DNA of 64,000 nucleotides, taken from NCBI GenBank assembly GCA_017632935.1, contig JAGBQJ010000010.1, positions 1 to 64,000 on the forward strand. The letters run 5' to 3'. Every line of letters starts with the position of its first letter. The stretch's first letter is position 1. The position numbers were made by a program, and so were the translations under genes. Of this stretch, positions 1 through 64,000 are shown one piece after another. Below the pieces are notes generated by a model that saw nothing but the letters and a program-made list of their open reading frames with translations, ran no database searches and had not been told where the DNA came from. This DNA is from Bacteroidales bacterium. GTDB taxonomy: Bacteria; Bacteroidota; Bacteroidia; Bacteroidales; F082.

Positions 1-135
1 GGGGTTCATGTCGGGGTCAGGACCGCCTTCCTTGGCAGCGATGGTGATCAGTTTTCCGAGTTTCGGGAACACTCTTGACATGTGTCCCCATCTTTTCATC
101 TTGGCCGCTTTGCGGTATTCAAATGCTCTTCCCAT
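1..135 (-). CDS. YebC/PmpR-family (TACO1-like) protein, N-terminal fragment
   Basis: The first 45 codons of a minus-strand gene are present; the rest lies beyond the window start. The translation begins [20 protein letters not shown] and continues through a [11 protein letters not shown] segment. This matches the N-terminal signature of the YebC/TACO1 family: MGRAFE, a basic helix, then KEGGPxPxxN. Members bind the ribosome or DNA and help translation of proline-rich stretches or act as transcription regulators; which applies here cannot be seen. The start is the ATG whose complement is at 133-135. A Bacteroidota -7 box lies about 35 nt upstream. The gene is divergent from the phosphatase-like gene at 266. 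Confidence 0.9.
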
Positions 136-169
136 TATGTAGATTTTTAGATTTTTTAATTTTAGGTTG

Positions 170-177
170 CAAAAATA
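170..177 (-). promoter_or_regulatory. Putative -7 box for the YebC gene
   Basis: CAAAAATA on the plus strand reads TATTTTTG on the minus strand, fitting the Bacteroidota TAnnTTTG -7 consensus about 35 nt upstream of the YebC start. I do not see a convincing -33 TTG at the usual spacing. Confidence 0.4.
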
Positions 178-238
178 GTAAATCGCCTTGAATTGGTGAA
201 TTTTCTGACCAAAAAACTTCAATTTTGCCGTTTTCTCG

Positions 239-246
239 TATTTTTG
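239..246 (+). promoter_or_regulatory. Putative -7 box for the phosphatase-like gene
   Basis: TATTTTTG fits the TAnnTTTG -7 consensus and ends 19 nt before the GTG start at 266. The -33 element is not clear. With the box at 170-177 it makes a divergent promoter pair. Confidence 0.4.
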
Positions 247-265
247 CGGGGTAATTAATAAAGGT

Positions 266-592
266 GTGAAGATTCTGGTATTGACAGAGACCGATGCCTG
301 CTGCGGCCCGATGGCAGCAGCCTTCCTGCGTGATTATTCCCCAAGGCTTGAGGTGGTCTCGGCAGGGAAGAATCCCGTAAAATCCATTGACCCGATGGTG
401 GTTACGGTGATGAAGGAATGTCTGATTGATTTGAGCTGTTATATGCCTCAAAATATAAAATCGGTTGATGCTTCGGGCTTTGATACTGTCTACGAGTGTC
501 CCGAAAGGTCGTGCCCCAGTACCATTGAAGCCTATCGTGACTTACGTGATTTCGTCAAAAACGAGGCGTATTTGTATTTCCGTGGTTTGTAA
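266..592 (+). CDS. Low-molecular-weight phosphatase/arsenate reductase-like protein lacking catalytic residues
   Basis: This 108-residue protein begins at a GTG codon ([20 protein letters not shown]). Its layout resembles the low-molecular-weight protein tyrosine phosphatase fold: a first beta strand, a P-loop position, then a helix, followed by a VVSAGKNP segment like the family's SAG motif. In active members the P-loop is C-x5-R-S. Aligned on the Pro-Met-Ala that follows, the catalytic Cys position here holds Thr and the Arg position holds Cys. The C-terminal Asp-Pro acid loop is not recognisable; instead there is a [11 protein letters not shown] segment. It is also shorter than the usual 140-160 residues. 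I infer a non-catalytic relative, perhaps a binding protein or a cysteine-based enzyme. It converges on rpsP and shares a terminator with it. Confidence 0.6.
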
Positions 593-631
593 AATGAAAA
601 CAGCCGCTCAACGAGCGGCTGTTTTCATTTT
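591..631. terminator. Bidirectional terminator with perfect 19-bp arms
   Basis: Positions 591-609 and 613-631 are exact inverted complements around a 3-nt loop. The inner stem is GC-rich (cagccgctc) and is flanked by A and T tracts, so it works as a rho-independent terminator on either strand. It sits between the convergent genes ending at 592 and 646 and includes the last bases of the first gene's stop codon. Confidence 0.9.
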
Positions 632-645
632 CTGAAATATTCCGA

Positions 646-1245
646 TTAGGCTTCGGCAGGAGCTTCAGCTTCAGCGGCAGGGGCTTCCTCGACGGGAGCT
701 TCTGCAACAGGAGCTTCCTCGGTGGCAGCTTCAGCAGCGGCTTCAGCGGCAGCTTCGGCTTCGGCAGCCTTCTGGGCTTCCATTTCAGCGAGTCTCTTCT
801 TGGCGAGCTCGGCGGCGCGGGCCTCGTTGACTTGCTTCTCGGCTTCCAGACGGGTCTTCTTCTCGCCACGGGCCTTCTCTTCGTTAGTCTTCACGATACC
901 AGCCATCTTGGCTTCCTTCTCCTTCATCCAGTTCTGGAACTTGATCTCGGCTTGCTCTTCAGTCATAGCGCCTTTCTGGACGCCACGCATCAGGTGATAC
1001 TTCATCATGACGCCGGTCTTGCTGAGCAGCGAGCGGGCCGTGTCGGTGGGCTGAGCGCCAACGCTGTACCAATACAAAGCTCTGTCAAACTTGATGTTGA
1101 TCTGAGCAGGGTTGGTGAGCGGGTTGTAGGTGCCTAATTTCTCAATGAAACGGCCATCACGTGGTGAGCGAGAGTCGGCAACTACGATGTGATAGAAGGG
1201 CTGACCCTTCTTGCCATGTCTTTGCAATCTGATTTTTGCAGGCAT
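646..1245 (-). CDS. rpsP: 30S ribosomal protein S16 with long acidic/alanine tail
   Basis: S16 is a structural protein of the small ribosomal subunit. The first roughly 85 residues hold the family core ([20 protein letters not shown], then [14 protein letters not shown] and the [19 protein letters not shown] region). The protein is 199 residues, about twice the length of E. coli S16. The extra part is a charged Lys/Glu helical stretch followed by an Ala/Glu/Pro repeat tail. Long S16 tails are common in Bacteroidota, so this is lineage-typical rather than a fusion. The start is the ATG at 1245, about 60 nt downstream of a well-formed promoter. It is probably transcribed alone and ends at the hairpin at 591-631. 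Confidence 0.97.
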
Positions 1246-1306
1246 AATTTAATGTTTTAAGTTGATTTTTAATGAATTAACTAAAACCTACCCGAGGTTT
1301 CGGCTG

Positions 1307-1336
1307 CAAAATTACAACTTTTTGTTGGATTGACAA
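1307..1336 (-). promoter_or_regulatory. rpsP promoter (-33/-7 pair)
   Basis: On the minus strand TTG (complement of CAA at 1334-1336) is followed after 19 nt by TAATTTTG (complement of CAAAATTA at 1307-1314). This matches the Bacteroidota sigma-ABfr arrangement. The transcription start would be near 1300, giving a leader of about 55 nt before rpsP. Confidence 0.65.
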
Positions 1337-1375
1337 TCAGTGCGATGCAAATTTTTCTTGGAACGGTGTCGCAGT

Positions 1376-2509
1376 TCAGACCTGCAACCCTTCTGGCGAG
1401 AGGCTGACCTTGATGGATTGGAAGGTGATGGGCTCATTGTCCATCATGCGAATGAACAATTGCTTGATGTCGTTCGTATCCTTGGTTTTTTCTTTAAAAA
1501 CCTGATTGTGAACGATGTATTCTATGTAACCGTTTTGTAGGGCAAGGTCGCCGTGGGTGACCATCAGGTGGTATTGCAGATGGTGCTTTTGCTGCCAAAC
1601 GTCTAAATGATGACGGTCGATGGCCTTGTAAATGAGGTCAAAATCCAATGCACCAGTCTTGAATGTGCCTTGGTACTCGTTCTCGACATTGGTCTCGTGC
1701 TTGGCGGAAAGGTCCCAAGAGAGCGGCTGCCGAGGCTCGTAGCCATTGCCGTGGCGTGTGGTGTAGGTCCTGGTGACCAAATAGACATCGGCATCAGCGA
1801 GCATGTCGGGAGGAATGTTGTCGAGTCCCGTATGCGAAGGGGTGACATGGGGATAAAAGCCGTAGTCCATGTCAAGGAGCAGGCCTTGCGCGCCTTCATA
1901 AACGAGTTCGGCGTCATCAGAAATGGGTGGTTTTGAAGTCACCGTGAAGGGCAAATCCTGCATCGATTGGACGAACAGGTCTTCCAGTTCAGAGTCTTTT
2001 TCAACTTGGTAATAGCTCCTCACTTGATAAAGAAACATACGGAGGAAGTCCTCTTTGTCTTTGTTTGGAAGGACGCTTTGAAAGTTGGAACTATTGTATC
2101 GCTTGAAAGTTTGGAAGATGCCTTTGCCGCATGTCCCGTCTTTGATGACTTTGGCATTGTTGATGCCCGCCATGATGTCATATGGGCTCACGACGCGGCA
2201 GCCGGGATGGACGAAAAGGGTAGGCGACTTTGTTTCGAGTGTCTTGTACTCGTTGAAAGCGGCAATGGGATCGAAATAGAAGTCTTTTTCAAGGAAAGTG
2301 GGGACTCCAAGGAGTACCCCACTTCCGTAAGTTGAGCAAATGTGTTCCTCACCGTTGAGGTTGACCGTATGGGCTGCCTGTGCGCCGCCGTTGAAGCGGA
2401 TGACAATGGGCTTTCTTCCATATTTCATGGCCTGCATACAAAGCCATTGTGTGGTTGCACCCTTGCCCTCGTCGCCGAAGGCCAAACCCAACACGATGGA
2501 ACGTCTCAT
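1376..2509 (-). CDS. Divergent adenylosuccinate synthetase-like enzyme
   Basis: This 377-residue protein clearly belongs to the PurA family, which joins IMP and aspartate using GTP. It has the N-terminal GDEGKG loop (catalytic Asp13), a GGAQAAHTV segment with the catalytic His at 47 (PurA has AGHT), a DGTCGKGIF loop in place of GTTGRGIGP, and EGAQGLLLDMDYGFYPHVT at about 205-223, close to the canonical EGAQGxLLDIDHGTYP. It departs in two places. The arginine-rich aspartate-binding loop (TTGRRRRTGW in E. coli) reads QGTFKTGALD, and the C-terminal guanine-pocket motif around DRTET is absent. At 377 residues it is about 50 short of normal PurA. The start ATG shares its A with the TGA stop of the VWA gene, so the two are translationally coupled. 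I infer a nucleotide-ligating enzyme with an altered co-substrate, not the housekeeping purA. A GTG one codon upstream is an alternative start. Confidence 0.75.
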   Translation of the reverse strand: MRRSIVLGLAFGDEGKGATTQWLCMQAMKYGRKPIVIRFNGGAQAAHTVNLNGEEHICSTYGSGVLLGVPTFLEKDFYFDPIAAFNEYKTLETKSPTLFVHPGCRVVSPYDIMAGINNAKVIKDGTCGKGIFQTFKRYNSSNFQSVLPNKDKEDFLRMFLYQVRSYYQVEKDSELEDLFVQSMQDLPFTVTSKPPISDDAELVYEGAQGLLLDMDYGFYPHVTPSHTGLDNIPPDMLADADVYLVTRTYTTRHGNGYEPRQPLSWDLSAKHETNVENEYQGTFKTGALDFDLIYKAIDRHHLDVWQQKHHLQYHLMVTHGDLALQNGYIEYIVHNQVFKEKTKDTNDIKQLFIRMMDNEPITFQSIKVSLSPEGLQV

Positions 2510-3357
2510 CACAGCTGGTGTTGGATGCCTCCGCCGTTTGAGGCGATAGCGGCCCCCGTGTTTTTCTTATACGAAGAGACAATGACAGAGGAGAGGATGC
2601 CGCCGATTTCCTTCGACTCCATGCTTTCTGAAAGCAGCAGCTTGTCATCGCCCATCAAACCGCGCCATTTGCGTGGAGATTCGTAATGGTCGCTGGAGTA
2701 GTCGTTGACGTTGATGTGGTAGACATCCCATTTCTTTTGCGCTTCCTTCAGCAGGTCGGAGGTCAGCATTTCGCCTTCGCCTTCGCCGAAGAGGTCTCTA
2801 AGCACCTCGCCTTGTACAGCGTTATGACAAGGTTCGTCGCCGATGGTGATGAGTGTGCCCTTGATGCCGCGTTTCTCGAACGAGTCGATCTTGGTGTGGA
2901 ACGCCGCGAAATACCAGGCAAGCTGGTACGATTCGCCGTTGTTGCCGCCGCCACCGCCTTCGATGTAGATGGCTTTCAGCCATTTCTCGGTCAGCTCGTC
3001 GGAGGTCTCAAACTGTCCCACTTGGATGGGTGCGTCGTCGCTGTAGTGGTCGCCGATGCCGAGGAAGCAAATCTGCGCATGCTCCACGCCTTTCTCCATG
3101 ACGATCTTCATGATTTCAGGGAAAGCTGACTTGATGAGGTTCTCGGGCACACGTCCCATGCTGCCTGTCACGTCGAGACCGATGATGATGGGGTAGGACT
3201 TGGGGTGTTCTTCACTGTCGCACGACTCCCTGATTTTCCCTTTGATGTTCATCAGCGGGTCGAGGCCGCGATTCCTGAAGATTTCCTCTCTGCTTTGGGT
3301 TCTATAGCTGGTCGACCTGGCTTTGGCGCGGTCGAAAGAATAAAAGCCGCCTCCCAT
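2509..3357 (-). CDS. von Willebrand factor A (VWA) domain protein
   Basis: This is a 282-residue cytoplasmic protein with no signal peptide or membrane segment. Residues about 55-270 form a VWA fold. The metal-binding (MIDAS) motif is DVTGSM at 62-67, in the D-x-T-x-S form. A Gly-rich GGGGGNNGES loop lies at 134-143, and an Asp in the TIGDEP strand lies at about 174. The N-terminus is Gly/Ser/Arg-rich and may be disordered, as is the Gly/Gln-rich C-terminus. VWA domains usually bind protein partners through the metal ion. It lies 2 nt downstream of the helical-protein gene and overlaps the PurA-like gene by one base, so the three products are made together and probably form one complex. No MoxR ATPase, the usual VWA partner, is nearby. 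Confidence 0.8.
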   Translation of the reverse strand: MGGGFYSFDRAKARSTSYRTQSREEIFRNRGLDPLMNIKGKIRESCDSEEHPKSYPIIIGLDVTGSMGRVPENLIKSAFPEIMKIVMEKGVEHAQICFLGIGDHYSDDAPIQVGQFETSDELTEKWLKAIYIEGGGGGNNGESYQLAWYFAAFHTKIDSFEKRGIKGTLITIGDEPCHNAVQGEVLRDLFGEGEGEMLTSDLLKEAQKKWDVYHINVNDYSSDHYESPRKWRGLMGDDKLLLSESMESKEIGGILSSVIVSSYKKNTGAAIASNGGGIQHQL

Positions 3358-3359
3358 GG

Positions 3360-3752
3360 TTATGCCTCCATTTTGTTGGCTTCCAGCGTCCTTTGGGCTA
3401 CGCCGCCGTCATTGAGGTCGCCAAAGAGTTCCACATAGCGTTCTGTCATGATTTGCAGGTTGATGAGAGCATCGCGCTTGTTGCGGCCGATTTCGAGGTC
3501 TTTCATCATGAAATCGTCGGCCTTGAAGTCGGAAGGCACCACGGCGCCGCTGAGGGCGTTGACGGGCGAGAGGTCGAGGATGATGTTCTCACGGTCTCTA
3601 TCGTAGTTTCTGATGAGATGGCAAAGGTCTTCAATCTTGCGGCGATAGATGATCTCAAGTTCTTCGGCTACGCTTTCGGCTCTGCTCTCTTTCAGTTGCT
3701 TGAAGTTTCTCATCAAGTCTTCCTTGAAGGTGTTTTTTCTTTGGTTGTCCAT
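3360..3752 (-). CDS. Small helical protein of unknown function, first gene of the VWA/PurA-like operon
   Basis: This 130-residue protein starts MDNQRKNTFKEDLMRNFKQL. I do not recognise the family. The first 65 residues are rich in Lys, Glu, Arg and Leu in a helical pattern, with probable short coiled coils. A middle section is mixed (DLSPVNALSGAVVPSDF), followed by another helical segment to the end. There is no signal peptide, Cys cluster or membrane segment. It lies 2 nt upstream of the VWA gene and is presumably co-transcribed. It could be an adaptor or a VWA ligand; that is inference from position only. Confidence 0.7.
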   Translation of the reverse strand: MDNQRKNTFKEDLMRNFKQLKESRAESVAEELEIIYRRKIEDLCHLIRNYDRDRENIILDLSPVNALSGAVVPSDFKADDFMMKDLEIGRNKRDALINLQIMTERYVELFGDLNDGGVAQRTLEANKMEA

Positions 3753-3845
3753 GTCGGTTGGTTTTAGGGTGGGCCCATCGATGGTTTCAGCTTTCGCGCA
3801 GACCGAGCCCTGTTGTCTCCGCTATGCTTTGTCGTTTTGAACGAG

Positions 3846-3853
3846 CAAAGATA
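3846..3853 (-). promoter_or_regulatory. Putative -7 box for the VWA/PurA-like operon
   Basis: CAAAGATA reads TATCTTTG on the minus strand, about 95 nt upstream of the start at 3752. A -33 TTG is only found at a spacing that is too long, so this is tentative. Confidence 0.35.
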
Positions 3854-3956
3854 ATCATTTTGTCGGTAATACGGGTGTCAATTGAGATTTTTTTTGAAAA
3901 AACAAGCCATTTCTTTCCAAGGTTTCAAAAGCAGAAGAAATGCTTGAAAAAATACG

Positions 3957-3964
3957 TATTTTTG
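3957..3964 (+). promoter_or_regulatory. Putative -7 box for the DMT transporter gene
   Basis: TATTTTTG fits TAnnTTTG and lies 23 nt before the ATG at 3988. It supports 3988 as the start rather than the in-frame ATG at 3940, which lies upstream of this box. Confidence 0.45.
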
Positions 3965-3987
3965 CACGTTTTTTTTGGATACTGCTC

Positions 3988-4875
3988 ATGGAAAAGGATA
4001 AGAATCTTCGTTGGGGCTACATCGCTGGCATCATCTCGGGCATCACTTACGGCATGAACCCGCTGTTTGGCGTGCCAGTCATCAAAAACAAGGGTTTGGA
4101 TGTCAATTCCTTGTTGTTCTACCGTTATGGTGTAGCCACCTTGTTGATGCTGGTTTATATGCTGATTGTAAAGAAGCAGATCCGCATCACTTGGAAGCAG
4201 TTCGGGTTGATGACGATTCTCGGCATTTTGTTCACTGGGTGCAGCATCACCTTGTTTGAGGCATATAAATACATCGATTCGGGTATTGCAACGAGCATTC
4301 TGTACGTTTATCCTATCATGGTCGCATTGATTATGATGATTTTCGGTCAGTTTCCGACTTGGAAGACATGGCTTTCCATCTTTGCGGGTGTGGCAGGTGC
4401 CGTTTTGCTCTCCCTCAAGGGCGGAGGTGGCTTCATCGATTGGCGTGGCATTGTCCTTGTGGTGGCCTCGGGATTGTGCTATACCTTATTTATAGTGATC
4501 GTCAACATGAGCAAGCAAGTAAAGGCCATCCCTAATCTTACCTTAACTTTCTATTGTTTCATGATTGGCTCGGTGATGCTGTTTGCCCTTTCTGGTTTCG
4601 GCGTGCATCTCAATCCCGTCCCCGATGTTGACAGTTGGCTGAATATATTGGGCTTGGCGGTGCTGCCCACCGCCATCGCCACCATCACCTTGGCGGCATC
4701 GAGCAAGGCTGTCGGCGCCACCAAGACCTCTATCCTCGGTATCCTTGAACCTTTGACGGCCATCGTCATTGGGACCTTGGTCTTCAAAGAGGCCTTCACG
4801 CTTAATGTGGCCATCGGCGTGGCGTTGATCCTCTTCGCGATATTGTTTATGATTTTGACGGAGAGGAAGTCTTGA
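3988..4875 (+). CDS. DMT superfamily (EamA-type) inner-membrane transporter
   Basis: The protein is 295 residues from the ATG at 3988 (MEKDKNLRWGYIAGIISGIT) and is almost wholly hydrophobic, with about ten transmembrane helices in two EamA repeats. The first repeat ends near the SGIATSILYVYPIMVALIMMIF segment; the second ends in LAASSKAVGATKTSILGILEPLTAIVIGTLVFKEAFT. That Ala/Gly-rich ExxE-like ending is typical of the family. Such proteins export amino acids or metabolites; the substrate cannot be told from sequence. It appears monocistronic and ends 2 nt before a convergent gene. Confidence 0.88.
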   Translation: MEKDKNLRWGYIAGIISGITYGMNPLFGVPVIKNKGLDVNSLLFYRYGVATLLMLVYMLIVKKQIRITWKQFGLMTILGILFTGCSITLFEAYKYIDSGIATSILYVYPIMVALIMMIFGQFPTWKTWLSIFAGVAGAVLLSLKGGGGFIDWRGIVLVVASGLCYTLFIVIVNMSKQVKAIPNLTLTFYCFMIGSVMLFALSGFGVHLNPVPDVDSWLNILGLAVLPTAIATITLAASSKAVGATKTSILGILEPLTAIVIGTLVFKEAFTLNVAIGVALILFAILFMILTERKS

Positions 4876-4877
4876 CT

Positions 4878-6011
4878 TTATTTCACCTGCACCTTGCTGA
4901 TGCTCCAGCTTTGGCCGTTGTATGCTTTCACTAGATACATGCCTGAAGCCAAACTGGATACGTCGATAGTGTGCCGTTTTCCGTTGGCTTGGCCTTGCAT
5001 GACGGTCTGTCCGTTCATGTCGATAATCTCATAGCGGCGCAAGCCTTCGAGGCAGAGGGTCATCTCGCCTTGGGTGGGGTTGGGATAGACAAGCATCATA
5101 TCCGTGACGGGTGCTTCGTTATGTGGGACGCCTTCAAACATGCCGTATTTGAAGATATAATCGCAGACGTAAACGAGCTGTCCGCCATCGTTAGCGGTCT
5201 CCCAGGCGTAGCTGAGGGGACGGTTGGCGAATGGGTCCCAGGTATAGAAGGGCTCGGGGTGATAGGGCAGGAGCACATGGTTGATGGTGCATTCTTCGTC
5301 GTATGCGTAGCTCACGCGGTCGACGACTTGACCGTTGGAGCTTTTTTCGCGATGCATGCAGTTGCCGTTGGCGTCATAGATTCTGTCGATGCTGGAGTCG
5401 GGCAGCCATCCGTTTTCCCAATAGAAGTAGTTCTCGTTGGTGCAATGTTCAGCTTCGTCATAGAAGTAGGTAGTCAGGGCTGAGTTGCTCCAGCCGGTGC
5501 CTCCCCAGGCGTCGTTGTATTCTTCGAGGAGTTGGGAGCAGAGGCCGTTGTCGTAGCTATAGGTGCCGCGCATAAGCAACATGCCGCCGAGGGTCATCTC
5601 ATAGCCGGTGAGCACGTCGCCTTCGTATTGGTAAGAGTAGACGCCTTGCACCTCGAAGCCGCTGCCCCAGTCGTTGTAGTTGGTGCGGGTGAGGCGGTGG
5701 TTGTTGTCGTCGTAGGTATAGGAGATATAGCTCGGGAAGATCCATTCGTTGTCGTAGTATTGGTAGCAGTCGATGCGGGTCACGTTGCCGCGATCATCAT
5801 AGAAAAGCGAGTCGATGAAATCATCGATTTCGCCGCCCATGTTGGAGGTAGCACGGCAGGCTTCCAATAAGTTGTTGGCGTTGTAGTGGAACTGCACTTG
5901 ATCGACCTCGTCGTCGGAGTAGAAGCGGTCGAGGAAGTAGTCTTGCGCCATGGCCGTGCGGCATGTCAGCAAGGCCATGATGATTAGGAGGAGGTGTTTG
6001 AGGTTTTGCAT
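4878..6011 (-). CDS. Secreted T9SS-sorted protein with YD-type tyrosine/aspartate repeats
   Basis: The protein is 377 residues from the ATG at 6011. This start is chosen because it gives a clean signal peptide (MQNLKHLLLIIMALLTCRTAMAQ); the longer reading adds 41 residues in front of it. The mature part is rich in Tyr, Asp and Asn with recurring YDDRGNVTR, YTYDDNNHRL, YSYDNG and YDANGNCMHR units, resembling the YD repeats of Rhs-type beta shells but without a toxin region. The last 75 residues are a Por/T9SS type A sorting domain (VYPNPTQGEM, then the DMNGQTVMQG strand and SSLASGMYLVKAY), ending KVQVK. It is therefore predicted to cross the outer membrane by type IX secretion. Confidence 0.85.
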   Translation of the reverse strand: MQNLKHLLLIIMALLTCRTAMAQDYFLDRFYSDDEVDQVQFHYNANNLLEACRATSNMGGEIDDFIDSLFYDDRGNVTRIDCYQYYDNEWIFPSYISYTYDDNNHRLTRTNYNDWGSGFEVQGVYSYQYEGDVLTGYEMTLGGMLLMRGTYSYDNGLCSQLLEEYNDAWGGTGWSNSALTTYFYDEAEHCTNENYFYWENGWLPDSSIDRIYDANGNCMHREKSSNGQVVDRVSYAYDEECTINHVLLPYHPEPFYTWDPFANRPLSYAWETANDGGQLVYVCDYIFKYGMFEGVPHNEAPVTDMMLVYPNPTQGEMTLCLEGLRRYEIIDMNGQTVMQGQANGKRHTIDVSSLASGMYLVKAYNGQSWSISKVQVK

Positions 6012-6118
6012 GATGAAATTGCTTTGGGTTATAATGAAGCAAAAATACATAAATAGTTGCTTAAGCGTGTGAATTGTCTTGAAATTCGTAAATGATTTGT
6101 TTTTTATTTTCTGTAACC

Positions 6119-6149
6119 TTGCGCCGTCCGCCAAAATTCCCTATCTTTG
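6119..6149 (+). promoter_or_regulatory. dnaE promoter (-33/-7 pair)
   Basis: TTG at 6119-6121 and TATCTTTG at 6142-6149 are separated by 20 nt, matching the Bacteroidota promoter layout. The transcript would start near 6156 and carry a leader of about 150 nt made of repeat sequence. Confidence 0.55.
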
Positions 6150-6153
6150 AAGG

Positions 6154-6304
6154 CTGAAAACTGGAGCAGAATTGACTTTGGATATCAATATGTTACCAAA
6201 GCAATCTTGTTTATTTCAACTGAAAACTGGATCGCTTCGTGCCTCGCGATGACGCAAAGCGACAACTGACAACTGAATAACTGAACAACTGACAACTGAA
6301 TACA
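6154..6304. repeat. Repeat-rich leader: 12-bp direct repeats, palindromic remnant, 'acaactga' tandem units
   Basis: CTGAAAACTGGA occurs at 6154-6165 and again at 6220-6231. Positions 6231-6254 match, from memory, part of a widespread dispersed element (gcgaggcacgaagc in the opposite orientation), whose spurious translation contains ARHEAI. From 6262 to 6302 the units acaactga, aactgaata and ctgaacaact follow in tandem up to the dnaE start. No protein signal was seen here. Confidence 0.65.
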
Positions 6305-9300
6305 ATGTTTCTCGTCTTCGATACAGAGACCACCGGTCTCCCCAAAATTGAAAACGCCCCGCTGACCGACTTCGACAACTGGCCACGCATGGTGCAGCTG
6401 GCTTGGCAGATTCATGACGACAAGGGCCGCTTCGTGGAAAACCATAACTATCTCGTGCAGCCTGACGGCTTTGTCATCCCCATCGACGCCAAGATGGTGC
6501 ACGGCATCTCCACCGAGCACGCCATGAAATACGGCAAGCCGCTCAACGAGGTGCTCGACTTGTTTATGATCTCCGCCGCTAAAGCCAAATACTTGGTCGG
6601 CCACAATATCAACTTCGACCTTAACGTGTTGGGGTGTGAGTTCCTGAGATGTGGTCGCGAGAATCCCTTGCGCCGTTGGCAGATTATCGACACCTGCACG
6701 GAGAAGACGGCCGAGTTCTGCCAGTTTCCTGGCGGCAAAGGCGGTAAGTTCAAGCTGCCGCGCTTGGGTGAGTTCCATCACCTGTTGTTTGGCGAGTATT
6801 TTGACTCAGCCCACAATGCCTGCGCTGATGTGGAGGCCACGGCGCGCGTCTTCCTCGAACTGATCCGTCGCGGCGTGATCGATGAAAAGGATTTGAATGT
6901 CGATCCTCAATTCATCGCCGATTTCAAGGCAGCGAATCCCGATGTGATTCAGCCTGCCGGCATCAAGGTGGAATCGAACTTTGATGTAGAAGAAAAAGGA
7001 GAGGAAGAGCCTGAGTTCGGCGACTATGTGCCGCAGCACTTCACCCACCTGCACGTCCACTCGCATTATTCCATGCTTGATGGCATGTCGAAAGTGCCCG
7101 ACCTGGTGTCCAAGTGCAAGAAAAACGGTATGTACAGCCTCGCCCTTACTGACCACGGCAACATGTTCGGCATCAAAGACTTTGCCGACACCGTGAACAA
7201 GGAAAACGGTAAGGTGAAAGAGGCCATCAAGGAGCAACAAGCCATTATTGGCAAGCCTGAGTCTACCGAGGAAGAAAAGATTGCTGCCCAAGAAGAAATC
7301 GAGAAATTGAACGGCCAGTTTTTCAAGCCGATTTTTGGCATCGAGACGTATTGCGCACCTATCAGTATTGACAAACGCGACGGACGTCGGGACCGTGGTT
7401 GGCACTTGATTCTTTTGGCGAAGAACAAGACGGGCTACCACAGCCTTTGCAAACTGAGTTCCATCGCCTACACCGACGGCTTCTATTACAATCCCCGTAT
7501 TGACCACAGCCTGCTAGAGAAATACCACGAAGGTTTGATTTGCAGCTCGGCATGTTTGGCGGGAGAGGTACCGCAAAAGATTATGAATGCCGACTTCAAG
7601 GGCGCAGAGGAGTCCGTCCAATGGTTCAAGAACCTGTTTGGAGATGACTATTATCTCGAAGTGCAGCGGCATAAGACCGACAAGCCTGGCGGCGACACCG
7701 AAGTCTACGAGCGCCAAAAGGAGGTAAACAAGATTCTCTTCGACTTGGCAAAGAAATACGATGTGAAGGTCATTGCCACCAATGATGTGCACTTCGTGGA
7801 AGAGGAACATGGCGAGGCACACGACCGCCTCATTTGCCTCAGCACGGGGAAGGACCTTGACGACCCGACTCGAATGCACTACACCAAGCAGGAGTGGCTG
7901 AAGACGCCCGCCGAGATGGGCCGCATCTTCTCCGACCATCCGGAGGCGCTGGAAAACACCCAGGAGATTGTTGACAAGGTCGAGACGTATAGCATCGACT
8001 CCGACCCCATCATGCCTAAATTCCCCATTCCAGAGGACTTCGGCACTGAGGAGGAGTACCGCCAGAAATTCACCGAGGAAGACCTCTTTAACGAGTTCAC
8101 CCGCGATGAGCACGGCAACGTGGTGTTGTCGCAGGAAGAAGCCGAGAAAAAAGTCAAGAAACTTGGCGGCTACGACAGACTATACCGTATTAAACTTGAA
8201 GCCGACTATTTGGCCAAACTGACTTGGGATGGCGCCAAAGAACGCTATGGCGAGAGTCTTACTGAGGAACAAATCGAACGCATCAAGTTTGAGTTGCATG
8301 TGATGAAGACCATGGGTTTCCCGGGTTACTTCCTTATCGTGAGCGACTATATCCGTGCGGCACGTGAGGAGTTGGGAGTGAGTGTCGGTCCAGGCCGTGG
8401 CTCGGCCGCCGGCTCTGTGGTGGCCTATTGCTTGAAGATTACCGATCTCGACCCCTTGAAGTACGACCTGCTGTTTGAACGTTTCCTCAACCCCGACCGT
8501 ATCTCCCTGCCTGATATCGATGTTGACTTCGACGACGATGGCCGCGAGCGTGTGCTCAATTGGGTGACCAACAAATATGGTAAGGAGAAAGTGGCGCACA
8601 TCATTACTTATGGCACGATGGCGGCCAAGTCGGCCATCCAGGACGTGGGTCGTGTGCAGAAAGTGCCGCTGCCCGAGGTGGCCAAAATCAAGAGCTACAT
8701 TCCTGACCGCAACTTCGATGAAGCCGCGGTGAAGGCTGTGGAAGGCGAGGTGCCGAAGAAGATGCCCAAGGTCAACCTGAAGAACTGCTACAAATATGTG
8801 CCCGAGCTGAAGGAGATGCTTAACGGCGATGACAAGAATGTCTCGTCCATGCTGACCTATGCTGAGGAACTGGAGGACACCAACCGTCAAGTGGGCATCC
8901 ATGCCTGTGGCGTCATCATCGGTGCTGACGATTTGACCAATGTTGCGCCAGTATGTACGGTGAGAGACAAGGACACCAAAGAAGATGTAGTGGTGACTCA
9001 ATATGATGGCCATGTTATTGAAACTGTGGGTCTTATCAAGATGGACTTCTTGGGCTTGAAGACCTTGACGTTGATTAAAGATGCCTTGCACAATATCAAG
9101 AAAACCCGTGGCATAGAGATTGACATCGACCACATCCCGATTGACGACAAGGAGACATACGAATTGTATTCGGCGGGCAATACCATCGGTACCTTCCAGT
9201 TTGAATCGCCGGGCATGCAGAAATACCTGCGTGAGTTGCAGCCTTCGGTCATTGGTGACATCATCGCTATGAATGCCCTTTACCGTCCCGGCCCGATGGA

Positions 9301-10921
9301 CAACATCCCTGATTTCATTGCCCGCAAGCAAGGCCGTCAGGAAATCAAGTACGACTTCGACTGCATGGAGAAGTATTTGAAAGACACCTACGGCATCTGC
9401 GTGTATCAGGAGCAGGTGATGTTGCTGTCGCGCGAGTTGGCCGACTTCACGAGAGGTGAGTCAGATACCTTACGTAAGGCTATGGGTAAGAAGCAGTTGG
9501 CCAAGATGGAGGAGCTGTATGAGAAGTTCATGAAACAAGGTGTGGCCAAGCTGACCAAGACAGAGAACTTACCCGAAGAAGAGGTGAAGAAGCGTTTGGA
9601 GAAGATCTGGGAGGAGTGGAAGAAGTTCGCATCCTACGCCTTCAACAAGTCGCACGCGGCTTGCTATTCATGGGTATCGTATCAGACGGCTTATTTGAAG
9701 GCACATTATCCTGCCGAGTTCATGGCGGCGGTGCTCAACAACGAGTTGGGCGACATCAAGCAGGTGAACTTCATGACCGAAGAATGCAAGCGCATGAAGA
9801 TTGAGGTCTTGGGTCCCGACGTGAACGAGTCGGAATACAAGTTCTCCGTCAACGAGAAAGGCGAGATTCGATACGGAATGGGTGGCATCAAGAACGTGGG
9901 CGAGGCTGCAGTGGCTGGCATCGTGGAAGAACGCGAGGCCCACGGCAAGTTCAAGGACTTTGGCGACTTTGTGATGCGCGTTGCAGATAAAGGGCTCAAT
10001 GTCCGTGCTTTGGAGAGCATGGGTATGGCAGGTTGCTTCGATAGTTTCAAGGGCTTCCACCGCGCTATGTTGTTCTACATTGCGCCCAATGAGTCTGCCG
10101 CCTTCGCTGAAAAGGCCATGCGCATGGTGGCCTCATACAATGAACGCAAGAACTCTTCGCAGATGGACCTCTTCGGTTTCGGCGACGAGGGTGGGGCAGA
10201 GGAAGCCTTCAACATGCCTTTGCCGCAGTGCGAGCCGTGGTCGAAGATGAAGGAACTGGAGATGGAGAAGGAAGCTTTGGGTTTCTATATCTCCTCGCAT
10301 CCCATGCAGGTTTATCACTTGCCCATCAAGTATTTCTGCAACTGCGATGTGGAAGGATTGAAGGCGGCAATGAATGATGTGGAGAAAAACCTGAAACGTC
10401 CTGTGCGTCTGGGTGGACAGATTACGCGTGCCGAGGAATATACCGCCAAAAACGGCAATCCTTACGGTCGCTTCACCATTGAAGACCAAACGGGAGCTTT
10501 GCAGTTCGCCTTGTTCAAGGAAAATTACGCAAATTGCAGGAATCTGCTGACACTCAATTCTTTCGTTATGCTTTCCGGCATTCTGGACAGACCTTTCCCG
10601 AGGGCAGGACAAGACCCGAATGTCGTGCTGCAAACGCTGGAAGTGCGTTTCAGTGAGGCGCGTTTACTCGACTCGCTTTTGGAAACCACTTCCAAGACGG
10701 TCTACATCAATTTGAATGTGGCTGAGATGAACAAGGAGACCATGGATGAGTTTATCAAGGTGATGAAGGATAATCCTGGAAAACAGCACTATAAGCTACA
10801 TCTCTTCGACCCGTTGGACAAGAAATCGTGTAACATGACACCCGTAAAAGGTGCCATCAACGCGCAGGAAGTGTTGCCGCTGTTGGAAAAGTTGCCTTTT
10901 GTGGAATTTGACTTGCGATAA
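6305..10921 (+). CDS. dnaE: DNA polymerase III alpha subunit with fused N-terminal 3'-5' exonuclease
   Basis: This 1538-residue replicative polymerase joins two activities. Residues 1-190 are a DnaQ-type DEDDh exonuclease with FDTETTG (Asp6, Glu8), GHNINFDLNVL (Asp105) and AHNACADVEAT (His170, Asp175), so all five catalytic residues are present. An acidic linker at about 195-245 leads to the PHP domain (FTHLHVHSHYSMLDG, 246-260). The polymerase core carries GPGRGSAAGS and PDIDVDFDD near 737-741, with the catalytic aspartates. FASYAFNKSHAACYS marks the later fingers region, followed by the helix-hairpin-helix region and an OB fold at about 1365-1450. E. coli DnaE is 1160 residues and has no such exonuclease; it borrows proofreading from DnaQ. 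Similar fusions are known in other Bacteroidota. It starts at the ATG right after the repeat leader. Confidence 0.97.
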   Translation: MFLVFDTETTGLPKIENAPLTDFDNWPRMVQLAWQIHDDKGRFVENHNYLVQPDGFVIPIDAKMVHGISTEHAMKYGKPLNEVLDLFMISAAKAKYLVGHNINFDLNVLGCEFLRCGRENPLRRWQIIDTCTEKTAEFCQFPGGKGGKFKLPRLGEFHHLLFGEYFDSAHNACADVEATARVFLELIRRGVIDEKDLNVDPQFIADFKAANPDVIQPAGIKVESNFDVEEKGEEEPEFGDYVPQHFTHLHVHSHYSMLDGMSKVPDLVSKCKKNGMYSLALTDHGNMFGIKDFADTVNKENGKVKEAIKEQQAIIGKPESTEEEKIAAQEEIEKLNGQFFKPIFGIETYCAPISIDKRDGRRDRGWHLILLAKNKTGYHSLCKLSSIAYTDGFYYNPRIDHSLLEKYHEGLICSSACLAGEVPQKIMNADFKGAEESVQWFKNLFGDDYYLEVQRHKTDKPGGDTEVYERQKEVNKILFDLAKKYDVKVIATNDVHFVEEEHGEAHDRLICLSTGKDLDDPTRMHYTKQEWLKTPAEMGRIFSDHPEALENTQEIVDKVETYSIDSDPIMPKFPIPEDFGTEEEYRQKFTEEDLFNEFTRDEHGNVVLSQEEAEKKVKKLGGYDRLYRIKLEADYLAKLTWDGAKERYGESLTEEQIERIKFELHVMKTMGFPGYFLIVSDYIRAAREELGVSVGPGRGSAAGSVVAYCLKITDLDPLKYDLLFERFLNPDRISLPDIDVDFDDDGRERVLNWVTNKYGKEKVAHIITYGTMAAKSAIQDVGRVQKVPLPEVAKIKSYIPDRNFDEAAVKAVEGEVPKKMPKVNLKNCYKYVPELKEMLNGDDKNVSSMLTYAEELEDTNRQVGIHACGVIIGADDLTNVAPVCTVRDKDTKEDVVVTQYDGHVIETVGLIKMDFLGLKTLTLIKDALHNIKKTRGIEIDIDHIPIDDKETYELYSAGNTIGTFQFESPGMQKYLRELQPSVIGDIIAMNALYRPGPMDNIPDFIARKQGRQEIKYDFDCMEKYLKDTYGICVYQEQVMLLSRELADFTRGESDTLRKAMGKKQLAKMEELYEKFMKQGVAKLTKTENLPEEEVKKRLEKIWEEWKKFASYAFNKSHAACYSWVSYQTAYLKAHYPAEFMAAVLNNELGDIKQVNFMTEECKRMKIEVLGPDVNESEYKFSVNEKGEIRYGMGGIKNVGEAAVAGIVEEREAHGKFKDFGDFVMRVADKGLNVRALESMGMAGCFDSFKGFHRAMLFYIAPNESAAFAEKAMRMVASYNERKNSSQMDLFGFGDEGGAEEAFNMPLPQCEPWSKMKELEMEKEALGFYISSHPMQVYHLPIKYFCNCDVEGLKAAMNDVEKNLKRPVRLGGQITRAEEYTAKNGNPYGRFTIEDQTGALQFALFKENYANCRNLLTLNSFVMLSGILDRPFPRAGQDPNVVLQTLEVRFSEARLLDSLLETTSKTVYINLNVAEMNKETMDEFIKVMKDNPGKQHYKLHLFDPLDKKSCNMTPVKGAINAQEVLPLLEKLPFVEFDLR

Positions 10922-10942
10922 AAAAGAAAATTTGTATCTTTG
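10913..10942 (+). promoter_or_regulatory. trxA promoter (-33/-7 pair) overlapping the end of dnaE
   Basis: TTG at 10913-10915 and TATCTTTG at 10935-10942 are 19 nt apart, an excellent match to the Bacteroidota consensus. The -33 element lies in the last codons of dnaE. The transcript would start near 10949, giving a leader of about 43 nt before the ATG at 10992. Confidence 0.7.
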
Positions 10943-10991
10943 CAAACCGAAAACGAGTAGGAACAAAACTATAAACTAAACAATTAAGACT

Positions 10992-11312
10992 ATGGCAGTA
11001 ATTCAAATGACTGACGACCGTTTTGAAGAGGTCGTCCTGAAATCGGAACTCCCCGTGATGGTGGACTTTGGCGCCACGTGGTGCGGCCCTTGTAAGAAGG
11101 TGGAACCCATCATCGAGGAACTCTCGGAAGAATATGATGGCAAGGTGATCGCCGTGAAGTGCGACGTCGAGGAATGCCCCGGCACCGCCGCCAAGTTCGG
11201 CATCATGAACATCCCCACCGTCCTGTTCTTCAAGGGTGGCCAGCCTGTCGACAAGAACGTCGGCGCTGCTCCCAAGAAGGTGTTCGTTGAAAAATTAGAG
11301 AAGCTCTTTTAA
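10992..11312 (+). CDS. trxA: Thioredoxin
   Basis: This is a 106-residue single-domain thioredoxin. The redox site is WCGPC at about residues 30-34 in DFGATWCGPCKK, and the cis-proline is in MNIPTVLFFKGG. There is no signal peptide, so it is a cytoplasmic disulfide reductase that serves enzymes such as ribonucleotide reductase. Two further cysteines (KCDVEECPG, near 57-63) are extra to the active site. It has its own promoter inside the end of dnaE. Confidence 0.96.
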   Translation: MAVIQMTDDRFEEVVLKSELPVMVDFGATWCGPCKKVEPIIEELSEEYDGKVIAVKCDVEECPGTAAKFGIMNIPTVLFFKGGQPVDKNVGAAPKKVFVEKLEKLF

Positions 11313-11324
11313 TTAAGTAATTTG

Positions 11325-11400
11325 TAATGCAGAATGTAGAATGTAGAATGCAGAATGAGCATTCTTAATTCATCATTCTGCATTCATAATTCTGCATTCC
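11325..11400. repeat. Dispersed 'gcagaatg' inverted/direct repeat element
   Basis: Units of gcagaatg and gtagaatg run in one direction from about 11328 to 11358 and return as cattctgcattc and ttctgcattcc from about 11373 to 11400. The two halves can pair into a long imperfect hairpin. It fills the trxA/DUF58 gap and supplies the first codons of the longest reading of the DUF58 gene. From memory, similar elements are scattered between genes in many Bacteroidota genomes. Confidence 0.65.
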
Positions 11401-12338
11401 ATTTGGACTTTTCAATCGATAGGAACCGGCTGACGCAATTCGGCAGCTTGGAGTTCTTGGCACGTCAAATCGTGGAGGGATTCATCACGGGTTTACACAA
11501 GAGTCCCTTCCACGGTTTTTCTGTTGAGTTCGCCGAACATCGCCTCTACAACACTGGCGAGCCCATCCGCCATATCGACTGGAAACTCTATGGCCGCACG
11601 GAGAAGCTCTTCGTCAAGCGCTACGAGGAAGAGACCAACCTGCGCTGCCAACTGGTCATCGACCAAAGCTCGAGCATGTGCTTTCCCGTGAGGCAAAAGG
11701 TTGACTTCGAGCATCCCAACAAACTCTTTTTCTCCATCTATGCCGCTGCCTCGCTCATGGAGCTGATGCGCCGCCAGCGCGATGCCGTGGGCCTGGACTT
11801 GTTTGACGAGACGATTGCGTTCCACGAGCCCGCCAAGTCGTCCAATGTCCACAACAAACTGATCTATACCGAACTGGAGAAATTGATTGACACCTACGAT
11901 AAGAACAACCGTAAGACCACCTCAACGCCTCAGTGCCTGCACCAGATTGCAGAAATGACGCACCGCCGTAGCCTTGTGGTGATCTTTACCGACATGCTCG
12001 ATGGCCTCGACGACTACCAGCCGATGTTTGAGGCCTTGGAACATCTAAAATATAATAAGCACGAGGTGATTTTGTTCCATGTTTTTGATTCAAATTTGGA
12101 GCAAAACCTTGATTTCGAAAACCGCCCGTACCGTTTCGTCGATTTGGAGTCGGGCGATGTGCTGAAGCTTAATCCCATTGAGGTGCAGGAGACCTACAAA
12201 AAGATAATGACCGAACGCAAGGAAGCCTTGCTGCGCCACTGCTACCAGTACCAAATCGACTATGTGGAGGCGGATATTAATAAGGACTACAATCAGGTTT
12301 TGACGAGTTATTTGATTAAAAGATCGAAGTTGCATTAA
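11355..12338 (+). CDS. DUF58 (VWA-like) domain protein
   Basis: The product is up to 327 residues. The DUF58 signature is clear: the RLYNTGEPIRHIDWKLYGRTEKLFVKRYEEE region near residues 57-87, then a VWA-like core with DQSSSM (MIDAS) and VIFTDMLDG. DUF58 proteins normally accompany a MoxR AAA+ ATPase and take part in protein assembly or stress responses, but no MoxR gene is adjacent here. The start is doubtful: the ATG at 11355 lies inside the dispersed repeat, and the first 16 residues (ILNSSFCIHNSAFH) are its translation. The in-frame TTG at 11403 is an alternative and would give 311 residues. It converges with the large T9SS gene over a terminator. Confidence 0.85.
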   Translation: MSILNSSFCIHNSAFHLDFSIDRNRLTQFGSLEFLARQIVEGFITGLHKSPFHGFSVEFAEHRLYNTGEPIRHIDWKLYGRTEKLFVKRYEEETNLRCQLVIDQSSSMCFPVRQKVDFEHPNKLFFSIYAAASLMELMRRQRDAVGLDLFDETIAFHEPAKSSNVHNKLIYTELEKLIDTYDKNNRKTTSTPQCLHQIAEMTHRRSLVVIFTDMLDGLDDYQPMFEALEHLKYNKHEVILFHVFDSNLEQNLDFENRPYRFVDLESGDVLKLNPIEVQETYKKIMTERKEALLRHCYQYQIDYVEADINKDYNQVLTSYLIKRSKLH

Positions 12339-12361
12339 TGCCTTCAACGTTACTGTAACAA

Positions 12362-12392
12362 AAAAGTCCGAGAGCCATGCTCCCGGACTTTT
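12362..12392. terminator. Rho-independent terminator between convergent genes
   Basis: 12362-12374 (aaaagtccgagag) pairs with 12380-12392 (ctcccggactttt) with one mismatch and a 5-nt loop. A and T tracts on the two sides allow use on both strands. Confidence 0.8.
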
Positions 12393-12415
12393 CGTTTCCC
12401 CGAAGGGAGAATTAC

Positions 12416-15400
12416 TTACCTAACAATAACTTTCACAGCAACGCTGTTTTGGTTGTTTTGCAAGCTGATGACGTAGACGCCAGTGGCGAGGCTGTGGCTG
12501 ATGCGCTCAGTGCTGCCCGCGTTGATTTGGTGTTGCATCATCGGCTGACCGAGGACGTTGTACACGGTCATGCTATAGTGCGTGTTGTCACTGTTTTCGA
12601 TGACAAACTCGTGGTCGGTGTTCCACACCGTCACATTGGCTGCAACGGTCTCATTCACGCCATCGTCGGTGAGGTCGATGAAGATGGGCGCGTCAAGGCC
12701 GCCGTTCGGGTTGATGGTGTTGGCATCAGGATACCATTGACCTTCAACGGTTTCATATTCCACCGAATAGCCATCCATGTCGTAAACCCAGATGTGATTG
12801 ATACCGGTTTCATTCACGTTGGGCAGGATGCCGCCAAACCAACCGTCTTTGCCAGCCACCAATTCTTTATAGAAATCGGCATACTGGTTGATGTTGACAT
12901 AGTCGATGCCAGTGGTTTCAATCGGTGTGGAGTAGACGGGACGTTCCATGTGATTGACATCGGTATAAAGTGCAGCGAATGTCATAGAGGCTTCCTCGCT
13001 CTTTGCGTAGAAGGCAGTGCCGCTATATTCATCGTTCTCGGTGCCGAAGTTGAGCACGGTGGCATAGTCTTCAGTGGTGAAAGTCTGTTCAACCGTGGTG
13101 CCGTCGTGACCATCGTTGAGGCGGATGCGGAGATAGACATGGTTGCCAGGTGTGAAGCGTGCGTTGGCCGTAGGCTCGTTAATAAACCACACCAAGGCGT
13201 CGCCGTCTTCATCGGTGGTGAACTCACCATAGCCGCCTTCGGTTGACAGGCTCGGGCTGGTGCTGCGGTAGAAGCCTTCCGGATTAGCATAGATCACGTT
13301 ACCTGCACCGGCCGTTTCTGGACCGTCATTGTCGTCCACGAATTGGTTGGTATAGCGGTAGGTGGTGCTGGGCTCAAGGTTGATGATGTAAACAGCCGTG
13401 GCAACGGGTACGCGGTTGTTGTTGCTGCCGTTGTTGCCTTGGATGTAGAGCGGCATGGCGGCTGCGATGGCAGGCTCGTCTTCACTGTGGACGGTGCCCG
13501 TCAGGCTGACCTCGGTAAAGGCGTCGCCACCTGCATGGCTGATGCTGCCGGTATAGGCACCGATTTCAAGATCTTCCATCAAGCGGACATAGATGGTCAC
13601 GGGCTGGTCGTCAAGTTGTCCATCGGCGTAGGCGATTTCCAGCGTCTCGCCAAAAGTTTCGTCATCTAAAGAGATTTCGAAGTTTTCGCTGGCAGTAACC
13701 GTGATGTTGCCATCACCAAGCAAGTTGGCACCAATCAGAGTATAGCTTTGCGAATTTGACGGGCCGTTGTCAACCATGTAGTCGAGACCATTAATAGAAT
13801 TAGGTGTAGCCGTCAGGGTCGGGTTGGTGTTGCTGCCCGAGACGAGCATGATGTCGTCGATTTCCCATGCGGCGGCAGCGTCATCTGTACAAATGTATTT
13901 GAATGCGATGTAGCAGTTGTCGCCGCTGAAGCCATCGAGGCTGATTTCGCCCGATTCGGTCCAGCTCCAGCTGCCGCTTGAGAGTGCGCATTCAAGTTCT
14001 TGCCATGTGGCTGCGGTCGGGTCTTGTCCGTCGTAGTCGCTGGAGAAGTAGGCCTCGATGTCGGGACCGGTGTAATTCATGGCTGTGCTGAAGGTCAGCA
14101 CGACGTCGCTGTAGTTGTTCAAATCAAAGGCAGGCGAGATGAGCCAGTCTTCGTTGGCACCGTGGTTGTAGCCGTTGATGTAGGCGTAATGGTTGCCGCT
14201 ATGTTCAGCGATACTCCACTCGGCCTCGTCGCCTTCCACGCTGACTTGTGTCCAGCCATGCCATTCTTCCTCTTCCCAGTCTTGGTTGAAGATGATGGTG
14301 ACATCGGCTTGAATGACATATTCGGCGCTGACGACCGGGCTGTCGTTGTAGCCGACCTTCTCGGCGTAGGCCCAGAGGGTCATGCTTTCGTCAACGGTGA
14401 TGGCCTCTTCGTATTCGTTCCAGGGACCGTCCTCAGAATCAGTGCTGAAATAGATGGTCGCGCCATCGGTAGTGCAGTTGATAGTGACCTCTTGGACCTC
14501 ATAGTATGTGCCGGCAGCAGGTGTGAAGGTTGGGGCTGCCACAGTGGGTGTACCGCCTTCGCCTTGCATGAAGATGTCGAGGAAGAAGTTGTACTCGCTG
14601 TTGTTTATATTAGAAATGGAGTAGGGACCGACCACGCTGTTGTTGTCTGTCACGCGGAGTGCCATGACGCGGTCGGTTTGTGTGGTGTTGGTGATGTTGA
14701 AACCGAGATAGTTGGGCACCAGGGCATTATCACCAGCGATACCAGCTTCAATCGTCCAAGTGATCTTGTCGCCGGTGAAGTTAAAGTTGGTGCTGCTGTT
14801 ATAGCTGAGCACTTGGCCGTTGGCGTTGGTGAAGGTGTAGCCATCAGAAGTGATGTCGATGGTCCAATAGTAGCTGTCCTCGTCGGCCATGATGTCGGCG
14901 GAGATGACTTCATCGGTGCCGTTCATCGTGCTGGTGAACTCGGTTGTGCCAAGTTTATTGTTCGTCAAGGTGTTGGCGACGGCGAGATAGGCATTGGCGG
15001 TTTCGTTGTAGCGGGCGGCCAGGATGACCTTGTTGCCAGCAACGAGTTCGCTGGCATCGCTGATGCGGACATAGTCGCCACCAGGGACAGGTTGCTCGCT
15101 GACGGTACCGCTGCAAGTGACCTCGATGTCGTCAACGTCGTCGCAGGTAACGGTGATTTCTTCGTCGTTATATTCGCCAACGGTGAGGCCAGCCTTCATG
15201 CGGACGAAGATGCTTGTTGCTTCCACATTGCCACCAGTTGTCGTGAGGGTGATGGTGCTCTGGGCTTCGAAGTCGTCACCCGAGGCAAGTGAAATCTCAA
15301 AGTCGGTGGCATCAGTGATGGTGATGTCATCGCTTAAGTTGAAGCCGCTGACGGTGAAGCTCTGTTCAGCCGAAGGACCGTCGCCTTCGATGTAGCTGAA

Positions 15401-18400
15401 TCCTGTCAAGGTCAAAGGCGTGACGGTGACGACGGGTTCTGAGGTCTGGCCAATGAGCATGATGTCGTCGACTTCCCATGCGGCGGCGTTGCCGTCTTCG
15501 CAGGTGTATTTGAATCCGATGTAGCATTCGTTGCCGCTGAAGTTGCTCAGGTCGATGTCGCCTGATTCGACCCATTCATAGTTACCCGTGGAAAGGGGGC
15601 AGGTCAATTCGGTCCAAGTGGCTGTGGTCGGGTCTTCGCCGTCGTAGTCGTTGGAGAAGTAGACTTCAATGTCGGGACCGTTAAATTTCATGGCGGTACG
15701 GAAACTCAACGTCGGGTTGCTACATGCGTCGAGGTTAAAGGCGGGCGAGATGCACCAGTCTTCGTTGGTACCATTATTATAGCCGTTAATGAAGGCGTAA
15801 TGGTTGTTGTTGTGGGTACCTATGCTCCATGCAGCTTCGCCTTCGACGTCAACGAATGTCCAGCCATTCATTTCGCCTTCCCAGTCTTGGTTGAAGATAG
15901 TGACGAAGCCCATTTGGATGGAATAGGTGGCCTCGGCGATGGCGCTGTTGTTGTAGCCTTCCTTCTCGGCGTAGGCCCAGAGGGTCATGGTTTCATCGAC
16001 GGTGATGGGGCCTGAGTAAACAGTCCAAGGACCGTTTTCTGAAACAGTGCTATAATAAATGGTGGCACCCTCAGTGGCGCATTCGATGAGCACTTCCTGA
16101 GACTCAAAGTAGGTGCCGGCAGCAGGCGTGAAGGTGGGCGTGGCTACGGTAGGTGTGGGCGGGTCGCCACCTTCGGTCTTCACGAAGATGTCGAGGTAGA
16201 AGTTGTAGTTGCCAGCTTGTCCACCAGTCATATTGGATTTTGCGTATGGACCAAAATTGTAGTTGTTGTTTAAAGCGAACGCCCTTCCGTCATTGTTCAC
16301 ATTGGTAAGTACGAAGCCCGTGTAATTTGGCACCATCGTGCCTTCTCCTGAAGTTTCATTTGTAATTTCCCACTCGATGTTGTCACCGCCTGTGGCAAAG
16401 TTGGTGCTGCTGCTGTAGCCAATCAGCTCTCCATCGGCGTTGGTGAAGGTGTAGCCGTCGGTGGTCACGCCAACAACCCAATAGTAACTGCTTTCTTCGT
16501 CAGCGATGGAGGCAGGCAGCACCTCGTTTTCGTTGGCAGTGGCGGAGGTGAACAGCACGCCTGTGGGTTTGCCCGACGAGGCGTTGGTCATGGCGTAGTA
16601 GTCGTTGGCATTGCCATCGAAGCGGGCTGCAAAGACCACATAATTGCCATCAGCAAGGTCACTCAGATCGCTGATTCTGACATAATTGCCATCGCCAGGG
16701 GTTGGCGGGTCGGGAGGAGTAGGCGTGCCGCCTGTTACCGTGCCACTGACGTTAATGAACAGCGTGTCGGCATCTTCGGAAGCGACAGCGATTTGCTCGT
16801 TATAAGTTCCTGCTTCAAGGCCAGCCTTCATTCTCACATAGATGCTGATGTCGTAGAATTGTCCTGACGAAGGGATGTAAACCACCGAAGGATCCTCCGC
16901 GACGAATTCGTTGCCTCCAAAGGTCGACACTTCAAAACTCTCTGAAGGGATGATGTTTACAATGTCAACTAAGTAGTCGCCTTCTAAGACGAAATTGGCA
17001 ATCTCAGATGGACCTCCTTCATCATAATCGTAGGTGAAACCATTCAGTGTGGTGGGAGTGGCGGTCAGGACAGGGCGATGCTCAAACAGCACATCACTGG
17101 TGTCGGCCACGCGCAACTGCACTGCGTTGTAACATCCGATGATGCCCGTCACGGTCACCCTATCACCTTGAATCATACCCTCCACGTTGGGGATGCGATA
17201 GATGTTGAGGCTATTGTCGTTTTGGGTGATGGGAGTGTTGCCGCTGGTGTTGATGGCACCGATGATGGCGTCCGCAATCTTCACGCGAGTCGACTGCAAC
17301 ATATTGTTTTCGCTATAGTCGTTGTTGATTTCGGCAATGGTCTTCTCAGCCAGAGGCAGAGGATTGTTGCTCGAAAGCACAATGAACTCGTTGATATTGC
17401 CACCGTTGATGTTGCTCAATTCGGCTAGGCCGTTATATGCAGCACGTTTACCATAGGCACGCACGTTGTCGCCAATGGCCAGCGTTGAGGGAACAGTGTT
17501 GTTGTTCAGGAAGAGCACAATACCGGCCGTGATGTCTTGCACGTACACGTTACGATTGTCGATGAAGGTGACGGTGCCTTCCACGCAGCCGTATTCGTCA
17601 TTGTCGAGAGCACGGGCTTCGGCGATGGTGATGGGCTCGTGGATGGTATAGGTGGCCTCAACGACGGTGCTGTTGGCATAGCCTGAAGCGGTAGCCATGG
17701 CCTTGATGGTCGTGGTGGTGCTCACAGTGATAGGAGTGCTGTAAACGAGGCTTTCCGTAGTCGGTTCGGTGCCATCAATGGTGTAGTAAATTGTGGCGTC
17801 ATCGGTGGTGCAGCTGAGGCTCACATCTTGGGTGGTGATAAAGCTACCAGCGGCAGGTGTGAAGACAGGTGCTTCAGTCACAGGCTGATCGCTCACTGAG
17901 CCGCTTAAGGCGACCGTGGCGTTCAGTGTGCCTGAAATAAGGGTGACATTGCCGGTATGGGAACCTACGGCAAGGCCAGACTTCATTCTGACATAGACGG
18001 AGGCACTCACCGCGCCATTGGTGGGGGTGAGGGTGACGGAGCCAGCATAAGTGCCGTCAGAAGTGGTGGACACTTCGAAGTCTTGAGGTGCTGTAACGCT
18101 GACGTCGCCCGACAAGTCGCTGCCCGTGACGGTAAAGCTCTGGGCTTGCGAAGGACCAGCATCAAAGGTGTATTGGAAGCCAGTCAGCGAAGTTGGGTTG
18201 ACGGTCAGCTGGGGGTTGAGGGCTACGTTCTCTTCCACGCTGCCAATCATGGTGTTATAATAAGTAGAAGAAGAGATTCCAACGAAATAGCCTTTCACCA
18301 CGACTTCTTTACCATCCAGCGAAGTGAAGTCTGTGCTGATGGGGTAGGAGATGCTACCTTGAGCGGTAGTGGCACCTTCGATGTCGGTGATGTTATAGTG

Positions 18401-19585
18401 ATTGCTGTTAATGGTCAACGTGCCTACGTATTGGACGTAATTTGAAAGTTGCGTTGGGGTAGTGGAGGCCACTCTGCTGTCCATCTCAGCACCAGTAATG
18501 ACTGTAGGTTCTTCAGCTACATAATTGGAAGTGGTGGCAGTCGTGACCGTGGTGGTGTTGTTGAATTCAAACACACCTCCATAGGCTACAACGGAGCCTG
18601 ACAGTCTCACCTTGTCGCCGATGGCGTAGCTGGACTGGGAATAGCTCGTGTTGTAATAATAGATATAACCTGTGCCGTCTCCTACGATGAAGCCTCTGGT
18701 GCTCTTGGCCACGATAGTGCCTTGCACGGTGTAGGTGCCGGCTGCGGTGATGTCGGAGATGTTGTTGTACACATTGGGGTTACCAGCTTGGGTCACCGTG
18801 ACGTTCTTTGTAACCGTCTGAGTAGTGTTGTATGTATAGGTCAAAGTGACGGAAGCGGTACGCTCAGAGGCAAGGGTATTAGCAGCGCAAGTGAAAGGCA
18901 CCGTTGTACTAACCGTTCCAAGGGTGAGCCAATCTGATGTTGTGGTGGCTGTTACATTACCGCCAGAAACAGGGTTGTTGACGGTGTATTCTATGGCACC
19001 ACTAGTAGCGTTGTATTCGATTTCAACATCCTCTGCAGAAATGTAGGGAGTTGAGGAGGAACCGCTAACTCTCTTATAGTAAGTAAAAGTCTGGTTCTGG
19101 ATGTTGGAGTTGATGCTAGTATAGCATCTCCAGTCTTGGCTACTGTAAATACCAATGTAGCGGCTAGTGCCATTATGAACTAGATAATTGCTGTTCGCAT
19201 CTACATGGAAGGTTTTGTTCGTATTGGTTCCCACCCTGACGCCATTATTTGTACTAGTACAGTATAGCCACGTGGCTGTGGATCCATTAGGATAGAAAGT
19301 ATAACCGTCTGTGGCATTGCCGCTAACAGTCCATTGGATGTTTTCAGGTATTGTTCCTGACAATGTGTTGCCTGTTACTGTGACTGCATAGGCGGCAGGA
19401 GCACTAGAAGTCCCGTTGCTATTTGTCATTGCATAATTTGAGCCGTTGTTGCCCACAATGACAAACACATCAGTAGAGGAAAGATTTGATAAAGATGTAC
19501 TTTCCCATGTGTAGGTTTGCGCCCGTAGGCTTAACCCCGTCAACAGCAAAACCGCTGTCAACAAAAAAGTAAGTTTTTGTTTCAT
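12416..19585 (-). CDS. 2389-residue modular secreted protein with BACON, CHB_HEX-type, MAM-like and T9SS sorting domains
   Basis: A signal peptide (MKQKLTFLLTAVLLLTGLSL, cleavage after RAQ) leads the protein. Visible modules, in order: a 150-residue beta domain (about 25-172); a BACON domain (about 181-270); an OB-like domain (about 275-360); a first copy of a 100-residue Ig-like domain beginning TGFQYTFDAGPS; a chitobiase-C-like domain (FTPAAGSFITTQDVSLSC, ending ATYTI); a second OB-like domain; further Ig-like copies. Then comes a block repeated twice: a VRISD domain related to the N-terminal one, a CHB_HEX-type domain (FTPAAGTYFESQEV or FTPAAGTYYEVQEV), a MAM/choice-of-anchor domain (FNQDWE) and an Ig-like domain. 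The end is a type A sorting domain (VYNVLGQPMMQHQ, SLATGVYVISLQN, KVIVR). There is no catalytic motif. It is probably a surface carbohydrate-binding or adhesive protein. Confidence 0.88.
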   Translation of the reverse strand: MKQKLTFLLTAVLLLTGLSLRAQTYTWESTSLSNLSSTDVFVIVGNNGSNYAMTNSNGTSSAPAAYAVTVTGNTLSGTIPENIQWTVSGNATDGYTFYPNGSTATWLYCTSTNNGVRVGTNTNKTFHVDANSNYLVHNGTSRYIGIYSSQDWRCYTSINSNIQNQTFTYYKRVSGSSSTPYISAEDVEIEYNATSGAIEYTVNNPVSGGNVTATTTSDWLTLGTVSTTVPFTCAANTLASERTASVTLTYTYNTTQTVTKNVTVTQAGNPNVYNNISDITAAGTYTVQGTIVAKSTRGFIVGDGTGYIYYYNTSYSQSSYAIGDKVRLSGSVVAYGGVFEFNNTTTVTTATTSNYVAEEPTVITGAEMDSRVASTTPTQLSNYVQYVGTLTINSNHYNITDIEGATTAQGSISYPISTDFTSLDGKEVVVKGYFVGISSSTYYNTMIGSVEENVALNPQLTVNPTSLTGFQYTFDAGPSQAQSFTVTGSDLSGDVSVTAPQDFEVSTTSDGTYAGSVTLTPTNGAVSASVYVRMKSGLAVGSHTGNVTLISGTLNATVALSGSVSDQPVTEAPVFTPAAGSFITTQDVSLSCTTDDATIYYTIDGTEPTTESLVYSTPITVSTTTTIKAMATASGYANSTVVEATYTIHEPITIAEARALDNDEYGCVEGTVTFIDNRNVYVQDITAGIVLFLNNNTVPSTLAIGDNVRAYGKRAAYNGLAELSNINGGNINEFIVLSSNNPLPLAEKTIAEINNDYSENNMLQSTRVKIADAIIGAINTSGNTPITQNDNSLNIYRIPNVEGMIQGDRVTVTGIIGCYNAVQLRVADTSDVLFEHRPVLTATPTTLNGFTYDYDEGGPSEIANFVLEGDYLVDIVNIIPSESFEVSTFGGNEFVAEDPSVVYIPSSGQFYDISIYVRMKAGLEAGTYNEQIAVASEDADTLFINVSGTVTGGTPTPPDPPTPGDGNYVRISDLSDLADGNYVVFAARFDGNANDYYAMTNASSGKPTGVLFTSATANENEVLPASIADEESSYYWVVGVTTDGYTFTNADGELIGYSSSTNFATGGDNIEWEITNETSGEGTMVPNYTGFVLTNVNNDGRAFALNNNYNFGPYAKSNMTGGQAGNYNFYLDIFVKTEGGDPPTPTVATPTFTPAAGTYFESQEVLIECATEGATIYYSTVSENGPWTVYSGPITVDETMTLWAYAEKEGYNNSAIAEATYSIQMGFVTIFNQDWEGEMNGWTFVDVEGEAAWSIGTHNNNHYAFINGYNNGTNEDWCISPAFNLDACSNPTLSFRTAMKFNGPDIEVYFSNDYDGEDPTTATWTELTCPLSTGNYEWVESGDIDLSNFSGNECYIGFKYTCEDGNAAAWEVDDIMLIGQTSEPVVTVTPLTLTGFSYIEGDGPSAEQSFTVSGFNLSDDITITDATDFEISLASGDDFEAQSTITLTTTGGNVEATSIFVRMKAGLTVGEYNDEEITVTCDDVDDIEVTCSGTVSEQPVPGGDYVRISDASELVAGNKVILAARYNETANAYLAVANTLTNNKLGTTEFTSTMNGTDEVISADIMADEDSYYWTIDITSDGYTFTNANGQVLSYNSSTNFNFTGDKITWTIEAGIAGDNALVPNYLGFNITNTTQTDRVMALRVTDNNSVVGPYSISNINNSEYNFFLDIFMQGEGGTPTVAAPTFTPAAGTYYEVQEVTINCTTDGATIYFSTDSEDGPWNEYEEAITVDESMTLWAYAEKVGYNDSPVVSAEYVIQADVTIIFNQDWEEEEWHGWTQVSVEGDEAEWSIAEHSGNHYAYINGYNHGANEDWLISPAFDLNNYSDVVLTFSTAMNYTGPDIEAYFSSDYDGQDPTAATWQELECALSSGSWSWTESGEISLDGFSGDNCYIAFKYICTDDAAAAWEIDDIMLVSGSNTNPTLTATPNSINGLDYMVDNGPSNSQSYTLIGANLLGDGNITVTASENFEISLDDETFGETLEIAYADGQLDDQPVTIYVRLMEDLEIGAYTGSISHAGGDAFTEVSLTGTVHSEDEPAIAAAMPLYIQGNNGSNNNRVPVATAVYIINLEPSTTYRYTNQFVDDNDGPETAGAGNVIYANPEGFYRSTSPSLSTEGGYGEFTTDEDGDALVWFINEPTANARFTPGNHVYLRIRLNDGHDGTTVEQTFTTEDYATVLNFGTENDEYSGTAFYAKSEEASMTFAALYTDVNHMERPVYSTPIETTGIDYVNINQYADFYKELVAGKDGWFGGILPNVNETGINHIWVYDMDGYSVEYETVEGQWYPDANTINPNGGLDAPIFIDLTDDGVNETVAANVTVWNTDHEFVIENSDNTHYSMTVYNVLGQPMMQHQINAGSTERISHSLATGVYVISLQNNQNSVAVKVIVR

Positions 19586-19654
19586 TGGGTAAGGTTTTAA
19601 TTATTTGATACTTAATGATTTAATTCTAAAACGAATCCTAGTAGGATAAGACCT

Positions 19655-19683
19655 CAAAATTAGGTAATTGTACATGATTCCAA
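19655..19683 (-). promoter_or_regulatory. Promoter of the 2389-residue T9SS protein gene
   Basis: On the minus strand TTG (complement of CAA at 19681-19683) is followed after 18 nt by TAATTTTG (complement of CAAAATTA at 19655-19662). Transcription would start near 19648, about 60 nt before the start codon. Confidence 0.6.
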
Positions 19684-19701
19684 GGCGTTGCGTCCGATAA
19701 G

Positions 19702-19747
19702 TTATCAACATTTTATCAACAGGTTTATCAACATGGATTGTTGAAAA
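19702..19747. promoter_or_regulatory. Cluster of four TTATCAACA-type 9-mers (DnaA-box-like or operator)
   Basis: TTATCAACA occurs exactly at 19702-19710, 19713-19721 and 19725-19733, with starts 11 and 12 nt apart, about one helical turn each. TGTTGAAAA (complement TTTTCAACA) follows at 19739-19747. The 9-mer differs from the E. coli DnaA box TTATCCACA at one base. The cluster lies just upstream of the minus-strand promoter at 19655-19683. It may be a DnaA-binding array or sites for an unknown regulator. Confidence 0.6.
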
Positions 19748-19834
19748 CTCTGCTCGTAGACGGATAGAGACGCCGTTTTTTTACCAAGCAGTCGTTTTTT
19801 TTCGAATTCTTGCATCATGTTCGGATTTTTCTAT

Positions 19835-19842
19835 TATCTTTG
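19835..19842 (+). promoter_or_regulatory. Putative -7 box of the lipoprotein/radical SAM operon
   Basis: TATCTTTG fits TAnnTTTG and lies 24 nt before the ATG at 19867. A TTG at 19810-19812 stands 22 nt away, slightly long for a -33 element. The ATG at 19810 is upstream of this box, which favours 19867 as the start. Confidence 0.5.
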
Positions 19843-19866
19843 CCGCGTTATATAACATTTTTTGAC

Positions 19867-20352
19867 ATGAAAAAGATAGTTCGAATGGTATGGATAGGAG
19901 CCCTGTCAGGCTTGGCTTTCCTGATTGCCTGTTGCTCCAGCTCCAGAGGCCTTACGAAGGAAGAAAAGCAACGGCTTACCAATGAACGCGACTCCATCAA
20001 AAACGTGCTCAAGACGCATTGGATGGCTACACCGGAGGACAATCCCGTCGCCAAGGCGGAATATGACGCGGAGACCGAACGCCTTCAGTATCAGATAGAT
20101 TCCATCAACTACTGTCTGGGCAAGAATGTTGATTTGGACAAGAGCAGAGAACGGCTGGAACAGAGCAAACAACGCAGCACGATCCAGTATCGTATCAGCC
20201 AGCTGAAAGAGGCTTTGCATTTCCGCGAGACGGCTTGCATCTACGGCTCACCCGAGGTCATGAAGGAATATGGCAAGGAGACGCAGAGGATGCGGCAGGA
20301 GCTGAAAGATCTTGAGAGTCAGCTCGAAGAAATGGACAACAAAAAGAAATAA
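19867..20352 (+). CDS. Small helical lipoprotein 1 with YGSP motif, candidate radical SAM substrate
   Basis: The protein is 161 residues from the ATG at 19867. It has a lipoprotein signal peptide (MKKIVRMVWIGALSGLAFLI, then AC) with the lipidated Cys at 22 and a second Cys at 23. The rest is mostly charged helix with coiled-coil character (KEEKQRLTNERDSIKNVL, RISQLKEALHF, RQELKDLESQLEEM). Near the C-terminus, between two helices, lies ACIYGSPEVM (Cys124, Tyr126, Gly127, Pro129). The same Y-G-x-P motif recurs in the next three proteins. I know no enzyme function for it. The context (four motif-bearing proteins, then a radical SAM enzyme) suggests it is a modification target displayed on the cell envelope. 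It opens the operon, 18 nt before the next gene. Confidence 0.75.
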   Translation: MKKIVRMVWIGALSGLAFLIACCSSSRGLTKEEKQRLTNERDSIKNVLKTHWMATPEDNPVAKAEYDAETERLQYQIDSINYCLGKNVDLDKSRERLEQSKQRSTIQYRISQLKEALHFRETACIYGSPEVMKEYGKETQRMRQELKDLESQLEEMDNKKK

Positions 20353-20370
20353 TTCATAAATCTTAATATC

Positions 20371-20700
20371 ATGGGAAGATTGTTTCGTAAACTATGGATT
20401 GGCTTGTTGTCGGGCACTGCCGCGCTAACGGCCTGCAATATCTTTTCGCCCCCGCCGTGCTACTATGGCCCGCCTGTTCTTCCCGGAGAGGAGGACACAA
20501 TCGTGAACACCAACCAGAAAGACCGTCGTGAGATGTTGCGCCAACGTATCAACCAGATTCATAGCATCCTTGAAAACCGCACCAATGCGGAGATCTACGG
20601 CCCGCCCGAGATGATGGAAGAATATGCAAGAGAGAACAGACGCTTGCAAGCCGAGGCCGATTCACTGGAGCAAGAGCTGAAGAACTTGGAAAATGAATAG
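20371..20700 (+). CDS. Small helical lipoprotein 2 with two YGPP motifs
   Basis: This 109-residue protein has a signal peptide (MGRLFRKLWIGLLSGTAALT, then AC) with the lipid Cys at 22, the same position as in its neighbours. A short Pro-rich segment follows with CYYGPPVLPG (Cys30, Tyr32, Gly33, Pro35). A second motif, EIYGPPEMMEEY, is at 74-85 between two charged helices. The C-terminal helix (ENRRLQAEADSLEQELKNLE) is coiled-coil-like. The two copies, one right after the membrane anchor and one in the helical hairpin, mark it as a paralogue of proteins 1 and 3. It lies 18 nt after lipoprotein 1 and 14 nt before lipoprotein 3. Function is unknown; candidate radical SAM substrate. Confidence 0.75.
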   Translation: MGRLFRKLWIGLLSGTAALTACNIFSPPPCYYGPPVLPGEEDTIVNTNQKDRREMLRQRINQIHSILENRTNAEIYGPPEMMEEYARENRRLQAEADSLEQELKNLENE

Positions 20701-20714
20701 AAATAGCGTTTGAC

Positions 20715-21296
20715 ATGAAAAAAGTAGTTCGCACAGTTTGGATCAGTGCCCTGTCGGGACTGGCATTTTTGGCCGCCTGCTGCACACAGAATGGCTTGTC
20801 GCGTAAGGAACGCAAACAACTCGTCCAGGAACGCAACGAGGTCATGATGGAGCTGGATAGGAACAGAAACTATGAGGTCGAAGGTTCTTTGGATGAATTC
20901 TTGGGCCACAAAGACGACATCTATGCGCTTGAGAACAGACTCGATGCCATCAACTCACGTTTGGGCGATTCCATCGACCTTGACCGCAATATCCGTCGCC
21001 GGCAGATTCTGCGTCGCATCGATTCCTTGGATTACCTTATCAAAAACTATATTCCTCCTTGCATCTACGGCTCGCCCGAAATGATGGAGCAAGGTGGGGC
21101 GCGTGTTTATACAGAGCTCGATCGCATGGAAGATGAATTGAAGGCGGCACGAAAGGAACTCGAGGACCTCGACCGCTCCGAAACAGATGGCCCGGAAATC
21201 ATGGAGCTGCTGTATGGCGGTCCCGATATCAAGATTGAGCCTATCGAGGAAAGAGTTATCTTGAAAGACACTATTCAAGACGAAAATCCAGAATGA
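20715..21296 (+). CDS. Small helical lipoprotein 3 with YGSP and YGGP motifs
   Basis: This 193-residue paralogue of lipoprotein 1 has a nearly identical signal peptide (MKKVVRTVWISALSGLAFLA, then ACC, lipid Cys at 22). Charged helices follow (RKERKQLVQERNEVMMELD; ALENRLDAINSRLGDSIDLD; RRRQILRRIDSLDYLI). CIYGSPEMM lies at 116-124, almost the same as lipoprotein 1. Another helical stretch (ELDRMEDELKAARKELEDLD) leads to a second motif, LLYGGPDIK, at 165-173. DGPEIM just before it echoes the SPEMM of the first motif. The tail is acidic. It is the largest of the set. No enzymatic motif; likely envelope-anchored and a candidate target of the radical SAM enzyme downstream. Confidence 0.75.
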   Translation: MKKVVRTVWISALSGLAFLAACCTQNGLSRKERKQLVQERNEVMMELDRNRNYEVEGSLDEFLGHKDDIYALENRLDAINSRLGDSIDLDRNIRRRQILRRIDSLDYLIKNYIPPCIYGSPEMMEQGGARVYTELDRMEDELKAARKELEDLDRSETDGPEIMELLYGGPDIKIEPIEERVILKDTIQDENPE

Positions 21297-21305
21297 TTGA
21301 AGGTC

Positions 21306-21572
21306 ATGGCAAACGAAGACAAGCCTGAAGAAAAACCCATCGAAGAGGAAGCCAAGACTTCATGTCCTGTTCCAGCAATGACGGAAGAGGAACTGGAGAG
21401 AGAGTTGAAGAGTATGATTGCCAGGGTGGAAGAGTTGCGTCGATTCAATAAAGAAGCCATCTGGGAACCTGCTGCGGCAACATACGGCTGCCCTGTGGTC
21501 CTTGGACCCAATAGTAAGCCACTTGGAGCAATGGGGCCTGTTGAAAACCAACCCGAGAAAGACGAAAAATGA
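21306..21572 (+). CDS. Small leaderless protein with YGCP motif, candidate RiPP-like precursor
   Basis: This 88-residue protein reads from the ATG at 21306; a TTG three codons upstream is a weaker start. It has no signal peptide. The first 20 residues are acidic (MANEDKPEEKPIEEEAKTSC), then a helix (MTEEELERELKSMIARVEEL), then a C-terminal core AATYGCPVVLGPNSKPLGAM containing Y60-G61-C62-P63. A charged leader-like helix followed by a Gly/Pro/Cys core is how precursor peptides for radical SAM maturases often look. It stands directly before the radical SAM gene (10-nt gap) and shares the Y-G-x-P motif with the three lipoproteins upstream. That it is the enzyme's substrate is inference. Confidence 0.7.
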   Translation: MANEDKPEEKPIEEEAKTSCPVPAMTEEELERELKSMIARVEELRRFNKEAIWEPAAATYGCPVVLGPNSKPLGAMGPVENQPEKDEK

Positions 21573-21582
21573 GAACAGCATT

Positions 21583-22659
21583 ATGAGTGAGCGCTTGGGC
21601 TTTTATAAAAAGGTGATGCTCGAACTCAACCACGCGGTGCTGCAGAAGCGCATTGATGAGCACGAGTTGCACCAATTGTTTTGGGAATGCACTTTACGTT
21701 GCAACCTCAATTGTCGGCACTGTGGTTCCGACTGCCGTATGCTTTCCGAAAAGGACGACATGCCGCTTGAGGATTTCCTCAAGGTCTTGGATGAGGTACG
21801 CGCCCATCAAGACCCGGGCAAGGTGATGGTCATCACCACGGGTGGCGAGCCCACCGTGCGCCCTGATTTGGCCCATTGCGGCGAGGAAATCTCGAAGCGC
21901 GGCTTCGTGTGGGGCATGGTATGCAACGGCATGTTGCTTTCGGCCGAGAAACTTAACGAGTTTATGGATGCTGGACTGATGTCGCTGGCGGTCAGTTTCG
22001 ACGGCTTCGAGGAGGACCACAACTGGATGCGTGGCAATCCCAACAGCTATAAAAACGTGTTGCGTGCCGTGGAAGCCATGAAACAGCACCCGAGCCTCAC
22101 TTGGGACGTCATCACCTGTGTCAACCAGCGCACCATCAAATATCTGCCCAAGTTCCGCGATTTCCTTATTTCCTTGGGCATACGCCGTTGGCGTTTGTTC
22201 ACGGTGTTTCCTTTCGGTCGCGCCGCCAATGAGCCCGACTTCAAGCTCAGCAACGAACAGTTTGTGCAGATGATGGAGTTCATCAAACAGACTAGAATGG
22301 AGGGTGTGATTCGCGCCGACTATGGCTGCGACGGCTTCCTCGGTAAGTACGAGGGCGATGTGCGCAACCATTATTATTCCTGCAGCGCGGGCATCAACGT
22401 GGCCTCGGTGCTGGCTGATGGCTCCATCTCGGGTTGCCTCAGCATCCGCAGCGACTACCATCAAGGCAACATATACAAAGACAGTTTCTGGGACGTCTGG
22501 CAAAACAAGTTCCAGGTCTACCGTGACCGGAAATGGATGAAGACCGACCAGTGCGAGCACTGCAAGATGTGGCGCTATTGCATGGGCAACGGCATGCACC
22601 TGCGTGACGGTAACGGCAAATTGCAAATCTGCCAATATCACATGATTAATCCTGTGTAG
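21583..22659 (+). CDS. Radical SAM/SPASM enzyme, rSAM/lipoprotein-system type
   Basis: The 358-residue protein is read from the ATG at 21583; the open frame extends upstream but that part overlaps the preceding gene. The CX3CX2C cluster that binds the SAM-cleaving 4Fe-4S centre is CNLNCRHC (Cys40, 44, 47). GGEPTVRP is the SAM-binding GGE motif. The last 100 residues carry a SPASM-type Cys set (YSCSAG, GCLSIR, CEHCKMWRYC, CQYH) for auxiliary clusters. The HQGNIYKDSFWDVWQNKF region fits the Bacteroidota family that, as I recall it, is filed as the radical SAM enzyme of an 'rSAM/lipoprotein system' (TIGR04133). SPASM enzymes usually modify peptides. Here it ends an operon of four proteins sharing Y-G-x-P, so those are its probable targets. 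A palindrome that includes its stop codon follows. Confidence 0.9.
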   Translation: MSERLGFYKKVMLELNHAVLQKRIDEHELHQLFWECTLRCNLNCRHCGSDCRMLSEKDDMPLEDFLKVLDEVRAHQDPGKVMVITTGGEPTVRPDLAHCGEEISKRGFVWGMVCNGMLLSAEKLNEFMDAGLMSLAVSFDGFEEDHNWMRGNPNSYKNVLRAVEAMKQHPSLTWDVITCVNQRTIKYLPKFRDFLISLGIRRWRLFTVFPFGRAANEPDFKLSNEQFVQMMEFIKQTRMEGVIRADYGCDGFLGKYEGDVRNHYYSCSAGINVASVLADGSISGCLSIRSDYHQGNIYKDSFWDVWQNKFQVYRDRKWMKTDQCEHCKMWRYCMGNGMHLRDGNGKLQICQYHMINPV

Positions 22660-22683
22660 AGACGCAAAATCTTGCGTCTCTAC
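22656..22683. repeat. GTAGAGACG-type palindrome (possible terminator) overlapping the rSAM stop codon
   Basis: 22656-22667 (gtagagacgcaa) and 22672-22683 (ttgcgtctctac) are exact inverted complements around a 4-nt loop. The TAG stop at 22657-22659 lies in the left arm. There is no T tract, so terminator strength is uncertain. The same arm sequence GTAGAGACG recurs at 57160. Confidence 0.8.
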
Positions 22684-22720
22684 ATCCGAAATTGGATGTT
22701 GAACAATAATAATAGACCAA

Positions 22721-23422
22721 ATGAAAAGAATATTGTTAGTTTCACTGTTAGCCGTATTGCTGTCAGCCCCTTTGCTGACTTTGGCTCAAGACGTAGTGTA
22801 TGTCAACACCGATGCCCCGGGTGTGCATAAGGAATACGACAAGAAATACGGCGGCTATGTATGGAAAAACGGCATGGGTAGCTTCATCTGCCGCGACAAG
22901 GAGATGAAGTCTATATGGGAAATGGACAAGAATGTCTATTTCACTGGATCCAATAATGATCCTGACAACCCCGAGGTGTCGCCTTTCTCCGGTATCAAAA
23001 AGGTGTGGGACAAGAAACGCGGTTGCTACGTATGGAAAAACGTGTATACGGGCGACTTCTTAGGCACCGACAAAGCCTCTGTCCAAAAAGAAGAAAAGAA
23101 GAAGGCAAAGGAACTTGCCGATAAAAAGAAGAAGGAAGAGCAAGCCGCGAAGAAGCAGCAGAAGGAAAAAGAAAAGGCCGAAAAGAAGCAGCAGCAAAAG
23201 AAGGAAACGCCTGAAGAGGCCATCCAAAAGTCGGAGAAGATGCTCATCACTTCCGACGAGCAGTTGCGTGAGGCTGAGGCTGCGCTAAAGGAGGCTAAGG
23301 CCATGTATGCCCAAGCCAAAGCCGAAGGCATCGACTTGAGTGAATACAACATTGATGCCTATATCAAACAAGCGGAAGATGCCATCAACGAGTATAAACG
23401 TGCTAGAAACAAAATGAAATGA
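22721..23422 (+). CDS. Secreted protein with two YVWKN repeats and Lys-rich coiled coil
   Basis: This 233-residue protein has a Sec signal peptide (MKRILLVSLLAVLLSAPLLT, cleavage after LAQ). Two related segments follow: KKYGGYVWKNGMGSFICRDK and KKRGCYVWKNVYTGDFLGTD. Residues about 125-165 are nearly all Lys, Glu, Ala and Gln, a long charged helix, and the C-terminus is another helix (AEAALKEAKAMYAQAKAEG). There is no T9SS sorting domain or lipobox, so it is probably periplasmic. I do not recognise the family. It overlaps the next gene by ATGA at 23419-23422 and opens an operon running to the response regulator. Confidence 0.75.
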   Translation: MKRILLVSLLAVLLSAPLLTLAQDVVYVNTDAPGVHKEYDKKYGGYVWKNGMGSFICRDKEMKSIWEMDKNVYFTGSNNDPDNPEVSPFSGIKKVWDKKRGCYVWKNVYTGDFLGTDKASVQKEEKKKAKELADKKKKEEQAAKKQQKEKEKAEKKQQQKKETPEEAIQKSEKMLITSDEQLREAEAALKEAKAMYAQAKAEGIDLSEYNIDAYIKQAEDAINEYKRARNKMK

Positions 23423-23829
23423 AAAAGACTCTAATATTGGTTTTATTGGCTCTGATAATGACGAGCTGTCTGCCAGGCAGACGCAAACCTGAACCTAAAC
23501 AATCCGTGGCCAAGGAAGCCGTATGGGATTTCTTTCTTGTCGGTACTTGGCAGTCTCCAGAAGCCACCGAGACCTTTTATGGCGACGGCAAGTATGTGTG
23601 TCATACCGTTGACTTGAGGGGAAGAGATTTGACCATCAACGGAAACTGGCGCTTAGACGACAATGAGAATTATGTTGTTTGGGTCACACAAAAGTCTGTG
23701 AAAAACGGGAGAAAAACCATCAGTTCGGAAAAGAAAGAGCTGAAGTATGTCATTAATTCTTTGGCACCGAACAAAGCTTTGGTGTATCAGGTGGGCGATG
23801 AGTATCGCTCTGCCGAATGGGTGGAATGA
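23419..23829 (+). CDS. Small lipoprotein of unknown function (lipocalin-like)
   Basis: This 136-residue protein has a lipoprotein signal (MKKTLILVLLALIMTSCLPG) with the lipid Cys at 17. The mature part looks like a small beta barrel: VGTWQSPEATETFYGDGKYV is the kind of strand-turn opening found in lipocalin-like domains, followed by GNWRLDDNENYVVWVT and KALVYQVGDEYRSAEWVE. No ligand can be inferred. It overlaps the upstream gene by 4 nt and the aroK start by 4 nt (ATGA at 23826-23829). Confidence 0.75.
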   Translation: MKKTLILVLLALIMTSCLPGRRKPEPKQSVAKEAVWDFFLVGTWQSPEATETFYGDGKYVCHTVDLRGRDLTINGNWRLDDNENYVVWVTQKSVKNGRKTISSEKKELKYVINSLAPNKALVYQVGDEYRSAEWVE

Positions 23830-24344
23830 AGGCCGTGAATCGGATTTACCTTGTCGGTTATATGGGCGCGGGCAAGACCACCACGGCGCGCCGTTTGGCC
23901 CACCGGTTGGGCTGGGAAGTGGTCGACACCGATGCCTTGTTTGAGGAGAAATACAAGATTTCCGTCAACGATTTCTTCAACAAATACGATGAGCCGCTCT
24001 ATCGCAAGCTTGAGTCGGCGGTGCTGAAGGAAACTGAAACCCTTGAAAATGTGGTGGTTTCGACGGGCGGCGGCACGGCTTGTTATTTCGACAACATGGA
24101 TTGGATGAATAGCCATGGCTTGACCGTTTTCATGCGCATCAGCCCTGAAGCGGCCCTCGACCGTGTCATCCATTCGCGCCATAAACGCCCTTTGGTTGAA
24201 GGCAAGAGTGAAGCTGAACTGGCCGAGTTCGTCAACAAGCACTACGCCTCGCGGATGCCTTTCTATGAGCAGGCACGCATCACGGTGAAGTCGGAAGACT
24301 TGGATCTTGAAGGCCTGACGAACATGATAAAAGAAAACCTCTGA
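23826..24344 (+). CDS. aroK: Shikimate kinase
   Basis: This 172-residue enzyme phosphorylates shikimate at O3 with ATP in the chorismate pathway. The Walker A loop is GYMGAGKTT (residues 11-19). VVDTD (Asp34, Asp36) binds Mg and shikimate. VSTGGGTA is the shikimate-binding GGG motif. RHKRPLV is the lid, with a late Arg in YASRMPFYEQA. I chose the ATG at 23826, which overlaps the upstream stop as ATGA; an in-frame ATG at 23817 would add three residues. Its stop overlaps the kinase start (TGATG at 24342-24346). It is unusual to find it between an envelope lipoprotein and a histidine kinase. The other pathway gene here is aroE at 60049. Confidence 0.95.
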   Translation: MKAVNRIYLVGYMGAGKTTTARRLAHRLGWEVVDTDALFEEKYKISVNDFFNKYDEPLYRKLESAVLKETETLENVVVSTGGGTACYFDNMDWMNSHGLTVFMRISPEAALDRVIHSRHKRPLVEGKSEAELAEFVNKHYASRMPFYEQARITVKSEDLDLEGLTNMIKENL

Positions 24345-26257
24345 TGAAGAAAGTGATATTATTAATAGGTGTGCTGTGGGCATGCCTGCATGTTGCTGCC
24401 CAAGACCTGGACAGCCTTTACCAAGTGCTTGAGAATAATAGAGGAGAGACAGCCTATCATGCTGCTCTTGCCATTGATGAGACCATTGGCCGAGAGCCCA
24501 ACTTCGATGCCGACACCGACAAGGACGAAATCAAACTGAAGGTGTTGCGCACGATGATTCTCTACTTCTTCAACAACAACGACTTTCAGCATGTGGTGCA
24601 GTATTCCGAAATCGGCATCGCGCATTATGAAAAAATTGGCGACCTCTTTAACCAGGCAGGCTGCACGATGACCTTGGCCAATGCCTACCAGCGCCTTGGA
24701 CAGCTTGACAAAGCCATTGACTGCTACAACCAGTGCAACGACCTCATGGATCAGATTGGCGGCGAGATGGCTGAGGTCAACAAGAGGTATGTCATCAACA
24801 ATATCGCTGAGATTCATCTTGCGATGGATGAATATGATACGGCTGAGGAGATGTACCACAAGTGCATCGAGATGCTCGGCACGGTTGATGTGAAGGATAC
24901 TGCTTCCAACCTTGACCTGGCCACTTACTATCAGAATCTCGCAGAGGTGCGCATTGCCCAAAACAAAGTGAAAAACGATGCAAGCAAACTAGCTGAGGCT
25001 GTGGATTTTGCAGAGCAGTCGCTTGAACTCTCGCGACATTATCAAGATACGCCGCACAAGATTATCAACAGGTTGGTGACTTTGTCGAAGGCTTATCGTA
25101 TAGTGGAACGCACGGATGAGAGTGAGCGACTTATGGATGAGGCGTTGCGCATTGCGAAAGAGAACGGCGAGACATTTCTGGAAACCAGCATCTATTTGCA
25201 AAAAGGCGACTTTGCCAAAGCCATTGCCATGTCGGAAGAGAACCATTTTGACGAACTGCTGAAAGAGGCTTTGGAGAGTGCCTACCAACAGACTAAGGAG
25301 AGTGACCCAAGACTGGCGTTGGCCTATTATGAACGCAGTGTGGCCATGAAGGATTCTGTCTTTAATGAGACGCAGCAGCAGCTCATCCGTGACTATCAGG
25401 TGCGCTACGCCACGCAGGAGAAGGAACATGCGCTGGCCATGGAGCAAGAAAAATCGAAACGCAATAGGTTGTATGTTGTTGTTTTAGCGGTAATTGCCTT
25501 GCTGCTTCTTGTCATCGCGTATATTTGGTATCGGTTGGCTAAAACCCGAAAGAGACGGGCAGAGGAGTTGGCCCATCTCAACGCCACTAAAGACCGGTTG
25601 CTGTCCATCGTGTCGCACGACGTGAGGACACCTGTCGGGGCGATGTGTCAGGTGATGCGCGACTTGACCGACAACTATGATGCCATGGCAGAGACTGACC
25701 GCAAGGCCAAGATGGTCATGCTGCGCACTTCGTCGGAGGCCTTGAACGACCGCATGGAGAACATCATCCATTGGGTGAAAGGCGAGTTGGAGAACAGCCA
25801 GATTGTGCCTTCTGATTTCAACTTGTCGAAGCTTGTCGACGAATGCATCAAGGCGCAGGAGATGACCATTGCGGCCAAGTCGTTGAAAGTCAGTAATGAG
25901 GTGCCGAAAGGATTAATGGCACATGACGATGCCAATGTGGTAAGCCTCGTGCTGCAAAACCTGCTTAGCAATGCGGTGAAGTTCTCGTATCCTGAAGGCG
26001 AAGTGGGAGTGAGGGCAACGGAACGAGATGGTCGCATTTGGGTTGAGGTGCGCGACAACGGCATGGGCATCGGCGAGAAAAAAATGGAGAAGATGTTCCG
26101 CTTCATGACTTCATCTGCCAGCGGTACAGGGGGTGAGACGGGCACCGGCATCGGCCTCTTTGTCAGCAAGATGCTTATTGACAAGCTTGGCGGCGAGATT
26201 ACGATTGAGAGTAAGAAAGATGAAGGCACTTTGGTGCGTTTCAGCGTCAATAAGTAG
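24344..26257 (+). CDS. Membrane histidine kinase with periplasmic TPR sensor region
   Basis: The protein is 637 residues. A signal peptide (MKKVILLIGVLWACLHVAAQ) is followed by about 350 residues of helical tetratricopeptide repeats (for example NAYQRLGQLDKAIDCYNQCN and IAEIHLAMDEYDTAEEMYHK). One transmembrane helix at about 377-397 (VVVLAVIALLLLVIAYIWY) leads to a short coiled coil, the HisKA domain with SHDVRTP (phospho-acceptor His425), and an HATPase_c domain (N box LLSNAVKFSYP, G1 RDNGMGIG, G2 GTGIGLFVSK). The sensor is therefore probably a periplasmic protein-binding TPR solenoid. It is coupled to aroK upstream and lies 5 nt before a response regulator, its likely partner. Confidence 0.92.
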   Translation: MKKVILLIGVLWACLHVAAQDLDSLYQVLENNRGETAYHAALAIDETIGREPNFDADTDKDEIKLKVLRTMILYFFNNNDFQHVVQYSEIGIAHYEKIGDLFNQAGCTMTLANAYQRLGQLDKAIDCYNQCNDLMDQIGGEMAEVNKRYVINNIAEIHLAMDEYDTAEEMYHKCIEMLGTVDVKDTASNLDLATYYQNLAEVRIAQNKVKNDASKLAEAVDFAEQSLELSRHYQDTPHKIINRLVTLSKAYRIVERTDESERLMDEALRIAKENGETFLETSIYLQKGDFAKAIAMSEENHFDELLKEALESAYQQTKESDPRLALAYYERSVAMKDSVFNETQQQLIRDYQVRYATQEKEHALAMEQEKSKRNRLYVVVLAVIALLLLVIAYIWYRLAKTRKRRAEELAHLNATKDRLLSIVSHDVRTPVGAMCQVMRDLTDNYDAMAETDRKAKMVMLRTSSEALNDRMENIIHWVKGELENSQIVPSDFNLSKLVDECIKAQEMTIAAKSLKVSNEVPKGLMAHDDANVVSLVLQNLLSNAVKFSYPEGEVGVRATERDGRIWVEVRDNGMGIGEKKMEKMFRFMTSSASGTGGETGTGIGLFVSKMLIDKLGGEITIESKKDEGTLVRFSVNK

Positions 26258-26262
26258 AAATT

Positions 26263-26910
26263 ATGGAAGAGTCTCGGGCAATTAGAATCCTAATGGTTGA
26301 AGACCAACCCATCTGTCGCATGGGCATCCGTTCGACTTTGGACAAATCTGAACTTGATCATCAGGTCTTGGCGGAAGTTGATACGGTGGCAAAAGCCGTC
26401 AGTTTCCTTGAACAATATGGTAGCCAGACCGATCTCATTCTCTTGGATTACATGCTTCCCGATGGCACCGGCATGGATGTCATCGATGCAGCAAAAAGGG
26501 TTAGTCCTGAAACCAAAATTGTCATTTTCTCGGGCGAGGCCGGTGGCGCCACGGTAAAGCAATTGCTGGAGGCGGGGGTGAACGGCTTCATGAGCAAGAG
26601 CATCAACTCGGAGGAGATTGCTCTCGTGTTGCGCTCAGTGATGGCGGGTAACGACTACACTGGCGAGGCCCACATGCGCATCGAAAAAGACCTTCAAGCC
26701 GACTACGAGACCATGAAAAGCCTCACGCGTCGCGAGATAGAACTCATTACTCTTTGTGCTACAGGATTGAATACCAAACAGTTGTCCGAAGAGATGAATG
26801 TCACGCCCCATAGTATCGAAAACATGAAGAGCAGCCTTTTCAACAAAATCGGCGTGAAGTCGACCAACGAGTTGATTCTTTTCGCCTTCCGCGTGGGCTT
26901 GGTGAGTTGA
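26263..26910 (+). CDS. LuxR/NarL-family response regulator
   Basis: This 215-residue cytoplasmic regulator has a receiver domain at 1-125 with the acidic pair in VEDQP and phospho-acceptor Asp62 in ILLDYMLPDG, then FSGEA and the Lys switch in GFMSKSI. The C-terminal domain (about 148-212) is a LuxR-type helix-turn-helix: LTRREIELITLCATGLNTKQ, then TPHSIENMKSSLFNKIGVKS. It lies 5 nt after the histidine kinase. Its targets are unknown. The giant-protein operon starts 150 nt downstream and is a plausible candidate; that is inference. Confidence 0.93.
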   Translation: MEESRAIRILMVEDQPICRMGIRSTLDKSELDHQVLAEVDTVAKAVSFLEQYGSQTDLILLDYMLPDGTGMDVIDAAKRVSPETKIVIFSGEAGGATVKQLLEAGVNGFMSKSINSEEIALVLRSVMAGNDYTGEAHMRIEKDLQADYETMKSLTRREIELITLCATGLNTKQLSEEMNVTPHSIENMKSSLFNKIGVKSTNELILFAFRVGLVS

Positions 26911-26952
26911 TGGCAAAAGATCCTATTTGTCAATAGAATTCGTTTATAACGC

Positions 26953-26961
26953 TGTTGATAA
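26953..26961 (-). promoter_or_regulatory. Single TTATCAACA 9-mer upstream of the giant-protein operon
   Basis: TGTTGATAA is the exact complement of the 9-mer clustered at 19702-19733. It lies about 53 nt upstream of the proposed -7 box at 27014, similar to the spacing at the other large secreted gene. One 9-mer may be chance. Confidence 0.3.
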
Positions 26962-27013
26962 CTTATGGCAACATTGAGGAGTTTTCTCCTTAATGTGTTC
27001 TTTTCTCATTGTA

Positions 27014-27021
27014 TAGTTTTG
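27014..27021 (+). promoter_or_regulatory. Putative -7 box of the giant-protein operon
   Basis: TAGTTTTG fits TAnnTTTG and lies 39 nt before the ATG at 27061. The -33 element is not clear. No terminator hairpin was seen between the response regulator and this gene. Confidence 0.45.
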
Positions 27022-27060
27022 TACGCGATAAAGTGTGCGTATTAAAAAAGACTAGGCAAT

Positions 27061-30000
27061 ATGAAAAGAATAACTATACTTTTTACTATCCTTTTTGCTT
27101 TGACTGCGACCGGGTCGTTGATGGCTCAGCAGGCGCTCCCGTATGAGTATGGCTTTGAGAACAATGATTTGGCTTCGGAGGGATGGACGCTGACATCCTG
27201 TCATACGAGTACTGGAATCAATGCAAATGCCAAGAAAACGGGTGCATACGGTTTCCGCTTTTATTACAGCAGCAATCCTCCTCAATACCTTATTTCTCCC
27301 GAGTTGACGGGCGGAACCAATGGCATTGTGACGGAGTTCTATTATAGGAATTATAACAGCGCTTACCCCGAGACCTTCCAAGTGGGTTATTCAACTGCCA
27401 CCAACTCAGTTCAGGACTTCACTTTTGGCGATGAAATCACGGCAAGCGACAAGCAATGGACACTCTATAGCAACAGTTTTCCGGCTGGAACTAAATATGT
27501 GGCCATAAAGTATAACTCGAACTATCAGTTTTACCTTTATCTCGACGATTTTTCATTTGAGGCAGATGAACTATATCCACAGCCAAAAAACCTGGTAGTA
27601 ACAACCTATACCTCGTCGACGGCAACACTTAACTGGACATCGCGCACGGGTCAGGACCATTGGGATATCTATTATAGTACAAGTACCACTGCTCCCGATG
27701 CAAACACCGTTCCGCAAGTGGCCAATACTACTACCAAGCCGTACACGCTGACTGGACTTCAGGCAGGAGAGACCTATTATGCCTATGTTCGTGGTAACTA
27801 CAACAATGGCGAGCATTACAGTGATTGGAGTAATGCTTGCAGCTTTGAAGTGGGATGCTTCACGCCTCAAAACCTTCAAGTGCCCAATGTGGCTTCGGAT
27901 ATGGCTTATATAACGTGGACACCCGCTGGAGTTGAGTCTTCTTGGCAAGTGGTGTGCTCGGCAGTGGAGAACTTCGATCCGGATAATGAAACTCCTGTAA
28001 CGGTGTCGGATGCCTATTATGTGAAAGATGGACTAATTTCAGGCACCACTTACTATGTTCGAGTCAGAGCCAACTGTGGCGATGGCTACAGTAACTGGAC
28101 GCCACAAGTGAGTTTCACGCCCCAATGTGTCGCACCCGTCCAATTGACGGTTGGCATGGTGGGAGCCACCTCGGTAAGGCTTTCGTGGAACGGAATGGGT
28201 ACTGAAACTATTTGGCAGGTTTCATACTCGACCGATGCAGGCTTTAATCCTGACAATGGCACCATCGTGGAAGTGAATCAAGACCCTTGCACCGTCTCCA
28301 ACCTGAGCATTAATACCACCTACTATGCTTGTGTCCGCGCCAAATGCAGCAATGTTGACCATAGCAATTGGACCGATGCTGTTAGTTTTACGACTTCATG
28401 TGCCCAACCTAACAGCTTGAAAGTGAATGGTGTGACTGCCACAAGTGCTACTTTGGCTTGGACCGCAGTGGGTGACGAGGACACTTGGGAAATCTCCTAT
28501 TCCACTATCCCAGGCTTCAATCCAGACCAAGGTATCATCGTGGAAGTTGGTTCGAATCCTTATGTTTTGAGTAACCTGACTACTGGTACGGCTTACTATG
28601 CGTGTGTGCGCTCCAAATGCAGTGCTTCCGACCAAAGCGCATGGAGCAACATGGTCAGCTTTACCCCTTATCATTCTTTGACGGTGAACGAAGGCTCTGC
28701 TCAGGATTATTATGTCCCCTTTTATGGCTATTATACCAATAGTTATTTCCTGCAAAGCCAGTTCATCGTCCCTTCGGTGAGTTTGGCAAGTTTGGAAAAT
28801 GTAGAGATTACACAACTTACATTCCATACTGCATCGTATTATTCTACGGTATCTTGGCCTAATGTCGAGTTTAAGGTCTATTTGGCGACAACCGAACAGA
28901 CCGAGTTTTTGTCAACTACCTTTGTCGACTGGAACACATTGGATGAGGTATACAGCGGCAACTTGTCAGTAAGCGGCAACCAAATGATTGTCACATTTGA
29001 CACGCCTTTTTCCTATTCAGGCGGCAATCTGCTCATCGGCTTTAACGAAACTACGAAGAGCAGCAGTGGGGCTTTTGTTCAATGGCTGGGAGTCTCAACG
29101 AGCAGCAATACTTCGCTTTCCTATCTCGGCTATACTACTCAGCAGCAGTTTCTTCCCAAAATGACCATTTTTTATACCATAGGCACGGCTCCGACATGCC
29201 CCAAGCCAACAGGTCTCAGCATCAATCAAAGCCACAATTCAGCCGTGCTATCTTGGACGGCAGGAGGGGAGGAGTCACATTGGAACGTGCAATACAAATT
29301 AGCTTCGGCTACCGATTGGAGCGAGGTGATAGCGGTGGAAAACACTCCAACCTATACGCTGAGCGGATTGACACCTTCCACGGCGTATCAAGTGCGTGTG
29401 CAAGCCGACTGTGGTAGTGGTGACGTAAGCAATTGGTTGGCAAATGGTTTCACTACTTATTGCGGCCCATATAGTGCTCCATACGAGCATGATTTCGATA
29501 GCGATGCCACTGGTTCAAGTGCAGGCTTGCCGCAGTGTTGGATTAGAATCAACGATGCGGAAGACCCGTCTAATAACTATTATCCATATGTTAGGGGCAG
29601 CAATGCATACTCAGGCAGCAATTGCTTGATGTTTTTGCGTCTATACAACTCTACTGCCTTGAATCAAATGGCTGTTTTGCCTGAGATGGATGCTAATGTC
29701 AATACGATGCAATTGTCATTCTATGCCAGATTGGGCAGTGGCACCGACCAACCCTTGTCGGTTGGCGTGATGACCAATCCTAATGATGTCTCAACCTTCG
29801 TGAAGATTGAGGATGTGACAATAACTTCAGATGAGTATGCCCAATACAATGTAAACTTTGATTCGTATGAGGGTACAGGCCGTTTCATCGTTCTCAAATG
29901 TGAAAGGGCCAATGTCTATAACCAGATTTATGTGGATAACATCGTTGTGACGAGCAGTAATGTCTGTTTGGCTCCAACGAATCCCCAAATCGGTGGTATT

Positions 30001-33000
30001 ACTATTACTTCCGCCACACTCACTTGGACCGCCGGCGGCGAAGAAACCACATGGCAGGTACGATACAAGAAGACCGCCGATTCAGACTGGAGTGATATCA
30101 TCGATGTCAGTGGAACCCCAACCTGCAATTTGAGCGATTTGACTCCAGCATCGGATTATCAGGCACAAGTGCGCACGGTTTGCGGTGACAACAACTATAG
30201 CATTTGGAAGTCCGTTGACTTTGCCACGGCTTGCGGTGCCACGTTGCCTTTCATTTACGACTTCAGCAACGATGCTACAGGCCAAAATGCTGCCTTCCCG
30301 CATTGCTGGACGCGTGTCAACGACTCGGAAAGCTCGGATTACAACTATTATCCTTTAGTTGTAAGCAGTAGCTCTAACAGATACCTTCGTTTCTTGGCCA
30401 GTACCAATACCAACGCCCCAACCAATCAGATGGCCGTGCTTCCAGAAATGAGTGTGGATGTCAGCACCTTACGCATGTCGTTCAAATCGTGGTTGAGCAG
30501 CGGAAATACCTTCAAAACGCTGACCGTCGGCGTGATGACCGATCCCACCGATGCCAGTACCTTTACCAAGGTGGCCGATGTTGTGGTGAGAGGGTCAGGC
30601 TCGGCTACCTATACGATGTCGTTTGACGGTTATTCAGGCGCAGGTCGTTACATCGCCTTTAAGTGCGACAAACTCACCACAGGCTCGAATTATTCCGTGT
30701 TTGTAGATGACATTTTTGTTGAAGTTGCGCCGACCATAGCTCCAATGGTCATCCCGTTCACCTGCGACTTCGAGGATGCCGAGAGCGGCTACGATGCTTT
30801 CCCGCCCGACGGCTGGCATTACAGCATGGGCTATTATCCATTCGTCTATGAAAACAGTAGTTATGCACATTCAGGCACAAAGTCGCTGCTGGTCAGGACC
30901 TACGATGATGCCAACACCTGCTACGCCGTGTTGCCACCAGTCGACATAACTAATTATCCCCTCAACACCTTACAGATGACCTTCTGGGCAAGATGTGGCT
31001 CGGGGTATTCTTCCCTCAACATCGGCGTGATGACCGACCCATACGATGTTTCGACCTATCAATCCATACTTACGGATTATGGCGGTACGGCCTCGGTCAC
31101 TACAACATACAAGAAATTTGAAGTCTTTTTCGACCATTATACGGGCAATGGCCAGTATATCGTCATCAGAACCTACGGGAGCACGAGTTGCTACATTGAC
31201 GACATCGAGGTGAGTGTTTCCCCGACTTGTAGGACACCATACGACTTGAGTGAAGGCTCAGGCTATCCTCTCGGTGCTTTAGTGAGATGGCGTGTCCGCG
31301 ACTTAGAACAGACGGATTATCAGATTTCCTTGAGCACCACAGAAGGCTTCAACCCCGATGAAGGCACCATCGTGGATGCGGAATTTGAACAGTCATTGGT
31401 AGGTGCTGGCACACCCTATAGGGATTACATGTTGACCTGTCTCGCCCCCGAGACCACCTATTATTATTATGTGCGCGCCAACTGCGGCAATGGAGACTTT
31501 AGCGCTTGGAGTGATGAATACAACAGCTTTACCACATTGGCGGCTTGTCTCGGACCTTATGATTTCGATGTTTCCTACTATAGCGATGTGGAGGCATCAT
31601 TCATGTGGTATGGCGATGGCGGTGGTATTAATCTTGAAGAGTGGGAATTCCGCTATAAGAAGACCTCCGATGTGGAATGGACTACACCTTCCGACTTTGT
31701 ACCGGTGCCAGGCAGTGAATTGGAAATCATTTACACGCTGACAGGCTTGCAGCCTGGCACGGAATACGAGGCGCAGCTTCGCCAAAACTGTGGTCCGAGT
31801 TCATGCCCAGGTATTGAAGACAACTATAGCGAATGGGCTTCCGTGACTTTCACGACACAAGGCTCAAGAAACATCCTCTATGTGACCCCGACTGGTGCGG
31901 GCGAGATGAACGGCACATCATGGCAGAATGCCTCCAACGACCTCAACGCCATGTTGACCTTGGCCAGCACCATGGAGCAAAAGCCTGTCATCTGGGTGGC
32001 GGAAGGTAGCTATACGGGCGATGGCATTGCGACCAACACTGCCTTCACCATGGCGGAAGGTGTTGATGTGTATGGCGGTTTTGACGGAACGGAGACCGAG
32101 GTTTGGGAACGCGACTATGTCCATCATCCCACCATCCTCGACGGTCAGCAGGTGCGACGCGTGCTCAATCAGACCACTGATTTTCTTGTCTCGACCACTT
32201 GGGACGGTTTCATCATCCAGAACGGTCGTACCGAATCAGGTCAGTTGGGCGCGGGTGCTTGTTTACTAGCCAATTCCCGCATGCAAAACTGCATCATCAG
32301 GAACAACCAAGCATCGGATAACGGCGGTGGCATCTATGCCAGCCATGCGACTGTGGTCAACTGTGAGGTGGTCGGAAACAGCGCTTCTCAAGGAGGCGGC
32401 ATTTACAGCGATGCTTCCCAAGTGCTGAACACGACTATCGTCAACAACACGGCAACCAGCCGAGGCTGTGGCTTGTATGCCGTTACTTCCGACGATGACA
32501 ATACCAACTTGATTCTTTGGGGCAATAGCGCTCCCAACGATGAACAATACTACAATGCAAGCCTCACTTATAGTGCCATACAAGGCAGCAGTATAGGCGG
32601 AACGGGTAACATCGCCCTGAACGAGGAGAACGATGGGGAAAGAGCGGGCAACTATGTGCGCTTCATCGCGCCTGAGTTTGGCATTTATCAGTTGCAAGCC
32701 AGTTCTGCCGTCGTTGGCATGGGCGACAACACGGTGACGAGCTTGCCCAGCATGGATCTTGCAGGTCATGACCGTATCATGGGTGATGCCATTGAGCCAG
32801 GTGCCTATGAACAATATTGCACTGGGTATAAATACCTGCCTGTCAATTTCGCTATTGGCGGTAGTTACGATTTCTATGGTACGCCCCTCACTGAGGCGGG
32901 AATCTACATTCACCAGTTCAGCTTCAGCCCTGAATGCGACAGCATCGTTGTTGCCGAGGTCAGCCTCAATTCCATTTGGTATGTCACTACGACAGGTGCG

Positions 33001-36000
33001 GGCACCATGGATGGCAGCTCATGGGAGAATGCCTCCAACGACCTCAATGCCACTTTGAGCTATGTGGCTCAGCAGCCTGGTGTTGGGCGTAGGCAGGTTT
33101 GGGTAGCTGAGGGTACCTATACTGCAGTAAGCACTTTCAATTATGTGGGCGGTGTGGAAGTGCACGGCGGTTTTGCAGGCAATGAAACGGAGCTGAGCCA
33201 GCGCGACGCGGCAGCTCATCCAACCATCTTGAGCGGCACTAACGGCATGGTTTTACTGGGCCCCTCTTCCCAATATCCTTGCAGCGAGGAACGCCCTGGC
33301 TTATGGGAAGGCTTCACTTTGCAAGGTGGGCATAGCGTCATTGTGGGCGACCATTTCACCTTGCAAAACTGTACGGCTAATATACTGACTATTGTTTCAG
33401 GCACGGTGAAACAATGCGACTTCATGGACTTCGACGATACCAATTATTCCTATGCCATGCTGCGCCTCGAGAATGGTGCACTCATGGATTCGTGCCAAGT
33501 CCATAATAACTACTTTGGCTGTGCTTTGGTGCGTGCGGAAGGCGCTACCATCAGCCGTTCGCTATTCTACAACAATACTTACAATAATAGGGTAGAAGGC
33601 AATGACGTTATGTTTGGCACAGTCCTTAATGCCATCGACAATGTGACCATTGACCATTGTGATTTCCTTAACAACCGTGTCGAATATACTTCTTCCATTT
33701 CGGTTTGGCCTTTTTATAACTTGGAGCCTTCTTCTGTCGATCTGTTGCGCCAGCCGGAATATACAGTTATCGCCTTACGCGGTTCCATAATGACCAATAG
33801 TATTGTCTGGGGCAACGAACAGAATGTCCTTACGCGCAACTTCATCGCCAAGGATGCGGCTTCCGAAATCAACTATTGCGCCATCGAAGGCGGACTCTAC
33901 AACGGCGTGGGCAATATTTATCTCGCTCCTGGCAACGAGAATGGCTTGTTCAGTGTGGCCTTCGAGTCGCCCGTCACTGGTGCGGGAAGCCTAAATGGTA
34001 ACGACGATATGGACTTGAGTCTGAAGAGCAACTCCATCTGTCTGAAGCAGGGCGAGGACGGCAGCGACATCGGTGCCATCGCCTCGACTGCGCCCGCCAC
34101 CTTAGTCGTTGTGCCTTCCGCCGACCATATCATCTATGTCGATGCCAATGGCACAGGTGACGGTTCCTCGTGGTCCAATGCCACACCTTATCTGCAATAT
34201 GCCGTGGCGCGCGCCAATACTTTCGATCCCGTGGCACAAGTATGGGTGAAGGAGGGCAGCTATTCCAGTCTTGTTGTCGACTCCTTGGTGGCGGCTTTCA
34301 ATGTGGTGAACGGCGTCAATGTGTATGGCGGCTTCGCTGGTACGGAGAGCAGCCTCGCCGAGCGTGACATAGAAGCCCATCCGACCTATTTGGACGGCCA
34401 AAATGCCCAGCGCGTGCTCTATCAGAACGAGCCCCTGGCCGATGGGCAGAGTGCTGTTTGGGACGGCTTCGTCATTCGCAACGGCTTTATGGCAAGGAGC
34501 CATTATTACGACTATAACTCGTCAAGTTCGGTTTCACCCTATCAAAACAATTACTCCTACAGCCTGACCCAGGTACATGGTGCCGGTGCCGCTTTGATGG
34601 ATAATGTCACCTTGAGTAACACAAAATTTGAGGGCAACAGTATTGCCCTCGATGCCTCCCCCTATGGCTATAACATACCTGTAAAAGGTACGGTCTTGAG
34701 TATGTGCGGCGGCACGCTCGACCATGTGAGCATCAGCTACGACACAACAGCTTATGTCAGTTCGGCATCCAGCATGGTCAACAGCTACCTTTTTGCTATG
34801 GATGCCGAGATCAACAACTGCGATTTCAGCCACAACATCGGTAAAATAGCTCTGACTGCCTGTTCAGTGAATGCCACTCGCTTCGAGAACAACCAAGTGC
34901 GTGTCGAACTGCCCGAGCTGGATGACCTTGACGAGGCTACACTTTATCTTGATGGCTCTTCGATAAGTAACAGTTTCATCCGTAACAACAACGCGGTGGC
35001 AGTCAGCAGGCAATTCTCCAACACGCAGAGTGCCAATACTTACATCAATTGCCAGATTGACCATAACAACGGCTTGGCAGTGAAGGGACACAGCCTTGCT
35101 TACAATGATACCTTCATCAACTGTAATATCTGCGACAACCAGACGAACAATATGGGAGCCGCGTGGCTCATCAGCGGCGGTGTCTTCCACAACACTGTGG
35201 TTTGGGGCAACCGCGATGCCGTCAACATGCCTGTACACTTTGATGTCGACCAGTTGGAGGCTACCTGTAGCTTCAACCATTGTGCCGTTGAGTTGGGCAT
35301 TGATGACAACCCTGAGGTCGTTTCCTTGGCTTCAAGCAATATGGGCACAAGCCAAGCCTACGCTTATCCCTCCTTCCTGGCTCCCGATGCAGGCGACTAT
35401 GAGTTGACTGATGCCTCGGCGCTGATTGATGCAGGCGACACTGGCGTGAATGACGGCGGCTACGATATCATGGGTAACGACCGCGTCAACAATGCATCGG
35501 TTGACATTGGCGCTTACGAGTACAAATGTGTCCTTTACCGTGAATACAGTGACTTTTCGCTGGGGAATACTTATCCCTTCTATGGCGAGTGGCTTACCGA
35601 GTCGGGACAGTATGTGCACCGCTGGGCTATTTCCCCCGAGTGCGATAGCGTGGTGGTACTCAACCTGAGTTTCAAGCACATTATTTATGTCACTGAGACA
35701 GGTGGCGGCTTGATGAACGGTAGTTCGTGGGAGAATGCTTTCGGAGACCTGCGTTTGGCCACTGAAGCTGCGGGAGAGCATCCATACGACAGGACCCAGA
35801 TTTGGGTTGCAGAGGGCTTGTATCGTGGCGATGGCACCTCGGTCAATGCTTTCAATCTCTATCCCAATGTGGAGCTGTATGGTGGCCTGACGGGCACCGA
35901 GTTGGCTGACTATGACTTGTCGCAGCGCGACTTGGAACATCATGTCACCATCCTCGACGGCGACTATATCCAGCGTGTCATCTACATGGTGGAGGAGTGC

Positions 36001-39000
36001 ACCGAGGCTACCGCCTGCGTCATCGACGGCTTCACCATCAAGAATGGCTTCTCTCGTCAAGATGTCGACCAAGGTACGGCACTTTATTTAAAGAGGTACG
36101 CGCATGTGCGGAACTGTAAAATCACCGAAAACTACACCATGACAGGCGTTTCAGCCGTGTGGATGAAGACCGACTACATCGACATCGCCGACAAGAAGGT
36201 CATTACCAATACCTTCGAGAATTGCGAAATCACGGGCAACCAAGGTGCTTATGCCGTTTGCTCCGACCATGCTTCGTTCGCCAATTGTCAGATTTCGTCC
36301 AACGACGGTTATGGCCTCAAGGTGAATACTTACACCCGTTTGGAAAACTGCGAGTTTGTGAGCAACGGACAGAATTCATCTTGTCGCGGACATGGTATTC
36401 TGTTGGCGGGTAACGGGGTTTATGCCTACAAGACACCCCTAGGTGGCGATATCATTTCCATGGATTTCTTGGACATGACCAACTGTTTGGTGAAGAACAA
36501 CGCGGGTAGCGGTTTGCATAGCATGAAGTCTTGCGGTGGTCATGCCGAAACCAACATCATGAGTTGCGTCTTTGACCGCAACCGTGCCACACGCGGTGAC
36601 GACACACGCGGTGGTGCCATCTTCAACCAAGACCACGACATCAACATCAGCTGCTCCACCATCATCAACAACCAAGCTTCCAGCGATGGTGGTGCTCTTT
36701 ACGGCACGGGTTATCACATCGTGAACACCATCTTGGCCAACAACAGGGCAGGGGGGAAGGTCAACCAACTCTCCAACCACTGCTACGAAGTCATCCCTGG
36801 TTGCAACATGGATGGCAGCGATATGGTGATTTATGAGATTGAGACCACGGATATCCGCTATTCCGCCATCGAAGGCGGCTATCCTGGCGAGGGCAACATC
36901 CTTATCAACAGTGATGACCTGCTGCTCGGACTCAACGGCTATCAGCTCCGCAACACATCGGTATGCGTCAACCAAGGCACTACAGAGGGTGTCACCGTTC
37001 CCGAATACGACCTGGCGGGTCATTCGCGTGTGAGTCAGGGTCGCATCGACATTGGTGCCTACGAATCGGACTTCACCGGTCGCACCTTGATTCAACCCGA
37101 TGCCCACAATATCATTTATGTCAGCCGGGAAGGCAGTGAGACCAATGACGGTTCTTCGTGGGAAAACGCTACCTCGCATTTCCAGATGGCCTTGAATTTT
37201 GCACTCACCTTCGATCCGAAACCTCAAATCTGGGTCAAAGAAGGCGTTTATGATAATTTGGACGAGGAAAATGTCCAGTTCTGGAGCGACTTGGCCATCC
37301 TGCCAGGCTTGCAGGTCTATGGCGGCTTCAACGGCTCCGAGCCTGCCACTTTCAATTTGGATTACCGTCAGTTCAACAACAACCTCTCCATCCTTGATGG
37401 CAAGAATCGCCGCCGTGTGCTGGAGCAGCTGGATTCGTATCTGGGCGATGACCGTGCCGTTTGGGACGGCTTCGTCATCAAGAACGGCTTTGCACAAAAG
37501 GGTTACACGAGTAACATTCAGTACCTGACGGAAGAGGGAATCCTGGCTTTGTTTGATGAATACATGAACGGAGGTGGTATCCTGCTCCGCGATGGTGCCA
37601 GCATCAATAATTGCGACATTTATGCTAACACCGCTTTCAATGGCGGCGGTATCTATCGCGAGAATGCCAATGCCAATACGCCTGCCAACTATTTGCGCAA
37701 CAACAAGATTCGTCGGAACTATGCCATCACAGAAGGCGGCGGTCTGTACTACATACGTGGTGGCAACCAAGCTGCTGTCGATGTGATTGCCAACTGCGAA
37801 ATCAGTGGTAATGTGAGCGACCGTCATGGAGCATTGGTGGCTCAACGCGCCAACCTCATCAACTGCTCCATCATTGGGAACAAGACTGAGGTGTATTCGT
37901 TCGACACCATCACCTCGACGAACACCTATAACCGTTATGTGAACTGTGTGCTTTGGGGCAATGACAGCCGCAACTATGCTTTCCAGACCGAAGGCCACGA
38001 CAATGTTTATGAGCATTGCGCCATCCAAGGCGGGCATGGAGGAACGGACAACATCAACCTTGCCTTGGAAAACGAGGGCGACGACTCGAATTCCTATTAT
38101 CCCCGTTTCCTTGATGTGGACAATGAAGTGTATCAGCCCCTTGAAGGCTCTGCGCTTGTCAATGAAGGCGATAATACATCGCTTTATGGCGAGAAAGACT
38201 TGGCTTACCACGACCGTGTGAAAGACGGCATTGTTGACTTGGGCGCTTACGAGCAGGCTTGCATCAACTATAGGCATTTGTATGTGGTCTCCAACGAAGG
38301 CTACGACTTCTACGGACAGGTTTTGAACGAGTCGGGACAGTACCAATACCAATGGACACCGGCGGGCAGCGATTGCGACAGCCTCGTCAGCCTTGACCTC
38401 GAAATCCGCAAGATTTGGTATGTGAAAGAAGGTGGCTCCGGTACCATGGACGGCTCTTCGTGGGACAATGCCATGGGCAACATCAACACTGCTTTGACTG
38501 CAGCCAACAACTACAACACTGATGCCGATAAGCAGGTTTGGGTAGCCAAGGGCACTTATCAAGGTGACGGCACTTCGCCTCAAGCTTTCAGGCTGCGTCC
38601 CAATGTGGAGCTCTATGGCGGCTTTGACGGCAATGTGGTCTCTGAGGACATTGATGACCGCCGTCCCGACACGGCACTTACCATCCTTAGTGGTAGCCAC
38701 TGTCAGCGTGTCATCGGCAACTATGGCAATGAATCTAGCTTTGGCCCGATTGCCCGCGCCCTTGTTGATGGCTTCGTCATCCAAGATGGCTACACAACAG
38801 GCAATGGCGGTGGTGTTTATGCTACCAACTATATCACCATTAGGAACTGCGTAGTCAAGAACAACCAAGGTGGTAATGGCGCTGGTCTCTATCTGGTGAA
38901 TCGCTGCGAGGCGACGGACTGCGACATCTTCGGCAATACTGCACTTAGCTATGGTGGCGGCGCCTATGTCAGCTCCTCAACGCTGACCTACTGCCATCTG

Positions 39001-42000
39001 CACCGCAACCTTTGCGACAACACCGCTACTGGTAATCTGCAACGCAGAGGCGGTGGTATCTATGGAGAGAACGCCACCATCAACAACTGCCTTATTGCCA
39101 ACAATAGCGTCTTGACCGACAAGGCTTATGGCGGTGGCATGTACATCGGCAGTTCGTCTGTGCCTAGCCAACTGCTCAACTGCACGATGGTGAACAACTA
39201 TTCCTACAACCAAGCGGGTGGAATCTATAGCGAAAATAGTGGCTCCAACAACGAGTTCATCAACTGCATCCTTTGGGGTAACCGCACTGACTTGAACACC
39301 CAACAGGTGGCGGTGAGTGGTACCAATGTGCCGATTTACCTGCGTTACTGTGCCGTACAAGGCGGTTGCGCCGGTATCGGTACCATCACATTGCCAGCTG
39401 AGAACAACAGCTCGAGCATTTATGCGCCTCGTTTTGTGAGGCCTTCGGACAATGTCGGCGCCAACTATGATGACGGTGACTGGCACTTCCAAAATGGCTC
39501 CATCTTGGCCAACCACGGTGAGCGCATGACCTACACCTTGACGCACGACCTCGACGGTGCTGCAAGTGCCCGCATCAAGAACGACCGCGTTGATATTGGT
39601 GCATACGAGAGCAACACGACCAACGACTACTTCCTCGTGCCCGATGCCCACAACACCATCTATGTCAATGCAGCAAACACGGGAGGCAACCTCAGCGGCG
39701 ACAGCTGGGCCAACGCCTTGCCCGACTTGCAGATGGCCATCAACTTTGCGGGTGACGACGACAACCATCCCAAGATTTGGATCGCCGGAGGTACATACAC
39801 TAGCAACGGCTGGCCTTATGTCGACGCTTTCGTGGCCATGAATGGCATCGACCTCTATGGCGGCTTTGCGGGCAATGAGCCTTACGACTACGACCTCGCC
39901 AACCGTGATTTCGCGGCTCATTCCACCATCCTCGACGGACAGCACATCCAACGCACCTTGCAACAGGCCAAGAGCGAGTACTTCAAATACCGCAGAATCG
40001 AGACTTTGCAAAGCGCGACATACGACGGTCTTACCATCCGCAACGGCTTTGCCTATAAGAAAGACGGCGGCAATGTGCTGATGTATAAGGGTGACCTGCG
40101 GAATAGCATCATTGAGAATGGTCACACTTTGGAAGGCGAGGCTGGCGGTGGTGGCATCCGTGGCTATAGCGGTGTTCATGTCTTCCATACCGTGTTCCGC
40201 AACAATAAGGCGGAGGATTGTGGACTCCGCGAATATAGTGGAGGTGGAGCTGGTTTGGGAGCCATTGTTTATCGCGATTGCTTATTTGCCAACAACTCGG
40301 CTTTGAACTGCAGCCATGGTGGTGGTGCCACCGAAGCGGGTACGCACTACAATTCCACCATCGTCAACAACTATGCTACGCACTCTGGCGGTGGAGTTTA
40401 TAGTGGCCATATCTACAACAGTATCCTTTGGGGCAACAAGGTGGGTAACAACATCCCTTGCAGCTTGACAACGAATAATGTAGACGATATTAACGCTTTC
40501 AATAACATTGTTCTTACAGTTAAGTATTCCGCCGTTGAAGGTGGCTATGCCGGTGAAGGCAACATCACCCTCAATGCCAGCAACACAGGCAATGCCGACA
40601 TCAACTATCCTATGTTCGTCGAGCCGAGTATTGCGGCAGGTGCCAACTATAGCGGTGGTAACTGGAATCTGCAAGACGGCTCGGTCTGCGTTAACCATGG
40701 CAGCAACAGCTATGTGAACGAGGGTGAGCTTGACTTGAACTACGAGGTGCGCATCCAAAACGAGACCGTCGACATGGGCTGTTTTGAGACGCCTTACGAC
40801 TTCGACTTCGAAATCGTTCCCGATGCCGCCAATATCATTTATGTGACGCAGAACGGTGCGGGTTTGAAGAACGGCTCCTCATGGGCCAATGCGACGCCTT
40901 ATTTGCAATTCGCCTTGGAGCGCGCCACCTTGTATGACCCGAAACCGCAAATCTGGATGGCTGAAGGTGTTTACTCTGGCGATGGTGTGCCTTATCATCC
41001 CGCCTTCCAGCTGACCCCAGGCATCAGCATCCATGGCGGCTTTGCCGGCAACGAGCCAGCCTCGTTCGACCTCACGCAACGCGACTTCGATACCCACATC
41101 ACCGTGCTCGATGGTCAGAACATGCAACAGATCCTGCGTCGCGACTATAGCGACGCCACCCGCATCGAAATCAGTGGTATTACCTTCCAGAATGGTCGTT
41201 CTGAGCGTCCTGGTGGTGCGGCTCATTTGAGTCTGACGGACATTGACCATTGCAAGTTCATCAACAACTCCTATGTGGGCGAACACCTTGGCGGTGGCGC
41301 TTTGAATGCCGTTTCTTGCGACATCTCCTATTGCGAGTTCATGGACAACTACTCGTCCTATGACGGAGGAGCAATCTACAATTATGGTGTCAATGTGTTC
41401 AATTGGTGTATCGTCAAGAACAACATGGCGGCCCATGACGGCGGTGGCGTGTATAGAGGTTGTGAGCTTTACAACAGCGAAATCAGCTACAATGAAGCCG
41501 GAAACAAGGGTGGTGGTATAATGGGTTATCACAAGATGAAGAACTGCACTGTGGTGAAGAATGTTACGACCAGTGGCAATGACGCCAATGCTGGCGGCAT
41601 CTACCTTTCGGGTGCCTCGGGTGGTCTGTATTCCGTTGCAAACAACATCATTTGGGGCAATAGGGCAGGGGCTATCGTGAGCAACCTGAGAGGCACCAAC
41701 CCGCCTACGGATGTCTTTGTCTACAACGCCGTGGAAAGAGACGAGATCTTCCCGATGGGAACGGGCAACATCATGCTGCAGTCCGACAACGACGGCAGCG
41801 ACCCAGGGCTATACTATGTGCGTTTCGAAGACCCTGATGGTGAGAACTTCAGATTGTATGGCGAGAATCCGCAATCCATGTGCATCGATGCGGGTCACAA
41901 TGACTACGCCGCTCCTGGCGACTACGACCTCGACGGTAACGAGCGTTTCCGCAACGGTGTCGTTGACATGGGTTGCTATGAACAGACTCCCGTGGACTGC

Positions 42001-45000
42001 CACATGCCGACCAACCTCAACATTCCAGAGGAATATATCACCTTCACTACCGCTGAGGTGAACTGGACACCTGGTGCCGACGAAAGCGAGTGGATAGTGT
42101 ATTACATGCAGGTGGGTGCCACCACACCCTATCTTGTGACGGTTGACACCAACTATATCCAGCTGCAAGACCTTCATCCCAATGACCGATATATGGTAAA
42201 GGTGAGGAGCGTGTGTAGTGCTGAGAGCATGAGCAGCTATTGCGTGGCCCAATACTTTAATACCGCTTGCGACCCCGACAGTATCTATTGGCCTAACGAA
42301 TTCACTGAGGCGGCTTTGCTGCCCGCCAACGACCAAGACTTGCCATCGAATTCCAATGTGTTGTTCAACTGGGATTATATCGAGGGTGCCGACTACTATG
42401 ACCTTTACCTCTGGCGTACCGACCATGGCAACGGGCTGGACATCCCGACCTTCCCCGTGAGGAAAAACCTCCACAACAACTATGCGACTGTGGATTTGGC
42501 GGTTTCATATTATGATGGCTACGGCCAGTATGCCCATTGCCCAGGTTGGGGCTGCGATCCTGAACCGCCACTTTACCTCTACCAGAACGACACCACAGAT
42601 GTGGCGTACTACGCTTGGTATGTGGTCGCACACAAGGATTGCGCTACCATCCAAAGCGACACGATGTTTTTCAACACGGGCTTGCCCGACTTGCATGTCA
42701 CGGCACTCGATTGTTCGTATGCACAAACTGGACAACTGATGACCGTCCAATGGTCGGTGCGAAACGATGGCACTGTGGCAACTCCGACAGGTGCCACTTG
42801 GACGGACTACATCGTGCTATCGTATCCCATCAACTGGACAACAGAAAGCTTCACGGGTAACGATCCCGAGTCCTTCGTTGTCGCTGAGGTGCCCAATCTC
42901 ATCGCTTTGAATCCCAACATGCAATACACCAACCAGTATGATGTGTTCATACCTAACGACATGTATGGCAGCGTGTTCCTCTTCGTGCTGTCCAACTGGC
43001 AGAAATACAGCGATATGCACCTCGACTTCGCGCCTTATGGTGGCGTGTTCCCGAATCCGTACACGCCTGATCCTTCGGGATACCCCTATTATTATATGGA
43101 AGGTACCTGCGCTACGGAGTCGTTCCACGAGATTGTAGAATGCGACAACTTCTTCTATAAGCATATTGAGGTTGACATTCCGCCTTATCCCGACTTGATT
43201 GCGCGCGAAGTCATAACGCCATACGAGTCGGTGGCGGGCGACAGCATCACCATCAGCTGGAAGATTATCAACCAAGGTGCGGCGGGATTCGAAAACCAGC
43301 CTGTGACCGACATCGTTTACATGACTACCGACACCGTCTACAGCGCATCAGTCATCACTGTGGGCTCGTTCACCGACACCGTCACAATGGCTATCGGTGA
43401 CACTATCACACGTTTTGCCACCTTCCCGACCAACGAGCGTGACATCGACACCTTCAATTTCTTTGTCCGTGTGGATGCCAACAACCTCGTGTATGAGTCG
43501 CTTTTCGAGGGTAACAACATCTCTCCGGTTTCCGAGCATTCCACCATACTGCTTCCAGCACCTCCTCCCGACCTGACCGTCACCACATTGTCATTGGGGA
43601 TGGACACCGTCTCGCCATACGAGCAGTTCCATGTGACATACGAGGTGCAGAACATCGGCTTTGTGGAAGCCAAGCCCGATTTGGACAACTATCCTCCTGT
43701 CAATGACAGCTGTGGTGTCGCACCTCCATGGCGTGGCACGCAATGGGTGGACAAAATGTACCTCTCCAACCTTGACACTTTGAACACTAGGGTGGCCACT
43801 TCCATAGGTCAAGTCAGCAACGACACCATATTGTACACCTTGTCGCAACTGCCCGAGGTGGATACCCTCTTCACGCAATGGGCTCGATGCCATTTCGCCG
43901 TGCCTGACACCTTGAGTGCCAATGCCTCGCATCAGGACAGTGTCAACTATTACCATGCCGTCAGGCAAGCCGAACTCGAAAAGGCTGAATTCTTGCGTGA
44001 CCGAAGGAGGAGAAACACCAACAGCTATACCATTAACGGCAATGCCCGCACACCGAGGGCCATTCAGGAAGGCATGTATTACTTCTATGTGTTCACCGAT
44101 GCCTCCGATGCCGTTTTTGAGCACGAATGTGAGGAAAACAACATCCGTATGGACTCGGTCTATGTGGTGCAGCCCGACCTCATTGTCACCCATATCGCCA
44201 TCGACAGCACGCGTCAATACCTTACGTACACCTTGGCCAATATTGGAGAAGGCAGGATGATTGACGAACGCGTGATGCTGAAAGCCTATTTCAACAACTC
44301 CATCGCGGGTGAGGCTTACCTTTCAAATTTCAATCTGGCCTCGCAAGAAACCTTTGACGGCGTGATGGAAATCGAAATCCCCTGCAACTTTTACGAGTAC
44401 AACTCTTTGCGTCTGAATGTCAACCCGCTCAATGACAAGGACTTCACGAACAATAACTTGATTATTGAGAACTACCGTCTCTCCAATCCTGACTTCCTTG
44501 CAGACGAACTCATCGCGCCCGTTGAACTCAATTCAGGTGATAGCTTTGATGTGGTGTACGACATCACGAACATGGGCGACACCCTTTATCAAGGCAATGT
44601 CGACGTGGGTGTTTATCTCGGCCTCTCGCCTGAGCTGAACTTCATCACAGCCACTCGCCTCGACCTTGAAGAGCACAGTGTCTCACTGGGTGTGGGCGAG
44701 GATACGACCATCGTCCAGAATGTGACCCTGCCCATCGAGGCAGAAGGTCAGTACTATCTCTATGTCGTGGTCAACGATGGTAATTCCATCTGCGAAGGCG
44801 ACAATGTGTACAGCAATTACATCGTGAGTAACATGATCGATGTGACGCTCTCACCTTATCCTGACCTCTATGTTATTGAGGCCAATACGCCTGAAGGCGG
44901 TACGGCTGGGTCGACGGTAACGGTGTCGTACATGGCCACCAACCAAGGTATTCGTGCCGTGAACGAAACAGAGCGCTGGACCGATGCCATCTATGTCTCC

Positions 45001-47301
45001 AATGTGCCCACCTTCGATCCCGAAACGGCCACCCTGCTGGCTGACATCAGCCATGTTGGGCCTTTGGCCATAGGGGAGACCTATATGGTGGAACGCACGG
45101 TGATGTTGCCGGCCAACTTGGCCAATGACAACTACTTCATCTTCATCCAAACCGACAAGTCGGACCAGATCTTCGAGTATGTGGGTGAGTACAACAATGT
45201 GTATCAGAGTGCTTCCTTCCCTGTGCAGGAATACAGCCTCGACCTTGCCGTGACCAGTGTGACTGGAGAAACTGAACTTGAATGGGATCAAACGGTGACT
45301 TACACCTATACGGTGCACAACTATGGCACACGTCCTACTGTGGAGAGCTATTTTGACAGAATCTATCTCTCCGCTGACGCAACTTTGGATGAAAGCGACC
45401 TTGAGTTAAGAAGAGCAGGCATGGGTAATTTGGCTGGCGGGGCATCCTACACCAATTCGCTGGATGTGGTGATACCCTATGGGTACACAGGTAACTATTA
45501 CATCCTTATGACGACCGACGCCGAGGGTCGCAATCCCGACTCAAATCCAGAGAACAATGTCATGGCGCTGTCGGTCAGTATCTCGGCCATTCCGGTGCCC
45601 GACCTTGAGGTGAGTGAGGTGACCATCCTCACGGAATATCCGGCTTGCGGTCAGCCCATCGAGGTCAGATTCAAGGTGAGTAATGTGGGCGATGGCCCGA
45701 CCTACGGCACCTATGTCGACCGCGCGGTGTATTCACTCAACACTTATAATGCTGGAACGCAGTTCGCCAGCATCACCCGTAGCGACACGTTGCAGCCTGG
45801 CGACTATTACTACGACACGCTCAGCTTCGTGGTGCCAGTGCCCAATACGGGCAATTACGCCGTTTATATCAAAACCAACAGCAGACAAGACCTGTTTGAG
45901 TTGAACTATGAAAATAACCTCGGCATGGTGGGAGTCGTTATCGGCCTCAATGCCCCTGGTGACTTCGTCGTGACGGAAATCAACCGCCCATCGAGCGTCA
46001 CAGCCGGTGATGTGGTGACGATTTCATGGAAGGTGAGGAATCTCGGCCCCAATGTGCTGGAGGGCGTGGGATACAGCGATGTGGTCTACCTCTCGACCGA
46101 CACCATTTTCGACAGCGATGACAAGCTGCTGGGCAACCTCAACTTCAGCGACAATCTGAGCTTCCCGCTCTATACCGACATTGAGCACTCGCTGACCACG
46201 ACCATCTCAGGCGTTCAGGAAGGTGACTATTATATCATCGTCCTCGCCGATGCCCGTAACAATTTCTATGAGTTGAACGAGAACAACAACCGTGGCGTCA
46301 CGATGATGCCGATGCATGTGGAGCTGCCCATCCTGCCGTTCAACACGCCTGTGGCCTTCGACTTGACCAACTTCCAGTACAAGGACTTCAAGCTGCCTGT
46401 GGGCAACAACATCAGCGAGACGGTGCGCATCTATGTCCGTTCCAACGACTCGATCATGGGTGCGGTCAACAACATCTATGTGTTGAAAGACGGTGTGGGC
46501 ACCAACCTCGACTACGACATCTCCACCGATGGGCAGATGACCTCGAACAGCGAACTCTACATCGCCCGCACCGAGGCTGGCTATTATGGCGTGAGCGTGT
46601 TTGGCTACAGCCCTGTGAACGACATGCAGCACATCATCATCGAGGCTGACATCCTGCCTTTCGAGGTGCGCAGCATCACGCCTAACATCGGCGGCAACAC
46701 GGGTAAGGTGACGGTGAAGCTCATCGGCTCCAAGTTCCGTTACGACATGCCAGTGTGGTTGGAGAAGATCAACGGCAACGACTCGGTTGTCATCCATGCC
46801 GACACCTTGCGTTACGTCAACTTCAACGAGGCCTTTGCCACCTTCGACCTGACGGGTGCCGATTTGGGTGTGTACACCTTGGGCGCTTACAACTACTGCG
46901 CCGACACCACCAAGCTCGTTGACTGCTTCACCGTGGTGGAAGGCGAGCCGGAGAATCTGGCCACCAACCTCATCATTCCGGTGGGCTTGCGCGCCAACCG
47001 CTACTGCATGTTGACCCTTGAGTACGGCAACATCGGCAATACTGACATCGTCAACCCGCGCATCGTGTTGCGTAGCGAAGGTGGCTCGTGGATAGGCTTG
47101 CGCCGCGGGGAGTTGAACATCCACCGCACGGAACTCGAGATACCGGTCATCACCGCCGACGAGCCTGACGGCATCCTGCGTCCGGGTGTACGCCACACCG
47201 TGACCATTTACTGCTACACCAGCGGCGAGTTGCACTTCTACATCAATGTCAATGATGAGATTGATGTGCACGAATATATCAAAAACATTATGATGCAATG
47301 A
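27061..47301 (+). CDS. Giant 6746-residue modular surface protein (FN3, MAM-like, beta-helix, CARDB)
   Basis: A signal peptide (MKRITILFTILFALTATGSL, cleavage near LMAQ) exports this protein. Modules by residue: a choice-of-anchor/MAM-like domain (25-175); four FN3 domains (about 172-540); a beta domain (540-708); an FN3, a MAM-like, an FN3 and two more MAM-like domains (710-1388, with GVMTNPNDVSTF-type signatures); two FN3 (1390-1600). Next are eight parallel beta-helix modules (1604-4980), each opening with an IIYVTxTGxG, SSW, NA line and closing with DLAGHDR and DIGAYE. An FN3 (about 4980-5070), a linker domain and about nine CARDB-like domains (5209-6427; PDLxV openings, ENN closings) follow, then an IPT-like end. 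It ends [10 protein letters not shown] with no T9SS sorting domain that I can recognise. There is no catalytic motif. A role as adhesin or surface scaffold is inferred. It overlaps the next gene by ATGA. Confidence 0.9.
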   Translation: MKRITILFTILFALTATGSLMAQQALPYEYGFENNDLASEGWTLTSCHTSTGINANAKKTGAYGFRFYYSSNPPQYLISPELTGGTNGIVTEFYYRNYNSAYPETFQVGYSTATNSVQDFTFGDEITASDKQWTLYSNSFPAGTKYVAIKYNSNYQFYLYLDDFSFEADELYPQPKNLVVTTYTSSTATLNWTSRTGQDHWDIYYSTSTTAPDANTVPQVANTTTKPYTLTGLQAGETYYAYVRGNYNNGEHYSDWSNACSFEVGCFTPQNLQVPNVASDMAYITWTPAGVESSWQVVCSAVENFDPDNETPVTVSDAYYVKDGLISGTTYYVRVRANCGDGYSNWTPQVSFTPQCVAPVQLTVGMVGATSVRLSWNGMGTETIWQVSYSTDAGFNPDNGTIVEVNQDPCTVSNLSINTTYYACVRAKCSNVDHSNWTDAVSFTTSCAQPNSLKVNGVTATSATLAWTAVGDEDTWEISYSTIPGFNPDQGIIVEVGSNPYVLSNLTTGTAYYACVRSKCSASDQSAWSNMVSFTPYHSLTVNEGSAQDYYVPFYGYYTNSYFLQSQFIVPSVSLASLENVEITQLTFHTASYYSTVSWPNVEFKVYLATTEQTEFLSTTFVDWNTLDEVYSGNLSVSGNQMIVTFDTPFSYSGGNLLIGFNETTKSSSGAFVQWLGVSTSSNTSLSYLGYTTQQQFLPKMTIFYTIGTAPTCPKPTGLSINQSHNSAVLSWTAGGEESHWNVQYKLASATDWSEVIAVENTPTYTLSGLTPSTAYQVRVQADCGSGDVSNWLANGFTTYCGPYSAPYEHDFDSDATGSSAGLPQCWIRINDAEDPSNNYYPYVRGSNAYSGSNCLMFLRLYNSTALNQMAVLPEMDANVNTMQLSFYARLGSGTDQPLSVGVMTNPNDVSTFVKIEDVTITSDEYAQYNVNFDSYEGTGRFIVLKCERANVYNQIYVDNIVVTSSNVCLAPTNPQIGGITITSATLTWTAGGEETTWQVRYKKTADSDWSDIIDVSGTPTCNLSDLTPASDYQAQVRTVCGDNNYSIWKSVDFATACGATLPFIYDFSNDATGQNAAFPHCWTRVNDSESSDYNYYPLVVSSSSNRYLRFLASTNTNAPTNQMAVLPEMSVDVSTLRMSFKSWLSSGNTFKTLTVGVMTDPTDASTFTKVADVVVRGSGSATYTMSFDGYSGAGRYIAFKCDKLTTGSNYSVFVDDIFVEVAPTIAPMVIPFTCDFEDAESGYDAFPPDGWHYSMGYYPFVYENSSYAHSGTKSLLVRTYDDANTCYAVLPPVDITNYPLNTLQMTFWARCGSGYSSLNIGVMTDPYDVSTYQSILTDYGGTASVTTTYKKFEVFFDHYTGNGQYIVIRTYGSTSCYIDDIEVSVSPTCRTPYDLSEGSGYPLGALVRWRVRDLEQTDYQISLSTTEGFNPDEGTIVDAEFEQSLVGAGTPYRDYMLTCLAPETTYYYYVRANCGNGDFSAWSDEYNSFTTLAACLGPYDFDVSYYSDVEASFMWYGDGGGINLEEWEFRYKKTSDVEWTTPSDFVPVPGSELEIIYTLTGLQPGTEYEAQLRQNCGPSSCPGIEDNYSEWASVTFTTQGSRNILYVTPTGAGEMNGTSWQNASNDLNAMLTLASTMEQKPVIWVAEGSYTGDGIATNTAFTMAEGVDVYGGFDGTETEVWERDYVHHPTILDGQQVRRVLNQTTDFLVSTTWDGFIIQNGRTESGQLGAGACLLANSRMQNCIIRNNQASDNGGGIYASHATVVNCEVVGNSASQGGGIYSDASQVLNTTIVNNTATSRGCGLYAVTSDDDNTNLILWGNSAPNDEQYYNASLTYSAIQGSSIGGTGNIALNEENDGERAGNYVRFIAPEFGIYQLQASSAVVGMGDNTVTSLPSMDLAGHDRIMGDAIEPGAYEQYCTGYKYLPVNFAIGGSYDFYGTPLTEAGIYIHQFSFSPECDSIVVAEVSLNSIWYVTTTGAGTMDGSSWENASNDLNATLSYVAQQPGVGRRQVWVAEGTYTAVSTFNYVGGVEVHGGFAGNETELSQRDAAAHPTILSGTNGMVLLGPSSQYPCSEERPGLWEGFTLQGGHSVIVGDHFTLQNCTANILTIVSGTVKQCDFMDFDDTNYSYAMLRLENGALMDSCQVHNNYFGCALVRAEGATISRSLFYNNTYNNRVEGNDVMFGTVLNAIDNVTIDHCDFLNNRVEYTSSISVWPFYNLEPSSVDLLRQPEYTVIALRGSIMTNSIVWGNEQNVLTRNFIAKDAASEINYCAIEGGLYNGVGNIYLAPGNENGLFSVAFESPVTGAGSLNGNDDMDLSLKSNSICLKQGEDGSDIGAIASTAPATLVVVPSADHIIYVDANGTGDGSSWSNATPYLQYAVARANTFDPVAQVWVKEGSYSSLVVDSLVAAFNVVNGVNVYGGFAGTESSLAERDIEAHPTYLDGQNAQRVLYQNEPLADGQSAVWDGFVIRNGFMARSHYYDYNSSSSVSPYQNNYSYSLTQVHGAGAALMDNVTLSNTKFEGNSIALDASPYGYNIPVKGTVLSMCGGTLDHVSISYDTTAYVSSASSMVNSYLFAMDAEINNCDFSHNIGKIALTACSVNATRFENNQVRVELPELDDLDEATLYLDGSSISNSFIRNNNAVAVSRQFSNTQSANTYINCQIDHNNGLAVKGHSLAYNDTFINCNICDNQTNNMGAAWLISGGVFHNTVVWGNRDAVNMPVHFDVDQLEATCSFNHCAVELGIDDNPEVVSLASSNMGTSQAYAYPSFLAPDAGDYELTDASALIDAGDTGVNDGGYDIMGNDRVNNASVDIGAYEYKCVLYREYSDFSLGNTYPFYGEWLTESGQYVHRWAISPECDSVVVLNLSFKHIIYVTETGGGLMNGSSWENAFGDLRLATEAAGEHPYDRTQIWVAEGLYRGDGTSVNAFNLYPNVELYGGLTGTELADYDLSQRDLEHHVTILDGDYIQRVIYMVEECTEATACVIDGFTIKNGFSRQDVDQGTALYLKRYAHVRNCKITENYTMTGVSAVWMKTDYIDIADKKVITNTFENCEITGNQGAYAVCSDHASFANCQISSNDGYGLKVNTYTRLENCEFVSNGQNSSCRGHGILLAGNGVYAYKTPLGGDIISMDFLDMTNCLVKNNAGSGLHSMKSCGGHAETNIMSCVFDRNRATRGDDTRGGAIFNQDHDINISCSTIINNQASSDGGALYGTGYHIVNTILANNRAGGKVNQLSNHCYEVIPGCNMDGSDMVIYEIETTDIRYSAIEGGYPGEGNILINSDDLLLGLNGYQLRNTSVCVNQGTTEGVTVPEYDLAGHSRVSQGRIDIGAYESDFTGRTLIQPDAHNIIYVSREGSETNDGSSWENATSHFQMALNFALTFDPKPQIWVKEGVYDNLDEENVQFWSDLAILPGLQVYGGFNGSEPATFNLDYRQFNNNLSILDGKNRRRVLEQLDSYLGDDRAVWDGFVIKNGFAQKGYTSNIQYLTEEGILALFDEYMNGGGILLRDGASINNCDIYANTAFNGGGIYRENANANTPANYLRNNKIRRNYAITEGGGLYYIRGGNQAAVDVIANCEISGNVSDRHGALVAQRANLINCSIIGNKTEVYSFDTITSTNTYNRYVNCVLWGNDSRNYAFQTEGHDNVYEHCAIQGGHGGTDNINLALENEGDDSNSYYPRFLDVDNEVYQPLEGSALVNEGDNTSLYGEKDLAYHDRVKDGIVDLGAYEQACINYRHLYVVSNEGYDFYGQVLNESGQYQYQWTPAGSDCDSLVSLDLEIRKIWYVKEGGSGTMDGSSWDNAMGNINTALTAANNYNTDADKQVWVAKGTYQGDGTSPQAFRLRPNVELYGGFDGNVVSEDIDDRRPDTALTILSGSHCQRVIGNYGNESSFGPIARALVDGFVIQDGYTTGNGGGVYATNYITIRNCVVKNNQGGNGAGLYLVNRCEATDCDIFGNTALSYGGGAYVSSSTLTYCHLHRNLCDNTATGNLQRRGGGIYGENATINNCLIANNSVLTDKAYGGGMYIGSSSVPSQLLNCTMVNNYSYNQAGGIYSENSGSNNEFINCILWGNRTDLNTQQVAVSGTNVPIYLRYCAVQGGCAGIGTITLPAENNSSSIYAPRFVRPSDNVGANYDDGDWHFQNGSILANHGERMTYTLTHDLDGAASARIKNDRVDIGAYESNTTNDYFLVPDAHNTIYVNAANTGGNLSGDSWANALPDLQMAINFAGDDDNHPKIWIAGGTYTSNGWPYVDAFVAMNGIDLYGGFAGNEPYDYDLANRDFAAHSTILDGQHIQRTLQQAKSEYFKYRRIETLQSATYDGLTIRNGFAYKKDGGNVLMYKGDLRNSIIENGHTLEGEAGGGGIRGYSGVHVFHTVFRNNKAEDCGLREYSGGGAGLGAIVYRDCLFANNSALNCSHGGGATEAGTHYNSTIVNNYATHSGGGVYSGHIYNSILWGNKVGNNIPCSLTTNNVDDINAFNNIVLTVKYSAVEGGYAGEGNITLNASNTGNADINYPMFVEPSIAAGANYSGGNWNLQDGSVCVNHGSNSYVNEGELDLNYEVRIQNETVDMGCFETPYDFDFEIVPDAANIIYVTQNGAGLKNGSSWANATPYLQFALERATLYDPKPQIWMAEGVYSGDGVPYHPAFQLTPGISIHGGFAGNEPASFDLTQRDFDTHITVLDGQNMQQILRRDYSDATRIEISGITFQNGRSERPGGAAHLSLTDIDHCKFINNSYVGEHLGGGALNAVSCDISYCEFMDNYSSYDGGAIYNYGVNVFNWCIVKNNMAAHDGGGVYRGCELYNSEISYNEAGNKGGGIMGYHKMKNCTVVKNVTTSGNDANAGGIYLSGASGGLYSVANNIIWGNRAGAIVSNLRGTNPPTDVFVYNAVERDEIFPMGTGNIMLQSDNDGSDPGLYYVRFEDPDGENFRLYGENPQSMCIDAGHNDYAAPGDYDLDGNERFRNGVVDMGCYEQTPVDCHMPTNLNIPEEYITFTTAEVNWTPGADESEWIVYYMQVGATTPYLVTVDTNYIQLQDLHPNDRYMVKVRSVCSAESMSSYCVAQYFNTACDPDSIYWPNEFTEAALLPANDQDLPSNSNVLFNWDYIEGADYYDLYLWRTDHGNGLDIPTFPVRKNLHNNYATVDLAVSYYDGYGQYAHCPGWGCDPEPPLYLYQNDTTDVAYYAWYVVAHKDCATIQSDTMFFNTGLPDLHVTALDCSYAQTGQLMTVQWSVRNDGTVATPTGATWTDYIVLSYPINWTTESFTGNDPESFVVAEVPNLIALNPNMQYTNQYDVFIPNDMYGSVFLFVLSNWQKYSDMHLDFAPYGGVFPNPYTPDPSGYPYYYMEGTCATESFHEIVECDNFFYKHIEVDIPPYPDLIAREVITPYESVAGDSITISWKIINQGAAGFENQPVTDIVYMTTDTVYSASVITVGSFTDTVTMAIGDTITRFATFPTNERDIDTFNFFVRVDANNLVYESLFEGNNISPVSEHSTILLPAPPPDLTVTTLSLGMDTVSPYEQFHVTYEVQNIGFVEAKPDLDNYPPVNDSCGVAPPWRGTQWVDKMYLSNLDTLNTRVATSIGQVSNDTILYTLSQLPEVDTLFTQWARCHFAVPDTLSANASHQDSVNYYHAVRQAELEKAEFLRDRRRRNTNSYTINGNARTPRAIQEGMYYFYVFTDASDAVFEHECEENNIRMDSVYVVQPDLIVTHIAIDSTRQYLTYTLANIGEGRMIDERVMLKAYFNNSIAGEAYLSNFNLASQETFDGVMEIEIPCNFYEYNSLRLNVNPLNDKDFTNNNLIIENYRLSNPDFLADELIAPVELNSGDSFDVVYDITNMGDTLYQGNVDVGVYLGLSPELNFITATRLDLEEHSVSLGVGEDTTIVQNVTLPIEAEGQYYLYVVVNDGNSICEGDNVYSNYIVSNMIDVTLSPYPDLYVIEANTPEGGTAGSTVTVSYMATNQGIRAVNETERWTDAIYVSNVPTFDPETATLLADISHVGPLAIGETYMVERTVMLPANLANDNYFIFIQTDKSDQIFEYVGEYNNVYQSASFPVQEYSLDLAVTSVTGETELEWDQTVTYTYTVHNYGTRPTVESYFDRIYLSADATLDESDLELRRAGMGNLAGGASYTNSLDVVIPYGYTGNYYILMTTDAEGRNPDSNPENNVMALSVSISAIPVPDLEVSEVTILTEYPACGQPIEVRFKVSNVGDGPTYGTYVDRAVYSLNTYNAGTQFASITRSDTLQPGDYYYDTLSFVVPVPNTGNYAVYIKTNSRQDLFELNYENNLGMVGVVIGLNAPGDFVVTEINRPSSVTAGDVVTISWKVRNLGPNVLEGVGYSDVVYLSTDTIFDSDDKLLGNLNFSDNLSFPLYTDIEHSLTTTISGVQEGDYYIIVLADARNNFYELNENNNRGVTMMPMHVELPILPFNTPVAFDLTNFQYKDFKLPVGNNISETVRIYVRSNDSIMGAVNNIYVLKDGVGTNLDYDISTDGQMTSNSELYIARTEAGYYGVSVFGYSPVNDMQHIIIEADILPFEVRSITPNIGGNTGKVTVKLIGSKFRYDMPVWLEKINGNDSVVIHADTLRYVNFNEAFATFDLTGADLGVYTLGAYNYCADTTKLVDCFTVVEGEPENLATNLIIPVGLRANRYCMLTLEYGNIGNTDIVNPRIVLRSEGGSWIGLRRGELNIHRTELEIPVITADEPDGILRPGVRHTVTIYCYTSGELHFYINVNDEIDVHEYIKNIMMQ
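31870..41995 (+). repeat. Eight tandem beta-helix modules inside the giant gene
   Basis: Module openings lie near 31870, 32975, 34127, 35678, 37110, 38410, 39650 and 40835, so units are about 1.1-1.5 kb. Each reads, in protein: IYV..GxG..GSSW.NA, VWVAEGxY, VYGGFxGxE, RD..HxTILDG, WDGFxIxNG, then GGGxY/NC.I..N beta-helix turns, LWGN, A.EGG..G.GNI and DIGAYE. They resemble polymorphic outer-membrane-protein style repeats. The copies have diverged in sequence. Confidence 0.85.
42685..46340 (+). repeat. About nine CARDB-like domains inside the giant gene
   Basis: Openings such as PDLHVTALDC, PDLIAREVIT, PDLTVTTLSL, PDLIVTHIAI, PDFLADELIA, PDLYVIEANT, LDLAVTSVTG, PDLEVSEVTI and GDFVVTEINR recur about every 360-480 nt. 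Most end in a D..N...E..E.NN segment, the usual signature of CARDB (cell-adhesion-related, bacterial) domains. Confidence 0.8.
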
Positions 47302-48617
47302 TAAACAGAAATACTATGAATATGAAAATCAATAAAAAACTGAGGCTTTTTGGACTTTTGATGGCTTTGATGGCTTTGATGGCTGTGGGGAGTTTGAGGG
47401 GACAAGAAATAGGCGTTCTTCCAAATGGATTTGCCGGGGATAGCCCAATTACCGTACTTTACACAGAAGGGGAATACTATAATTATGTTCAGTTAGGATC
47501 GGCAGAAGAAGAAAGAAGAGCGAATGATGAAGTACAGTATCTTTGGGAAATACGGGAGCAAAGTAATTCGGCTAACATTGCATTTGTAAGTGGACCCGGA
47601 GGAGCGGTCGATGAAAGTCAGTTTAGAAAACCTCGACCATGGATTCGTATTTCCAGTGCGGAAGGACATCATAAAGGAAGATTCGAGTTGATGTGTTTCA
47701 GAGGTTATATAGGGGGACATCAAAGGGGAGAAACTGTAATTGTATATTTAACAGATTGTCCAGAGATAGTTTCCATCACACCTAAGGAAGGATACGGCTG
47801 TTGGGAAGATGGTGATGAAATCACTATGGATCAGTTTGAGGTTGTAACGTATCCGCCTCACTACGCAGAAAGAGTCCAGCTGGCGGATGATAGTAGAATT
47901 GCGAGTGCATGGCATGGTGGAACTCAAGAACAGGATCTACACTTTTTTATGGCGGGGGAATCTGCTGTTTATGAACTTCCTATAACAGTCATTGAAAATG
48001 GGTGGCAATTGGATTTGGCTTCGTTTAAGGTGGACAGGAAGATGCTCATAGCAATTGATGCTATCGAAAAAGGTAAATGGACTAAAAACATAGAGAAAAT
48101 TACACAAGTGTTAGAAAGCAAGGATCTTCTTAAAAATGCTGGAGTGGAATTTGATTTTTCACCATATTTTGAATTTGCATACTCGGCAAAGCAAAAGTGT
48201 TGTAATGGTGATGCAAAGGCTCTTATAAATCTTAATTGTCATATTGGCGTTAATGCAGAATTGGGGCTCCATATTCCAATATATGGATTCATATACGGAG
48301 ATTTGGGCGTTAAAGGTGCTTTGGATTTGACCTTGATTAATACAAATATTGTTTGTGAGAAAGGTTGCGAAGAAACAACAATTCTTCCTTTTTCTTCAGA
48401 TGTAAGTGCGTATTTGGGGGTTTCTTTTGATCCCATGAAAAGTCCTGAGACTTTTTCGGTCTCTGCTAAAGTTATTGGTGGAATTACAGGGAAATTCTAT
48501 TATGATACGACAACAAACTCATGGACTCCATGTAAGCCGGATGGTTATTTAAAACTTAATGTTGATGTGGTTTATCTTGTCGGACACTCCCAATGGAGTT
48601 GGAACCTTCTTGACTAA
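47298..48617 (+). CDS. Secreted beta-rich protein of unknown function, A+T-rich gene
   Basis: This 439-residue protein starts at an ATG that overlaps the giant gene's stop (ATGA); in-frame ATGs at 47316 and 47322 are also possible. The signal peptide is [20 protein letters not shown] followed by RGQ. The first half looks like one or two Ig-like domains ([20 protein letters not shown] marks a boundary). The second half alternates Gly and hydrophobic residues in strands ([48 protein letters not shown]), suggesting a beta barrel or long beta sheet. It has scattered Cys pairs (KCCNG, CEKGCEE). There is no sorting domain. It is visibly more A+T-rich than its neighbours, with different codon choice, which suggests separate acquisition. 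I do not recognise a family. Confidence 0.8.
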
Positions 48618-48619
48618 TA

Positions 48620-49954
48620 ATGAATGAGTTAATCTATAAAAAAATGAAAAAAATATTTCTTTTCTTTGTCTTGGCCTTTTTGGTGCAAATGTTGCCCGCT
48701 CAAACGGACATGTTGCCCAATTTCGTCTGTAACGACTATTCTATTGCCATTGACTATAGCTTGGATTCGATGAAAATGATGCACATGGAGGATCCTCAGC
48801 ATCATATTTGCAAAACGCTTTTGTACTATGAGTTGAACGGGATGGTCCCAACAGAAGAGCATCGGTGGATCTGCACGACAGGTGGCTCTCAAAATGCCGG
48901 TGCTGTCAACACGCCTCCCGCACTCTTGTGCAGGATGCTGAAAGCCTACGAGCATCATAGTCTTGATGAGTTCAAGGCGTTATACCGTCCCGAAGATGCG
49001 GCTTTTTTGGATTCTTTGTATTCGATTCCCAATTATTATCATATATGGCTGCGGTCGACCACTTTGTTCAACAAGATGGATTTTCTGTTGTCGTATGAGG
49101 CTGCGGGAAGCCATCATGCTTTTGTGAAATGTTATCAGGATAATGATTTTGTTTTCATGCTGCCTGTGTGTTTCGAAAGCATTGAAGGGTCGTGGTATAT
49201 GTCCATGGCGGTTGATTCTTTGCCCGTATCGGCCAACTTGTATCTGTATCTAAAGGATTATGAGCCGGTAGACCTGCTTTCCAATAATGATGTTGATGGC
49301 GACGGCTACACCAACTTCGTGGACAATTGCGCTTGTGTGCCCAATCCCGACCAAGCAGATGAAGACGGGGATGGGGTAGGCGATGCCTGTGACAATTGTA
49401 GACAAACTTCCAATCCCGACCAAAAGGACTTTGACGACGATGGCGTAGGTAATCTCTGTGATAACTGCTACGACACTGAAAACCCAGACCAGTCGGACCG
49501 CGACCACGATGGCGTTGGTGACGAATGCGACATTTGTCCTGATGATTTCGACCCTGGGCAGGGCTTTGTGGTCTTGGACGATGGCACAATTATCGGAGAG
49601 ATGTGTGACCCCGACATTGACCACGACGGCATTCCTAATGAAGACGATGATGACATGGATGGCGATGGCTGGCCGAATGCCATGGATAACTGCCCTCGCA
49701 GATACAATCCCAACCAAGTGGACAGCGACGGCGACGGCATAGGTGACGAGTGCGACAACTGTCCCTTGCACTACAATCCCAACCAAGAGGACACAGACCT
49801 AGATGGTATTGGTGACGCTTGCGACGATGATATTGACGGCGACGGCATCCCCAACCGATGGGACAATTGCCCATATCACTATAATCCTGATCAAGAGGAC
49901 GAGGATTGTAACGGCATTGGCGATGCATGCCAAGATTTTCCAACGAATAACTAA
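48620..49954 (+). CDS. Secreted protein with C-terminal thrombospondin type 3 (calcium-binding) repeats
   Basis: The protein is 444 residues from the ATG at 48620; the in-frame ATG at 48644 gives a tidier signal peptide ([20 protein letters not shown]). Residues about 30-215 are a globular domain I do not recognise. From about 220 to the end there are some ten Asp-rich units such as [28 protein letters not shown] and [14 protein letters not shown]. These are thrombospondin type 3 repeats, which bind many calcium ions and make stiff linkers. In most proteins they precede an anchor domain, but here the protein stops right after them (CQDFPTNN) with no sorting domain. It starts 2 nt after the upstream stop codon and lies 11 nt before the next gene. 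Confidence 0.88.
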
Positions 49955-49965
49955 ATCGAATCGTT

Positions 49966-52900
49966 ATGAATAGATACCTTAGAATATTGTTTCTTTTAGG
50001 AATGCTGGCTTGTGGAGGATGGGCTCGTGCCCAAATCAGTTTCATGAGTTGGTCGGGGAATATCCCTGCTACGGAGTACTATTCCTCCTGCTCAATTCCC
50101 GAACCGATGTCCGATGCCGACGCACTGGTCTACCTGAGTTCGTACATCACTTTTTCGAGCTATGGAGATTGCGCTTCGGATCCCCAATATGTAGCCCATT
50201 GCACATACGATGTCCCACATATGATGGATATTTGCCATGTTGAACTAGTTAGGCGTTTTACCGTTTGGGATGAATGCAATGCCGATCAACCACTTGAATT
50301 CCAGCAGACCATGTGGATTGATTTTATTGACGAAACTTTGGCCAACGACACCCTGCCCATGAACACTGTGGATGCGTATGATTTTGACCTGTTCCTTCCC
50401 AATGAGACTTCCGAGATTGATGCCTATTTGGCATATTATGGGGTGCAAATTCCAAGCTGTTGGACCGACCATGTCTCGTCCTACTCGAAAATGGTCAATA
50501 CTTCCGAAGATTGCGCGTATCTTTACCATGTCATTTTTACGTTGCAGCCTGTTTCCTGTGAACTCCAAATCAAGCTGTATCAGGATATCCTGCTTCAATC
50601 CACGGCTCAAGTCGAGACCGTGGAAATGAACGGGAACAACACATTGACTCCCATGACTTTTTATGGCTGCGATGGCGAAGATCTCATTGCACCTAGGCCT
50701 ATTGAAGAAATTGACGAATTTGAGAACTATGGCATAACATTCACCCATTATCTGAGTAAAGACTTCTTCGACATAGAAAGCAGCGATGAGTTTTTGCCTG
50801 GAGATGACTGCACGTCAAGCAAGATCAACAGACATTATGTAGTTACATATTATTGTACAAATCAGACTTTTGATTTGTATCAGGAGTTTACGGTCAAGAA
50901 AAGGCTGAGTTTGTCTGGTCAACTGGAGAAGCTTCAATACGAAGAAAATGAATCAATTGAGCCTTTTACTTCAGTCATGGACCTCAAAGAGAACGGCATT
51001 TATGTGAAGTATTCTTGTGACCTTTCGGATTTGGTGGTTACCTCTTATGATGAGTTCTATGAAAACCAGAATGGCAATGGGGAACGTCATTATATCGTGA
51101 AGTCGGGTAGCTGTAGCGAGATATGTGATACCTTGATACAATACATGCAGAAGATAGTAAGGAATCCGAAGCCATTCATGCTTGAGGAAACACAAAACGT
51201 GTCTATGGAGGGCATGAATGACGGAATCGCAAGAATCCGTCCGGCAACGCATATTGAGTTCTGCCCGTCTTGCCCACGGCAGGTGAATAAGATTTTCCAA
51301 GTGGAATGGGTCAATAACACTACGGGACAGGTTTGGCTTTCGAATCCTGATGATGATGGGTGCGACATCTTCTACATAGATTCGCTTACGGCGGGTAATT
51401 ATGATGTGCATATCTATCCCATCTGTCCTGATTTTGATTGGGAGTATCGCCCCATTTTCTCTAAGAATTTCGATATTGCTGAAAGAAAGATGAGCGTCAC
51501 CGTCACGGACGGCCCGGGGTTGTATTCAAGCCACAGTTATGTGAGCTACCTTTCCGTGGTCTCTGTGTTAGGGGCCAATAACGAATATATCTATTTCTCG
51601 GAATACGACCAAATCATGGGTCGTTTCAACGACGAGTGGGAACTGGCTACGGGCAAACTTTATTCGCCTAATAAAAAGGAGTGGGACTTGTATGAAATGT
51701 ACAATCCCACTATGGGCGGCTATGGTGCCTATGAAAACATGCTTTTCAATTATCAGAACTTCAATGAAGTGTATGGTCATGGCTTGCAGCGCATGATCGT
51801 GGCTAAAGATGAATCTTATTCGGTTACATACCGGATGTATAAGAAAAGGCACCGCGATAATGAACTCGGTACTTTGTTCAAAGAATATAGTTATCCTGTG
51901 TATCGTGAGCAACTTTGGTGCTCCAACGACCCGAACGAGATTTTCGGACCGGCAGGTTATACCGACGCCGACAGCACTATCGTGCGCATGATTAACGCCG
52001 ACGATGACATGATTTACACGATTCAGTTCGAGAACGACCCCGAGTTTGCAACGGCTGCCGCAGCGCGTGTCAAGGTGACTTGTCCCTTGGACGAGCATGC
52101 CGACCCCACCACCTTCCGCCTCGGCAATTTCGGCTTCGGCGAATACACCTTCGAAATGCCGCCTATGGCCAGCTACTATAATAACCGCATCAACATGGAC
52201 TCGCTCGGCTATTGGCTTGATGTGACTGCCAGCATCCAAGTGCCTGAGAACGAAGCCTATTGGATCTTCCAAACCATCGATCCCGCCACAGGCGTAGCCC
52301 CCATTGATTCGTTGGGTTTCCTGCCTGTCAACGACACGCTGACAGGCGTGGGCGAAGGCTTTGTCACTTTCACCGTGTCACCAAAACCTGGTGCAAGCAG
52401 GTCGGTCATCCAAACGGGTGATACCATCGTGGAGCAGGCCCAAATCATCTTCGACGAGAACGAGACGGTGCCCACCAATCGATACAAGAACACCTTTGAC
52501 GCTGTGGCGCCCACTTCCACCATCGTTTGCGACACCACAGGCGCTTATCAGTCTAAGGTGCTCAATATCGGCTTCAGTGCCGCCGATGACTCCGAAGGCT
52601 CGGGTGTAAAGTATGTCGAACTATATGCCAATGTCGATTTGGCAGGGTATGAACGCATCGCCCAGATGCATCCCGACAGCCTCTTCCCGTACGCGCTGAC
52701 CGACGGCACCAACTTCGAGTTTATGTGCCTCGCCGTCGATAATGTGAACAACAAGGAGCCTTACAAGGCTTACCACGAGTTGTTCTATTGCCTTGGCAAT
52801 CCGCCCCGCGACCTTGAACTGTCGAACAATGTGTTTGAAGAAAACGACGCGGTGGGTACTTTGGTTGGAAACTTTATTACCTATGACGACCAAAACACCG

Positions 52901-55068
52901 ACAACTTCGTATATGCTTTGGTGGATGGCGTGGGAGGCACCGACAACAGCTTGTTTAGGATTGAAGGCGACCAGTTGAAGACCAATTACGACTTCCGTTG
53001 CTATGGCGACTATGAATACAGCATCCGCGTGCGTACCACTGACATTACCAACGCCTATCTTGAAAAGACTTTTACCATTCTTGCCCATCAGACGGAGACC
53101 CAAGAGCCTGTCATGGCCTATCATTATCTCTGTCCGGGCGAGGGCTTCTATTTTAATGGGCGATACATCACCGAGCCTGATGTGTATGTGGACACGTTGA
53201 GCTCCCAAATGGGCTGTGACAGCATTGTGCGCATGATTGTCCACATGAATCCTGATCCCGTCACAACTGAAGTGGATGACGCGGTGTGTTTCGGCGATGA
53301 CTATACGGAAAACGGTTTCAGCCTCAGCGCCGACAGTCTCGCCATCCTCGCCCAAGGCTGGACGATGGAAGACGACCTTGTCTTGTATCTCGATAACTAT
53401 AAGGAGAATGCGTTCAGCTGTTTCGACACCACGCGCCTCGCTCTGACCCTGCGTCCTTCATACGCCAGGGTTGACGAGGTGTCGGTCTGCGCCACGGAGT
53501 TGCCCTATGTTTACCACGAACGATCGTTCTCCGCCGATACCACTTTTGTGTTGCGTTATCAGACACAGACAGGTTGCGATTCCATTTTCACACTTCAACT
53601 CACTGTTGACACCGTTAGCACCCAAAGCGACAACCTCGCTGGTGGTTGGAACTGGTATTCCACCTATATCGACCAAAGCAACGGACAAGGTCTGTCTGAC
53701 CTTGAGAATGCCTTGGGGACGCATGGTATGGTCATCAAGTCGAAAGACAAGTTCGTACAATACAATGCTAATGCTAACGAATGGTTTGGCAACCTGACGG
53801 AACTCGACAACAAGTCCATGTATATGATTCAGACGGATGCGGCTCATGAAACCGACTTATTGGGCTGTCAGGCAGGGAATGATTCCATAGCGCTTCATTC
53901 AGGTTGGTCGTGGGTCGGATTCCCGATGTCTAGTCCGTTGTATGTCAGTCAAATGGCGACGGCGGTCAGCGGCTATCCTACTGAGGGCGACATCTTCAAG
54001 TCCAGCGCGACTTTCGCCATGTATTACGCCGACTACGGTATTTGGTATGGCTCGCTGTCGGTGCTTCAGCCAGGTCAGGGCTACATGTACTTGTCGAACA
54101 GCAATACGGACAAGTACCTGTACTATCCCAATGCCTCGCGTACCGAAGGCCATCCTGTGGAGCTTCCTGAGGTGCATTGGGTGAATGACGCCCATCGGTA
54201 TGCCGAAAACATCACCTTCTTGGGCCTCATTGAGCTGGATGGCCAATCCATCGATTCGGATACTTTGGAGGTGGGTGCGTTCTGCAACGGAGAGGAGAGG
54301 GGGAGTGGCCGCGCCCTCTATCTGCAAGAGATGGATACCTATCGTATCTTCCTCACGGTAAAGGGCCATGACGGTGACGTGATTTCATTCCGTCTCTTCG
54401 ACCACAATCGCGACAAAGAGCGTCGCATCCGCTGCCGCCAGCAGGTGGCTTTCCATGCCGATGACCATTATGGCGACTTGAAGCATCCGTATGTCTTCCG
54501 CTTCGCCACCGATTACGACAAACTCATCGAGGCTGAGATTTGTGAGGGTCAGTATTATGTGGAGCATGGCTTCCGCGTCCATCAGCCTGGATCTTATTTC
54601 AAGGAAATGACGGGTCAGCACGGCAATGACAGTATTGTCCGCCTTGACCTCACCGTCAATCCGGTTTATCATGCGGAAGAGGCGGTCGTGGCCGAAGCGT
54701 TCCCGTTCCATTATCAGGATAAGGTCTTTGACAAGGCTGGTATCTACACCTTGAATTTCAAGACAGAACATGGTTGTGACAGCGTTTTGGTCGTGACCGT
54801 GGTGCCCTACGAAGGGGTACGCGAATTGTTGGTTAGCCCTGTGCCGGCCGAACGTGGCGACCGCGTGACGCTCTATTTCCCATTCACTCCGGTCGAGCAG
54901 GAAGGCTTGCAGGTGGAGGTCTTTACCCTCTCTGGCAGTCTGATTCAATCTCTAAAGCCAACCCGTTATCCTATCGAGCTTGATCCGCTGCGCGTGTCAG
55001 GTACTTACATGGTGAAGATTACCATGGGAACGGGCGAGGTACTCACAGGAAAAATCATCATTCGGTAA
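49966..55068 (+). CDS. 1700-residue T9SS-sorted protein with GCDS and cadherin-like modules
   Basis: A signal peptide (MNRYLRILFLLGMLACGGWA, then RAQ) leads a long beta-rich protein. The central part (about 640-890) has a repeat-like segment with RMINADDDMIYTIQFENDPE and GFVTFTVSPKPG, common in large Bacteroidota adhesins. A cadherin-like domain follows (SNNVFEENDAVGTLVGNFIT, about 950-1030). Next come short modules ending in GCDSIVRMIVHMN, GCDSIFTLQLTV, GNDSIVRLDLTVN and GCDSVLVVTVVPY. Between these lies a region with LEVGAFCNGEERGSGRAL and FRLFDHNRD, shared with the next two genes. The end is a type A sorting domain (SPVPAERGDRVTL, VSGTYMVKITM, KIIIR). It is predicted to reach the surface by type IX secretion and could anchor partners that lack sorting domains. 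Confidence 0.87.
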   Translation: MNRYLRILFLLGMLACGGWARAQISFMSWSGNIPATEYYSSCSIPEPMSDADALVYLSSYITFSSYGDCASDPQYVAHCTYDVPHMMDICHVELVRRFTVWDECNADQPLEFQQTMWIDFIDETLANDTLPMNTVDAYDFDLFLPNETSEIDAYLAYYGVQIPSCWTDHVSSYSKMVNTSEDCAYLYHVIFTLQPVSCELQIKLYQDILLQSTAQVETVEMNGNNTLTPMTFYGCDGEDLIAPRPIEEIDEFENYGITFTHYLSKDFFDIESSDEFLPGDDCTSSKINRHYVVTYYCTNQTFDLYQEFTVKKRLSLSGQLEKLQYEENESIEPFTSVMDLKENGIYVKYSCDLSDLVVTSYDEFYENQNGNGERHYIVKSGSCSEICDTLIQYMQKIVRNPKPFMLEETQNVSMEGMNDGIARIRPATHIEFCPSCPRQVNKIFQVEWVNNTTGQVWLSNPDDDGCDIFYIDSLTAGNYDVHIYPICPDFDWEYRPIFSKNFDIAERKMSVTVTDGPGLYSSHSYVSYLSVVSVLGANNEYIYFSEYDQIMGRFNDEWELATGKLYSPNKKEWDLYEMYNPTMGGYGAYENMLFNYQNFNEVYGHGLQRMIVAKDESYSVTYRMYKKRHRDNELGTLFKEYSYPVYREQLWCSNDPNEIFGPAGYTDADSTIVRMINADDDMIYTIQFENDPEFATAAAARVKVTCPLDEHADPTTFRLGNFGFGEYTFEMPPMASYYNNRINMDSLGYWLDVTASIQVPENEAYWIFQTIDPATGVAPIDSLGFLPVNDTLTGVGEGFVTFTVSPKPGASRSVIQTGDTIVEQAQIIFDENETVPTNRYKNTFDAVAPTSTIVCDTTGAYQSKVLNIGFSAADDSEGSGVKYVELYANVDLAGYERIAQMHPDSLFPYALTDGTNFEFMCLAVDNVNNKEPYKAYHELFYCLGNPPRDLELSNNVFEENDAVGTLVGNFITYDDQNTDNFVYALVDGVGGTDNSLFRIEGDQLKTNYDFRCYGDYEYSIRVRTTDITNAYLEKTFTILAHQTETQEPVMAYHYLCPGEGFYFNGRYITEPDVYVDTLSSQMGCDSIVRMIVHMNPDPVTTEVDDAVCFGDDYTENGFSLSADSLAILAQGWTMEDDLVLYLDNYKENAFSCFDTTRLALTLRPSYARVDEVSVCATELPYVYHERSFSADTTFVLRYQTQTGCDSIFTLQLTVDTVSTQSDNLAGGWNWYSTYIDQSNGQGLSDLENALGTHGMVIKSKDKFVQYNANANEWFGNLTELDNKSMYMIQTDAAHETDLLGCQAGNDSIALHSGWSWVGFPMSSPLYVSQMATAVSGYPTEGDIFKSSATFAMYYADYGIWYGSLSVLQPGQGYMYLSNSNTDKYLYYPNASRTEGHPVELPEVHWVNDAHRYAENITFLGLIELDGQSIDSDTLEVGAFCNGEERGSGRALYLQEMDTYRIFLTVKGHDGDVISFRLFDHNRDKERRIRCRQQVAFHADDHYGDLKHPYVFRFATDYDKLIEAEICEGQYYVEHGFRVHQPGSYFKEMTGQHGNDSIVRLDLTVNPVYHAEEAVVAEAFPFHYQDKVFDKAGIYTLNFKTEHGCDSVLVVTVVPYEGVRELLVSPVPAERGDRVTLYFPFTPVEQEGLQVEVFTLSGSLIQSLKPTRYPIELDPLRVSGTYMVKITMGTGEVLTGKIIIR

Positions 55069-55080
55069 ATCTTTGAAACT

Positions 55081-57333
55081 ATGAATAAGATCAAAACATT
55101 GTTTGTCATTTTGGCGCTGTTATGGGTCTTCCCGTCCACAGTCTTTGCCAACAACGAATTCCCTCAACATCATTGGCAGCCAGAGGTCACATCGTATAAT
55201 ATGACCGCGATTTTCTCCATTAGCATCGACGGTGTCATGCAGTCGAGCCCCTACCTTGAATTGGGCGTGTTTGCCGGTGAGGTTTGCCGCTCGTCCTACC
55301 ATTTGGTACAGTCTCCTTTCCCCACAGGTCAGTATATCACGGAAGGTTACAATATCTATGGCGAGGAAGGCGAGGTGCTGACTTTCCGTTTGTATGACCA
55401 TGAAGCCGAAGCGGAGATGAATGTGACCACTTCCTATACCTTGCCTTGGGTCGCCAATGCTAATGTTGGAAGTGCAATTAACCCGCAACTCATCGAGTTT
55501 ACTTCCGTTGCGTCAAGCTATTATGTCCTCATTACGGATGAAAGCCAGCTGGTGTCAGGAAGGAAATGTCTGATTGCCAATGGTTTTGAGGGGTCGGTGA
55601 AGGCGATGGGGAAGCAGAACGCGACGAACAGAAGTGCTGTGGATATGGCCTGCACGAATCGTAAGACCTATCAAACACCTGCTGCCCAGGCCTCTGAAGA
55701 CGCCGCGTTCCAATTTACATTGGGTGGCACGGCTGGCGCTTGGACGTTTTGGGATGAGGTCAACGAGGGCTATTTGGCCATTGATGATATAGGGAATCTT
55801 GGTGTGGCGAGTACTTCTTGCACTTGGACTATAGATTTGAGTCCAACGGGGAGCTCTCATATCAGCACTCAGGTGGGACAGGGAACGAATTACATTGGGT
55901 TTGACAACAGTAATTTCCTGAGCCAAAGTAATTCATCGTCACTTTACCTCTTCGCAAAATGCGAACTTGTCAGCGGCACGAAAACCACTTTGGCAATAGT
56001 CGACCCAACTAGAATGCTTGTCGTTGAGTCAGGTAACACGCTCGAAGTGACGAACTTAAATACGGTCAATGTGAGCAATCTGATCATTGAAGATGGTGCT
56101 CAACTCATCAATGCCTCTTCAGGCGTGCAGGCCACTTTGCAGAAATCCATCACGGCCTATGATGACCCAATGGAGCACGATGGCTGGTACACGTTGGCCA
56201 CGCCGATGACGGCCGCTGCGGTGGATGCCAGCTCTAATCTGGTCTTTCCCAACTACGACCTTTATCTCTTCGATGAAGCCACCCCCACCGACTTGGAATG
56301 GCGCAACTACAAGTTTGAGGGCAATTTCACCGATTTTGAGGCTGGACGAGGTTATCTTTATGCCAATGCCGCTAGTTTTACGCCTATATTTAAAGGCACT
56401 TTGAATAGTTCCTCCGTTGCTTTTCCCTTGACCTATACGGACAGTCGTTCCGATGTCTTGAAGGGCTTTAACCTGATAGGCAATCCTTTCCCGCATAATA
56501 TCTATAAAGGCGCGGGTGGTGCCATTAACGACAACGCTCTCGTGTCGGGTTATTATGTCCTTACCCATAGCGGCTCATGGCTAGCCAAAACTTATGAAAT
56601 GCCCATTGCACCTGGACAGGGTGTCTTGGTCAAGACAACGACAGCACACCAGATGAACATCGCTAAAACCCATGCTGTGGCAAAGGGTGAGTCGATGTCG
56701 AGCAAGGCTGTGACTGAGATTGCGGGCAGCATCAGTCTGCATCTCAGTGATGGTCGTGTTGAGGACGACGCTTATGTCTATCTCGGACCTGGCAAAGGCT
56801 TGGTCAAGATGGCGCATTTCAATGCCCTCAACCCCTCGTTGTCGATTGTGCAAGAAGAGGGAGACTTTGCCATCGCCCATGTGGATGCATCAAGCGAGAC
56901 CGTTGACCTTCGTTTTGATGCTAAACAGGCTGCAACATATACAATTACGGTGGATACCAAGGCGTACAAGAAAGACTACCTCCATCTTGTCGACAACTTG
57001 ACGGGTGCTGATGTGGACTTACTTCGAGTGCCGTCGTACACGTTCCAGTCCACAGGGCACGATCATCCCTACCGTTTCAAATTGGTGTTGCAAGGTACTG
57101 ACAGCGAAGACGATGACAGGCCTTTCGCCTATTATTCGGACGGGGAAATACATCTCCTGGTAGAGACGTTTCCTGAAACGTCTCTACAAATCGTTGACAT
57201 CCTGGGACGTATGGTCCTTTCGGTTGGAGATGTTTCGGGAAACGTCTCTACAAACGGGATGGCCCCTGGGGTGTATATGCTTCGCCTCGTGGATGGCGAG
57301 AAGGTAAGGACGCAGAAAATTGTGGTTAGATGA
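55081..57333 (+). CDS. 750-residue T9SS-sorted protein, sorting domain interrupted by palindromic repeats
   Basis: The signal peptide is MNKIKTLFVILALLWVFPST, cleaved near VFAN. Residues about 28-145 form the same module as in the flanking genes (LELGVFAGEVCRSSYHL, FRLYDHEAEAEMN). A middle region with ALVSGYYVLTHSGSW and a GNPFPHNIYKG segment resembles the region before sorting domains in many T9SS proteins. The final domain (LQIVDILGRMVLSV, MAPGVYMLRLVDGEKVRTQK, IVVR) is a type A sorting signal. Two GTAGAGACG-type palindromes at 57160-57251 lie in frame within it, adding segments such as VETFPETSLQ and GDVSGNVSTNG. There is no stop or frameshift, so the gene appears intact. It overlaps the next gene by ATGA (57330-57333). 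Confidence 0.87.
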   Translation: MNKIKTLFVILALLWVFPSTVFANNEFPQHHWQPEVTSYNMTAIFSISIDGVMQSSPYLELGVFAGEVCRSSYHLVQSPFPTGQYITEGYNIYGEEGEVLTFRLYDHEAEAEMNVTTSYTLPWVANANVGSAINPQLIEFTSVASSYYVLITDESQLVSGRKCLIANGFEGSVKAMGKQNATNRSAVDMACTNRKTYQTPAAQASEDAAFQFTLGGTAGAWTFWDEVNEGYLAIDDIGNLGVASTSCTWTIDLSPTGSSHISTQVGQGTNYIGFDNSNFLSQSNSSSLYLFAKCELVSGTKTTLAIVDPTRMLVVESGNTLEVTNLNTVNVSNLIIEDGAQLINASSGVQATLQKSITAYDDPMEHDGWYTLATPMTAAAVDASSNLVFPNYDLYLFDEATPTDLEWRNYKFEGNFTDFEAGRGYLYANAASFTPIFKGTLNSSSVAFPLTYTDSRSDVLKGFNLIGNPFPHNIYKGAGGAINDNALVSGYYVLTHSGSWLAKTYEMPIAPGQGVLVKTTTAHQMNIAKTHAVAKGESMSSKAVTEIAGSISLHLSDGRVEDDAYVYLGPGKGLVKMAHFNALNPSLSIVQEEGDFAIAHVDASSETVDLRFDAKQAATYTITVDTKAYKKDYLHLVDNLTGADVDLLRVPSYTFQSTGHDHPYRFKLVLQGTDSEDDDRPFAYYSDGEIHLLVETFPETSLQIVDILGRMVLSVGDVSGNVSTNGMAPGVYMLRLVDGEKVRTQKIVVR
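57160..57251. repeat. Two GTAGAGACG-type palindromes within a coding region
   Basis: 57160-57172 and 57175-57187 are exact inverted complements (gtagagacgtttc) around a 2-nt loop. At 57225-57236 and 57239-57251 a second copy keeps the right arm (gaaacgtctctac) while the left arm has changed (ggagatgtttc). The arm core matches the palindrome at 22656. Confidence 0.85.
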
Positions 57334-58625
57334 AACGCTTTTTCCTTGTTCTGTTCTGTCTATTGTCCGTGCTTGGCTTGAAAGCCAACCATTGGAATCC
57401 TGATCCATACCAGTTTTCCAATTCCATGAATGTGGTGGGCGTGGTTGAAATCAATGGTCTGGAGCAAGCGACCGATGCTTTGGAGTTGGGTGCCTTTTGC
57501 AACTCGGATTGTCGGGGGAGTGAGATGCTCACCTTTTATCCTGGACTGAACAGATATTTGGTTTTCTTGACGATTTATGGCGAATCAGGGAATGAATTCA
57601 TGTTCCGTCTATACGACCACAACGCCCATTTGGAACTTAATGCCGATTGCGAGCAAACCATTACCTTTGTTGCCGATGAGGTGGTCGGAAATACCATTGA
57701 TCCATACGTTTTCGCTTTTACAGGAGAGATCAGTGTTTATACGGTTGATGCCCGTCCCATGCCCGATACAGCAGGCATAGTCGTAGGCATGGGGACTTTT
57801 TTCGAGAACGACACTTGCACCTTGTCGGCCACACCCAATGTGGGCTTTGCTTTTGTCGACTGGACCGAGGACGGGCAATCGGTTTCGACCTGTCCGGATT
57901 ATACTTTTCCAGTGACTTCAAACAGGATACTCGTCGCTAATTTCTCACTTGATACCTATGAAATCAGTGTGGAAGCTGTTCCTGAAAATGGAGGAACAGT
58001 CATAGGATCAGGGCTTTACGGGTATGGTTCTTTGGCTACGGTTGAGGCGCAGGCCAATGACACCTATCATTTCATCAACTGGAAAGAAGACGGCGAGGTG
58101 GTGTCGACCGAGGCTGTCTACGCTTTCGTGGTAGACCGCCCGCGTCATTTGGTGGCAACTTTTGCCCAAATCTGCTATGTCGTGACCGTGGCGGCTGATC
58201 CGGCGCAAGGCGGAACAGTGCAAGGCGGAGGCAATTACATTGAAGGATCGACTTGTCACCTAAAAGCGTCTCCTGCACAGAATTATGAATTTGCATATTG
58301 GACGGAAGCGGATGAGGTTGTGTCGACAGAATCGGAATGGAGTTTCGTGGTCGATGACAATCGGGGTTTTGTGGCGCATTTCGTCTATTACGACGGTGTT
58401 GGCGAACAAGAAAACACGCTTTTGGTGTACCCCAACCCGACGGAGGGGACGATACAAGTAGAAGGCGTGACAGGCTCTACCGTTCGGCTATTTGACTTGA
58501 ATGGGCGTTTGTTGCTGGCGTTGCCCAATGGAATCGACAAAACCCAATTGGATTTAACCCCATTGTCCAAAGGATGCTATTTCCTGCAGATGGGAAATGT
58601 GACGAGGAAAGTGGTAAAACGTTAG
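57330..58625 (+). CDS. 431-residue T9SS-sorted protein with InlB B-repeat-like domains
   Basis: The signal peptide MKRFFLVLFCLLSVLGLKAN leads into the operon's shared module (LELGAFCNSDCRGSEMLTF, FRLYDHNAHLELN; about 25-130). Three tandem repeats of about 70-75 residues follow (about 135-350), of the pattern G.V.G.G.Y..G....L.A.P...Y.F..WTE.G..VST....F.V...R.LVA.F. These are divergent InlB B-repeat/Listeria-Bacteroides repeats, small beta-grasp units used in surface adhesins. The end is a type A sorting domain (VYPNPTEGTIQVEG, DLNGRLLLALP, LSKGCYFLQMG, KVVKR). It is the last gene of the run and stops 2 nt before the convergent rlmD, with no obvious terminator hairpin between them. Confidence 0.9.
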   Translation: MKRFFLVLFCLLSVLGLKANHWNPDPYQFSNSMNVVGVVEINGLEQATDALELGAFCNSDCRGSEMLTFYPGLNRYLVFLTIYGESGNEFMFRLYDHNAHLELNADCEQTITFVADEVVGNTIDPYVFAFTGEISVYTVDARPMPDTAGIVVGMGTFFENDTCTLSATPNVGFAFVDWTEDGQSVSTCPDYTFPVTSNRILVANFSLDTYEISVEAVPENGGTVIGSGLYGYGSLATVEAQANDTYHFINWKEDGEVVSTEAVYAFVVDRPRHLVATFAQICYVVTVAADPAQGGTVQGGGNYIEGSTCHLKASPAQNYEFAYWTEADEVVSTESEWSFVVDDNRGFVAHFVYYDGVGEQENTLLVYPNPTEGTIQVEGVTGSTVRLFDLNGRLLLALPNGIDKTQLDLTPLSKGCYFLQMGNVTRKVVKR

Positions 58626-58627
58626 CT

Positions 58628-60067
58628 TTAGTTTCTCAATTGAAGCAAGCACACGTTCTCCACATGCTGTGTGTGCGGGAACATGTCAACGGGCTGCACG
58701 GCCATGACCCGATAGGCGCTGTCGAGCAGCTGTAAATCACGGGCTTGGGTGGCGGGGTTGCAACTGACGTAGACGATTTTCTTTGCGCGGATTTTAAGTA
58801 GTTGTTCAACAACCTTTTCGGCCATGCCTGCACGCGGCGGGTCGGTGACGATGAGGTCGGGCTGACCGTTGGTGGTGATGAAGTCGTCGGTGAAGACCTT
58901 GGCCATGTCGCCGGCATAGAAGGTGCAGTTCTTGATGCCGTTGATGTCGGCGTTTACTTTGGCGTCTTGGATAGCGGTCTTCACATATTCGATGCCAACC
59001 ACTTTCTTCACGAATCGCGAGAAATATTGGGCGATGGTGCCCGTGCCCGTGTAGAGGTCGTACATCAGCTCGTCGCCTTGCACATCGGCGAGGTCGAAAG
59101 CGGTCTTATAGAGGCGCTCGGCTTGGTAGACGTTGGTCTGGAAGAACGACACTGGCCCGATGCGGAACTTCAGGTCGTCAAAGCCAGGTCGCGGCGATTT
59201 CATGGTCTCGATGAGATACGGCTCGCCCTTGAGGCATTCAAAGGGCAGGTCGTTGATGATGTCGTTCAGTTTCGGGTTGATGACGAGGAGCAGGGAGACG
59301 ATTTGAGGGAAGGCCATCTCCAAGGCTGGGATGAGCTCGTGGCGCACGATAGTGTTCTCCTCGCCGATGACGAGGATGACCATGAACTCGCCTTTCGAGT
59401 TGCAGCGGATGACGAGGTTGCGCATCAGGCCTTCGTGGGCGCGGAAGTTGTAGTAGGGCAGATGCCGCTCCATGGTGAAACGTCTGACAAATAGTCGGAT
59501 ATCATTCGAAGGGTCGGACTGCAAGTGACATTTTTCGATGTCGACGACGCGGTCGAAGAGTTGGGGCAGGTGGAAGCCTAAGCCTTTACAAGCGTCTTCA
59601 TCGTGGGTGCCAGTGGGGGCGCCGTCGGTGAGCCACTTGCGGTTCGAGAAGGTGTATTCCAGTTTGTTGCGGTAGGCGAACTGCTTCTCGCAGCCGAGAA
59701 TCGGACAGATTTCGGGATACTCGATCTTCCCGATGCGGTCGAAGTTGTCCTTGACCTGTTTTTGCTTGTAGTAGGTCTGCCAAGAGTAGTCCATCTGCTG
59801 CCACTTGCAGCCGCCGCAGAGACCGAAGTGCTGGCATACAGGCTCCACGCGCTTGTCCGACATTTTCTTGAAGTTCAATATCTTGCCCTCGAAGAAGTTT
59901 TTCTTGCGCTTGTACACCTCGATATCGACCACATCGCCAGGCACGCCAAAGGGGATGAAGACCACGCGCCCTTCGGGTTTGGCCACCGACATACCCTCGG
60001 CTCCCGCGTCGATGATTTCGACATCTTCCAGATATTCTGGTTCTCGTTTTATTTTGTTTCTTGCCAT
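58628..60067 (-). CDS. rlmD: 23S rRNA (uracil-1939-C5) methyltransferase-type enzyme (RlmD/RumA family)
   Basis: The product is 479 residues from the ATG at 60067 (MARNKIKREPEYLEDVEIID); the in-frame ATG at 60076 adds three. An N-terminal TRAM domain (about 14-70; GAEGMSVAKPEGRVVFIPFG) is followed by a 4Fe-4S site with CQHFGLCGGCKW and a later Cys in ICPILGCEK. The Rossmann methyltransferase core has DLYTGTGTIAQYFS (SAM), DPPRAG and VYVSCNPATQARDL, where the Cys is the catalytic nucleophile. It overlaps the end of aroE by 19 nt. The precise uridine (1939 or another) cannot be fixed from sequence, since TrmA/RlmC/RlmD relatives look alike, but length and TRAM domain favour RlmD. Confidence 0.9.
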   Translation of the reverse strand: MARNKIKREPEYLEDVEIIDAGAEGMSVAKPEGRVVFIPFGVPGDVVDIEVYKRKKNFFEGKILNFKKMSDKRVEPVCQHFGLCGGCKWQQMDYSWQTYYKQKQVKDNFDRIGKIEYPEICPILGCEKQFAYRNKLEYTFSNRKWLTDGAPTGTHDEDACKGLGFHLPQLFDRVVDIEKCHLQSDPSNDIRLFVRRFTMERHLPYYNFRAHEGLMRNLVIRCNSKGEFMVILVIGEENTIVRHELIPALEMAFPQIVSLLLVINPKLNDIINDLPFECLKGEPYLIETMKSPRPGFDDLKFRIGPVSFFQTNVYQAERLYKTAFDLADVQGDELMYDLYTGTGTIAQYFSRFVKKVVGIEYVKTAIQDAKVNADINGIKNCTFYAGDMAKVFTDDFITTNGQPDLIVTDPPRAGMAEKVVEQLLKIRAKKIVYVSCNPATQARDLQLLDSAYRVMAVQPVDMFPHTQHVENVCLLQLRN

Positions 60068-60786
60068 ATCTCCCATGTTTTCTTTGCCTGTTCCTCGAAC
60101 ATTTGCATACCGTTATATACCTTTGCGCCCCAAGTCTTGCCCAACTCCATGAAGGCCGTCTCTTTCGGGTTGTAGATGAGGTCGATGAGGATGTGCTTGT
60201 TGCTCAAGGCTTGGTAATGGAGGTCGGGGAAGGCGTCCACTTGTGGCGCCATGCCTAGGGGTGTTGTATTAATAATAAGGTGGTTTTGGTGCAGGACCTC
60301 GTCGCTCAACGTGTCGTAGGAATAGTCGCCTTTTTCGGCATTACGGCTCACGATGGAATAGGGTATGCCTTTCTGTTTCAGCACATATTGCACTGCCTTT
60401 GACGCGCCTCCCGTGCCCAAAACCAGTGCGTGGGTGATGGTTTTGCCGTTGATGGCGCGGTTGAGCAGCTGTTCGAAGCCATACACATCGGTGTTGTAGC
60501 CTTTCATTTGGCCGTCGGTAATCTTCACCACGTTGACAGCCCCGACTTGTTTCGCGGTCTCGTCGATTTCGTCCAACAACGCGATGATGGCTTCTTTGTA
60601 AGGTATGGTCACGTTGAATCCGCAGAGGTCGGGATAGGTTTCCATTACTTCTTGCAGCTCGTCCAACGTCTTGAGGTCGAAATGCTGGTATCGGCAGTCG
60701 AGGCCTTCGTATTCAAACTGCTCGTTGAAATAGAATCTCGATTGCGAGTGTTTCAGTGGATGTCCTATGAGCCCGTAGCGTTTCAT
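60049..60786 (-). CDS. aroE: Shikimate dehydrogenase
   Basis: This 245-residue enzyme reduces 3-dehydroshikimate with NADPH. It has the N-terminal GHPLKHSQSRFYFNEQF (shikimate-binding Ser/Asn), FNVTIPYKEA with the catalytic Lys, NTDVYGFEQLL with the catalytic Asp, the LVLGTGGASKAVQYVL dinucleotide loop, then NTTPLGMAP and a C-terminal helix ending WEIWQETK. It is a little shorter than E. coli AroE (272) but has all key motifs. It stands 10 nt after the membrane protein gene and overlaps rlmD, in a four-gene minus-strand operon. Confidence 0.96.
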   Translation of the reverse strand: MKRYGLIGHPLKHSQSRFYFNEQFEYEGLDCRYQHFDLKTLDELQEVMETYPDLCGFNVTIPYKEAIIALLDEIDETAKQVGAVNVVKITDGQMKGYNTDVYGFEQLLNRAINGKTITHALVLGTGGASKAVQYVLKQKGIPYSIVSRNAEKGDYSYDTLSDEVLHQNHLIINTTPLGMAPQVDAFPDLHYQALSNKHILIDLIYNPKETAFMELGKTWGAKVYNGMQMFEEQAKKTWEIWQETK

Positions 60787-60796
60787 TGTTCATGTA

Positions 60797-61303
60797 TTAT
60801 CCAATCCCAAACCAGGCCCCGAATCCCAAGATGCACAATACGCCGATGATGACGCTGGCCAGCACGATGCCGCCGATGACGGCGAGGACGCTCTTCTTGA
60901 AGTCCATGTCGAGGAAGCTAGCGGCTAGGGTGCCAGTCCAGGCGCCGGTGCCGGGCAGCGGGATGCCGACGAAGAGCATCAAAGCCACATACTGTCCGTG
61001 TTTGGCCTTGGCTTGCAGCTTCTGTCCGCCTTTCTCGCCTTTCTTGAGGCACCAGCTGCAGAAACGGCCGATTACTTTCTTGTCCTTGCCCCACTCAAGG
61101 AAGCGGCGTGCGAAGAAGAAGATGAAGGGCACAGGCACCATGTTGCCAATGGCGATGACGATGTAGCTCCATATCACGCTGCTGAAGGGATGTGCTTGGT
61201 CGTAGAAGAAGCCGTAGGCCACGGGGAGGGCGCCACGTAGTTCGACAATGGGCACCATGGCGATGCCGAAGATGATAAGGTATTGGAGGACGATTTTGCT
61301 CAT
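60797..61303 (-). CDS. Small multidrug-export family (COG2426-type) membrane protein
   Basis: This 168-residue integral membrane protein has about four to five helices. Family features are the N-terminal VPIVELRGALPVAYGF, the NMVPVPFIFFFARRFLEW segment, the charged loop (KKGEKGGQKLQAKAKHGQYV) and LMLFVGIPLPGTGAWTGTLA, the typical PLPGTGAWTG signature. Despite the name, a drug-export role for this family is poorly supported; substrate unknown. It lies 9 nt after the TPR gene and 10 nt before aroE. Confidence 0.87.
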   Translation of the reverse strand: MSKIVLQYLIIFGIAMVPIVELRGALPVAYGFFYDQAHPFSSVIWSYIVIAIGNMVPVPFIFFFARRFLEWGKDKKVIGRFCSWCLKKGEKGGQKLQAKAKHGQYVALMLFVGIPLPGTGAWTGTLAASFLDMDFKKSVLAVIGGIVLASVIIGVLCILGFGAWFGIG

Positions 61304-61312
61304 ATCGGTTGA

Positions 61313-62758
61313 TTATTCGGTAGGGTTGGTTTCTTGCCGATTTTTGTGTTGTTCGATGAGTTCAAGGATGTCGTTGTCATTGGCCAGCAGTTCCTTGTCG
61401 TATTCGAGAAAGTCGGGCCAGACTTCGAAATCGGCGTCCAAAGCTTGGTCCAAGGCCTCAAGTCCTTCGTTGTGGCTGCCTTTGACGAAATAAGCGTAGG
61501 CCAAGAGATAAAGCAGCGAAGTGTTATTGTCGGTCTGTAGCAGCCCGAACTTGATGGTGTTGATGGCCTCGTCGATCATGTCCTGCTGCCCGTAGAGGTC
61601 GGCGATGTAGTAATAGGCATCAGCGTCGTTGGGCGTGTCCTTTTGGATTTCGCGTAGGCATTCCATGGCCTTGTCGTATTCCTTGAGCTTCATGTAGTCG
61701 GTGGCGATGGAGTAGAGGTGGTCGGTCTCCCAAGGCTCCAGCTCCAAGGCTTTCTCGAAGTATTTGATGGCTTTGCGGCTGTTACCTCGGTCACTGAAGA
61801 CATAGCCCAGACCAGCGTAGCCAGAACCAATCATTGGGTTGATTTCCAATGCCTTGGTGAAGTGCTCCTCAGCGGTTTGCAGGTCGTTGAGGCGGTAGTA
61901 GCAATCGCCAATGGTGGTGTGGATCATCGAGGTCTCCACGCCGTTGCGCAGGGCTTCTTCAAGGGTGTCGATGGCTTCCTTGTAGCGTTCGAGGTCGTAA
62001 TAGATGTCAGCCAAGTGCATGTTGGTCCAGAGGTCTTCGGGGTCGATGCTGAGGGCGTATTCGTAGGGGTCGATGCTCTCCTCGTATTGGCCCATCATGC
62101 GATAGACGTCGCCGATGTTGGTCCAGGCCTTGCTGTTATACGGGTCTTTGTCGACCAGTTTCTGGAAATAGTCGATGGCCTCTTCCTTGCGGCCTGAACT
62201 GAGGTAGCAGCAGCGTATCTCGTGGTAGATGGTGTCTTTGTCGTCGGCGAGGGCCAAGGCTTTGCCGTAAAACTCAAGGGCGAGGTCATATTGCTGCATG
62301 TGCTGGTATTCGTATGCGATGGCGTTGTAGAGCTCGAATTTCTCGTCCTCGTCGAAGTAGGGCAGGGCGCTGAAGTAGTTTTCCAAGGCCTCTTCCGACT
62401 TGCCCAGGACAGCTAGGCAGGAGCCGAGGGTGAGAAAATAGTCTGGGTCGTCTTCGTCGTCGACGCGTTCCACCTGCTGCATGATATCGAAGGCACGTTG
62501 GGCATCGTTTTCCAAGAGGTATTGGCGTGCATACTTGATTTTCAGCATGTTGCTTTCGGGATGCTGCGCCATGGCCATCTCCACAGCTTGCCGCGAGCGT
62601 TTCAGCTGGTTGTTTTTGGTGTAGTGGTCGATGATGTATTCAAACTCCTCGCTGTCGAAATAAGCCGAGTCGTTGTCTTTCAACATCGCCTCGTACTTTT
62701 CGAAGGATTTCTCCATCTCCGCTTCGTGCTCAAAATAATCGTCTTCGTCTTCAAACAT
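61313..62758 (-). CDS. Cytoplasmic tetratricopeptide-repeat protein
   Basis: This 481-residue protein starts at the ATG at 62758 (MFEDEDDYFEHEAEMEKSFE); the frame extends 45 codons upstream but that part overlaps the promoter region. There is no signal peptide. After an acidic N-terminus it is a solenoid of about 11-12 TPR units with the W-L-G-Y-A-F-A-P pattern, e.g. AWTNIGDVYRMMGQYEESID and MIGSGYAGLGYVFSDRGNSR. TPR solenoids hold protein partners; the partner is unknown. It is first in the operon with the membrane protein, aroE and rlmD. A -7 box (CAAAAATA at 62786-62793, minus strand) lies about 30 nt upstream. Confidence 0.88.
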   Translation of the reverse strand: MFEDEDDYFEHEAEMEKSFEKYEAMLKDNDSAYFDSEEFEYIIDHYTKNNQLKRSRQAVEMAMAQHPESNMLKIKYARQYLLENDAQRAFDIMQQVERVDDEDDPDYFLTLGSCLAVLGKSEEALENYFSALPYFDEDEKFELYNAIAYEYQHMQQYDLALEFYGKALALADDKDTIYHEIRCCYLSSGRKEEAIDYFQKLVDKDPYNSKAWTNIGDVYRMMGQYEESIDPYEYALSIDPEDLWTNMHLADIYYDLERYKEAIDTLEEALRNGVETSMIHTTIGDCYYRLNDLQTAEEHFTKALEINPMIGSGYAGLGYVFSDRGNSRKAIKYFEKALELEPWETDHLYSIATDYMKLKEYDKAMECLREIQKDTPNDADAYYYIADLYGQQDMIDEAINTIKFGLLQTDNNTSLLYLLAYAYFVKGSHNEGLEALDQALDADFEVWPDFLEYDKELLANDNDILELIEQHKNRQETNPTE

Positions 62759-62785
62759 GATAGCTTGCCTCTCGGAATTTTGGTG

Positions 62786-62793
62786 CAAAAATA
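62786..62793 (-). promoter_or_regulatory. Putative -7 box for the TPR/aroE/rlmD operon
   Basis: CAAAAATA reads TATTTTTG on the minus strand, about 28 nt upstream of the TPR start at 62758. No good -33 element was found. Confidence 0.4.
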
Positions 62794-62824
62794 ATAAATA
62801 TGGCGGATATAAGGGCTTTTTTTG

Positions 62825-62832
62825 TATTTTTG
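62825..62832 (+). promoter_or_regulatory. Putative -7 box for the zinc-ribbon membrane protein gene
   Basis: TATTTTTG fits TAnnTTTG and ends 11 nt before the ATG at 62844, implying a very short leader. It also argues against the in-frame ATG at 62757. Confidence 0.4.
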
Positions 62833-62843
62833 TAGGGTTAAAC

Positions 62844-63593
62844 ATGAGCGATATGATAGCTGTAATTGTCCTTGTTCTTGTTGTATTGGTCACGGTTGTC
62901 GGTTTTTTCTATTGGCGGCGTGCCCGTAGGGAATACAACAGCCGAGATGCGAAAAAAGGCGCTTATCATGGAGTAAAAGAAGGAAGTGTGACCTTTTTGG
63001 ACAGCTTCAAGCATGAATGGTGGGGCTCGCCTTGGGCGGGTCGTCCACGTCGCGGCGGTATCTTGGGTGGTTTTTCATTCGTTGCGATGACAGGTATTGT
63101 TTTAATGCTTTCTATGGTGTTATTGGAGTTGGATGTAGAGATCCTGTTCAAATACGATTATGCAGGTTTGGCCTTGATGGATGTATTCCTTTGTTTTACA
63201 TGGGTGTGCTTTAGGCAAAACCGACAAGCGTTGAAAATGGCAGAGTTTTTGTCAAAGGACACAGTGAGGGCTAAGGAACTCTATCAAACGGCTTTCAAAT
63301 TTTGGCCTACCAGAGTTTCAAGATGGATAGCACCTTGGCTTGGGGTGGTGTATTATTTCAAGTTCAAGAAAAAGATTGCCAGCCTTCCTGAATACTGTTG
63401 CCCGACTTGTGGAGCGCCGATGGAGAAAGATGAGACTTATCAGTTGTCGGAAGAGCACAAAAGGGAGGTGGAAGCCGGAACATTGGTTTTTGAGCCTTTC
63501 CGTTGTAGCAAAGGACACGAGTTTGTGATGGTTGACAGAGGTACAAGGTTTGATGATTATCCCACTCGGAAAGTGTATTATGGATTTGAATAA
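62844..63593 (+). CDS. Membrane protein with C-terminal zinc-ribbon-like domain
   Basis: The product is 249 residues from the ATG at 62844 (MSDMIAVIVLVLVVLVTVVG). A first transmembrane helix at about 4-24 is followed by a basic segment and a GSPWAGRPRRGGILGGFSF loop, then two further helices (about 75-95 and 101-118). The soluble C-terminus has YCCPTCGAPMEKDETY and FRCSKGHEFVMVDRGTRFDD, a Cys4/His-type metal-binding knuckle. The same layout of transmembrane segments and Cys ribbon is seen in proteins associated with TPM (YgcG-like) domains, and the next gene encodes a TPM domain, so the two probably act together. Function unknown. Confidence 0.75.
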   Translation: MSDMIAVIVLVLVVLVTVVGFFYWRRARREYNSRDAKKGAYHGVKEGSVTFLDSFKHEWWGSPWAGRPRRGGILGGFSFVAMTGIVLMLSMVLLELDVEILFKYDYAGLALMDVFLCFTWVCFRQNRQALKMAEFLSKDTVRAKELYQTAFKFWPTRVSRWIAPWLGVVYYFKFKKKIASLPEYCCPTCGAPMEKDETYQLSEEHKREVEAGTLVFEPFRCSKGHEFVMVDRGTRFDDYPTRKVYYGFE

Positions 63594-63608
63594 TGAGTGA
63601 GTACGAAA

Positions 63609-64000
63609 ATGAAACGGCTTTTTTTGTTTTTGTTCTTTTTTGTTGGTATAACCACATCAGCCCAAACAGTATGGACGGTGGAGACGGTGCCCAATACACG
63701 CATGCAGGGCAACAACATACACGTCTCTGACCCTGACGGTTTCCTGAGTGATAGTGCTGAGATGAATATCAACGCTGCCCTTTGTTCCATTCGTGAGCAG
63801 GCGGATGTGTTTTTGGTTACCTTAGCCACCATAGGCGAAGCCGAACCGAAGCATTTTGCCACCAAGTTATTTAATCGTTGGGGTATTGGCGACGCTGAGA
63901 CGAACAATGGCGTGTTGTTGCTCTTCGTCGAAGACCAGCATGCTATGGAGTTTGAGACGGGCTACGGCGCTGAGACTATTCTTACTGATGCGAAATGCGA
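63609..64000 (+). CDS. TPM-domain (YgcG/Psb32-like) secreted protein, N-terminal fragment
   Basis: The gene begins at the ATG at 63609 and runs off the window after 130 codons. The signal peptide is MKRLFLFLFFFVGITTSAQ. The rest matches a TPM domain start: VSDPDGFLSDSAEMNINAAL, then QADVFLVTLATIG, and FNRWGIGDAETNNGVLLLFV, AMEFETGYGAETILTD. The GIGxxxxNNGVLLL and GYGxE segments are the family hallmark. TPM domains in bacteria are often membrane-anchored by a C-terminal helix and Gly-rich tail; that part is not visible. Upstream gap of 15 nt suggests co-transcription with the zinc-ribbon membrane protein. Confidence 0.88.
   Translation, partial: MKRLFLFLFFFVGITTSAQTVWTVETVPNTRMQGNNIHVSDPDGFLSDSAEMNINAALCSIREQADVFLVTLATIGEAEPKHFATKLFNRWGIGDAETNNGVLLLFVEDQHAMEFETGYGAETILTDAKC

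Follow-up and report, generated by a model that had tools for sequence, protein, structure and literature searches.

The window, a stretch of 64,000 nucleotides, contains a five-gene cassette from a bacterium related to rumen species. On its forward strand, four small open reading frames (A, 19867..20352; B, 20371..20700; C, 20715..21296; D, 21306..21572) precede a gene for a radical SAM/SPASM enzyme of 358 amino acids (E, 21583..22659), with successive gaps of 18, 14, 9 and 10 nt. A (161 aa), B (109 aa) and C (193 aa) carry a putative signal peptide and lipobox (LIAC, LTAC and LAAC, respectively), called by pattern and by eye, and D (88 aa) has no signal peptide. The initial annotation had described three lipoproteins and a leaderless protein ahead of a CX3CX2C radical SAM/SPASM gene, spaced by 9-18 nt, and every element of that description was confirmed, as were all six of its named Y-G-x-P motifs. 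These lie in A (CIYGSPEV, 20242..20253), twice in B (CYYGPPVL, 20464..20475; EIYGPPEM, 20596..20607), twice in C (CIYGSPEM, 21066..21077; LLYGGPDI, 21213..21224) and in D (ATYGCPVV, 21483..21494), each interval being that of the four motif codons and opening on the Tyr codon.

The 551 residues of A-D hold six Y-G-x-P motifs, whereas 20,000 shuffles gave 0.044 on average and at most 2. Besides its one intact motif, A contains a probable decayed site, HWMATPEDNP (20017..20046), which aligned with the REGSAIYGTPEIM region of a related locus (L024). The AlphaFold model of C is helical, and A aligns with C; the first site of C falls in a loop (residues 111-120) leading into a helix (121-166) and the second in a loose tail modelled with low confidence. 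Against NCBIfam and Pfam, A-D gave only chance-level matches, with no family over its cut-off for A, and neither of the two genes downstream of E matched a family over cut-off. The genes at 22721 and 23419 were rejected as parts of the cassette, as they recur in 5 of 120 loci. A homologue of D was found in only one of 120 other loci (L012), so D is not a conserved part.

E matches PF04055 and PF13186 and scores 558 bits against the NCBIfam model TIGR04133 (rSAM_w_lipo; cut-off 425) over positions 3-348 of 350. The pairing of this enzyme with a lipoprotein is thus already annotated, as had been stated initially, and the adjoining lipoprotein gene typical of TIGR04133 is present as A, B and C, judged by pattern and eye. 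The CX3CX2C motif of the radical SAM cluster (C40, C44, C47), followed by G48-S49, is encoded at 21700..21723, the segment GFLGKYEGDVR (residues 251-261) at 22333..22365, and the SPASM region with cysteines 267, 285, 324, 327, 333 and 350 at 22381..22632. The CX3CX2C and SPASM cysteines are invariant in a 24-sequence alignment that includes E. The structures nearest to the E model (mean pLDDT 88.3) were BlsE, anSME, PqqE and SkfB, of which PqqE was also the best sequence match of E among solved structures.

Of 295 genomes sampled from the order, 69 had TIGR04133 at E ≤ 1e-60 (61 over the family cut-off), and it was also present in records of Bacteroides, Phocaeicola and Parabacteroides; a Parabacteroides distasonis locus (L177) holds the TIGR04133/TIGR04134 pair. 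We analysed 121 loci, comprising, besides the window, 80 relatives kept from 88, 36 regions from 35 of the 69 positive genomes, hand-picked across the score range, two regions from the family-genome set, one further region and the second copy in the window's own genome. At least two regions are apparent duplicates (L146 of L023, L144 of L063); clustering into 40 groups removes repeated loci, the window's own cluster holding 66 loci that are near relatives. L084 and L087, with less than 700 nt of upstream sequence, were dropped. Of the remaining 119 loci, 112 (35 of the 40 clusters) carried Y-G-x-P in an ORF of 40-400 aa that lies on the enzyme's strand and ends no more than 1.5 kb before the enzyme gene; seven had no such motif upstream on that strand. 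The motif was found downstream of the enzyme in 5 of 120 loci and on the opposite strand in 8 of 119. Of 27 control motifs searched upstream, 25 occurred in 0-11 of 119 loci; the other two, YGP (25) and YG.E (53), owe their high counts largely to YGPP and to the EYGxET that trails many sites. A nucleotide pattern for Y-G-x-P-like sites gave four matches in the window's own genome, as many as its reversed control, and was dropped.

Within 2.6 kb upstream, one Y-G-x-P ORF was present in 91 of the 121 loci, two to five in 23 and none in seven, with up to 12 sites per cassette (L014). The initial proposal that several proteins are modified at once hence describes a minority pattern and not one unique to the window. 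In L051, counted among the 91, the ORF is an unrelated one of 287 aa, and in a plasmid-borne Phocaeicola locus outside the 121 (L176) the sole Y-G-x-P ORF in the scanned stretch lies after the enzyme.

The proteins that carry the motif are helical multi-site lipoproteins, TIGR04134-type proteins and very short lipoproteins, together with lipoproteins in which Tyr directly follows the lipobox Cys, and the motif may lie near the N-terminus, in loops or at the C-terminus. Cys occupies position -2 at 79 of 205 unique sites and V, L or I position -1 at 135; the nearby Cys of the originally proposed site is therefore optional, whereas the motif is common to partners of varied architecture. Window-type lipoproteins were found in one genus only, in 18 of the 100 family genomes, and each of the 18 also had the enzyme; 38 of 39 genomes with TIGR04134 over its cut-off likewise held it, so that lipoproteins of either type were not routinely found without it. 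A-D did not match TIGR04134 (cut-off 39.8 bits) at E up to 1; the partners in L086 and L135 scored 126.9 and 109.8 bits against it, and both carry Y-G-x-P. The window resembles the TIGR04133/TIGR04134 pairing in having its lipoproteins encoded just upstream and in the motif shared with these two scanned proteins. It departs from it in having four partner genes, each bearing one or two sites, against the commonest number of one, and in the helical build modelled for C, to which A aligns. Because the TIGR04134 proteins examined share Y-G-x-P, the cassette is an expansion of the annotated pairing and not a different system. Y-G-x-P is a feature common to TIGR04133 partners, which is new here; overall, the sequence comparisons partly support the initial interpretation.

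In an alignment including A and C, Y118, G119 and P121 are among 35 invariant columns, with a mean column identity of 38%. A motif kept while much else diverges would also suit a docking or recognition tag, with the change made at another place on the lipoprotein, such as the N-terminus, and its position immediately after the lipobox Cys in 15 of 138 lipobox-type genes makes a tag near the anchor possible. We consider this improbable, since up to 12 sites per cassette in N-terminal, loop and C-terminal positions suit a modified site better; no element common to all partners besides the signal peptide and lipobox was noticed in a non-systematic look. Still less probable is that the lipoproteins are not substrates, being merely co-transcribed with the enzyme while the motif serves a structural purpose: the seven loci without the motif would agree with this, and the substrate link is drawn from sequence comparison, but the motif is common to partners of different build, linkage and co-occurrence with the enzyme are close, and the sites of C lie in a loop and a loose tail of the model and not in its core. 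Comparative sequence evidence instead favours, with good confidence, Y-G-x-P as the site that is modified.

The initial annotation proposed no chemistry. The splicease PlpX, known as a complex with PlpY, excises tyramine at X-Tyr-Gly, and an X-Tyr-Gly in the neighbouring substrate, a trait of PlpX/TIGR04103, is present at the six sites of A-D. By score, E falls outside the splicease family TIGR04103 (118.8 bits, cut-off 725, about the same as for TIGR04053, NirJ2 and AhbD), and over 24 members the best E-values for AhbD, TIGR04053 and NirJ2 were lower than that for TIGR04103. As this NCBIfam ranking did not set TIGR04103 apart, the relationship was examined by reciprocal scans and tblastn, in a tree and through shared residues. 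In scans against 18,950 families, TIGR04133 ranked third for three of four splicease-like proteins and fourth for the other. Among the tblastn matches of E listed (60 of 216 plasmid records), the best, apart from the one TIGR04133-like record, were splicease-like proteins or their kin (6e-31, 6e-30, 2e-28 and 5e-24), with TIGR04053 (2e-20), MftC (2e-14), PqqE (4e-14) and NirJ (1e-13) weaker. In a second tree, which held neither an AhbD row nor L165, a branch with 97/95 support separated 11 others from TIGR04133 and its companions, these being f17, L123/L174 and the splicease-like rows. The best tree did not group TIGR04133 with the six splicease-type rows alone; forcing that grouping cost 8.4 log units (AU p 0.23). 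G48, S49, W203, G251, E257 and R261 were found in 88-100% of TIGR04133 rows, in all six splicease-type rows and in 0-27% of the outgroup; we infer the TIGR03913-type and Tropicibacter rows to be spliceases. As a group, the f17 proteins that score like TIGR04103 (L120-L122, L124-L128) were of no help, since among the loci examined only L121 has a clear Y-G-x-P neighbour. By sequence, the nearest solved structure for L119 and L123 was SkfB, against PqqE for E.

Similarities with PlpX/TIGR04103 and the related TIGR03913 (GDL motif, beside DUF1843) thus comprise CX3CX2C and SPASM with the six shared residues, and Tyr-Gly in the adjoining protein, extended to LYG-x-P in two cases: a Nostoc Nif11 precursor adjoining a 'nif11-class peptide radical SAM maturase 3', whose C-terminus, RGSIALYGLPPELF, contains LYGLPPELF, and the ORF beside the splicease-like enzyme in L121 (LLYGTPP). 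The corresponding ORF in L123 has six KYGYP repeats. That Pro was absent from all ten DUF1843-type proteins examined, four of which have YA or YM for YG. Unlike PlpX/TIGR04103, E stands far under the family cut-off, TIGR04133 lacks Cys 337 of the usual SPASM CX3C and has an invariant C249, and its putative substrates are mostly envelope lipoproteins. NCBIfam and Pfam models at E up to 1 detected no Nif11 or nitrile-hydratase-like leader on A-D, and models from these databases, which are not RRE-specific, found no PlpY-like RRE partner in the cassette or the two downstream genes. In a report on PlpXY (PMC10533398), natural targets are MYG and LYG, and the enzyme works leader-free on a short tag; the tags tried include PIRP(G/L)YGLPI, which contains Y-G-x-P, and ...GYGVVFPG, which has no Pro at that place. 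Of the tags in FtsZ shown there, two LYGLPI are marked unmodified and only two GYGLPI modified (PMC10533398), so a Y-G-x-P tag does not suffice in all contexts.

E might instead act on Y-G-x-P with tyramine retained, by epimerisation, oxidation or the crosslinking of Tyr or Gly through a C-C, C-O or thioether bond, all reactions for which SPASM enzymes are known. MftC and PqqE, SPASM enzymes acting on Tyr of a ribosomal peptide, share the Tyr-directed action expected of E, and the AU test leaves them possible nearest kin (p 0.055 and 0.30, respectively), PqqE being also the top sequence match among solved structures. Their genes are, however, adjoined by a chaperone gene (mftB or pqqD), and among the matches listed they were weaker than the splicease-like proteins. 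The fold matches BlsE, anSME, PqqE and SkfB alike, and Cys at -2 could serve a thioether where present, but most sites have none there. From -8 to +13, no residue besides Y, G and P reaches half of the 205 sites (the highest is Arg at -6, with 99), which leaves no obvious candidate for a second crosslinking residue. Such chemistry, which would not account for the resemblance to splicease substrates at X-Y-G or for the residues that the enzymes have in common, is an appreciable possibility, though well below even. Tyramine excision, suggested by those same sequence parallels, we put only slightly short of an even chance.

Under tyramine excision, the cassette would comprise one modifying enzyme (E) and its substrates (A-D). 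E, a cytoplasmic radical SAM/SPASM enzyme, would recognise X-Tyr-Gly-x-Pro as a short, self-contained tag placed in the loops or loose tails of substrates that share no leader domain, and would alter the Tyr-Gly unit before lipoprotein export and lipidation. Acting like PlpX, it would remove tyramine (-135.0757 Da), whereupon the five sites of A, B and C would bring electrophilic ketoamides to the envelope, and the single ketoamide of D would stay in the cytoplasm. Their plausible role would be reversible covalent capture or inhibition of proteases, an activity reported for spliceotides; by this analogy such a role is conceivable, if rather unlikely.

No paper on TIGR04133 turned up in searches under the family name, with Scott 2022 (a splicease survey) and Richter 2024 outside their coverage, and the matches listed in topic searches included no title on the family. 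With the shared motif and the link to tyramine-excising enzymes, the orphan pairing of enzyme and lipoprotein yields a prediction that includes a mass. We tentatively propose, as a possibility with the balance somewhat against it, that TIGR04133 is a large Bacteroidales family of leader-free lipoprotein spliceases that act on up to a dozen sites and five or six lipoproteins per operon, generating an array of ketoamides in the envelope. Bacteroides, Phocaeicola and Parabacteroides are known from the human gut, and if this is true, protein splicing with loss of tyramine would be a common event on the surfaces of gut bacteria and would represent another leader-free route to ketoamides in proteins. 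In the C-Y-G-x-P class, to which the second copy in this genome belongs, the lipid-carrying Cys itself would then become a beta-amino acid.

The cassette at 19867–22659 consists of five ORFs in one direction, separated by gaps of 18, 14, 9 and 10 nt: four small ORFs (A to D) and a radical SAM/SPASM protein (E) with CX3CX2C at residues 40–47. By pattern and by eye, a signal peptide and lipobox were read in A, B and C, which therefore look like lipoproteins, and no signal peptide was found in D. The 551 aa of A–D hold six Y-G-x-P sites, whereas 20,000 shuffles gave 0.044 on average and never more than 2. The initial annotation had described just this arrangement, from the short gaps, three lipoproteins and leaderless D to the six sites and the cysteine motif of E, and this description was correct. 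E matched NCBIfam TIGR04133 (rSAM_w_lipo) at 558 bits (cut-off 425) and Pfam Radical_SAM and SPASM, while A–D matched no NCBIfam or Pfam family above cut-off, including TIGR04134, the named lipoprotein partner of TIGR04133. The predicted structure of E was confident (mean pLDDT 88.3), the nearest structures being BlsE, anSME, PqqE and SkfB. Around the cassette lie two small exported proteins 3′ of the enzyme (22721–23829; homologues at 5/120 loci), a single open frame of 6746 aa (27061–47301) in which an NGSSW-like pattern matched seven times between residues 1616 and 4603, and, on the − strand, a secreted protein of 2389 aa (12416–19585) whose C-terminus, judged by eye, we take to resemble a type IX secretion sorting domain.

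The initial annotation had proposed counting Y-G-x-P lipoproteins beside this enzyme family. We assembled 121 TIGR04133 loci (the window, a second copy in its own genome, 80 from a contig search and 39 from further genomes) and counted the motif in same-strand ORFs of 40–400 aa ending at most 1.5 kb upstream, at loci with at least 700 nt upstream (n = 119). Y-G-x-P was present upstream in 112 of these 119 loci and in 35 of 40 clusters (70% enzyme identity), compared with 5/120 downstream and 8/119 on the opposite strand. Permuted or substituted control motifs were found at 0–11 of 119 loci in 25 of 27 cases; the two higher counts, YGP (25) and YG.E (53), were raised largely by YGPP and by EYGxET following many sites. 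The seven loci without the upstream motif were L051, L077, L079, L145, L150, L165 and L166. Three of them seem to come close to the motif, with MYGPP in a divergent 48-aa ORF (L077), YATP in a lipoprotein that by eye resembles TIGR04134 (L079), and EYGVREP (L145); the L165 and L166 enzymes are just 32–33% identical to E. The latter two enzymes have 324 aa, their ORFs stopping short of the usual SPASM end, with no YGxP ORF upstream. Beside another TIGR04133 enzyme, a 54-aa protein (L071:3113–3277) carries N-terminal CVYGPPPP and a C-terminal hydrophobic helix in place of a lipobox, and on a Phocaeicola plasmid (L176, about 5055–5600) a YGTP lipoprotein of TIGR04134 look lies 3′ rather than 5′ of a TIGR04133-like enzyme.

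Homologous lipoproteins occurring routinely without the enzyme would have spoken against the modification proposed initially, and the co-occurrence counts gave the opposite picture. Among 100 family genomes searched for both, 18 had window-type lipoproteins (by profile A2 at E ≤ 1e-5) and all 18 had TIGR04133; the other 82 had none, though 7 carry the enzyme. The 18 are not independent, since all belong to the window's genus, whose 26 genomes comprise 18 with both, one (G587) with the second enzyme type only and 7 with neither. TIGR04134 exceeded its cut-off in 39/295 order genomes, 38 of them among the 69/295 with TIGR04133, the sole exception being G424; at a looser E ≤ 0.001 it matched 88 genomes, many by weak matches in long ORFs, which were left uncounted. 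In G560 a further window-type lipoprotein with YGSPE lies on another contig apart from the enzyme (L194:1829–2113) and is possibly a substrate in trans.

Three kinds of lipoprotein partner were distinguished. The first is the TIGR04134 kind, with AEYGTPYAxF-like sites; the two members that were scanned scored 126.9 and 109.8 bits against a cut-off of 39.8. The second carries Y-G-x-P directly after the lipobox cysteine, as in QACYGTPQ (15 of 138 lipobox-type genes), and may be related to the first, because its longer members score weakly to TIGR04134 (26–31 bits, under cut-off; G269, G282, G360); its short members, of about 60 aa, have little sequence besides the site. The third comprises helical lipoproteins as in the window, in which no similarity to TIGR04134 was detected; at one such locus (L014) the 4 kb upstream contain 12 sites. 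At the second TIGR04133 copy of the window's own genome, the partner belongs with the short members of the second kind. That enzyme (L006/L129, G000:C40:164799–165845) is 45% identical to E, and upstream of it lie a 62-aa lipoprotein with YGAP directly after the lipobox Cys and an ORF with LYGPP. Of 205 unique sites, mostly from window-type lipoproteins, 135 have V, L or I at −1 and 79 have Cys at −2. In a 10-row alignment of such lipoproteins (A3; mean column identity 38%), the 35 invariant columns include Y118, G119, P121 and C116 of C. The structure predicted for C (mean pLDDT 76.0, pTM 0.57) places this conserved site in a loop (111–120) leading into helix 121–166, and its other site in a tail modelled with low confidence. 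A–E very likely form an enzyme–substrate cassette, and Y-G-x-P is likely the site modified by E.

Tyrosine–glycine sites are the targets of the splicease PlpX, which excises tyramine at X-Tyr-Gly. According to PMC10533398, PlpX has natural sites MYG and LYG and a dispensable leader, and the tags tried include PIRP(G/L)YGLPI and AVAAGYGVVFPG; of the FtsZ insertions there, just two with GYGLPI are marked modified and both with LYGLPI unmodified, so tag context would seem to matter. PMC11002830 describes PlpX as an IPR026482 SPASM enzyme, studied together with the RRE protein PlpY. On a Nostoc plasmid (L171:3627–5448), a Nif11 precursor with C-terminal RGSIALYGLPPELF (GGRGSIALYGLPPELF), an end containing L-Y-G-x-P, adjoins a 'nif11-class peptide radical SAM maturase 3'; a 71-aa ORF 3′ of that enzyme is a PlpY candidate. 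In Bacteroidota, a protein of 165 aa that carries LLYGTPPVPLY close to its end (L121:914–1411, reverse complement of the locus) lies beside an enzyme like TIGR04103, which we take to be IPR026482, and a splicease-like 483-aa enzyme precedes a protein of 214 aa that has no match in Pfam or NCBIfam and carries KYGYPC five times and KYGYPG once close to its C-terminus (L123:1468–3599). These KYGYP sites are close to the KYGVP/KYGIP sites adjoining a TIGR04133 enzyme in L160. A protein similar to that of L121, in L120, ends in LTVLYMAHSK instead. Against a splicease link counts the absence of the motif's Pro in all ten DUF1843-type proteins beside TIGR03913/TIGR04103-like enzymes (L119, L172, L175, L188); four of these ten proteins have YA or YM for YG.

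Scoring E-type enzymes against family models was uninformative, because E scored roughly equally for TIGR04103, TIGR04053, NirJ2, TIGR03913 and AhbD, and over 24 members AhbD, TIGR04053 and NirJ2 were slightly ahead of TIGR04103. In the reciprocal scan of 18,950 families, TIGR04133 ranked third for the L119, L120 and L125 enzymes, where only the two splicease-type models scored higher; for L123 it ranked fourth. Among the best 60 of 216 plasmid records in a tblastn search with E, splicease-like proteins of Agathobacter, Azospirillum and Tropicibacter (6e-31 to 5e-24) preceded TIGR04053 (2e-20), MftC (2e-14), PqqE (4e-14) and NirJ (1e-13). Among solved structures, PqqE was nearest in sequence to E and SkfB to L119 and L123. 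A 38-row tree, whose rows do not include AhbD, parted TIGR04133 and splicease-like rows from 11 outgroup rows by a 97/95 branch; the best tree does not unite TIGR04133 with the six splicease-type rows (our own grouping) alone (AU p 0.23 for that grouping). The AU test rejected TIGR04133 with TIGR04053 (p 0.012) and with NirJ/TIGR04347 (0.012), and rejected neither PqqE (0.30) nor MftC (0.055) as its companion. G48, S49, W203, G251, E257 and R261 occur in 88–100% of TIGR04133 rows, 6/6 splicease-type rows and 0–27% of outgroup rows. To our knowledge, experimentally known spliceases are of the PlpX kind only. By score, leader and partner E falls outside the splicease family, and it is therefore described as working like a splicease: E would act on Y-G-x-P in the splicease manner, cutting out tyramine. 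Such excision is our best single guess at the reaction, held tentatively at somewhat under an even chance.

The enzyme–lipoprotein pairing of TIGR04133 is already annotated; a literature search by family name, a scope outside which the main splicease survey falls, yielded nothing on it. The apparent novelties are the Y-G-x-P tag shared by the partners, the additional kinds of substrate and the connection to spliceases. PMC11117315, citing Scott 2022, describes spliceotides as inhibitors of proteases, and we infer that the modified lipoproteins might capture proteases at the surface.
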